Assembly: GCA_905221605.1 (NCBI GenBank)
Contig: CAJNDS010000111.1
Location: 161,589 to 225,588 of the forward strand
Direction: 5' to 3'
Source of the DNA: Symbiodinium natans
Lineage: Eukaryota; Sar; Dinophyceae; Suessiales; Symbiodiniaceae
Length of the DNA stretch: 64,000 nt
Shown here: one piece after another, positions 1-64,000 of the stretch
Layout: each line of letters opens with the position of its first letter
Numbering within the stretch: position 1 is the stretch's first letter
Position numbers and translations under genes: made by a program
The notes under the pieces: model-generated
Told to the model about the DNA's origin: nothing
Seen by the model: only the letters and a program-made list of their open reading frames with translations
Databases searched by the model: none

Positions 1-78
1 TAAGGTTTAGGGTTTAGGGTTTAGGGTTTAGGGTTTAGGGTTTAAGGTTTAGGGTTCAGGGTTCGGGGTTCAGGAGGT
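1..78 (+). repeat. Interstitial telomere-type array (TTTAGGG)n
   Basis: About eight tandem TTTAGGG units, decaying at the right into TTCAGGG and TTCGGGG variants. TTTAGGG is the plant-type telomere unit also used by dinoflagellates. Because similar short arrays recur across the whole window, this is read as an interstitial array rather than proof of a chromosome end. Confidence 0.9.
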
Positions 79-177
79 CTTGAAAGGTTTGTGGGGAGGG
101 GAACTGGAGGGGAAGGAAATTGCTGGGGGGTTTTGAAAATTCTGCAAGTCCTCAATTTCCTGAAGTCCAAGGCTCAG

Positions 178-262
178 GGGTTTAGGGTTTAGGGTTTAGG
201 GTTTAGGGTTTAGGGTTTAGGGTTTAGGGTTTAGGGTTTAGGGTTCAGGGTTTAGGGTTTTC
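178..262 (+). repeat. Interstitial telomere-type array (TTTAGGG)n
   Basis: Roughly twelve TTTAGGG units with one TTCAGGG variant, about 100 bp from the array at the start of the window. Confidence 0.9.
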
Positions 263-391
263 CCACTCATATGGCAGGCAGTCCGCCCAGCAGGAGGGCC
301 CCCACTGCCGCGCCGGCGCAGCCGACGGCCCATGCCTGGAACTCCCTTAACTACTACTCTTGCTCAGGATATCCCAAAAAGTGCCTCTTAA

Positions 392-394
392 TTT

Positions 395-434
<40 letters not shown>
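392..434 (+). repeat. Poly(T)13 followed by poly(G)30
   Basis: A run of 13 T (392-404) passes directly into 30 G (405-434). Such a G run can form a quadruplex and is prone to length error in sequencing. Confidence 0.9.
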
Positions 435-436
<2 letters not shown>

Positions 437-1762
437 CCTAAGGCACATTGAAGTTAATCTGCTTAAGCAACCCCCCCTGAGAGAGAAAAAAAAAAAGAGG
501 CAATATGGGCATTCTTGTCGTTGAATTCCTTTTTTGGGAGGTTCCTAAGCAAAAATAAAAGTTGCTTAAGAAACCCCCCGAAACATCGTTGAAGTCCTTT
601 ATTGGGAGGTTCCGAAGCAAAGAAGATAAAAGTGAAGGGGCTCCGTTTTCAATGGACACAACGGCTCTAAGGACGGGGGGGGGGTGCCTCCTGCAGTCAC
701 AAGACGTTTCAGGCTATGAGGTTATAGGGTTGAAAGAGCCGCTGCCAGGGCGCCCGCGTCTTGACCGCAGCCGGCACCTGAACCAAACCCAGAAACCCCA
801 ACAACCGCACATCACGCAACGGAACTCCGACTTTGCAAAGCAGATCGAGAAAGGGGTGTAGTTGTGTCTGTCAGAGGGTCTTTTTCAGGTCTGGCACGGT
901 TCAGCCATCCCTCCTTCAAGAACCCCTTTCAACCGGACGCATGGGAAAACGCGCCCTAGTCCTGAACCCCAAAAACCTGCACCTACGCCCTTGTTTGCTG
1001 CTTAGCTTTTTTTTCACCTCGACCCCGACATTCGGAAAAGCAACAACGAACCGGCAAACCTGACCATCGAAACAAGCCCGGCCATCAACACAAAAATTGT
1101 CCACACAAGCTGCAAACCACGTGTTAAAAATTGTGGGGCTGGCACGTAAAGGGGCAAACCGGCTGGGCAAGCCGGCTGAGGTATGATATTTTACGGGCTT
1201 GGGATGGCCTTAGTCTGTCAGAAGACCCAAAGGGCAGGGGCGCAAATAGTTGCTGCATGTGCCCTTGAAAAGGGAAGCGAGTCGCTGAAAGAAGCGGACG
1301 GGGAGGCAATGTCGAAGTACGACGCACGCATAAGTTATGCATAACACAGATAAGATATACACTCATCCATAACTATATAGTACGAAATATTCATAACATA
1401 TGTGTATATATATATACATATAAGTATTCTTTTCTACTCCTGGGGCAGCACGGAAATCCCTTCTCATAGGCTTTAGTGCATTTCTCCCATCTCCACAAGT
1501 GGCAATGTACTGTAGATGATCGGGCATCAGGGGCCCAGAGGCCCATGCAAGATTGCCTCGTCCGAGCGCCCGGTTGCCAGGCCTTGCAGGGTCGAACTGT
1601 CGTCGATTTGTCATCGGTTTTGGGGTTTAAGTTTAGGGTTTAAGGTCTGGGGTTTGGGGTTTAGGCGGTTGAGGGTTTTTTTGCCACCCGTCTAGCTATG
1701 CTCTACGGGTTTTTGGTTTGGGGTTTGGGGTTTGGGGTTGGGGGTTTGGTGCTTAAGGCTTA

Positions 1763-1788
1763 GGGGGGGGGGGGGGGGGGGGGGGGGG
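1763..1788 (+). repeat. Poly(G)26
   Basis: Uninterrupted run of 26 G next to degenerate TTTAGGG-derived sequence. Confidence 0.9.
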
Positions 1789-4700
1789 CACCGGGGGCTT
1801 TTGTTGCCTCAGGGTTTAGGGTAAGTATATGCAGGAATATGCGAATCTGCGAACATAGGCATACAGCAACATGTTCACATAAGAATAGAGGAATACAAAA
1901 GTAAACTTATAAGAGTATAGTAATACAATAGTACGGTTATTGAAATATTAATACATGTAGAAGGGGAAATTTCAAAAACTAAAGTAATTATAAGAACAGA
2001 AGACTAAAATGATAGGTGGGCTGGGCGCTCCTGAGGTGCTTCGGTTAGGGTTTAGGGCCGAAGAAATGGGGTTCTTGTCATAAGGAAAGTGGAGTATGCC
2101 TCGTTCCTTGCTAGATGACCCTACTGTGGCACGTAAGTTGCCTAGCAAGAACCCAGCAGAAACACGGTTTGTTTTCCTTCTTTGCGCCTCGAACGAGGGA
2201 GCGCCCATCTTCCATGGCGCTGTCCATGATGTGCTTTAGTTGCCTCTCCCCAGATCGGGGGAACCTCCTTAACATACTCCAAGTCCTACCACCAGGCACC
2301 CAACAGGAGAGGATGAATCTGCGGTATTCTGCGGTGTAATGTTTTTTGCAGGGTTTAGGATTAGGGTTTAGGGTTGGATGATCCAGTGAGGGGTCAGAGC
2401 TCTTCGTCCACTACGAGATGCGGGTGGCGAGCGCAACTCCATGACGACGACTGCGCGGGAACTCGACTTGACCCGCGTAGCACGCGCGCCACCAGAGCCC
2501 TAAACCCCATTGAGCAACGGACTGTGAGGCTGCCAGCACACATTCAACTTCCCTAACCCTTCTTCGACCCCTAAACCCGAAACCCAAAACCCGAAACCCT
2601 ATAACCAAAATCGTGGGGGGAGTCCTGGTGCGGCAAGTACGACACAAGGACTATCAAGGAGCTCAGACCAAGCCCTGAGACCCGAAGAGTCTCGTCAATG
2701 AAAACTTCTAGGTTTCGAGTTTAGAGTTTAGGCTTTCGGCACTCACACAGAGTTTAGGGTTTAGAGTTCAGGGTTTAGGGATAAGACCTGGCGTATAGTG
2801 CAGGGCAGAGTAGTGCACATGGCTAAATCAAACTTCTTTGTCCTTGCTTGCCTTTGGGCATCCTGAATTTGCCCATGCTGTTACAATATTTGATGGTGTT
2901 GCAAAAATTTGTTTGGAGAGGAGAATTTACAGTACAAATTACTGCAAGAAGAGCGAGCTTCTATTCTATCTACACTTGTTGTTCTGCACAGATTCAATTT
3001 CGAAAGTATTCCTGACTGCAGAACTAACGACAGCAACTACACCATCATAGAATCATAGATTACAACTTCTTTGCCACCATTATGTCAACGCCCTACTTTT
3101 TTGCGTCTAAAACACACCCAGTGTTTTAAAGCTACGCACTCAGAAACGGTATGCGTCTTGATTGAGAGAATAAAACTGAAGAAATCGGGCTTTCGTCCGC
3201 AAGAGGGTTGAACCCGGTTCACGGTCGTGATGAGAGAGAGGCGGCGTTTATAGCATCTCGCCTCAAGCAAAGAGCTGCCTCAAGCCTAGAGCTGCCTCGA
3301 CGGAGCCGACTGCGCCTCATATGGCCACTACGACAGCTGCTAGGAAGGTACATGGCGCCAAAAACACAACCCTGTTGGTTTCATCATAGAGCCCCCCCGG
3401 CCCGAGGTATGTCTTTACTTTTCACTTCTCCACTTACATAGCAGCGCCGGCTCCAAGGCAACTCCAAGTTGTGGCTTTTCGGGGCCCAACATGTACCCCG
3501 AAATACATTTTGGAGAGCGGACGAATGCCAGGCCAACAGAGCTTGGCCCTGAAGGTCCTGCCGAGTCCGTTACCCTTGTGAGACGCCCAGCGAAGGTCTG
3601 ATCGGCCAATATCGCGGGGTTTGAAGCTCCAATCCAAGCTTTCTGTGAGGAAACTGCGCCAGGAACACCTCAAAAGATGCGTGTGGCAACCGCGCAGGCG
3701 AAGCGTTGGCGACGGCTACGCTCCGAGATGATTCACAGCACTTCTGTTGTTATGGCCCAGGTCACGTGCAACTGACAGCTTCAAGCCGTCTGCAAGAGTA
3801 CTGGGGACTGTATGCAAATCTATATCGTGTTAGAAAAAAAGGTCAGAAGATCTGACTGCTGTGGGGGGATGACACCGACTCCCACGCCGCTTGTTCGGGG
3901 GCTCAGGTGACAAAAGACTCAGTGATGGCCACGCTCACTTTCCCGAGCATCCTTTGCTTTGGCTCCACTCTCAGGCCAAGAACCGCACGTCGTCCTCGAC
4001 CCCGCCGGGTACCAACGGCAGAACCTTCCCTTCGGAGGCCTCTCCGAGGGCGTGGAGAGACGGAAAAAGGGAAACCCCTTACATAAAAAGACCCTTTTAT
4101 GCTAGGCCAAGCCCCTTTCCGAAGCCTTCTCTTCCCCTTGCTCTCTCTCACTCACTCCTTGTTCTGCGCGCGCTCCCTGCGAGAGGCTGCGAACACCAAA
4201 AAAAAATCACAAGCTCATCCCTACGGCTGGCGGCCTGGCCCAAGCTGGAGGAAGTGCCTGGCAGGCTCCCGCGGCAGCGCATCAGCAGCTTGACAGGCCC
4301 CTGCATCGCGCGAAGAGCCTCGCAGCGGGACTTAATGCCCCGATTGGGGGGCTTTCTGCGCTTGTGGCGGTCGTTCTTTCTGAAGGTCCCGGGGCACGCT
4401 GCTTCTTTCGAGGCTGCAAGGGCACTCCCAATGAAATTTGAAACAACCCCCCTTTTCCACCCTAAACTCCCTAAACCCTAAACCCGGTTGAATCTTCTCC
4501 CTATGCCCCCCGACCTCCACGGAGCCGTCGACTTGATCCGAAAAATCCACGTGCCATTGGGCACGCATCTTCGTGAAGAAGAAGATGTAGGGCTGCATGT
4601 CCTCATGGGCTACCACCAAACTCAAGGCAAGGAAAGGCAAGGAAAGGCAAAGCGGAAACAATAACCAAAAAAAAAAGTACACAAGTCTCCCCTCCCCTCT

Positions 4701-4990
4701 GCCCATGGACCTACTACATCTCCAGATAGCCGGTTTGAAAGGGGTTCTGACCAGTGTGGGGTGTGCAGCTTCGAGGCTCAGGGGGCGAAAAAGGGGCGCT
4801 TGCGGAAAAAACTAGGGGTGCCCTTTGGGGGGGGGGGTGCCTCTCAGCCTTCTAGTTTTTGTTTTTTGGTGGGGGGGGGGGGGGTAAGATGGACACTTAA
4901 AGGCCATGCTGCACGTGCGTGCCTTGTAAACAAATACTTTACAAAGGCCGCAGAATAGACGCAACGCACCGCAGAACAGACGCAATGCAC

Positions 4991-5240
4991 CCGGAGGAGG
5001 GCGCGGAGGGCGCGCAGCGCGCGCAGCGCGCGGAGGGCGCGGAGGGCGCGGAGGGCGCGGAGGGCGCGGAGGGCGCGGAGGGCGCGGAGGCGGGAGGGCG
5101 CGGAGGGTGCGGAGGGCGGGGAGGGCGCGGAGGGCGCGGAGGGCGCGGAGGGCGCGGAGGGCGCGGAGGGCGCGGAGGGCGCGGAGGGCGTGGACAGGCG
5201 CGGAGGGCGTGGAGGGCGTTCGCGGAGGGCGCGGAAGGTG
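4991..5240 (+). repeat. GC-rich minisatellite, 9-bp unit GGCGCGGAG
   Basis: About 25 near-perfect copies of a 9-bp unit, GGCGCGGAG, with variants such as GGTGCGGAG, GGCGTGGAG and GCGCAGCGC. Because the unit is a multiple of three, frames on both strands stay open across it: Gly-Ala-Glu or Gly-Arg repeats on plus, Leu-Arg-Ala or Pro-Pro-Arg repeats on minus. These are artefacts of the repeat and not evidence of a protein. Confidence 0.9.
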
Positions 5241-6300
5241 CCCCAACAGTTGAACCCCTTGTCTAGTGCGCGTGTCCCCCACTCCCCTGCCCATCAACCG
5301 AATGTCACGCTCCCCCCCCTCTTTCGATTTCGTCCGTCAGACATCCATTCATGGCCCAGAGAGGTTTGCGGGAAGAATCCAAGAAAAAAGAGCACGCGCA
5401 GAATCGACGTTAAGTGTCCAAGGCCCGGGGAAGGGGGGGTCGTGTTCAAGGGCCCCTCCTTCGTTTCGGAACTTCGTGAACCTTTCAGTCCTGGCGGATC
5501 GGGCTCGAGCTTGCCGCCTTTATACGAAGCGACTCCTGCAAGCACAAGGGATGCACGGGCCTGAGCTGCCTCAGCGGGTTTAGGGTTTAGGGTTTAGTGC
5601 TGACGGTGCTCGGGTTTTTGGAGGTTTTGGGGCTTTCGGTCTTGGATTCCCGGTTTGTAGGGTTTAGCGTCAGTACTGGTTTGTGGCCCCAAGCCCAAGA
5701 TGAGGGTGTCCTCTGTTGAGGGTCTTGGGCGCACGACGCCCAAGATCTCTGTACAAAGCCGATGGCCGAGGGGCGAAAGTAGATGCTGGAGTGGGTCTTG
5801 CAACTCGAGCATCCCGAAGGACATCCCACATCCACTCACACCTACTACGACCAGGAGGGATACGCACACTCACCCCAGAAACCAAATACCTTTTAACCCT
5901 AAACCTCAAACCCAGGAAAAACCCTGGTACATGTGGGCAGATGCCGGTGTTGAATCCCTCTCTTGCCCCTTCTGGGAAAAGAAGAACGAACAACCATAAG
6001 GTTCGTCATGCGTTTTTTTTCATAGATATACCAGCAATATTGATAACAAGAATACTGAAACTCAGAAATAATGCTAGCAATAAGGGCAAATTTCAGAATA
6101 TGCAACCTGACAGGGCCCCAAATCAACCCAAGAAACCTCTTTTTTGGACTCGCGCTATGCAACTGCCTGAGAAGGGAATGCGACTGCACCACGACAGCAC
6201 CAGATCACAACAAACGCTGTTATGCAAATGGACCGAAACCCTAAACCCTAAAACCCCTTTGAACCTGGAAGCTGCTTCACCCTGCCAGGACTGAGGCCCG

Positions 6301-6394
6301 ACCCTAAACCCTGAACCCTGAACCCTGAACCCTAAACCCTAAACCCTAAACCCTAAACCCTAAACCCTAAACCCTAAACCCTAAACCCTAAAGC
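6301..6394 (-). repeat. Interstitial telomere-type array (CCCTAAA)n
   Basis: About thirteen CCCTAAA units; the leftmost ones are CCCTGAA variants. A TTTAGGG patch follows at 6531-6568 in the opposite orientation. Confidence 0.9.
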
Positions 6395-6530
6395 CAAAGC
6401 CCTAAGGCTGGCAAGAGCACGTCCTTCGACCAAACCTCCTGCAAGAGTTCCGCGCCAGCTCCAGGGAACAATGTGGCTAAGTCCATGCCAACCAAACCTG
6501 CTCAGCATTCAGAGAAGGCTCATTGAGGGC

Positions 6531-6568
6531 TTAGGGTTTAGGGTTTCGGGTTTCGGGTTTAGGGTTTA
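6531..6568 (+). repeat. Short TTTAGGG array with TTTCGGG variants
   Basis: Five units mixing TTTAGGG and TTTCGGG. Confidence 0.85.
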
Positions 6569-6661
6569 GGGAGGTGGGCGGCTCATGGTCCTGTTCACTC
6601 TTGGCAGATTCTTCCATGGTCTGAAACAAGAGAGTGACGATGACAAGCAGGTCGCCATTCC

Positions 6662-6748
6662 GGGGTTTAGGGTTTAGGGTTTAGCGTTTAGGGTTTAGGG
6701 TTTAGGGTTTAGGGGTTAGGGGTTTAGGGTTTAGGGTTTCGGGTTGCG
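6662..6748 (+). repeat. Interstitial telomere-type array (TTTAGGG)n
   Basis: About twelve units with single-base variants (TTTAGCG, GGTTAGG). It lies about 190 bp from the 3' end of the LINE inserted at 6945-11602. Confidence 0.9.
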
Positions 6749-6931
6749 GCCCTCCTCCAACATCCCTTTTTGAGCACGGGCTGAGGGGCATGCCGGCAGC
6801 TCAGGGGACATGTGCTGACGCTATGCATCACAGATCCACTTCCGAGCACAAACTAGAAGAGTAACGACCTACACACTCGTTCAAGTCAGGTGTTGTCTGC
6901 ACATTGTTCAAATCGTTGGAGACGCTGCTGC

Positions 6932-6944
6932 CTCTAACATCCCT
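6932..6944. repeat. Left copy of 13-bp target-site duplication of the LINE
   Basis: CTCTAACATCCCT occurs here and again at 11603-11615, immediately outside the two ends of the LINE. The neighbouring bases differ (C against G on one side, T against A on the other), so the match is exactly 13 bp, a usual length for target-primed reverse transcription. Caution: a similar string (CCAACATCCCTTT) also occurs at about 6757-6769, so the motif is not unique. Confidence 0.7.
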
Positions 6945-6978
6945 TTGCAACTGGACTCCTTGCTGCCAGGATGCCGAA

Positions 6979-6995
6979 ACTCTTCTTAGAAGAGT
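6979..6995 (-). other. Hairpin in LINE 3' UTR
   Basis: ACTCTTC, loop TTA, GAAGAGT: a perfect 7-bp stem with a 3-nt loop, 34 bp from the 3' end of the element. In several LINE families a 3' stem-loop is what the reverse transcriptase recognises. That role here is inference. Confidence 0.5.
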
Positions 6996-7049
6996 CGATG
7001 AGTACAGGAAAAGCAAGCACACACACTGTAGCCAGTGCAGGCTTTCACA

Positions 7050-10000
7050 TCAATCTTGAAGGGTAGCAATTTTACGTATATATCGCTCAGGTATGACATT
7101 GAAGGTGAGAAGTATCTGACACTGTTCTTGCAAAACATCAGCGACTCGATGCAATGTTGGTAAGTGAGCCTCCAGCTGTGCCTCTGCCAAGGCACAATGC
7201 AGCAGGAAATACGGATGCAGCATACGCACTGTAATGGCAAAATGATACAGGCCCATCTGCAGGTCATCACACAAAGTCCAAGTCTGCAAGCCCTGTTCAT
7301 TATCAATCCAGACAAGTACAAAACCCTGCTCTCCCACACAGAGCGTACACGTGAAAAGCCAAACTGCATGCTGCAATACATAATCCTGCCATCGAGGAAA
7401 GAGGCCCGAATTGACGCGACTATGGAGCTGAGCCAGAGCCTGTTGTTCAAAGAAGCAGGCTCCACGCAACTTCCATGCCAGGCGGTCGGCAGGCAGCGCA
7501 AATATCTCCACCGGAGAGACGACTGCATTAAAAGCTTTGGCAGCACAACGCAGGAGCCAATCCAGCGGGGAGTTCGGGAAGCCACCTTGTGGCCGCCGCA
7601 TTCTGATCATTGAACTGACAGCTGCCCGCACCGGCGCTTCAGGTGGTCTTCGCAAGACATGGCCGAAGTAGTTCCAGAAACGCAGCTGCCACTGAAAAGT
7701 CCATGTTTGGGGTATCTTGTCATTGAGGAAGAGGTATACAGCACGTTTGCGAAGTCTATGCAAGACCATGGCCTGCGGTTTCTGGAGCAAGGTGGGTATG
7801 TGCAGCTGCAGCAGGGTTTGCAACGCAGTAGCTTGCAGGGTACGAATGCTATCAAGTGCATGCACGGTAGGAGGAACGACAGGTGAAGCCCAGAGCCATT
7901 TACTTCCGATGTAACGGTTTAGGATGGTCAAGGCCAAATTGGGCTGTAACCAATTGAGGCCACGAAGTACTGGGAGCATCTGCTGCAAACCGTGATGCAC
8001 ACTACGCACGAAAAAGGGTTGCCAAAGATGCCACAGATTCTCGCCAACACGTAGATGCCTCAATGGCTTGCGCAAGTACTGAGTAAGATCAACCCACGGC
8101 ACTTTGGACAACACATGGCCCGCAGGCAGAACCAGCTCACGACCCGCTGCAAGCGTAGCAGGAGAAGCCATGAGCTGTGTTTTGGTCAAGTTAAACGCAA
8201 GACCGACAGCTGACAAAGCATCCTGTATCCTTGGAAGGAGTTTGATGGCAGTATTCCAGTCATCAAAATGCAGCAAGAGGTCGTCAATGAAAAGCCACCC
8301 CCAATCCCCTACCACAGAGTCAAAACCATCAGCACGACATCGTTGGAACTCCTGTTGCAAAAGATGACCTATGATGAAGCTGAACACGCCAGAACTGTAG
8401 GTGTGACCCTGTTGCACACCCTGGGCCTGGCTGACTTCCCACTGCACCCCCTTCCATGCAAACACCAACTGTGGCTGCAGCACAACTCGCAGAAGTTGCA
8501 AAGCTTCGCGTGCCAGATGCGAGGGCGTCGACTCGGAGATCCACCGAGCTACTGCAACATGCTGCAATGAATCAAACGCAGACCTGATATCAGCATTAAA
8601 CCATATTCTGTGTTGGTGAAGAACGCCCTCATTGTAGACCATCCAGTGTGCAGTAGCAAGGGCATCAAGGACCTGGCTACCTGCAACACCCCCACACTGA
8701 CACGGAGGAGTTGACCACGATGCAACCAACCTCCGTAAGAGAATGTGGCAATACAATTTGTTGCATGCCTCAATTAGGTTTATAGGGCGGATGTCCGTTG
8801 GGGCAGCGACCTGGGCAACCTTTGGGATGAGAAGTACAAAAGCACGATAGAGGCCCTGCGGGTGTTGGGAAGCAGTGAAAAGGTTGTTGAGGAACTGTCT
8901 GAGAATAGTCCTTCCATCTTCAACGCCCCACATTGCCACTAACAATTCATAGGTAATACCAGTAAGACCTGAGGTTTTACCAGATTTGCCTTTGTTGAGT
9001 GCTTCCTGGATCTCCGCATCGGTAAACTCTGCAAGCATGTGCGCGCCGGACTCCAACTGCAAGGACTCGAGTATACCCTGAATCTCTTGGCGCTGTTCCT
9101 GTGGGACATCAGGGTGGAAAAGAGTGTCAAAGTGACGCTTGACCCTAGCAGCTGCTTCTCCGAGTCCTCCGGAGTCTTTGACAAGGGGTTGAAAGTCACC
9201 ATGAGGTTTGAGCCTTGCTCTCAAGTAGCTAATAGCGTGAGCATCGCCAGAAGCGGCATCATCCTCAAGGGACTGGAGCCACAGCAGTCGTTCCGCCCGA
9301 CGTTTTGCAAGGATAGCTCTCGTGAGTTCAAGCCGTTTGTCAAGATCAGTGCAGAAACGACGTTGGTGACAGAGATCCTTCAGGTAGGGGCTGTCTCTAT
9401 ACTTCTTGGATGGGGTGTTGTACGAAGAAGCTTGTTGAAGGGACTGCAGGCACTCCCACTGACCCTGGAGAGAAAGGGTTTCAAAGGAGGGCCGCACGAC
9501 AGCCAGGCATTCAGGCAAATTAGAACCAGCAAGCCACTTAGCACATCGTGCCCTGGCTTTCGGCTTGCGACGTTTGGTCCTTTTAGGAGCAGCCGCACCA
9601 AGGTGCAAAGCCAGCGTGACTCGATCATGATCAGACTGAATGTCATGCCGGGATCCACAATGCACCAAGAGCTGATTCTGACCAACAGGCGTAGACACAG
9701 TCTGGGACTTTAAAGCACGGCTGATGTAAGCGTAGTCTATGCTGGAACTTGAAGTAGAACCATGTCTGGTGGGTATATCTGAACGAAAGCACGAAAAGCC
9801 GAAGGGCGAAAGTGCGGCGTCGAGTAGGACAGCTCTGGGACTGCCAAACTCGGCATTGAAATCACCTATGATGAGAGCTTCGGTTTCAGAGTATGCCTGG
9901 CAGACACGTGTGAGCTCCGCAAGCGCATCTTCAAACATTGCATCGCTATTGTCGCCATGGGGTAAATGTACCGTAAAGATCCAACGCAAATTATGAGTAG

Positions 10001-10361
10001 CGGATGAAGCATATTTGACACCAATCATCCTCTCCCCTTTGTAGGTATCAGCAATGTACTCAACGCTGCCTTTGGAAAGAAGAATCACCTGTGCCAAATA
10101 CGAGTTCAAATCAGCAGTACCCAAAACATAGTAGGAAGAACACACGCAATCACTGAGTGAATACTCGGACAATGGCTCTGAATTCGATGCTTCCCTTAGG
10201 GCTGACGCAAGGGAGCCTGTACCACCAACTTCTTGCAAAGCCAGAAATTCGGGACCATTCTCATGCAAAAGAAGCCAATCCGAGATGATAGGCAAGGACC
10301 TACCCTGTACATTCCAGGAGTCACAGTAAAAGACATCAGTACTTGGCTCCCTTTCTGCAAG
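7050..10361 (-). CDS. LINE ORF2: endonuclease/reverse transcriptase
   Basis: This makes the DNA nick and cDNA for retrotransposition. Residues are counted from the TTG codon at 10295. The frame also runs upstream of it to the ORF1 stop and encodes SWNVQG, the usual start of an apurinic-type endonuclease. Endonuclease motifs: LALQEVGG (18-25), IIGDFNAEF (142-150), SSIDYAYIS (184-192), SDHD (221-224). A basic stretch, KRTKRRKPKARARC, is at 238-251. Reverse transcriptase motifs: LLIPK (488-492), ADIRSAFD (568-575, motif A), GVQQGHTYSSG (626-636, motif B), FIDD (669-672, in place of the common YADD). A long C-terminal region without RNase H follows. No frameshift or stop interrupts about 1100 codons. 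There is no ATG near its start, and the frame is the same as ORF1, separated from it only by the TGA at 10362-10364. Confidence 0.93.
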   Translation of the reverse strand, partial: LAEREPSTDVFYCDSWNVQGRSLPIISDWLLLHENGPEFLALQEVGGTGSLASALREASNSEPLSEYSLSDCVCSSYYVLGTADLNSYLAQVILLSKGSVEYIADTYKGERMIGVKYASSATHNLRWIFTVHLPHGDNSDAMFEDALAELTRVCQAYSETEALIIGDFNAEFGSPRAVLLDAALSPFGFSCFRSDIPTRHGSTSSSSIDYAYISRALKSQTVSTPVGQNQLLVHCGSRHDIQSDHDRVTLALHLGAAAPKRTKRRKPKARARCAKWLAGSNLPECLAVVRPSFETLSLQGQWECLQSLQQASSYNTPSKKYRDSPYLKDLCHQRRFCTDLDKRLELTRAILAKRRAERLLWLQSLEDDAASGDAHAISYLRARLKPHGDFQPLVKDSGGLGEAAARVKRHFDTLFHPDVPQEQRQEIQGILESLQLESGAHMLAEFTDAEIQEALNKGKSGKTSGLTGITYELLVAMWGVEDGRTILRQFLNNLFTASQHPQGLYRAFVLLIPKVAQVAAPTDIRPINLIEACNKLYCHILLRRLVASWSTPPCQCGGVAGSQVLDALATAHWMVYNEGVLHQHRIWFNADIRSAFDSLQHVAVARWISESTPSHLAREALQLLRVVLQPQLVFAWKGVQWEVSQAQGVQQGHTYSSGVFSFIIGHLLQQEFQRCRADGFDSVVGDWGWLFIDDLLLHFDDWNTAIKLLPRIQDALSAVGLAFNLTKTQLMASPATLAAGRELVLPAGHVLSKVPWVDLTQYLRKPLRHLRVGENLWHLWQPFFVRSVHHGLQQMLPVLRGLNWLQPNLALTILNRYIGSKWLWASPVVPPTVHALDSIRTLQATALQTLLQLHIPTLLQKPQAMVLHRLRKRAVYLFLNDKIPQTWTFQWQLRFWNYFGHVLRRPPEAPVRAAVSSMIRMRRPQGGFPNSPLDWLLRCAAKAFNAVVSPVEIFALPADRLAWKLRGACFFEQQALAQLHSRVNSGLFPRWQDYVLQHAVWLFTCTLCVGEQGFVLVWIDNEQGLQTWTLCDDLQMGLYHFAITVRMLHPYFLLHCALAEAQLEAHLPTLHRVADVLQEQCQILLTFNVIPERYIRKIATLQD

Positions 10362-10364
10362 TCA
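10362..10364 (-). other. Single in-frame TGA between ORF1 and ORF2
   Basis: Codon-by-codon reading gives TAT GAT CGC TGA CTT GCA GAA. The frame on both sides is the same and contains no other stop from 11525 to 7050. The endonuclease N-terminus is encoded about 15 codons downstream with no initiator ATG. This is either programmed read-through or a recent inactivating mutation. Confidence 0.85.
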
Positions 10365-11525
10365 GCGATCATAGGATTGCAAACTGGCTTCGATTTCGGC
10401 GTGAGTCTTGCCCGTTAAGGTCTGAAGCACATGAACGTTAAAGTGGAAAGTTGCGATGTCTCCATCATGCTCGAAAACTCTGGAGACAACCTTATCACCC
10501 GTCGTCGGAAACAAGGCGGATGCCGACCCTGATGCAACACGCTTGCCTGAGATCCAGACAACTTGCCTTCCCCAACCTATCTCCAACTCAGGCTTGTGAC
10601 CCTCAGCCCAAAGAGAGGAGAGAAAATCACACGCGCGTCTCGTGGCACGGTTCTTGCTTCTACGCTCAGCCGTTCTCGAAGGTGCCAGCCAGATATTGTC
10701 ACCACTGGCTGTCTGAGCACAATTCGAGCAACGATCCTGTAAGGAATAGAAACGTTCTGCTGCGAGTTCTGGCGTCAATGGTTTGAGGAAGAGATGACCT
10801 ACCTGTGCACGTTGGCCATATACCACTGTGCGTTCAACACAGTGTTGGAGTGGATCCCGAAAACGCTTCAAGAAAGAGTCCATATCACTCAAGATGAAAC
10901 GCCGCGGCGTGTCGAACTGCCATCCGCCTATAATCACATGGTTGAAATTCGTATCGGATGTAAGGTCCGCGAACTCGGATTGCTGGAGCCTTGGAGGAGT
11001 GGAGTGGAACGCAGGATGGCTCTTCTGGTTCTGCGCGGGTCCTGCCGAACCGGATGCTGTTGACCTGTTGTGTTGGTTGGCCAAGTACACAGACCACGCA
11101 TCTGAGCCATGCATCCCAGCCCCTTGGAACCGGTCAGGCGTGGAGTTGGGTGTGCTTGCTGCCTGATTCTTCTTCTGTTCATCAAACGCCTTCGTCAGCA
11201 TATCAACTTTGTCAACCAAAGCATCGACTCTAGGATCGCGCGCTGGCTGGGAAGTGATAGCTTCAACATGCGTCAGTCTGGCATTGTAATCATTCAAGCT
11301 CTGCTTCACTTCTGCAAAACCAGTCTGGACTGATAGCTGTAGTGACGAAACCCAAGCTGGAACAATCTCTGCATGCCTGGCCTGTTGACTCAGAAGTTCA
11401 TCTAGAAGAGCATCAGCATCAGGGGGATCCCTCTTGGTGCGTTTTGGGGGACTGGTAGATCGCTCATCAAACTCATCATGCTGAGTAGCAGCCAGTGGGA
11501 AACCATCCGACCCATGATCAGCCAT
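10362..11525 (-). CDS. LINE ORF1: coiled-coil nucleic-acid-binding-type protein
   Basis: 387 codons from an ATG 56 nt downstream of the spliced leader. ORF1 proteins of LINEs coat the element RNA. Visible features: a basic, nuclear-localisation-like PPKRTKRD near residue 27; a region with heptad-like spacing of hydrophobic residues at about 55-120 (LQLSVQTGFAEVKQSLNDY, VDKVDMLTKAFDEQKK), probably a coiled coil; a Ser/Pro/Gln-rich linker; and a C-terminal domain of about 200 residues with a Cys pair (CSNC) and an Arg-rich segment (RTAERRSKNRATRRAC). I recognise no named domain in the C-terminal part. The frame ends SLQSYDR then TGA, and the reading frame continues directly into the endonuclease of ORF2. 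Start choice: first ATG after the leader (context CCATGG on the complementary strand). Confidence 0.88.
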   Translation of the reverse strand: MADHGSDGFPLAATQHDEFDERSTSPPKRTKRDPPDADALLDELLSQQARHAEIVPAWVSSLQLSVQTGFAEVKQSLNDYNARLTHVEAITSQPARDPRVDALVDKVDMLTKAFDEQKKNQAASTPNSTPDRFQGAGMHGSDAWSVYLANQHNRSTASGSAGPAQNQKSHPAFHSTPPRLQQSEFADLTSDTNFNHVIIGGWQFDTPRRFILSDMDSFLKRFRDPLQHCVERTVVYGQRAQVGHLFLKPLTPELAAERFYSLQDRCSNCAQTASGDNIWLAPSRTAERRSKNRATRRACDFLSSLWAEGHKPELEIGWGRQVVWISGKRVASGSASALFPTTGDKVVSRVFEHDGDIATFHFNVHVLQTLTGKTHAEIEASLQSYDR

Positions 11526-11581
11526 GGGTTCTAGGAGTCAAGCGAACCAACTCGAACAAACGGGGAACTTAAGCCGAAACC

Positions 11582-11603
11582 CTTGAGCCAAAATGGCTAC
11601 GGC
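11582..11603 (-). other. Dinoflagellate spliced leader (DinoSL), retroposed copy
   Basis: The minus strand matches all 22 positions of the conserved dinoflagellate leader: it begins CCGTAGCCATTT, ends TGGCTCAAG, and has G at the variable first position. It is not an SL RNA gene, because no GT donor and intron follow the final G; the sequence continues GGTTTCGGCTTAAG into the LINE leader. It is therefore a leader captured by reverse transcription of a trans-spliced mRNA. It is placed exactly at the element boundary, next to the 13-bp direct repeat. Confidence 0.93.
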
Positions 11604-11615
11604 TCTAACATCCCT
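11603..11615. repeat. Right copy of 13-bp target-site duplication of the LINE
   Basis: CTCTAACATCCCT, identical to 6932-6944. Base 11603 may belong to the repeat or be the variable first base of the leader. Degenerate CCCTAAA sequence begins directly outside it. Confidence 0.7.
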
Positions 11616-11812
11616 AAAGCCCAAACCCTAAACCCCAAACCCAAAACCCTAAACCCTATTGGACCCTGCACCCTTTTTTTGCATCCAGGCTCTCACAGCC
11701 CTTAACCCTGCACCCTTAAACGCTCAAACGCTCCACCCTTTTGACTTTTCAAATCCTGAACAAAATAGCCTTCAGCACCCAAAACGCCCCCTTTTTTGGG
11801 AAACTTGGAGGA

Positions 11813-11871
11813 ACCCTAAACCTAAACCCTAAACCCTAAACCCTAAACCCTAAACCCTAAACCCTAAACCC
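11813..11871 (-). repeat. Interstitial telomere-type array (CCCTAAA)n
   Basis: Eight consecutive units, followed after about 90 bp by a TTTAGGG array in the opposite orientation. Confidence 0.9.
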
Positions 11872-11960
11872 ACACTTCGAAGAAGAGCAGCCGAGGGCTG
11901 CTGCGGAGGCAGCCTCGACGGTCATACTCTCCACCTTGCAACCATCGCGGGGACGTTTTT

Positions 11961-12066
11961 TGGGTTTCGGGGTTTGGGGTTTAGGGTTTAGGGTTTGGGG
12001 TTTGGGGTTTAGGGGTTTAGGGTTTAGGGTTTAGGGGTTTTGGGTTTAGGGCTGAGGGTTGAGGGT
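11961..12066 (+). repeat. Interstitial telomere-type array (TTTAGGG)n, degenerate
   Basis: Units TTTAGGG, TTTGGGG and TTTTGGG intermixed over about 100 bp. Confidence 0.85.
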
Positions 12067-13469
12067 GGATTTCGTTGCCTGGTATGCCACCCCTAAACCC
12101 TAAACCCTGCCCTAACCTAAACCTCTTTTTCCTAAGACTCACCTGCATTCTCAAGAGGGAGGAAGCGGGGTACCCCTTGTAAGTAGGACTCGATTGCCCA
12201 AGTTGAGGGCGACGGAATAGAAGAAGCTGTCAGAGATAGGCACCCGCGGCTCCAAGAACCAGGGAGGTCTTGGGGGTTTAGGGTTTAGGGTTTGGGGTTT
12301 AGGGGTTTATAGGGTTTAGGGTTCGGGGCTTGGGTTTGGGGTTGAGGCTTTAGGGTCACCCTCGGCCCTCTCTCTGACGTCTGAGCACATCATCGGGACT
12401 AACTCACGGGCAGCACTAGAACGACCGGGCGACATCCCAATTCACCAGCTGGTCCGACAGAACATCCACAGGAAAGGGCGAGATCTCAATGATAGATTTC
12501 CGCTTAGGTTAGGCGTTCGGGGTTTGGGGTTTTTTCTGGTGCACTTCTCGATTTGGGTTTAGGCTTTTCCTTGTTGTCACCCGGTTTTTTTTGCCCCCCG
12601 CATAGCTGGACGAACCAGTCCGAAGGGATTCCCAGTTTTACCCGGTATAGGGCTTGTGGTTGCGGGTTGAAGGTTGGATTCGACTCTCGCACCCGAGGAT
12701 TCAGCCGGACGGGTTTAGTCGCTCACTCTCACACAAGGCAGGCAAGGTTCGTTGGTCTGTGTAGGCACTAAGACAAGTGAGACAGGCCAAGTACGGGTTT
12801 AGAGCTTCTTGGGGTTCAGCCGATGACTCATGGAGCCGAGCCACATCGAGCTGCAGCGACACCTTGGACGTGGGATTGTAAGGACAAAGCAAGGGATGTG
12901 TAGAAGGGCTTCGACTCTCACGCTGGCACAAGGGGTTTATGAGGCTTTTCCGGCAAGAATTCTACAACAGGTTTTCCACAGCTGCGTGAGCATGAGTGCA
13001 GCACCACAGGCGATGACCACAAGAGGGGGTGAACCTGGACGGCTTTTGTTCCTCGTGTCAGTCTGCTGATTCGTCCGGCGCCGAAGGGACGTGTGAGACT
13101 TAATAAGTGCCAATTTTTGCACATGGCTTTTGGCCTTTTGGCAAGCTGGGGGGGGCTGTTTTATCAATGCCTTCCCCGTAAAAAGCGGGGTCCCCTGCAT
13201 TAACACACCCCAAAAAACTGCAACATATTAGACCCCTGAGCCGAAGTTGAACACACCCCAAATCAATTGTAACATGTTAGACCCCCAAGTATTAGGAACC
13301 ACCTAAGACTAGTATAGGCTACCCCGAATCCTTAATGGTAACGCGTTGAGGAGCTGCCCTCTAAAGGATGATGGGATGCTCGGCCTCCTGCAAGCCGATT
13401 CGCATTGCAGGAGTCCAGGAAACGAAGTAAGGCCCATGCAACTTTGCTGACTCGATATCTGTATATATG

Positions 13470-13474
13470 CACAA

Positions 13475-13506
<32 letters not shown>

Positions 13507-13540
13507 GTATATGATGTATATGTATGTATGTGTATGCATA
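13470..13540. repeat. AT-rich microsatellite (TA)n/(TATG)n
   Basis: Alternating TA run followed by TATGTATG units, with an open but meaningless Tyr/Ile-rich frame. Confidence 0.85.
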
Positions 13541-13615
13541 CTTTAGATCTTATTGGCACATGCTTATGTGTCTCTAAAAATATGTATACGTAGTTGATAC
13601 GCACAAGCGCCTGAA

Positions 13616-13993
13616 TTACTTGAGAAGGGCTGGCGGCGTGGGCATCGTCCAGAAAGGCTCAGAGCTTTTCTCCACCGTGTGGAAGATGCCGTTGAAGAAG
13701 AAATCCGTGATCGAGTAGGATGCCCTGGCTGGGAGGTACATGTCCTTCGAGACCCACATGCCCAGGTCATCCTGATAGGCGCACTTGAACTGGTAGTACC
13801 GGTCGATGAAAACGGCCATAATCACCAGGGTCACAAGGAGGCGAAACGGGACCACCTGCCTCAAGAGATCCAGGAATCTGGGGCCTTTGACATGGTACGT
13901 TGGACCAGCTTCAGCATCTTCTTGATCAGATTCTTCCCTGATTTCCTGGATCTTTTGGATAAGGCTCCGGCCAGCATGTGTGATCATGCAGTC
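13616..13993 (-). CDS. Exon 2 of four-pass membrane protein gene
   Basis: 126 codons including the stop, in phase 0 with exon 1. It starts after the acceptor TACAG at 13994-13996 and reads DCMITHAGRSLIQKIQE, an acidic linker (REESDQEDAEAG), then the last hydrophobic segment (FRLLVTLVIMAVFIDRYYQF) and a tail ending ALLK. The frame is open to a TAA or equivalent stop at 13616. It belongs with exon 1 at 14590-15480. Confidence 0.75.
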   Translation of the reverse strand, partial: DCMITHAGRSLIQKIQEIREESDQEDAEAGPTYHVKGPRFLDLLRQVVPFRLLVTLVIMAVFIDRYYQFKCAYQDDLGMWVSKDMYLPARASYSITDFFFNGIFHTVEKSSEPFWTMPTPPALLK

Positions 13994-14589
13994 CTGTAGC
14001 AAGGGGTTAGGGTTTCAGGCTGTCTCTGATGTCTGAATGGCAGGGTTTCACAGTTTTTTAATTGCCACCCGCCTAGCTGATCACGGTTTAGGGTTAGGGT
14101 TTGCTTGCCACCCGCCAAGCAGACAGGCACAAACAACGCTTCAACATAGCTGTCACGAAGTCACTGATTTTTTGCGAAATAGACGGGTAAGTGACTTTCG
14201 AATTTGCCATTTCCATTTTTGGCGAAAACTGCAGCGTGAGCGTAAGTGTCAGTGCATGGATCTGGTTGGCTTAGGCGTCTCAAGGACCGGGAAAAAGTTC
14301 AGGAGTTACCTCGTGAGCTTGAGCTACTGGGCTCTTATAAAGCGGATGCGCAGGTGAGTCTACCTGCAACGGTCGGAAGCTTGAGTCATCACTCGCTGGG
14401 TTGCAGGAGCCCTGGTGCTTTCAGCATCGGGAACCGACTGGGGAACAGCTCGCCATCAGAGCAGTGCTCTACGGCGACGGAGCACGACTCCACTCTCTCA
14501 TTTGCAAGTGCATCCCACCTTAAAACCCCTGTTTCCGAAAGAGCACTTTGCAAAAAGCAAGATGTCCGGCAAAAACACCGCGGCAAGTC
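13994..14589 (-). other. Intron, GA donor and AG acceptor, flanked by a 7-bp direct repeat
   Basis: 596 bp. Exon 1 ends CTGCAG, the intron begins GACTTGCC and ends GCTACAG, and exon 2 begins GACTGC. AGTCCTG (plus strand) lies at both ends, 13990-13996 and 14586-14592, so splicing anywhere inside the repeat gives the same protein. The intron contains TTTAGGG-derived fragments at about 14002-14015 and 14088-14102. GA donors and terminal direct repeats are established features of dinoflagellate introns. Confidence 0.65.
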
Positions 14590-15480
14590 CTGCAGCATCT
14601 CGTCGACGTCCAAGATGAAAGCCATCGACATGGCCCCCAGGACCGTGTCCAAGATGCCCGACGTATCCATGAGAAGGGTCGTGCCCTCCAAGAGAACAAA
14701 GTAGCAGAGCGTCACCTTGGGGATCAAAACTGTCAGGGCTGTGATGAGCTTCCAATGGGTGGGCATGCCTGCAATGCGGTAGCTAGCCTTGTTCTTGTTT
14801 TTCTTGTCGATCTCGATCCAGTCGCACTTGTCTGGGGCGTGCGGCAGGAACCAGAGCATAGCCATCATGCGAAAGCAAACTTGGATCTCGTGGTTAACTG
14901 CCAGTGCGAACAGAAGCAAGCACACCCAACGGCAGGTGCGGTTTTCCAGCCCATATTCTCCTGGATCCACCTTCTCGTTGATGAGGTCTTCCTGGTCTGG
15001 CAGCACATCCACCAGTGCCTGTTTGGTGAACTTCTGCACAGCCCACTGGGTGTAGCCATAGAGTCGTGAAGGCGAGAATTGGGTGCCCCCCGGACCCGTG
15101 CATCGTGGCTGGAAGGGTGCCTCTGGGCCCTTGCAGATGTCCAAGTCTGCGCCGAAGTCGCAAAGGTGCATCTGTCCGCCCAGCGGGTTCATGATCTGGG
15201 TCGCCTCACCCACAAACATCACGAGCGCAAATTGCACCACGTAGTTCAGAGCCAATGCTAGGTAGGACCTTATCCAGAGCGTGACAAACACGCTCTGGTA
15301 GCCAGAGCTTCTGGCAATCTGCGGGAATGCGAATCCGCTCCCATACACTGAGCTTGTTTCCAGCTTGAAGATTGTTTGGGAACGCTCTACATCAATCAAC
15401 CCCAAAGCTGCCTTGCCAACGTCCTCTGCACGCTGAGCCTCGCCATCGTCTTGACTTGCCACGGCAGTCGGAGCTGCCAT
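14590..15480 (-). CDS. Exon 1 of four-pass membrane protein, function unknown
   Basis: 297 codons from ATG at 15480 (CCATGG context) to the donor. Joined to 13616-13993 this gives a 422-residue protein. Hydrophobic segments: about 72-105 (SVFVTLWIRSYLALALNYVV), 185-212 (WVCLLLFALAVNHEIQVCF), 243-272 (LITALTVLIPKVTLCYFVLL), and one in exon 2. Between the first two is an extracellular-type loop with paired Cys and a CTGPGG motif. The end of the exon, LGAMSMAFILDVDEML, is a motif I associate with a large family of dinoflagellate membrane proteins of unknown function; this is recollection, not a search. No signal peptide is seen, and the N-terminus is an acidic cytosolic-type stretch. The open frame runs on to 14389 past the proposed donor, so a shorter single-exon form is possible. 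Confidence 0.75.
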
Positions 15481-15906
15481 GGCGAAGATGGCACTATGCC
15501 CACTTCGGCGTAGATTCTCTATAAGTATTCTGTAGCTGTTTGTAGTCCTTGTTTGGTGTTGTTGACTGCTTCTTGTTCATCCCTCTACTTGGGCCGGATC
15601 GGACTGCGGCAAAGCACTGGCCGAGTAAAGGCAGCAACTCTTTCGGCAACGACGGCTTCCTGAGCTCTCTGACATAACCCTCAGGGGACGGCACCACGTT
15701 TGCAGGCTCCTCGGCCGCGGAACCCCGGCTGGTGATACTGGAGAACAAGCGAGCACTGCTGTTGTCCCGAACCTGGGCCACTTCGCGAGGGGGATGTGCG
15801 ATCATGAAGGGGGGTATTGGGCCTGCCGGGGCGCGACATAGCAGCTGCCCCCAAAACCCTAAACCCTTCTCACCTAAAACCTCAACACCCGAAAACCCAA
15901 CAACCC

Positions 15907-15935
15907 CAAAACCCTGCACCCCTAAACCCTAAACC

Positions 15936-15967
<32 letters not shown>

Positions 15968-15985
15968 ACCCTAAACCCTAAAACA
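15907..15985 (-). repeat. Interstitial telomere-type array CCCTAAA/CCCTCAA
   Basis: About ten units, half of them CCCTCAA variants. Confidence 0.85.
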
Positions 15986-16100
15986 AGACATCCTCAAACG
16001 GCATCCTGGTCGAGCGCCCGGGCAGCCGGCGGCTCCCCGGGCGTGAGCTCCCGGCGCAGTGAGCTCTGGTCCTCTTCTCCCCAAAAGGAGGCTTTTCGGG

Positions 16101-16226
16101 ATAGGGTTTGAGGGTTAGGGCTTTTTTTTTAGGGTTTAGGGTTTAGGGGTGCAGGGTTTTGGGGTTGTTGGGTTTGGGTTTAGGGTTTAGTGTTCCGGGT
16201 TTAGGGTTTAGGGTTTAGGGTTGAGG
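16101..16226 (+). repeat. Interstitial telomere-type array TTTAGGG, degenerate
   Basis: TTTAGGG units interrupted by a T9 run and by GGGGTTGTTGGG. Confidence 0.85.
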
Positions 16227-16766
16227 ATGCAAGTTTGGCAGGCGAAGCAGCTGTACCGGGCTGAGGCTTCTGGGGTGTCTGGGCTTGTCAAGGCCGGTTC
16301 GGATGCTTTCGCCCTCAGGCCCGCAACTCCAACTTTTCGTGGGTCCGTGAAGTCACGCAGGCCGATGAGGTGGCTGGTCTTTCCGTCCTTCAAGCTCAGT
16401 TTGCGGGAGTTTCTGCAGCTTAGGGTTTTGCGAGCGGTTGCCTCGCCATGCTCGACGGCAACTGAGTTTTGAATGCATTCCGGGGCGCTGGCAAAGACCC
16501 TTTTTCAACACTCTTAATGCTATCCCAACTCCCTCGGCACAGCCGTCACCGACATCAACATGCCTTTAAACACGTCAGGGTGGTGCTTCCCGTCCGGCTT
16601 GCGGTACTTCACATGGAAGACCTCCGTCCGGAATTTGCTGGAGCCTTGGAGGTTCCCAGCAAGGGAAGCGCATCAGAGGAATCTTCCACCCTTGCTTTCC
16701 AGTGTGGGCCCCTGGGTCCTCATTATACCCCTTACACATACAATGTATGTATGTATATTCTAACAT

Positions 16767-16768
16767 AC

Positions 16769-16801
<33 letters not shown>

Positions 16802-17567
16802 NNNNNNNNNNNNNNNNNNNNNNNNNNNNNNNNNNNNNNNNNNNNNNNNNNNNNNNNNNNNNNNNNNNNNNNNNNNNNNNNNNNNNNNNNNNNNNNNNNN
16901 NTGTGTCTGTGTCTGTTGTGTCTGTGTCTGTTGTGTCTGTGTCTGTTGTGTCTGTGTCTGTTGTGTCTGTGTCTGTTGTGTCTGTGTCTGTTGTGTCTGT
17001 GTCTGTTGTGTCTGTGTCTGTTGTGTCTGTGTCTGTTGTGTCTGTGTCTGTTGTGTCTGTGTCTGTTGTGTCTGTGTCTGTTGTGTCTGTGTCTGTGTCT
17101 GTGTCTGTGTCTGTGTCTGTGTCTGTGTCTGTGTCTGTGTCTGTGTCTGTGTCTGTGTCTGTGTCTGTGTCTGTGTCTGTGTCTGTGTCTGTGTCTGTGT
17201 CTGTGTCTGTGTCTGTGTCTGTGTCTGTGTCTGTGTCTGTGTCTGTGTCTGTGTCTGTGTCTGTGTCTGTGTCTGTGTCTGTGTCTGTGTCTGTGTCTGT
17301 GTCTGTGTCTGTGTCTGTGTCTGTGTCTGTGTCTGTGTCTGTGTCTGTGTCTGTGTCTGTGTCTGTGTCTGTGTCTGTGTCTGTGTCTGTGTCTGTGTCT
17401 GTGTCTGTGTCTGTGTCTGTGTCTGTGTCTGTGTCTGTGTCTGTGTCTGTGTCTGTGTCTGTGTCTGTGTCTGTGTCTGTGTCTGTGTCTGTGTCTGTGT
17501 CTGTGTGTGTGTGTGTGCGTGCGTGCGTGTGCGTGTGCGTGTGCGTGTGCGTGTGTGTGTGTGTGTA
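16767..17567. repeat. Long composite microsatellite (GT)n / TGTGTCTGTGTCTGT / (TGTCTG)n
   Basis: (GT)n runs up to a gap of 100 N at 16802-16901. About twelve copies of a 15-bp unit follow to about 17090, then roughly 70 copies of the 6-bp unit TGTCTG to about 17502, then GT/GC dinucleotides. The very long open frames on both strands here (Val-Ser, Cys-Leu, Thr-Gln repeats) are products of the repeat. Confidence 0.95.
16802..16901. other. Assembly gap, 100 N
   Basis: Exactly 100 N inside the microsatellite. The round number suggests a placeholder length. Confidence 0.95.
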
Positions 17568-17570
17568 ACT

Positions 17571-17723
17571 ATCTTATATTTATATTTATATCTATATTTA
17601 TATTTATATTCATATGGGATATCTATATCTATATCCATATCTGTATTTATATTTATACTTATTTTTGTATTTATACTTAGATATGTACATATATACGTAA
17701 ACATATATAGATATGTATACAAT
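17571..17723. repeat. AT-rich degenerate hexanucleotide repeat (TATATT)n
   Basis: TTTATA/TCTATA units over about 150 bp, directly following the GT-rich microsatellite. Confidence 0.8.
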
Positions 17724-18090
17724 CACTTTGGCCAAAACACCAAACCGGGAGCATTTAAGACTAGGATGCCGGGTGGTGTCAAGATTCGCGGGAAGGGAAA
17801 ACATCTCATCACCGCAGCTCCTTTTTGAGGAGGCCCTCCCCTTAACCCCCCAGAGTGCAAACGCATCCCAGCCAAGCAGAATTTCAGCTCCGAGGCAGCT
17901 GTCCACAAGCCGGGTGCTGAAGGATTGGGCGATCCTGATTGGTTATGGCTTTCAACCCTAAATTTAGGACATCTTCGAGCTTTGGGCTTCTCTCACACAG
18001 CGGGCGAAGCATATGGATTCGGCGGTTTAACAGGATTTGGGGGTAAATGTCGCGGGCTCAGTCCGTATAACCTACCGCTTCCGTAGTAGT

Positions 18091-18190
18091 GGTTGTCGTC
18101 GTCAACGTCGTTGTCAACGTCGTCGCCAACGTCGTCGTCAACGTTGTCGTCAACGTCCTCGTCAATGTCGTCGTCAACGTCGTCGTCAGT
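18091..18190 (+). repeat. Trinucleotide-type tandem repeat (GTCGTCAAC)n
   Basis: About eleven units built from GTC and AAC triplets. Open Arg-Arg-Gln and Ser-Ser-Thr frames result from the repeat. Confidence 0.8.
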
Positions 18191-20321
18191 TAAGAGTAGT
18201 AATGAATGTATTAATCACAACAATAATCACAATACGAACACTTCAAACAAGAATAGTAGTCTCAGGCCCCTCCAGACAGCGCCTGAAAGTTCCCTTTTGC
18301 CCAGGGGCGGAGAGCCACGTGGTATATTGCGATTCAGCTGCTGCACGGCGTCCGCCGCCTCCCAGGGCGTGGCTACCTCGGCTCAAGAGGTGTTTCAGGG
18401 CTCCCTTGGACCTCTGTTACAACCACACTGCCCCGCAAAACAAGGATAAGGAAAGCCCCACAAAAGGTACAGCTCCGATTCTAATCCGAGCATCGGTTGA
18501 ATTCATGCCTCCACATTTAAAGAAATTTCTGTTCGTCGAACATCGGGCTGCAAGACTGCTTTCCACTACGGGGGTTTTCGTATGGGGAAATACCACTACA
18601 TTTAAAGAAAATTTTCGGGGGGGGGGTCAAAAATCTGTCTGCAGGCTTCGTGTTTTGCTTGCTGAGCTGCAGTTTGGATCGGTGACACTAGACATCTTTC
18701 CTATTGTTTTTGTTTGATGGAGAATCAATACATGGCCATGGCTTTTTATTGCGGCGCCCTGCCTTTCTTATTGCGGTGGGGGTGGGGGGTGCCCCCCGCC
18801 ACTTTAACAGATGCTCGGACTAAGCCACAACAGTAGATTGCAACAACGGCTTCCGAAATGAGGAGCCCCTTTTGAGGGGAACGCTTGTAAGGTTTTGGGA
18901 TTGTTGCCACCTGCCTAACACGTTCGATGCGCTGCATCGGTTGGGACTGCAGGGTTTAGGCTGGTCCCAGATCAGGCCGCTAAGTCCTGGAACGGAGTCC
19001 CTGCGAAGCTGAAGCCAGGCCGGTCGCGCAACAAGATGGCCTCGAGTCGTGAGGGTTCAGGCTTTTTGTTTAGGGGAGCCTTCAAGGCTCAGGGGTTTCG
19101 CGGCTGCTTTTTTGGAGCCACCCTATGACTGCCCTCGGCTGCAAGATAGAAGGGATCCGAACCCTAAAGAAAGGTAGGGACGTGTCAGGTACGCCTGGCA
19201 ACTGCCCCCAAGGTCTCCAAAACTCTTAGGGCTTCGACTCCCTGGCGGCAGGAGAGGCCCCCGAGTCTCTGTTGGCACAAGGCTGGACGAGCACACATGG
19301 GTGGTTGTCAGAATCATGGTCCAAAAAACTTTTTGGATCCTAGTCTGCAGTATAATACAGCACCTAATATTTAGGGTACCCCAAACGGATCATAATTTTG
19401 ACGGCCACCCACATGTAGCATCATGTAGCTAACAGACGCCCTGCTCTCTGGGCACTGGGGGGGGGCACCTACTGGCAACACAAGAGTCACAAGAGGCGGC
19501 CACAGGAAAGATCAGCTCACCCTCTTCCAAACGAAACATCCCAAGACTAAAAACTTTCCGAGCAAGCAAGAACTTCAGGACTTTCGGCTCTGAGCCTACT
19601 GTCGCAACTTGCAATGGACAATCAACAAGACTCCTGATTCAGACTCCCTAACCACCCGACCATGCTGGAATCATGAATTGATTCAGGCAGTCGCCTCCCC
19701 TCAAGGCCGGGCTACTGCTAAGAAATTCAATTCTCAAGCTACCCTAAGGATGAGGCCACACTGATGACCATTCCGTATGACAGTGCCTAGGCCCTTGAAC
19801 CTGTCTGCATCTGGTCTGCAGCGACTCAACCAGGACGAAGCCCGGCGGGACAAGGAAGCGACCCTACACCCGAAGCCATGCTCTCGTCACCCCATGTAAA
19901 TAACGATCCGTAAGTGCAAGCAAAGTCGCGGCCAACTCTGGTGAGTGCTGACTCATGCACAGGGAGCCATCCAGCTCCAACCTCCGAACTCAATCGGGAT
20001 TGCTTACAGGGGTATATAGGAGAATATGATTAAGGGTGGGTCCCTTCTTGCATCCCTGAACCTTCCGTCTTTCGCGAAAGCGGTGTCATTGCATAACAAG
20101 AACGCGCAGCCCCACCACCAACCTTCGAGCCCTTTGCGCAGCAGAACTCCCTACCGCGGCACCCTACATGCCGGGCACGCGCAGCGTTTACAATAACAGT
20201 GCTTGCAGTCTATCAGAAGAATCTTCGCCTCGGGCGTTTGGAACAAGTAGACAATCCCAGTCTCCTTCCCAACCCAAGGGAGGCCCTTGCAACGAGCTGC
20301 TAAGTTCGCTTGTTTGTTGTG

Positions 20322-20367
20322 GGTGACGCCCTTGGGGGACCGTTTCGGTGACGCCCTTGGGGGACCG
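20322..20367 (+). repeat. Two 21-bp tandem copies, 25-bp period
   Basis: GGTGACGCCCTTGGGGGACC plus G occurs at 20322-20342 and 20347-20367, separated by TTTC-type spacer bases. Confidence 0.85.
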
Positions 20368-20971
20368 CCCCCCCGCCCCCGAAACCGCCCTGCTCCACTC
20401 CGTAGCATGCTGGGAGAGGTGGAAAGCCAGGTGCTGGCTTGAGTTGTGGTCAAGGTAGCAAAGAAACTCGTGGGCAAGAGGCTCCTTTTTTTGAGAAAAG
20501 TGGAACCGAATCTAAAGCTGCAAGAAGGGGAGTTGACCAGAACCCAACCACCTGTGCTTAATTATCAGGCCACCTCCTGACCCCATGCGGCCAAGCGTCA
20601 CAGCGTCACAGATGAGATTCCTCAGCGTGTTCAAAAAGAGAAAGAAGCCCAAGCAGACGTAGCAGCACGAATACGAACTATTCAAAAAGACACTTTTCAA
20701 GCCAACACATAATGTAGCTGAGGTGGGAATTTACCTACGAGCTCTTTCGTCGGCAAGTGGCAACAGCGCCGTGGCCACACGAAGCTCGGTCATGGCCTTC
20801 CGGCTTTGTTTTTTCCCCAGCTGGTTCTTATGAGGGGAATCGGGGGTCCCCTATGTTTTGTTTTTGAAGGGAGTATAGTAGGTACCTCATTCCCTCATCC
20901 CTCCTAAGAACCAGCCAGCTTTTGCCTCATCTCAAAATCCACGAAGCAAGACAAACACCCACAAATACCAT

Positions 20972-21012
20972 ATAAGACACCAGACAAGACACCACACAAG
21001 ACACCAGACAAG
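20972..21012 (+). repeat. 12-bp tandem repeat (AAGACACCAGAC)n
   Basis: About three and a half copies with AGAC/ACAC variation. Confidence 0.8.
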
Positions 21013-21927
21013 TCCGAGTTTGGGGCTGAGGAGGGCTTCGAACTCGCCCATTTTTGGATCGCAACAGCTCAGGAGGAAATTTCCGAAGAGGGAGGATCGA
21101 GAGTTGGCCTCGGCGCTTCTTTGGTGCTGCTCTGCCTGGAGACATGGGGAGCTTCGGGTGTGCTTTTGCCCTCGTTTTCCCTCGTCTTCCTTCCGAAGTA
21201 CCTTTCAGTGGAAGCAACCTTCAGGACTTCAGGGCATGTTCATAGGCATCGAAAAACGTGGTCGTAGCTGATAGGAGCAAGGCATCCTCAGAGGGTGCTG
21301 CCAGTGTGCTACCCGAGAGCCCCCCCAAAAAGGAAAGCAAAAAGTCTGGGCCCGGAAGATGCTGCATCGGGGCGCCGTCTTCTTCAGCATCCACTGGAGC
21401 AAGAGAAAGCAGGCGACGATGAGCAGCAGCGAGAGCCCCTCGGGAGGCGAAGACGGCTCGGGCGGCTAAGGAGGGGGGGGTTCGCCATGGCTTCTCCGCA
21501 GGATCCCCCAAAAAGGCCCTGGCAGAGTTCCTATTGGCTTTCCTTCAGCCACGGCTCCTTGAGCTTCTGACTCCCGGCCTTCCACCTCAAACCAAACCAA
21601 CCCTCCCCCCCGCCTCAATCCCGATAAAGTAGGTGGGGCCATTGGCCATGGAGCCTCGTCAAGTACGAAGCTGGGCAGCGGGTCTGGTACTTCGCCCTTT
21701 CAACGGAACAGTGGAGCCGCATATAGGGACCCTTGGATAGTCACTTCAAGTGTCATTCGGGGGAAGGAGAGAAAGTACGAAAATCGCCTCATTCCCTACG
21801 AAGAGCTAGTAAGACAGGGATGTTATCTGCCAAAGCCAGGCAGCGCTCTCCTGCCCAAACAACCGCAACCATTCTCACAATTTCACAGTAAGAAGGCCTG
21901 TATGGCTTCTACTCCGAGAGTCTGCCA

Positions 21928-22779
21928 CTAAACTAACCCTGAACCCAAAGACAGGAAGCAGCACGCGTAGGCCAGGTTGGCGCAACATACCAACCAAAGC
22001 CGGCGCGACGCGAGAACAACGGGGATACGGCAGATGACCGTAAGGATAACGGTCTCATTGATCAGGTAAGACTCCTCACGAGGTGGCGAAACAGTGCATT
22101 TGCCAAACACCAACATTTTCCACATAATTAGATCATAACCTTTTTCGGGGCAACGGACTTTGGAGGCTGCCGGCAAAACATGCAACTTCTCAGAAGTCAG
22201 ATGTAGATCATAACCTACCCTATGAACATCCCTTAGCAGAGAGCTCAAACTCGAGATCAACATCTCGCGCCCCCTTTTTAAGGCTAAACCATCCGGCTCC
22301 ACGGGCGCCGCGGCGGCAACGACGATGCAGGAGGTCATGATCAGAACGTACCAAAGATCCGACGTCTTGGTCGACAGCAGTGAAGGCACCAGGAAGTGCA
22401 AAGTGCAGGCCGCTAAGAGGAATAGGAGAACCCATCGGAAGACTGAGGAGACCAGGCCAGGAAGTTCAAGCAACATCACACGCTGGGACACCATCATGAG
22501 CAAGACGACCACGAAGACCAGCACATTGAAGTAGGCGTGCGCCATGCCCAGGCGCATCGCATCCATCTTCTCAAGAGTCGCATGAGGTGCGGCGCCGGCG
22601 AGGAGCTGGCAGCGCAGGATTGCCTGGACCTCTTGGCGAATGCCCCGCAGCATGGTCAGCAGCAACCTCGGCACGCGCCCTCGATGCAAGACCTCGGTGG
22701 CAAGACGGCCCGAGAAAAAGGTCCTGAACTCGCTACGTGTGGCTTTATGGCGCAAAAGGCGTGATGGCGACAAAAGCAC
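21928..22779 (-). CDS. Exon(s) of a multi-pass membrane protein, function unknown
   Basis: An uninterrupted frame of 283 codons, unusually long for this window outside repeats. It begins with an amphipathic, Arg-rich stretch (FRTFFSGRLATEVLHRGRVP), then shows hydrophobic segments VLVFVVVLLMMVSQRVMLLEL, VLLFLLAACTLHFLVPSLL, LWYVLIMTSCIVVAAAA and, after a polar region, VILTVICRIPVVLASRR and LVCCANLAYACCFLSLG. The first M is probably not the real start: the upstream minus-strand block 22790-22915 (YLLTGLALQLLLILRLLYLG) looks like a preceding exon in another phase. No domain is recognised. The internal polar part may hide an intron. Probably a gene fragment of a multi-exon membrane protein. Confidence 0.5.
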   Translation of the reverse strand: MLLSPSRLLRHKATRSEFRTFFSGRLATEVLHRGRVPRLLLTMLRGIRQEVQAILRCQLLAGAAPHATLEKMDAMRLGMAHAYFNVLVFVVVLLMMVSQRVMLLELPGLVSSVFRWVLLFLLAACTLHFLVPSLLSTKTSDLWYVLIMTSCIVVAAAAPVEPDGLALKRGREMLISSLSSLLRDVHRVGYDLHLTSEKLHVLPAASKVRCPEKGYDLIMWKMLVFGKCTVSPPREESYLINETVILTVICRIPVVLASRRLWLVCCANLAYACCFLSLGSGLV

Positions 22780-22789
22780 AACACCCTAT

Positions 22790-22915
22790 AGGCCCTAAAC
22801 TCCAAATATTCCCAAGGGACTCCCAAGTAGAGGAGGCGCAGGATCAAGAGCAGCTGCAAAGCCAGCCCAGTCAGCAGATAGGCGGATTCATGAGGTTCCA
22901 TCTGCTTTTTTCCCA
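22790..22915 (-). CDS. Probable upstream exon of the same membrane protein
   Basis: Reads QMEPHESAYLL, then a strongly hydrophobic TGLALQLLLILRLLYLGVPW and EYLE. The phase differs from 21928-22779, so a short intron is needed; both candidate boundaries share GAG, but a canonical acceptor/donor pair could not be fixed. Confidence 0.4.
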
Positions 22916-23899
22916 GCATTCGGGCAACTCTCTCTCGCGACTTCCCTCCCCCCCCAATCTTGCAATAGGCTTCATTCATGCCACACGCTAGGAGTCGAGC
23001 AGTTAGGGCCTGCTTGGGGGCTTTGGGTCTAGGGTTGAGGGATCCTCTACCATGGTGGAGAGGTATCTTGCAGCATGTTGTCATGGTGCCTGGTGAGCCG
23101 GACCAGAGCACGTGCCATCCCCGCCCTACAATACTTTGCAGGTCCCACCCTGCCAAACTTTGCTGTAGTCCAACCACTACAATATGGGGGTGGGGGGGGG
23201 GGGTGTCCGATTACGTAGGGGCCTTATTGGGATCCTTAAAAAACGGGAATCCTACTATTTGGTGTCCCAGCACAGGTGTTAAGTTGATGCCATAACACCA
23301 CCCTCGAACCGAAGGCCCCCCAAAAGTGACCCAGTGGGCTGCGAAATGCAGGAGAAACTGCCCTAAATATTCCACTGAGAAGATCACACGTAACCCAACA
23401 AGAACCATAAGCAAAGGCTCCCTAGAAAATCCTCTGTTGGCCATTGAAACCCAACGGGGCCCTGGCGACAGAACCATGGCTGAAAACTTGGTGGGTGCGG
23501 ATAGCAGTGCGTGTGCAAAAAGAATTTTCCAGGATTTCCTCTTGTAGTCCCTTCAAGGGGATTCCTCTAGACTCTAAACTTAGGGGAAACTGGGGGACTC
23601 TAAGTAGTATTTTTTTGGGAAGGCTGACTGGCTCTGGGACTTGCGAGAAAGAGATGTAGGAGACCGCTTGTGATGACAGTCTACGCCGCAGTGTCCAACC
23701 TTTCACCCAAGGTCCTTTTCCGACAAACTTGCATGGCACATGGCAAGCTGTTTAGGATGGATACAATGGCTTGGGCCACAAGAAGCCAGCGACGGCCAGT
23801 TCGCGATAGGGGGCAGGTTGCCAGCATTGGCCAGGGGTCAGTTGCGGAGCAAGACCTGCCCAAAAGGCCCAAGTTAGTTGCAAAAACCTCCCTGGCATC

Positions 23900-24200
23900 C
23901 GGGTAGGCCCGGGAGGCCTTCACCGTCTTAATGCGGCCCTCCGCTGTGGAGAACTCGCGCAGCTGCTCCTTCCCACCGTTGTGAGCAGGTTCGACTGCCA
24001 TGCCGATGTTGTACTGCGGAATTTGCACTACTGTATTCGAATATTCTTATATTGGTAGATTGGCATCGTAGTGTCTTCTTCTGATTGTGTGATGGGTGGC
24101 TCTATAGCAATGGACAGGGCCTCGCCTGGAGCTTGTTCACAAACTCGTCCAGCCTTTCGGGCGCAGACTTCGTGCCACTCCAACAAGACGCCGGGGGTCC
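23900..24200 (-). CDS. Possible further upstream exons (two blocks)
   Basis: Two protein-like blocks on the minus strand: 23905-24025 reading PQYNIGMAVEPAHNGGKEQL, followed by REFSTAEGRIKTVKASRAYP, and about 24090-24200 reading LEWHEVCARKAGRVCEQAPG. They could belong to the membrane protein at 21928-22915. No domain is recognised and splice sites are not resolved. Confidence 0.25.
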
Positions 24201-24826
24201 AAGCGGGTTTCAGCAAAAGGAGGCGGCATGTGCCCGAGCTACTGCTTATACGATTGAAGACCATGGCTGCACTCTCTCAGCAGCTGCTCCCAGATGACCC
24301 GGAACTCCAGGCACCGAATCGGCAACACCACAAAGAGCCGCACACAACACGCTTGAAGCAGTGGGCACAATGCTGGGGCGCAGGCTCCTGTTGGTATGAG
24401 TAGAAAAGCCTGGCGCCCCAGCCGCGTGCCAAGCTGAGAGCATAAGAGGCCAGGGCTAAGTCTCACGGGCTTCCGCGGTAAGCCGGACCCTTCACTCAGA
24501 GATGCTTAAAGAACCCTCCGCACTGCACTGGAAACCTTCTAAACTCCTCGCATTCAAATCAACGACCTGCTTCCAACGAAACAACCCCATTGTGCGACCA
24601 ATCGCAGCTGCCCGGAGGGTTCAAGCCCAGAAAACTAAGCCGCCCCACTGAAACCCACCGGGAGATATAGGGCTCCAACATTGGGAAAGATCACGGACGC
24701 CACCGCAGATCACACAAACACATGCCGCGGGCTGACGGCCGATAGTCCGGCAACAGCTCTACAGCGCGGCCTTGGCACAACTCTTGACATGATTGGAAAG
24801 CCAATAACGAACTGGATACTAATACA

Positions 24827-24867
24827 CTAAACCCTAAACCCTAAACCCTCAACCCTCAACCCTAAAC
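24827..24867 (-). repeat. Short CCCTAAA/CCCTCAA array
   Basis: Five units, followed at 24899 by a CT dinucleotide run. Confidence 0.85.
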
Positions 24868-24895
24868 TGAACAGTTAGGGGATGTTAGGGGCAAG

Positions 24896-24898
<3 letters not shown>

Positions 24899-24933
<35 letters not shown>

Positions 24934-24936
24934 TCT
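24899..24936 (+). repeat. (CT)n microsatellite
   Basis: About 18 CT units with one interruption. Confidence 0.9.
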
Positions 24937-25521
24937 GTGCCGTTGCATCGTTACATATCTGACTACTTGAATTTGTCTGCTGAAACTTATCTACTTAGTG
25001 ATGTTCCAAGTCATTGAAAATAATGAAATACACTAGTGGGTTGGAATCATATGATTGATGACACCAATACTGTAGGACCATCATCATCGGATAAGCTTAG
25101 ATACTAAAACATTCTTGAAGTGTTAGGCTGTTCCTGTTCAAAAAGATTAACCAAAATTCAGCAATGGCACGAATGATTGTAATGAAAAAATCTTACTTTA
25201 GGAGCCCAAAAAACCTGACCCCCATTGTCGAATAACCCAAAAACACACCGTGGTTTATGGAGCTGGTTCTTGCGAAGCTGTGTTCGTGGGCCCGCGAAGC
25301 ATCTGACAGGATGTCGGGTTTAGGGGGGGTTTCGCATCAGGGCATGCTTTTTTCAGGAGCTTCGGAGTTTGGGAGCTTGGGAGTTTGGGACTTTACAAAG
25401 GGGCTTTAACATGTAAGGGTTCAGAAATGGTGCGGCTGAAGAAGGGTCTTTCAAGGCGGGCTTCGGGTATGCGACTGCTGCGCAGGGCTCAAGGATGGAC
25501 AGCGACTTAAGCCCTGAAACG

Positions 25522-25630
25522 ATTAGGGTTTAGGGTTTAGGGTTTAGGGTTTGGGATTTAGGGTTTAGGATTTAGGGTTTAGGGTTTAGGGTTTAGGCTT
25601 TGGATTTTGGGTTTAGGGTTTAGGGTTTTT
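25522..25630 (+). repeat. Interstitial telomere-type array (TTTAGGG)n
   Basis: About fourteen units with TTTGGGA, TTTAGGA and TTTTGGG variants. Confidence 0.9.
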
Positions 25631-27258
25631 GCTGGTGCAGCTTTAGGGTTTAGGGGTTTGGTACAAGTATGACGGAATGATTGATAGGTGTATAATGATG
25701 TAATCACGTGCCCGTTCGGTATACTTGAAAAAGATACAATAGCAAGAAATACTTACAACGATATTTTATGTTACCATAAATATTTCAATATCATACTGCT
25801 GCAATGTAACGATACAAATGCATAGTAATATGGCAACATATCAACTAACAATGCCATGATCACCGTATACGTATACAATCGTACTTAGAATCCCAACGCT
25901 TGAGGGCTGCACTGAAAGCTTCCTTGAAGACCCGCACGCGGTCTTGCTGGGGCACCTGGGTTCCGCTGCGGCAAAAAAATAGGGGGACACTGTGCTGAGG
26001 TCCACATGTCCACGACATCCAGCACTAGTCTCACGAGAGATCAGTGAAACCTAGTGACACGCGCTCCCCTCCGGGAGTCTGCAAAGTACTGTACATTTCA
26101 CAAGCAGGGTTGTGGCGCTGCGTTCTTGCCCGAGCTGTGTCACCCACCGGACCATGTTGGCCCAACACCTGCAGCTCACGCTCGACCTTAGGAAGCAAAA
26201 CCCTCCGCAGACTCCCCACACAAACGTGCGCCGTTTCCAGTTTCGTACTATATGCTGTAGAACATTGCTAGATTACTCTGCTGCTGCATAACTTCATAAC
26301 ACACTTCCATATTACAATATTGCTATATAACATGACTACATTTCTATACTATTCAGGAGCACATCAGCAGCGCATGTAACCCGAGCGCCGAGCCCACGCC
26401 ATGATCCTCGGCACCAGATCTTGTCTCCACGAACCCGTGCAAGGCATGGAAGCCCCCCATGCACGGAGCTTTTTTGGGGGCCTTTTTTTTCCCACCCAGC
26501 ACTCTCACACACTGCGTTTAGCGTTTAGGGTTGAGGGGTTGGGCTTTAAGGTTTGGGGTTTCGACTCTCACACTGGGTTTGGGGTTTTTGGGGGTTCTCT
26601 TCTCCGGCTGCGACGTGACATGCCTTGGAACCGAGCTGTTGCGCACCAGACCTGGAGCAGGCAGCTTCAGCAAGCGGAGTGCATCCCAAGCGTGCCAACA
26701 GGGAGAGTATTGGATGAGTGCTATGTTATGTGACACAGACCATTGTGTTCTGTGGCACTCTGTCTTATTCTGTTCTTGCAGAATTGTGTTTCTCGGAATC
26801 CGCAGAGCTCCGAGTCGACAAAGAAGCCCCGTTGGGCGGCTGGGAGTGCGGCATCCGCTGCCGCACCTTCTCAGAGATGTCTGAGCCGCCGACACACATG
26901 ATTCCTATGACTCACACGACTCATCCAACTCTCGCTTTTTCGGTGCCTGCCTGACCCGCTCCACGGTCGGACCTGGCTGAACTCCCGCGGGAGAACGCAG
27001 CCGCGATCCCTCAACTCCCCATCCTACGCAGCACAGAGACTCCAAAAACCCTTAATTAAGGAATAGCCCTTAAATCATAATAGGAACCCTAGCATGATTC
27101 AAGGCATATTCCCTTAATTCAGCAGTTTTGGAGTCTCTGGGCAGGCTGCAGCGTGCGGGGCTCAGAGGCCACGGCCGCGGCCGAGCGTCGAATTGCGCCT
27201 CCATGGCCTGCGAAGCTCGCGCTGCAAGGTCCCCTCTCATAGCTTTTGGGGTCACGAT

Positions 27259-27300
27259 TTTAGGGTTTAGGGTTTAGGGTTTTGGGTTTTGGGTTTAGGG
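27259..27300 (+). repeat. Short TTTAGGG/TTTTGGG array
   Basis: Six units. Confidence 0.85.
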
Positions 27301-28495
27301 CGCTATAAGCCCTGTTGTGGCACTTCATTTGCCATGAATTGGCCGAACCACCCTCGGAACCTCTCGTTCAATGAACATACATAGATGCGCACCCCCCCCC
27401 CTCCAATGATCCGCAAGGCGCGGACGCAGTGAGGGAAGGAGGTGGGGAGGAAGGGAGGGGGAGGAAGGAAGGGAAGGGGAGGAAGGGAGCGAAGGGGACA
27501 AACTCGACACTTCTCGCGAGAGAATCTTTTGGTCCAGGCACGTTATTTTGGTTGTTGGTGGTTGTCCCTAGCATTTTCGCCACCGACCAACACATCCAGC
27601 TTTGACTGGCTTTCCTGGACAAACAATGCCTGGGTTTTTAATTGGCTGGCTCCACTCAAGAAATTTCGAGACCAGAATGTTCTCTTCCTCTCAGGCTTGG
27701 GTTTGTCGGCTTTTTTTGTCTGGGTGCCTGCGTCCTATCGCCAAATGGTTTTTTGACCGAGAAAATCATGCCCCTGGAGCAACAGCTCCTAAGCTCAGGA
27801 ACGAGTAATATGAGACCCTCATACTTTATTTCCACAGGAATCGGAAAAGCAAATCCTGGAAAGTAGTGGAGATACAAGGGAGTGCGGATCATTGGGGCAA
27901 GGGGGGCAGAGGGTCTGTTTCCGGCATAAGGTTTAGTATCCTTGCTGGTTTAGGGTTTTGCTTACATACCGAATCTATTTCTCCAATGTTCTAAGCAGAC
28001 CCCGAACTCGGCCCGAAATGTGTTAAGCTATTTTCGGGTCCCGGTGATGCCACACAGGAGCAAGGGACTCTGCAATGGCACGAGTAACCGTTGTTGGCGT
28101 GCCTGGGCCAGCGGACTTCGTGACAATGTTGCCCTGGCAGTCAACGGAATCTGTTTCTGCCTCAGAGCACCGTCACTGCAACCGCACGCGGCGTCCCGGA
28201 TGCCAGCTACTCGCGTGACCGAGGCCCCTGCACATGGCAGACCTAACAGGTGCATGACGGCAGGCACATGCGATGCACTGCAAAGAGGGGTAGGTGGCCG
28301 CACACCGGGCTTGGACGACCAGAACTGATTCCCGGGTCCTGGCCACAGGGCACGCTCCGTGCAAACACGTCTGAACTCCTCCCCCCGCCTTCTGGGCCAC
28401 CACTCGTGGGCACCTCGACCGGGCCCTCAGTGCTCACCAACGCAATCATGTGTAGGGTTACTCTCACACTCGCACAAGGCCGGCAAGGCTTCGGT

Positions 28496-28640
28496 GTAGG
28501 GTTTAGGGTTTAGGGTTTAGGGTTTGGGGTTTAGGGCTTAGGGCTTAGAGTTTAGGGTCTAGGGTTTAGGGTTTAGGGTTTAGGGTCTAGGGTCTAGGGT
28601 TTAGGGTTTAGGGTTTAGGGTTTAGGGTTTAGGGTTTGCG
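28496..28640 (+). repeat. Interstitial telomere-type array (TTTAGGG)n
   Basis: About twenty units with TCTAGGG and CTTAGGG variants, the longest such array in the window. Confidence 0.9.
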
Positions 28641-29639
28641 GTTAATCACCGTCCCTTTTGTGGGGGGTTTTCAGGGTACCAAAGAAGGTCCAAAATTTGC
28701 AAAACCTTGAACAAAACCCACTTGCACCCTCAACCCTGACCTAACCTTCAACCCTAGAATAACTCTTCATACACTGCCTGACGCGCGTGTCGAAGCGGCG
28801 TGAAAAGCACCCCCAGACCCTTCTGGTCCGTTTCCTCCTCCGAGCTCGCAGCTCGCACAACTCCGAGGATGGTCTTCTTGCTGGGCAAGGAGCCTGTCAT
28901 CTGCATACAACTATTTTATATAATCGTTTTCTGTAGATATAAATGAATATGTGGATATCTATATATATATATATCTATATATGTGTGTGTACTTATTGTT
29001 CATACTTCTACCTAGATTTATGTGTATATACTTGTGTATGTAACAGGGCTGTAGTACTTCTGTGCCTTTACACCAACCCGACACACACAGGTACCCGAAC
29101 TACACACTCAAACGCGGCACATCATTTTTCTGCGGACTCCTCCGCGCCACACGAAGCATGACTGTGCCAAGGCAAAACCAATAGCCATCCAGCAACACTC
29201 ACAACATCACAGCAGCGCGTAATATGATAGTGAGGGTGTGGGCACGAATAGAATGAGTGAGAGCGCACACGCTACATGAATATTCTTCCCAATATAACTG
29301 TCGAAGGACACGCATGGATTACATCATAAGCGTGCGTACAACAAGTGCGTCTAGGGTTGAGGGAGCAATCAATCAACGGCACCAGGGTTTAGGACAAGCC
29401 AAGCGAGGTAGTGCTGACGACTCATTCCTCCACAACTGCAAGTTACACACCCCAAATCATCTATGCTACCTTAGTGTGCTTCACAGCTGAGCATCAGCAC
29501 TCCTCATCGGCGCCCTTACGGCCAACCCGTCTGCGTTCTTGGCCAGAACGACCATCATGTCGATATGGCTTCAGGGAAATGGGTGGCTGCGATGAAAATG
29601 AGAACATCTTTGCGTGGAAACATGCTCGCCGAAAGTTGA

Positions 29640-29687
29640 ATGACCTGACGAATGACCTGACGAATGACCTGACGAATGACCGGACGA
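29640..29687 (+). repeat. 12-bp tandem repeat (ATGACCTGACGA)4
   Basis: Four copies; the last carries one substitution (CCGGACGA). Confidence 0.9.
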
Positions 29688-29854
29688 GTATCAAGCCATC
29701 TTTCCCAAGCGGAATTCTGGAAAAGTCTGAGCCCTTGACACCTCACAGCACTTCTGGCTGTGGCTTGCGAAGCCGACGAAGCAAGCATGTGCTTTGAGCT
29801 CTTTCCCTCCAGGCGCCTTTTGTGTTGCCTTCGGGTGGACAGCTTGCCGCGGCC

Positions 29855-30598
29855 CTAGCTGCTGCACAGTGTAGCAGCATCGCACGCTGAGCCGTCAAGC
29901 CGGCGGTTGACCTTGAAACGATAGTCTCCTCCTGAGACGAAGCAGAAATCGCCACACTGGAGACCACAGCGCACAACCACGGCGGTTTCTCTTTCACAGG
30001 AATGGTCGCAGACTCTTTGGCACTGCTCACCACTCAGCCACCAATCGTTGGTGGCAAGATTCAACAAGCTTCCTTGGGCGATTCGGAGAAGGACCTTCGA
30101 GGATCCCACACCCAGATATCCTTCCAAAACGAAGTTCAGCTTTCCCGGAAAGAGCATGCACTCCCTTCGCTGCACACCAGGGAACGTCCACTCGTCAGAG
30201 GCCACTAACTGGTGGCAGTCGCGGTGCGAGTTGAAAACATTGCCAACGAAGTGCGACTCTTTCCTTCCAGCATAGAAGGTGATCTGATTGTCCGATACCT
30301 TGAGGCAGCTCTCCTTAACTGGCTGCCCGTCCGTGACTGCATAGGTCTGCGGCTCAAAGTAGAGGGGCGCTCCTTCCGCACCAAGGTCGAAGATGAGGTT
30401 GTTCTCCCGTAGAGTGCCTCCTTCCTCCACCGCGTGGCACTTGCCATCCCATGTGAACCCGTTGATGGCTCCGTTCGAGGTGTTCTTGGTACCCACCGCC
30501 AGCAAGGACGCGCTGTCAGGGCAACTCTCCGATGCGCAGGTTGCACCCACACATGCAAGGAGAGCTGCCACGGACAGGGTGGCAGTCGCGGCCACCAT
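29855..30598 (-). CDS. Secreted Cys-rich protein, intronless, function unknown
   Basis: 247 codons from ATG at 30598. The N-terminus is a clear signal peptide (MVAATATLSVAALLACVGATCA, shown here in two parts: MVAATATLSV and AALLACVGATCA), with likely cleavage after ATCA. The mature part is globular in composition, with about 14 Cys, many near the C-terminus (CQRVCDHSC, CGLQCGDFC), suggesting disulfides and export. Other readable stretches are NNLIFDLGAEGAPLYF and KLNFVLEGYLGVGSS. No transmembrane segment follows the signal. The frame is complete without introns, which in a dinoflagellate could reflect either a normal intron-poor gene or an mRNA-derived copy; no spliced-leader relic is visible in the 150 bp upstream. 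No family is recognised. Confidence 0.72.
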   Translation of the reverse strand: MVAATATLSVAALLACVGATCASESCPDSASLLAVGTKNTSNGAINGFTWDGKCHAVEEGGTLRENNLIFDLGAEGAPLYFEPQTYAVTDGQPVKESCLKVSDNQITFYAGRKESHFVGNVFNSHRDCHQLVASDEWTFPGVQRRECMLFPGKLNFVLEGYLGVGSSKVLLRIAQGSLLNLATNDWWLSGEQCQRVCDHSCERETAVVVRCGLQCGDFCFVSGGDYRFKVNRRLDGSACDAATLCSS

Positions 30599-30958
30599 TG
30601 TGCTGAGAAACTTTGCGTGCGGCTTGGGCTGAGCTTGGGTCAGAAGTTACTTCCGGATCTGGCGCATCGATCTCCTGAAACAACTTTAAGATGCGATAAA
30701 ACACTTCGCACTTCTCCCTGCATGCGGGTCGCGTGCAGAGAGCTCGGGGGCAGTGCTTGAAAGCCTAAGACTTCTACAAATTGACATGACCCTTGGGGAC
30801 CCAAGGGGGCCCTAAAAGGGTTTCTGGTCCTTCATGGGGGTTTTCGTCGTAGCATGTTGTGCCTGATCCCAACTTGGGGGCCCATTTGGTCTTCAAGGGG
30901 CAAATCATTGCGATCCCGAACCCCAACGACTCCTGGTGCACTTGTGCACTTGCATTCT

Positions 30959-30962
<4 letters not shown>

Positions 30963-31027
<65 letters not shown>
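30963..31027. repeat. (CA)n microsatellite
   Basis: About 32 uninterrupted CA units. Confidence 0.95.
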
Positions 31028-31029
<2 letters not shown>

Positions 31030-31830
31030 CGACCTGGCTCGGGGTGTTTAGGGTTCGGGATGAGGAGAAAACAACAAAACGTGAGGCTTAAACCCCAAAC
31101 CCTAGACCCTAAACCTTAAACCCGAGATTTGCAAGAGGTCAAAACTGCGGCCGCAAAGGAACATGCAGGGTTCCCGGAGTTGAAACACGCCGGGCACGCT
31201 CATCGCCGAGCCACCAGACCATGTCAGAACTACCACCGTGTTCCTATTACTACCTTCTGATTCTGGAGTTTGAAGATAACTACGAGGGATCTGCTGAGGA
31301 GTGGGCCAGGCGGGAGTTATGCCATCCCGCCAAGCTAACAAGCAACATGCTTCAGTTTTTCGGCTTTGGGTCTTCTCAGTTCTCGCATGCTCTCATGTTC
31401 TCGCCCAGGCCAGATGTCGACAAGGGCCAAGACGCAGCGGTTAATGCAATGCTGCAACTCTTCACGAAGAGTCCTCACCAAGATGCTCAACACTTTCCCA
31501 GGTTCCCCAGTTCACCGGGGGCCCAAGGAGTCGACTTTTTGTTCTACCGAACTGCGGCCTTTGGCAAGTACCGAAATTCTGACCTTGGCATTGGTTGCTG
31601 AGGCGATTTCCGGAGCATTCCGGCTTCCGGCAATATTTCCATGCCCTAGTAATCCTAATTTAGGATGCCTTTCAGAACGCCAGGCTTTGATGTGCTTGGG
31701 GCTCTGGAAATCGGGCCAAAGAGGCTTAGACGAAAGCCTTGCTCACCACTTGCCAACATCTGTCGGCGCAGGGCCTGGGCTCCACCTTCAACCGGATCAT
31801 GCCAATAATCATCATAGTAATAATCATCAT

Positions 31831-32362
<532 letters not shown>

Positions 32363-32754
32363 AATAGAGTGCAAGCAATGAAGAAACAGCATACCCAAAG
32401 GAACAGGATGCCAGTAAGGTCGCAGAGAAGAGAATGGCGTGACACACGGCCTGATGCGTGGGAAAATGAAGGTCGGAGCTCACTATCTTTCATGGGTGCC
32501 ACACCCTCCTGAGGCCCTCTTGAAGGGCATCAATGAAGCCTGTGGCCTCGATCCGACGCAGGGCGCCGGAATAAACACGCAAAACTCTGGTTAAGAGCCT
32601 GCTGGCACCCCAGGAGCTTCCAAACGTCATGCTAGGCACTCCATGCCGCCGACGGATGTGCTCCTGAAAGAAGCAGGGAGGGAGATGGCCAGAGACCAAA
32701 CCTAGGTAAGCAACAGGATGCTGATCTCGGAGCCTTCCTGGCTTCTTGCTAAAT

Positions 32755-51414
<18,660 letters not shown>

Positions 51415-53520
51415 CTTCAAGGAGCTTGTTGTCCAAACAACCCAGCAACCTTCAAGGAGCTTCTTCTCCACACAACCCTGAACCATGCTCCCCGGACCTT
51501 GATTTCGACTTGACCAGAAACAGCCTGAAAGACTGCGCCCGCCACCAGCCAATGATGCATCAGCATCATTGTCATTGGTCATAAGGATTCATTTACCACG
51601 CAGCAGTTCTAACAACGAAACTGGAAAACAAGTCTTGAGCACAAGGCACCAGCGCGACCAGACCCATCATTGCTGCACGACACCTCTCATTCAGTTCGTC
51701 AGTCTGTCTGTCCGTCGGTCAGCACTCAGACACCCATGCAACGCCCACATGCGGAACAGAAGTGCGAACCAATATGGGGGCCTTAATACTTAGAATAGGG
51801 CTTTTGGGGTTACGATTGTGTATTATATAGTTATGTAGGGGCCATGAGGGAATACTATTCGTAAGTATCCCGACCCCAGTAGTAATCAAGCAAGCCTGGA
51901 GAACTCCACGTTCTTTTGCAGTGCGGGAAGCACCAGCAAGTGCCACGTCACCCCTCGCCCCCTCTGCAACATCCGAAGTAGTCACTGAGTAGTCACGGAG
52001 CCTGCCTTGACACAGCCTCAAGCTTAAGCGGTTTGTCTTCCTTCGGCAATCCAGGTTGCGCTTCACCCAAACTCTCCGCGAGCAACGCCTAACAGGCCAA
52101 CCCTGAACCCTAAACCCTACTGTAACCCCTTCTTGCCTCAACCCTAAACGCCAAGACAATAAACCCTAAACCCTGTTCTCTCTCTCTCTCTCGCTCTCGG
52201 AGAAGCGCGAGGGGTACTGGGCGGGATGGATCAAGACATATCGAAACAGCAAAGCCTTCCGGCATCATGCTGCGGATTTCACAAACCTTTCCTGACGGCT
52301 TCTCACCTAAAGGGCCTCAACCAGCTTGCAGCGCGCCAATGAAGCGCGAAGCGCCCCATTGGAAACCTAGTGGCTTAGTGGCCTAGAAGAGCAGAAAGAC
52401 CTGAATTGAGAGTGCGGCAGGAGTCTGGTCTCCGGAAATCCGGCTCGAGGCACATGTCACGAATCACGAAACTGGGGGAGGGAGGGTAGCTTTCGAAGCT
52501 TGTCACCCCCTCCTTCCTGGAACCAAAATTGTTGAATCCCCTCTTGGGGAGCCCAAGGGCTGCAACCGATAGGTTCCCTGCGCTGAACGAAACCCTGTGG
52601 GCCTGAGTGATTCCATGCAAACCCTGCATAAACCAGGGCGTCAACAGGCTGTGGCACTTAGGCCAGAGCAAAGGATGCAGAAGGTTCAGGGATGTTCCGG
52701 ATGCTCCGGGATGTTCAGGGTTGGGCGAGCTCATCGCGGCAAACTTCGTGGCAACTTCTGTAGTTTTAGTCATGACTCACGAGCCATGTCCTTGCTGACG
52801 ATGACGGCAACGATGTTGAATCTGTTGATTCACCCGAAACGAGGCTGAGAGGATGAATTGCTGGCTTCGAAGAAGGAATCGGGGAACGAGGCACCTATCA
52901 AGACTCGAGTTCAACCCCTCAGAAGCTGGGCTTCTGGGGTGCCTTATGAAATCCTTCTGCCTCCCTTGACTGTGAGGGGCGCTTGGAAAAAGCACCTCGG
53001 TCACCGATATGGCTCGGCTGGCGCAAAGCGGACCTAGCAAGAGTACCTCGGGTGCTGCACTTTAAGTGCAAGCGTCCGAGCGAACCGGCCTCGGGGCGGG
53101 GTGCATCCGGGCCGCAGCCACCGGAGCATTCTTGTACAGAGTTTTTCCTGCATTTGGAGAGCAGTCCTGTGCTTAAGGATGCACGGTTTTTCCACCATGT
53201 ATGCTCTAGGGCTGGGCCCCAGCTTTCAACGTGTTAAAACTTCTGGGCTTCGGCTCGCCCCATGCCAGCCGCAATTGCGGACTCTCCCCTGTTGCCTCAA
53301 GTTGAGGCCCCCGAGGGACGACTCACCCTGGGCATGGCCGTGGGAGCACGAAGCGCGCACCGCTCGAGCAGCGCGCACGAACAAAAAAAGCGCGTGTGGC
53401 CACTGGAAGCCGGAGGCCCTGAGGGCACACCAGCTAAAGGCTCGGCCAGATCCAACGAGATACGACCCCCCCCCCCCAAAAAAAAAAAAAAAAACTGGAC
53501 CTGAAAGCGCCCAAAAGAAG
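51415..53520. other. Between copies A and B: unresolved 5' exons of A and intergenic sequence
   Basis: Should contain the first exons, signal peptide and promoter of copy A. One protein-like block on minus at about 52770-52830 (NIVAVIVSKDMARE) may be an exon but has no ATG or domain support. A CT run is at 52176-52197. A C9A15 tract lies at about 53467-53493. Confidence 0.5.
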
Positions 53521-53553
53521 GGTTTAGGGTTGAGGGTTTAGGGTTTAGGGTTG
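53521..53553 (+). repeat. Short TTTAGGG array
   Basis: Five units with TTGAGGG variant; a CCCTAAA patch follows at 53698-53725 in opposite orientation. Confidence 0.85.
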
Positions 53554-53784
53554 GAGGGAGGCCCGAAACAGCGCCACGGGCGGCCGCGGGGCCCAAGCTT
53601 TCCCTGCGGCTGAGGTCAGACCCCTCCATCCCGGGTCAAGAGCAAAGGGAAACTCGCGTAAAGAGCAGCCAGGAGAGGCTTCGGGCTGCTCATGAAGCTA
53701 ACCCTAAACCCTAAACCCCAAACCCTACTCGTTGAGACTGTGAGATTTTCCAGGCTCGAGCGCCACTCCCCCCTCCCGGTGCTA

Positions 53785-56700
53785 AACATCAGCCGACTGC
53801 AGCTTCTCACGGAAGGTGTGGCTGAAACGGTGGTTGGGCAAGTTGTTGCGCAAATTCTCCTCAGATCCGACCAGGATGTGATATCAAAGTAGAGTGACTG
53901 ATTGGGGGCATGGTCTGAGCTCAACGGGTTGGCAAAAAGAATAGATGCAGAAAAGGGCCCCGCATGAACTCCGCCAAGGCTCCGCAAGATGTGCTTCGTT
54001 CTCTTCACCTCCTGTGCTCGCAGTATTCTCCGCCTCCTTCTCGGCCTACAATGGCAGGAGGTTCAACTGAACGTTTTGCTCGGGCTTCAAGGGCTTCGCC
54101 TTCCACGCGCCTGGCACGCCAACCCACAAGAACATGCGAAAACAGTCCTTCTCATCCTTCTCCGCGTTTTCCTCGCTCTCCAGACTCAAGTCTACCTTCA
54201 GGGCCGACGCACAGCAATGCTCAAAGACAAGTCCTTGCCAAGCCTTGGACTCTTTTGGACTGCGTGCAGTCGATGCCAAAGATGTCGTGCTGACCTCGAG
54301 GCCAAGCTTTGGCATTGGACACTCCGTTTGACGTGCCCCTAAACCCTCTCCCTCGTGGTTTCGCCGGTGAGCCGTTCGTGGCCATCCGCTGGGCAGCATG
54401 GCAGAAGCGCAACAGTTGTCACAGTGTTGTCACTATCCACGCGACTGTCGCTCTTGGACCCCGAAATCCGCTTCCGTGAAGGTGCCAACAGCCATGGGGA
54501 TTGGCTGTTGGGGACTGCCGTCGTTTCCCCTGCTGTCATGGTTCCCTCGTCCAAACTGTCGTCGTTTTTGAGCCCTCGAGGTTTTTCCGTCCGGGGGCTT
54601 GGCGCCAGCGATGACAATGTCTTTATCGCGCACCGGGATCGCAAGGGGGGTCGACATTCACGATGCCTCAAGTTTTTAGTCGGCCATCTTGCAAGCGTAA
54701 CAGCGCACTAGCGGAACGTTTGGTGGCACAAACCCTATTTTTCACAGGCCTGGGTTTTTTCTTGGTGATCAACCCCAGCTCTGCTGGAAGCACCTTTGAA
54801 AGCCTTTTGCGAGAGGGGAAGACAAGGTTTTAAGGTAAACTCTCCTCCCTTGCGAAAGCAACGTGGCAACGCGTCTTCGACTTTCGACATCGCAATCCTG
54901 GAAGTTTCAGGTTCAGGGGTCGAGTCCAAAGCTTAAAAGAGCTCAAGCAACATGTCGGAAAGCTTCACACTCTACGTAAACCATAAACTCTCAGTAGGAA
55001 TGAGGGAATCAAGTACCGTTAAACAATCCCTCAACGGGTTTATATAGGCACATATAAGGCCGATTCGGGCTTCTGTTCTCTGGCTACTACATATAAGGCA
55101 CCAACCCTCCCAACCCTCCCCAAGCTGGTGAATGTTGCAGCTCAGTGGCGCTTAGGCGATTCATGAGTCGAAAGCGCTTGTCATTCCTCGGCTCCCAGCA
55201 CGTGGCTTCTTTTGGCCACCTGCCTCGCTGACCTGCTGGACATACACTTACCAGCACGGTATTTAGGGTTTCGGGGTTAGGGTTTACGCCTGGTCCGAGT
55301 GGCGAGAAGTACGGCCCCAGCGTGGTCAGGACCGCCGCGAGCATCCGCCTGCAAATCTGGCGAACCGGTGCTTTTTCGGACCTTCGAAGGCTCTTGCAGC
55401 TGAAGCTCAGGAGTTCTAAGAGCGGAATCTTAGGGCTTCGGGGTAGAACGAAGGCTTTGTTTAGCTTTGGCTGCTTGGTACGGATCTTTGGGCTTGAGGA
55501 TTTCCAGGGATCTGTCGCGCTTGGGGTTGCATAGGTCCGAACGGCCACAGGACAAGTCGATGCGCGCCTGTCGTAGACGTTGAGCTCCTGCAATGCTGCA
55601 GCTGTGATACTTGTGTATGCTATTGTACAGGCATTCAGGGAGCAGCGTCAGCTTGAAAAGAAGCTACGAGGCTTTGTCGCACCGAACGGCTGCACACCGG
55701 AGCCTCCTCGCACCCCAGTCTCTACTGCAGCTGTCCTCGATGGCCTTCGCGATAATGTCACTGTCAGACTCCTGTCGGAGTAAGGCCCACGACCAGCAAC
55801 CCCTGCCCCTAAATTCAGAGTTCTGGCTTGCTTTGTTCTTTTTGGGCGGGGGCCTTCCCTGACGAGGCTTCGGCGCACACCCCGAGCTCCCTCCGAGCAA
55901 CACCGCCCCAGGTTCCATTGAGGTTCCATTTAGGCTTAGGGTTTCGGGTATGTACTGCAAGGCAACTCCGCTTAGGTTGCCGGTCTACGGCGTTTTCCTG
56001 GACTTGAGGGTGTGGTTTTTGGGGTCGCTTGTCTTTGAGGCTTCCAGTCACCAGAGGGCCTCGTAGGTCGTATGCAAGGCATCCAGTGCCTTTGCCAGGG
56101 CTGTGGCTATGATTGGCGCACAGGGTGTTGGGCTTTGTTACTTGCCCACCCGCACTTTAGGGTTTAGGGTGCTATGTTTTGGGTCTGGGGTTTGGGGTTT
56201 AGGGTTTAAGGTTTCAGTTTTGTGCTGGTACAATTCCTACTGGTTAAAGCTCGTTGCTTACTTCACCTCAGAGGGTGCAGGGTGCACTGTTCAGGGTCTC
56301 TCCTTGGCAAAACTTGAAGCCCCCCGTCTTCTTTGCTGTTTCTCATATTGGGTTCAAGGTGCTCGGGCCTTCTGATCAGCAGTGTAATCATGAAAGCTAC
56401 AGAAATCCTCCTCATCGTAATAAAACTAGCAACTCTAGTAGTAGCAATAGTAGTACATCATGACCTGCTCTGCAGCCGACAGTGCGCAGTTGGAGCGGAG
56501 CGTCAGAAGCTTTAGACAAGAGATTTTGCCATGTCTCACGCTCATCATCTCAAACGCAGAACACGAACGCGAGCGCTGCCTCTCGCAGCATGGAGTTGCT
56601 TGGAGGACGTCCAAGCGTCCTTGGCAAGTTTCGGATCGTCCAGATGATCGCAGGGTTCCCACGATTCGTGAGCCTCTTCGACAGGGGCCTTCAGGGCGCC

Positions 56701-57825
56701 TCCCTTCACTTTGAACCCCTGACACTGCGTAGTTCCGTTTTTATGGTCCCTTCAAAAAGCCCGATTGCTCCATGCGGTCACCAAAAGGTTTGTCTGCCCA
56801 TTCTTCCCTGTAAAGGGACCACAAGCCACATGATCCGAACTGCATTCTGTGGGCACCGTTCCTAGACCCGCTACACCCCCTAGAAGCGCTGGACCCTTAG
56901 ACCCCCAAGCCCTCGAAGTAACCGTCCAGGCAGCAGAATCGGGAGCTCGTTAGCAGAGCCCATGGCGGTGGTGTGGACCATGGCTACAACCACCAGGCTC
57001 CTGGGCTCGAAAGGGCTTCCGGAGGCGGGAGTCGGCCCTTTTCTTCGGTGGCTTCTTTCTCAGAAGGAAGAATGGCATTAAAGGGGGTATAGAAATGGGG
57101 ATTTAGCCGATATGCCCACATGTCAGCGTTCTAGGGCGTAGGCTGCTCCAAGGCAGGCGCTGAGGCTGACCCTGACCCAACGAAAACCCAGCCAGCACGC
57201 AGCAAGACAAAGGCGATGCTGTAGAGAATGCCAAGGACCTCATAAGCGTCGCTGTCCAAGGCTTCCGCATGGTTCTTTCGTGGCTCGGAGGCCTTTTTGT
57301 GGCCGCCTCCCTTGGGAAGTTTTGAGACCTTCGGGGGGGTCGCCCTCTCTGTTGGGGGCGGGAGGGTTGGACTCTGTAAGTTGACTTTCACGTGCTGGGG
57401 ACATTTGATACAACGGAACGGCGCTAGAAGGAGTTGCACCTGGCAGGTCAGGCGCTGTGCTGAGGTTTTCGGGCCTCCGACGTCCCTGGAGACTGTGACC
57501 CCAAGATGCCTCCTTGAAGCGCGAACCGGCACATCTACACCGCTTGGGGGCCCTGGAATCGTTGCCTTCAAACGCAGGAAAAAGGAAACCCTGACAATCC
57601 CAAGCGTTGGCGGGCGGCTCCCATTGCCAGAGACGAGTAGGTGGCCTTCACCTGACCCTCCAGGGCATCCTCGGCTGAAAGAAAAATGGCAGAGATGCTC
57701 AGGTCTCCCTGAACCACACACACCCACCCCCCCACCCCCCCTCCCCCTTCTTGCAAAAAAACAATGCCCCGGGCGTCCAGGAAGGCGGACCCGATCGAGA
57801 GCAGCAAGATCATCCTGGGTTCTTG
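53785..57825 (-). CDS. Copy B, last membrane segments and C-terminal tail
   Basis: Blocks on minus: 57765-57820 EPRMILLLSIGSAFLDA; 57610-57670 DALEGQVKATYSSLAMG; 57180-57240 YEVLGILYSIAFVLLRAGW; 56940-57000 RSLVVVAMVHTTAMGSANEL; 56590-56630 TLGRPPSNSML; 55735-55785 SDSDIIAKAIED; 55560-55600 LQELNVYDRR; 55290-55345 RRMLAAVLTTLGPYFSPLG; 54245-54305 EVSTTSLASTARSPKESKAW; 54130-54210 ASALKVDLSLESEENAEKDE; 53965-54040 RRILRAQEVKRTKHILRSLG; 53790-53875 SEENLRNNLPNHRFSHTFRE. A further hydrophilic minus-strand frame at 54430-54670 (RISGSKSDSRVDSDNTVTTV) probably belongs to the tail. Confidence 0.66.
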
Positions 57826-60800
57826 ACGAGTCTCTACCGGATAATTCGGACTTACATATTCCCACCTGCAGGCCCTCTGTGGAGTGTTGTTGGCCCCCCC
57901 TCGAGCCCCCTGCATCATGCTCATGGCGCCATCCGCCAGGTTGATGAGGGGCGTCTTCCACGGCCATGTCATGAGCTGCACTACCATGTAGGTTTCCTGG
58001 GGCGAGTGCGGGCTAGCTGGCGAAGCAGCTTTCTTAGGAGCCGAAAGAGCCCTATCCAAATGACACCCTGCAAGACTCCCTGAGCCCGAGCCCAGACCGA
58101 CCCCTCCCACTCGGGTGAGTGACCAGCACCGCCGTCATGACGAACAGCTGAACCTCACGTCACAGAAGATGTGGGGCTAGGTTGGGGTGGGGAGATGGAC
58201 CCATCTGCCTGAGGCAAGTCCGTGAAGATCACCACCGGCAAGGAGAGGAGAGGACCTCCGCAAACTGCGAACTGTGCAGTTAGCCAAGAGCGCCATCTGG
58301 GTCCGCCGAGTAATTGCCGTTTCTAGTGCCGCTCCCGGAATTGGACGCCGTTCCGCTCTTGAACTCGTTCAACACAAAGCTTTTCTCACAATACCCTCTG
58401 CTCAAGAATTCCTATCCGAGATCACAAGCTCGGGTAGCACGGACACCCACAGCAGTGATGGGGTTTTCACGTTCAGGCAGCCTCGGAGGATGAACCAGGT
58501 TCCGTACCACCAGTAGTCGGTCCTGCATACATGCACAGGATCCGTCTGCCCGGAACCTCTCGAAGTCACTCGTTGACTCTTTGAACCCTCCACAAGACTT
58601 CCAAGCCGCACGTGGGCAGATGAGCTGGTCTTCAAAGCAGAGTCGGGGAAAAGGAGTGGGGGAGGCGGGGGGGGGGGGGGGGGGCGGGCACTTTATCCAT
58701 GTTTGCCCTGACCTTGGCCGCTTTGGCCCTCCGTCCTGAAGCGGAAGAACAAGAAGCGCGTCGCCTGCAAGAAGAAGAGGTCTGCATTTGCGGACCTTGT
58801 CAGCTGTGTCGCTTACTTTCGGTGTTGCTGCCATTCGACTGGAAGACCAAACCCAGGGTAGCACGGTTAGCAATTCAGAGTCGCGAACGCACCGAACCCA
58901 CAACTTGGGCAATGCCAAACCCTCAACAATAACAATCCTACTTGCGAATTCCCCCCCCCAAAAAAAGAAAAAAGGTGAAACAACCAGTAAAACAGCTCTT
59001 GATTCCTTGCGGGTGTGGTGTTTGAGTGAGCCTGGTCGAATTTCTCAAGCCCTAAAACCCGCCAAGCTCCAGGACCTCGCCTCCTCGGTGCTTGGATGGT
59101 AGACCACAGCAGGGTCACCCAGTAGATGAGCATGATCCTGGGCGTTCAGGGGCTTGAGTTTGGGCCCCATGCAACGCCAAAATCGAGCCCAACTCTGACC
59201 TCTCACACCCACAGCATCTTCTTCGGTGAAAGTCCCAGGTGCCCAGTCATCACCACGCCAAAGATGACCATGGTCGTATGCCCCGTCTCCTCCTAGAGCC
59301 ACACTTGACCAAAGCTGTACAAGGCTAGCAAGCCTCAACACTGCCAGACACCCAAAAAGCCAACCACCCCGTTGTTCTCAAGGTTCCTCCCAGCAGATCA
59401 CGTCACTGAACCGGAGGACGCTGGATTTCCTGAGTCCAGCAGAGCTTTGTCAGCGGCTGCTTTGGGGTCAAAGATTCTGGAAGCGGGGTGCGATGACCTG
59501 AGGCCGGGTCTTTCGGTGCGACTTTAAGGAGCACTAGGGTTTCTCGTCGCCGGGCCCACAACTACTTGGCCCCCACGCCCTACACAAAACTGACAGCCCC
59601 CAGTTCAGCTTCTGTGAGAAGCTTAGGACCTTGCAGCCTTGAACTTCCTGAATCCCAGGAACGCTCCGCTTCCAGAACCCTGCACCACACCTGCCAAGGC
59701 CACGAAAAGCTGTTCAGCTGGAGTGGCCCATTGGGGTGGGAGTAGCACATGAACCTTGGCTGTGACTCCACCATCACCTCTGATGAGATTGTGCCCAGTC
59801 TACGTAGTCCCAGGCACGGCATCAGCGCAGTCTTCGCGATGATTGTGAAGCCGATCCTTGCGGAAGGACAGGGTTTTAGGGGAGTTAAGTGGCGCCGGGC
59901 CTCGTCCGACCAAGCCGCTGGAAGAGCTGGCCCAGGGTGCTGAGGGCCTTCGCCTTCACAAAGTGCAGCTTCTGTGGCCCAAGCCTCGGCCATGTGCCCA
60001 GCTCTAACGTTTGAGGACGCGCGACGGCAAATGGCCAAGCACACCCCGGGAACACTTCGAGAGACCCCGAAACAGCGGCTCTGCATCCTGAACCCCAACT
60101 CTGCCGCGTGGCTTGGACACGAGGCCGCAGACGACCAGCCATGCCAGGGCCACAGGCCAGCACACCACACCTCTGCTTGCACTTTCTAGCGCATCTTCCC
60201 CCCCGAGAGAGCGCTCAGTAAAGCTCTCCCTTTCTTCCTCTTCTTCTACCCAGCGGAGAGGCCCGCCACGACGGCCCGCTGCTCAGCTCGGTCAACGTGT
60301 GGAAACCGAGGGCTTGTCATCGCTTCATGCTATTGCTTTTTCCACAGGCTTCGGGGCGCTTTTTGAAGCTCTCAGAGACATGCCGAGCCGCTGGTCACGT
60401 AGCGCATGGCCGAGGACACGCCCAGGCAGTCGAAGTTCAGGGACTCGAGGTCCTTGGGCTTTGGGCAGCTGGCTTCCTCTGACTTGGGCGAACATGAAAA
60501 GTTTCGGTGCATTGATGTGCATTGGCTTTCTTCACAGTACTGCCCTTGAAAGATGGGACCGTCACGCAACAGGAATGATGCAGGAGTCACTTGCTGTAGC
60601 ACCCTAAACACGTGAGGATTTAAAGAGAGGAGCTGTTTGTCGATGTTCGTGTTTTGTTCTTCGCGTTCTCGTTTCACGGCCTGCAAGTACTGCATTTCCG
60701 TTCACATTCCCATAGGGGCCTCCAACCAAGGCTGATGCACATGTGCTCGGCCTTGAAAAATGGCTTCGCATTGGCTTCGTTATAGCAACCCCCTCCACTG

Positions 60801-63800
60801 GCAACAGTGTCACTCCGGGCGTTACACCCTCGCCGAGCACTTGTGGATTCAACAGTCTTGCGTTGCGTATTCAAAGGGGGATTTACATGAGCTACTTTCG
60901 GCTTGGCTGCCCCTACTACTAAGTACTTCATCCAAACATGAGATGCAATGAACGTGTTTCCTTTGTAAATGTTTCGATATTTGCCCTGCAATATCATGCG
61001 GGTTAGGGTAAAGTTTCGGGCGTGATCAAAAAGCAACCGGGTACCCACCAATGAGACCCCCTCAGCCCGAGGCCAGCATGAAGATCGACACGAAGTCGAG
61101 AAGCGGCTGCATGTGTGAGGGCCAGCTCCTGAGCACTCCGAGGCAAAGCGCATGCTAGCGGAACTTCGTGTTCCATGTGGGTGCTCGTGGGTGGAGGCCA
61201 GAGCACTGTAAGCTGCACCCTGAACCGTTCTGAACCCTAAACCTCTAAACCTCTAAACCTCGAAACCTCTAAACCTCGAACCTCTAAACCCTAAACCCTA
61301 AACCTCTAAAGCTCTAAACCCTAAACCCTAAACCTCTAAAGCTCTAAACCCTGAACCCTGAACCAAATTCACCGCCCCTTGCTTTCCGGGCCAAAGCGCA
61401 GCGAGACCAAGCCCACGAGGCCGATCGTCTGCAGCAAGGTCCTGAAAAGAGTTCACCCCTAAACCCTAAACCCTAAACCCTAAACCCTAAACCCTAAACC
61501 CTAAACCCTAAACCCTATAAAGCCCTAAACCCTAAACCCTTTTGCATCCAGGCCTCTTCGAACACTGCCGGGCCCCTAAAACCCTAAACCCTAAAACCCC
61601 AACCCTAAACCCGAAACCCTCACACTCTGAAGAAGTTGGTTTCGCAGGTAGACATCGATCCTCTTTGGGGTGGGTTTCTCTTTTTGAGGGGGGGGGGGGG
61701 CTTTCCAGCTGTTTTCGATGGCGTTTCGATTTGCTTCAAGTCCCGGGATGAAACGTGGAGAGGCAGACCGTCATCTTGCCGGGTGAGCGGCAGGGTCATG
61801 CCGAAGGCCATGGTCGTGCTCAGCATGGTGGACGCCTCGCGGGGCATTTTGAAGCTTCACTTTGGCTACAAGAGGAAAAGAGGCTTCCTGAATCCAGCCT
61901 TGGTGGTCACGGGCGAGTTCATGAAGTAGTAGAAAACCGGGATGGCACAGGCCATAGCCACGCCGCCCGCAAAGAAGAGAAGGTTGTCCTAAGACTCGCA
62001 GCTTGGGTATTTCGGAGATTCAAGGCTGGGGACGGAGCGGCATGCTTTTTGAAGGAATTACCTTGATTAGGACCTATGAAGACAACCCCCAAAATTCAAA
62101 CCCCAAACAACCCCCCCAAAGCCTGCAAGGCACTACCAACACCCTGTAATCTAGAGGCTTCCCGACGTTTCAAACCACGGCCGAGCAGCCATGCTGCTGC
62201 ACTCTCTGCATGCGCCATTGATAAACTTCGTGCCGACCTTCATGGGCTACACCCCAGCACGAGGCTTCGCAGGCAAGCCCATCCAGCCAGCTCAGCCAAA
62301 GGTACTTTAAAGCATTGAACTAAAATACTGGAGTTCGCAAAAACCAAATTGGCGTGCCAACTAAACGTTTGCGAAAGTGAAAGGAAGGAGAGAGAGCGAG
62401 ATTTGCTACAATGCGAACCGACACGACTTGAAATTGATTTAAACACCAACTGGCATTAATAACGAAGACTTGACCTGCAAAATGATGCACTCTACTCTCC
62501 AGAAATTCCCCCAAACCCAAAGCTACTAGTTACAGAGCCCAAAGCCCCATCAACATTGACATCAACGAAATCCTTTTTGGAACCCAGAAAAAGCCCCTCC
62601 CAGCCTGGCAACGGCCGCAAGGGACCCCGATCCGGCCCTCAGCGCACGTGCCCGGCAGGCCGCCTCCGATGTCTGAGCCGGTGGGGCCTAAACATGCCTA
62701 AACCCTAAACCCTAAACCCTAAACCCTAAACCCCCCCCAGGGAACTCGAACAAAGACACAGCAAAGGCCTGGGCAGTGAGAGAGGGAGCCGCACTTGTAC
62801 GCCTGCCGCACGGGGGTCTGGATTCCGGGGGCTGCGCTTGGCCGTCACGAAGTTCTATTTTGTCGTTGGGCTTCCGAGCCATTTCTGGGTCGAGTTCCTA
62901 TGACAAGGGGTATAGCCCGGACTCAGGAAATGGATGGAACTGGGTGTGGCATCCAGCACTTTGCTTGCTGACACGCACGCATGCACACCTGACTCAGCCG
63001 CAGCAGCCAGCAGCACCCCTGTGAACCACTTTGCTGCTTCAGACTGTTCTGCGAGATATGTGGGTTATCTGATATCGTATCTTGAATTACATCATTTTCT
63101 TCTCAATTTCTGGTGTCTTATTCGCTTCGCTCCTGCACCTTTAATATATATAAGACTATAGGTCCAAGGGAAAGACATGAATGGTGCTCCTTTCAGATCT
63201 ACTGATAAAAAAGGTACCAAAGGATGTGCCAGTAAGTATAATGTGAGTGACGGCCGCTATAACTGCAACCACTCACAAGCTTAACTCACTCACTCACTCA
63301 TTGCATTCGCGAAAAATTTCGGCGCACGCAACATTAATATTGTGGGGCACAAGAAAACGACTCATTTCGTGACCCAAATGCTGTGCGTCAACTTCGTCAT
63401 TACGTGCCTGCGTCGGCTCTTGCACGGTGGCGAAGTAGCCTTCTTCGAGGAAAGGGAAGTGCTGGTCCTGCATTCGAAGACGAAGGGGCCCTACAAACCC
63501 ACGAAGAGCACCTATGGTCGCCTGCAGGAACTCGAGCCTGATCCTCTCGCGTACCTTCCCCTGAGGCCGTGTTTCGAAACCGTACAACGGTCGGATCTCG
63601 TAGCGTCGTAGCTGATCCAGAAAATGGAGGGCCCACAACAAAAGCGCTGGAATACTCGTGTTTGCAGGCGATGGCAATGATGGGTCAGGACACCTGTCCT
63701 CTGGAATCACCTCCTGCCCAGCCAGGAAGCCTCACAGGCGATTCTAAGAGTGTTGGGTTTAGCCGTTAGCCTTTAGTCAGCAACCGCGGCATTTGTTGAA

Positions 63801-64000
63801 GCTGTAGTGTAGGCTTTGGAGCCCTACTCGAAAAACAACCTGGCGCGTGAGGCGGCTATGCCCAAACTGAATGGCATCCCATGCAGCCACCAACAAAAGA
63901 CCAGCCGCCTTCGTAAATGCGGAGGTCGCTGCCCAAGCGGCAGTTCAGCCCCTCGCCGCCTGAGTCTCACGGCCGGCGTGTGTCTGTTTTGTCCACGCTC
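53785..64000 (-). CDS. Receptor-like gene copy B (3' half; runs off the right edge)
   Basis: A second copy of the gene at 32755-51414, same orientation, about 21 kb to the right. Roughly 25 coding blocks recur in the same order with amino-acid similarity concentrated in the membrane segments, while intron sequence is largely unrelated apart from short exon-flanking stretches. Copy B is slightly more compact over the shared part and lacks the long microsatellites of copy A. The PstS-like domain would lie beyond position 64000. Head-to-tail tandem duplication is common for dinoflagellate genes. All blocks that could be read are open, so there is no sign that either copy is a pseudogene, but splice sites were not checked for every exon. 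Confidence 0.72.
57895..61995 (-). CDS. Copy B, membrane-region exons, first part
   Basis: Blocks on minus: 61905-61990 LLFFAGGVAMACAIPVFYYF, followed by MNSPVTTKAG; 61785-61835 ASTMLSTTMAFGMTLPL; 61385-61440 TLLQTIGLVGLVSLRFGP; 61065-61135 HMQPLLDFVSIFMLASG; 60370-60455 LESLNFDCLGVSSAMRYVTS; 60105-60165 CWPVALAWLVVCGLVSKP; 59915-59985 KLHFVKAKALSTLGQLFQRL; 59815-59865 RIGFTIIAKTALMPCLG; 59390-59430 SSVLRFSDVICWEE; 59235-59285 GHTTMVIFGVVMTGHLGL; 59095-59145 RIMLIYWVTLLWSTIQAP; 58720-58800 LFFLQATRFLFFRFRTEG; 58470-58530 RTDYWWYGTWFILRGCLNV; 58205-58255 GPLLSLPVVIFTDLPQA; 58115-58155 VQLFVMTAVLVTH; 57900-57995 ETYMVVQLMTWPWKTPLINL. The order is the same as in copy A. Confidence 0.7.
61231..61365 (-). 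repeat. Degenerate telomere-type array CCTCTAAA/CCCTAAA
   Basis: Alternates an 8-bp variant (CCTCTAAA) with CCCTAAA; in an intron of copy B. Confidence 0.85.
61456..61541 (-). repeat. Interstitial telomere-type array (CCCTAAA)n
   Basis: About eleven units, one interrupted by TATAAAG; in an intron of copy B. Confidence 0.9.
62160..63965 (-). CDS. Copy B, extracellular Cys-rich exons
   Basis: Blocks on minus, edges approximate: 63915-63960 GLNCRLGSDLRIYE; 63700-63735 GFLAGQEVIPEDR; 63410-63475 DQHFPFLEEGYFATVQEPTQ; 62770-62803 AYKCGSLSHCPG; 62595-62655 GLPGTCAEGRIGVPCGRCQA; 62200-62245 VGTKFINGACREC. Each matches a copy A block in the same order (43790 down to 41825). Confidence 0.68.
62695..62737 (-). 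repeat. Short CCCTAAA array
   Basis: Five to six units inside an intron of copy B, ending in a C8 run. Confidence 0.9.

Follow-up and report, generated by a model that had tools for sequence, protein, structure and literature searches.

Does the spliced leader of the host (DinoSL), found at the 5' end of a LINE in Symbiodinium natans, belong to the life cycle of this element, or did it come to this place by chance or in a single event? The LINE lies on the minus strand of the window, the whole 64-kb stretch of DNA that was analysed (C111:161589-225588 in the 759-Mb assembly G000). The earlier note had placed the leader exactly at the 5' boundary of the element, against a 13-bp repeat and 56 nt before ORF1, and the match, the duplication and the spacing confirmed this arrangement. 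The DinoSL match is exact (11582-11603), and its 21 defined positions (11582-11602) directly adjoin a 13-bp target-site duplication on one side and, on the other, an intact LINE with two ORFs; the evidence comprises 21 of the 22 leader positions, since the first (D = G, 11603) coincides with the final base of the duplication. The duplication AGGGATGTTAGAG (target TTT|AGGG) is exact at its 5' (11603-11615) and 3' (6932-6944) sites, both read on the minus strand. This leader is the only match with up to three mismatches within the 64 kb (0 in 100 shuffles), and leader suffixes of 9 nt or more were not found elsewhere in the window. A third copy of the duplication, with one mismatch and on the same strand, is present at 6755-6767, beyond a segment of about 165 bp ending in AAAA; this segment, flanked by two near-identical duplication copies (window 6755-6944), is perhaps an earlier retro-insertion into the same TTT|AGGG site, preceding that of the LINE.

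On the minus strand, the leader is followed by a 5' UTR of 56 nt (11526-11581), ORF1 of 387 aa (10362-11525), ORF2 with an open frame of 1103 aa (7050-10361) and a 3' UTR (6945-7049) that ends in GTTGC(A)n. ORF2 contains a reverse transcriptase (PF00078, E 4.6e-13) preceded by an AP-type endonuclease (PF03372, 25.6 bits with a cut-off of 24.5), and the endonuclease was recognised at E <= 0.01 in all six members of the alignment, the window copy among them. These domains, together with 5' truncation, a common 3' end and target-site duplications of variable length (13 bp in the window, 10 bp AGGGTATCCC in the copy L020 and others in shorter copies, the length being undecidable for insertions in pure repeat arrays), identify the element as an AP-endonuclease-type LINE. 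The copies end in a few A only, without the long poly(A) tail of the L1 type. The 3' UTR had no unusual fold (z -0.32), and an Rfam scan of the window gave no match at the gathering score, HDV-like ribozyme included, although a diverged ribozyme could escape such a scan.

The predicted structure of ORF1 is of low confidence (pLDDT 52.8), with coiled-coil, RRM-like and C-terminal parts. Its top Foldseek match was human LINE-1 ORF1p (E 6.4e-4, TM 0.20/0.32), but this protein was absent from the 50 VIA-align rows listed, which mainly covered residues 191-286 and backed only the RRM-like part; ORF1 sequence searches against PDB and Pfam yielded nothing meaningful. The ORF2 frame opens directly after the ORF1 stop (window 10268-10361) and its listed start is TTG, so that its translation may depend on reinitiation or on a start codon other than ATG. 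A public S. natans protein (P0003) corresponds to 10 exact collinear minus-strand pieces, from window 9646 to 3974, that join parts of ORF2 and downstream sequence as one protein, and this chimeric protein is probably an annotation artefact. None of eight neighbouring ORFs had a Pfam match, and they were therefore not used as evidence on the direction of transcription. Relatives were not found in the viral_contigs, genome_contigs and phages collections.

The first 477 nt of the LINE, used as query against the assembly, gave at least seven matches (the counts from genome searches are lower bounds). Four of these are LINE copies that reach the 5' end, namely the window copy and those on C1822 (L019), C2256 (L020) and C1803 (L021). 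L016-L018 were dropped as LINE copies, as their match is confined to the leader plus the 10-20 nt that follow, and they correspond to other leader sites. The four 5'-complete copies begin at query positions 1, 5, 13 and 14, all within the leader, and the comparison of their upstream sequences (595 nt each) yielded 112 pairwise hits, all of telomere-like repeat and none of any other sequence. The non-leader upstream sequence shared by full-length copies, which the earlier note had named as evidence against the leader being a property of the family, is thus not seen; all four copies start in the leader, which is therefore a trait of the family and not of one copy alone. Over about 4.65 kb, the window copy is separated from L019 by 2 differing positions and from L020 by 6, and both ORFs are open in all three copies. 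The window LINE is young and probably autonomous. L021 is near-identical to the window copy in its first 1.4 kb, the remainder being about 96% identical with deletions and a stop in ORF2, a mosaic as after template switch or gene conversion.

The expectation that every full-length copy carries a leader held insofar as all four begin with leader-derived sequence, but the leader is whole in the window copy and partly inverted in the other three. The 5' end of L020 consists of the duplication AGGGTATCCC, inverted leader nt 4-12 and then direct nt 13-21; that of L021 consists of inverted nt 1-11 followed by nt 16-21 with one change; and L019 has inverted nt 1-6, then nt 16-21, an exact 15-nt relic (nt 7-21) and the UTR. 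The inverted pieces have lengths of 9 nt in L020, 11 nt in L021 and 8 nt (nt 1-8) in L019 if two G common with the flank are counted, and otherwise 6 nt. Inverted pieces of at least 6, 8, 9 and 11 nt were found in 14.7%, 0.95%, 0.025% and 0 of 4000 random 45-mers, respectively, and the inversion is therefore firm for two copies, L020 and L021, and weaker for the third, L019.

In L019 there is also a second leader unit. The 5' end of this copy can be written as the inverted leader piece, CTCAAG, CCATTTTGGCTCAAG and the family 5' UTR, the second unit being 15 nt long, intact and cut after the AG at nt 7. Dinoflagellate leader relics cut at the AG after nt 7 and located directly behind the leader are described in passages of PMC3229502, and the inner unit of L019, which fits this rule exactly, reads as a relic of re-trans-splicing. 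Furthermore, the 14 nt that follow the window leader (GGTTTCGGCTTAAG, 11568-11581, minus strand) match the 3' part of the leader at 10 of 14 positions and are present after the leader sequence in all four 5'-complete copies. For this specific position, such a match occurred at 301 of 200,000 random sites and at 3 of 2,487 sites after AAG, and matches of at least 10 of 14 were found directly after 10 of 41 leader occurrences at 40 other loci, as against 0.28% of random sites. Gapped tests for a decayed relic gave about 1%, whereas a search of the whole 56-nt UTR was not significant, with 897 shuffles and 524 random 56-mers (5000 of each) scoring as high. We consider GGTTTCGGCTTAAG to be probably, although not provenly, an older decayed leader. 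The statement that only one leader is present is thus likely wrong, and, of the alternatives put forward with it (replacement of old leaders at each cycle, or a copy that has gone through a single cycle), simple replacement does not hold, as relics remain, at least in L019. No support was obtained for a third decayed leader in the UTR, since the addition of a second or third unit gave no better score relative to controls. At another leader site (L044), the full leader is followed by CTACGGCTCAAG, apparently the same inverted-leader end as in L019 that was then spliced again, and inverted leader ends may accordingly be general.

The last 500 nt of the LINE gave at least 36 matches in the assembly, of which 35 stop at query base 499 or 500 and the 5' limits range from 1 to 471, as in ordinary 5' truncation. 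Twenty shorter copies were read, one of them at the 5' junction only (n = 19 for the 3' junction), and in none of the 20 did the 60 nt ahead of the 5' junction contain a leader piece of 9 nt. The motif AGGG was found within -4 to +12 of the 3' end at 17 of 19 junctions (window background 8.9%), the exceptions being L074 and L081; with the stricter rule of a tail A run leading straight into GGG, the count was 14 of 19 (background 0.9%). A telomere word was present in the flanks of 17/19 shorter copies (background 12%), among which duplications like AGGGACCTCCC and AGGGTTCACCAGGC can be recognised. The TTT|AGGG site fits all four 5'-complete copies too. TTT|AGGG within telomere-like arrays is the insertion site of the LINE and implies a first nick at CCCT/AAA. 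Arrays of TTTAGGG/CCCTAAA, the type of target used by the LINE, are spread across the window (e.g. 178-260, 6663-6745, 28493-28637 and 61229-61540). TRAS and SART are insect LINEs that insert at a fixed place in telomere-type repeats; the S. natans LINE, in algal TTTAGGG arrays, resembles them in its insertion site, and TRAS/SART are not known to carry a spliced leader. For leader sites in general, a telomere word was found in the 60 nt upstream of 13 of 41, compared with 7.5% of random window positions, a hint that the machinery of the LINE may also move host messages.

The assembly contains 205 exact leader sites. Twenty leader stretches were taken in list order among the matches listed (about 100), the window's own excluded, with 6 kb downstream of each. 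A reverse transcriptase (Pfam) was found downstream of the leader in at least four of the 20 (L024, L035, L041 and L026/L063), a lower bound obtained from the part of the ORFs that was scanned. L063, an extension of L026, encodes a reverse transcriptase, an endonuclease and a sub-threshold RNase H, and this leader-headed LINE has an ORF1 with an OTU protease domain and an ORF2 of 1334 aa. An internal deletion has left L038, a copy of L024, with no more than the end of the reverse transcriptase; the alignable DNA of the two begins at leader nt 1 in both, and their 400 nt upstream are dissimilar. In L024, L038, L026 and L041 the leader lies 40-104 nt ahead of the first ATG of a long frame. The leader-headed design is therefore not confined to the family of the window LINE. 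L035, with a leader, an exact relic and a reverse transcriptase 2-4 kb downstream, was excluded from the leader-headed elements and counted only as an element downstream, as telomere-like repeats lie between its leader and the ORFs.

The exact leader was also found in one contig of viral_contigs and two of genome_contigs. The former (L001, 1936-2913 of IMGVR_UViG_3300045993_001077) is an AT-rich, giant virus-like contig with two exact DinoSL copies, one of which directly precedes a GC-richer ORF of 254 aa. It looks like a dinoflagellate message captured with its leader by a large DNA virus, an assembly chimaera being another possible explanation. The other two (L002 and L003) are filed as Dehalococcoidia MAGs, and L003 looks like a contig with a dinoflagellate SL RNA gene, i.e. 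contamination.

How these observations should be explained depends on what the leader at the head of the LINE represents. The abundance of exact leader matches in the genome (205) might suggest that an SL RNA gene or a fortuitous match lies next to the LINE. However, the leader abuts the duplication exactly, it is directly followed on its 3' side by GG and not by the GT found in L003, which resembles an SL RNA gene, no match arose in the shuffles, and the other LINE copies agree at the 5' end; this reading is refuted, and we give it practically no credence. Comparison of the 5' ends also largely refutes a single event, in which a trans-spliced LINE message would have returned to the genome a single time, as a processed retrocopy, the master elements having a longer, promoter-bearing 5' end. 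Such an event would be in keeping with the leader-tagged processed copies of host genes that passages of PMC6050394 report as common in dinoflagellates, but no 5'-complete copy with shared upstream sequence was found in the assembly, all four begin in the leader, and three of them are near-identical with both ORFs open, i.e. they have been moving recently. We regard it as very unlikely.

Alternatively, the leader may have been captured once and now be plain element DNA, with a promoter at or in the leader and no new trans-splicing. The same 5' UTR does follow the leader directly in all four copies, as would be expected from such a capture. Nevertheless, of the two leader units in L019 the inner is cut behind an internal AG, which requires a second splicing event; the leader of the window copy is perfect and the putative older relic beside it is decayed; and the same design is found in other families. 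A single capture is thus improbable. The reading that we prefer, and that the earlier note had proposed, is that the RNA of the LINE is trans-spliced like a host mRNA and then reverse transcribed. It is supported at the DNA level by the four copies that start with the leader, and in this young LINE the RNA is very probably processed like a host message and trans-spliced in every cycle, the leader-capped RNA serving as the template.

Under this reading of renewed trans-splicing, a genomic copy would be transcribed by read-through from outside, which is most likely because nothing of the LINE's own lies upstream of the leader; the missing shared upstream sequence suggests that the LINE may need no promoter of its own. 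The host would then trans-splice a new DinoSL onto the LINE RNA at an AG located within the old leader or close to it, as indicated by the AG-cut relic in L019. By analogy with other LINEs, the leader-capped RNA would be translated and bound by the ORF1 and ORF2 proteins. ORF2 would nick a telomere-like repeat on its C-strand, at CCCT/AAA, a step suggested by the observed site preference, and the RNA would be copied from its GTTGC(A)n end, in agreement with the common 3' end of the copies. Copying up to the 5' end of the RNA would place the leader beside the duplication, as seen in the window, and the leader is often partly inverted, as if the second strand were primed inside it. An early stop of copying would give the leaderless truncated copies observed. 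The leader would be renewed in each cycle, old leaders staying as decaying relics. Whether host trans-splicing is obligate in the replication of dinoflagellate LINEs generally is a broader proposal, to which we give slightly less than an even chance: promoterless insertions would be read through in transcribed arrays, the AG of the old leader would act as a portable acceptor, the new capped leader would restore the 5' end and decaying leaders would count the cycles, with one family homing to TTTAGGG and often inverting its leader by second priming.

DinoSL-tagged retrogenes were reportedly described by Slamovits and Keeling in 2008 as 'mRNA recycling'. They are also the subject of passages in PMC3229502, PMC7245778 and PMC6050394, and, as these passages present them, they share with the window LINE an exact leader at the 5' end of the reinserted copy and AG-cut (nt 7) relics directly behind it that decay with age. 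In contrast, what is copied in the present case is the RNA of a mobile element itself, whose ORFs are intact, whose copies are nearly identical and which has a fixed 3' end and a preferred target, and the window ORFs are LINE ORFs and not those of a processed host gene. For flatworms, part of PMC12582326 suggests leader-bearing retrotransposon copies, with LTR/LINE loci that have partial leaders. This is a side remark on partial leaders, whereas the S. natans LINE has its leader precisely at the 5' terminus, and several copies and families were compared. About 30% of Hydra TE Iso-Seq reads bear a trans-spliced leader (PMC12220107), and the relevant passages concern leaders on TE RNA and say nothing of genomic copies beginning with the leader. 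The L1Tc/ingi elements of trypanosomatids, as covered in sections of PMC8190864, are also LINEs whose hosts transcribe polycistronically and trans-splice a leader, but they present the opposite solution, with their own Pr77 promoter, a ribozyme and unspliced transcripts. SymbioLINE-Dnmt elements (PMC5890265, main text) are likewise two-ORF Symbiodinium LINEs with active subfamilies. However, their ORF1 encodes a DNA methyltransferase, for which ORF1 of the window had no Pfam match, and that main text mentions trans-splicing once in passing and neither 'leader' nor 'DinoSL'. Leader-tagged retrogenes are thus already known, and leader-bearing TE copies in flatworms and TE transcripts in Hydra have been suspected or reported, as far as these passages go. 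We found no published description of a dinoflagellate LINE starting with the leader in the literature searched, which was mostly open-access.

A LINE copy that starts at the start of its RNA must be transcribed again, and the known answers to this problem are an internal promoter or a ribozyme. In S. natans, the host leader seems to solve it. According to PMC8045281, LINEs in these genomes are mostly old remnants, a picture qualified by the near-identical copies with open ORFs reported here, in line with the active subfamilies of PMC5890265. If the proposed cycle is true, past cycles would be readable from leader relics, and the same 5' end on element RNA and host mRNA would help to explain why mRNA recycling is frequent in dinoflagellates.
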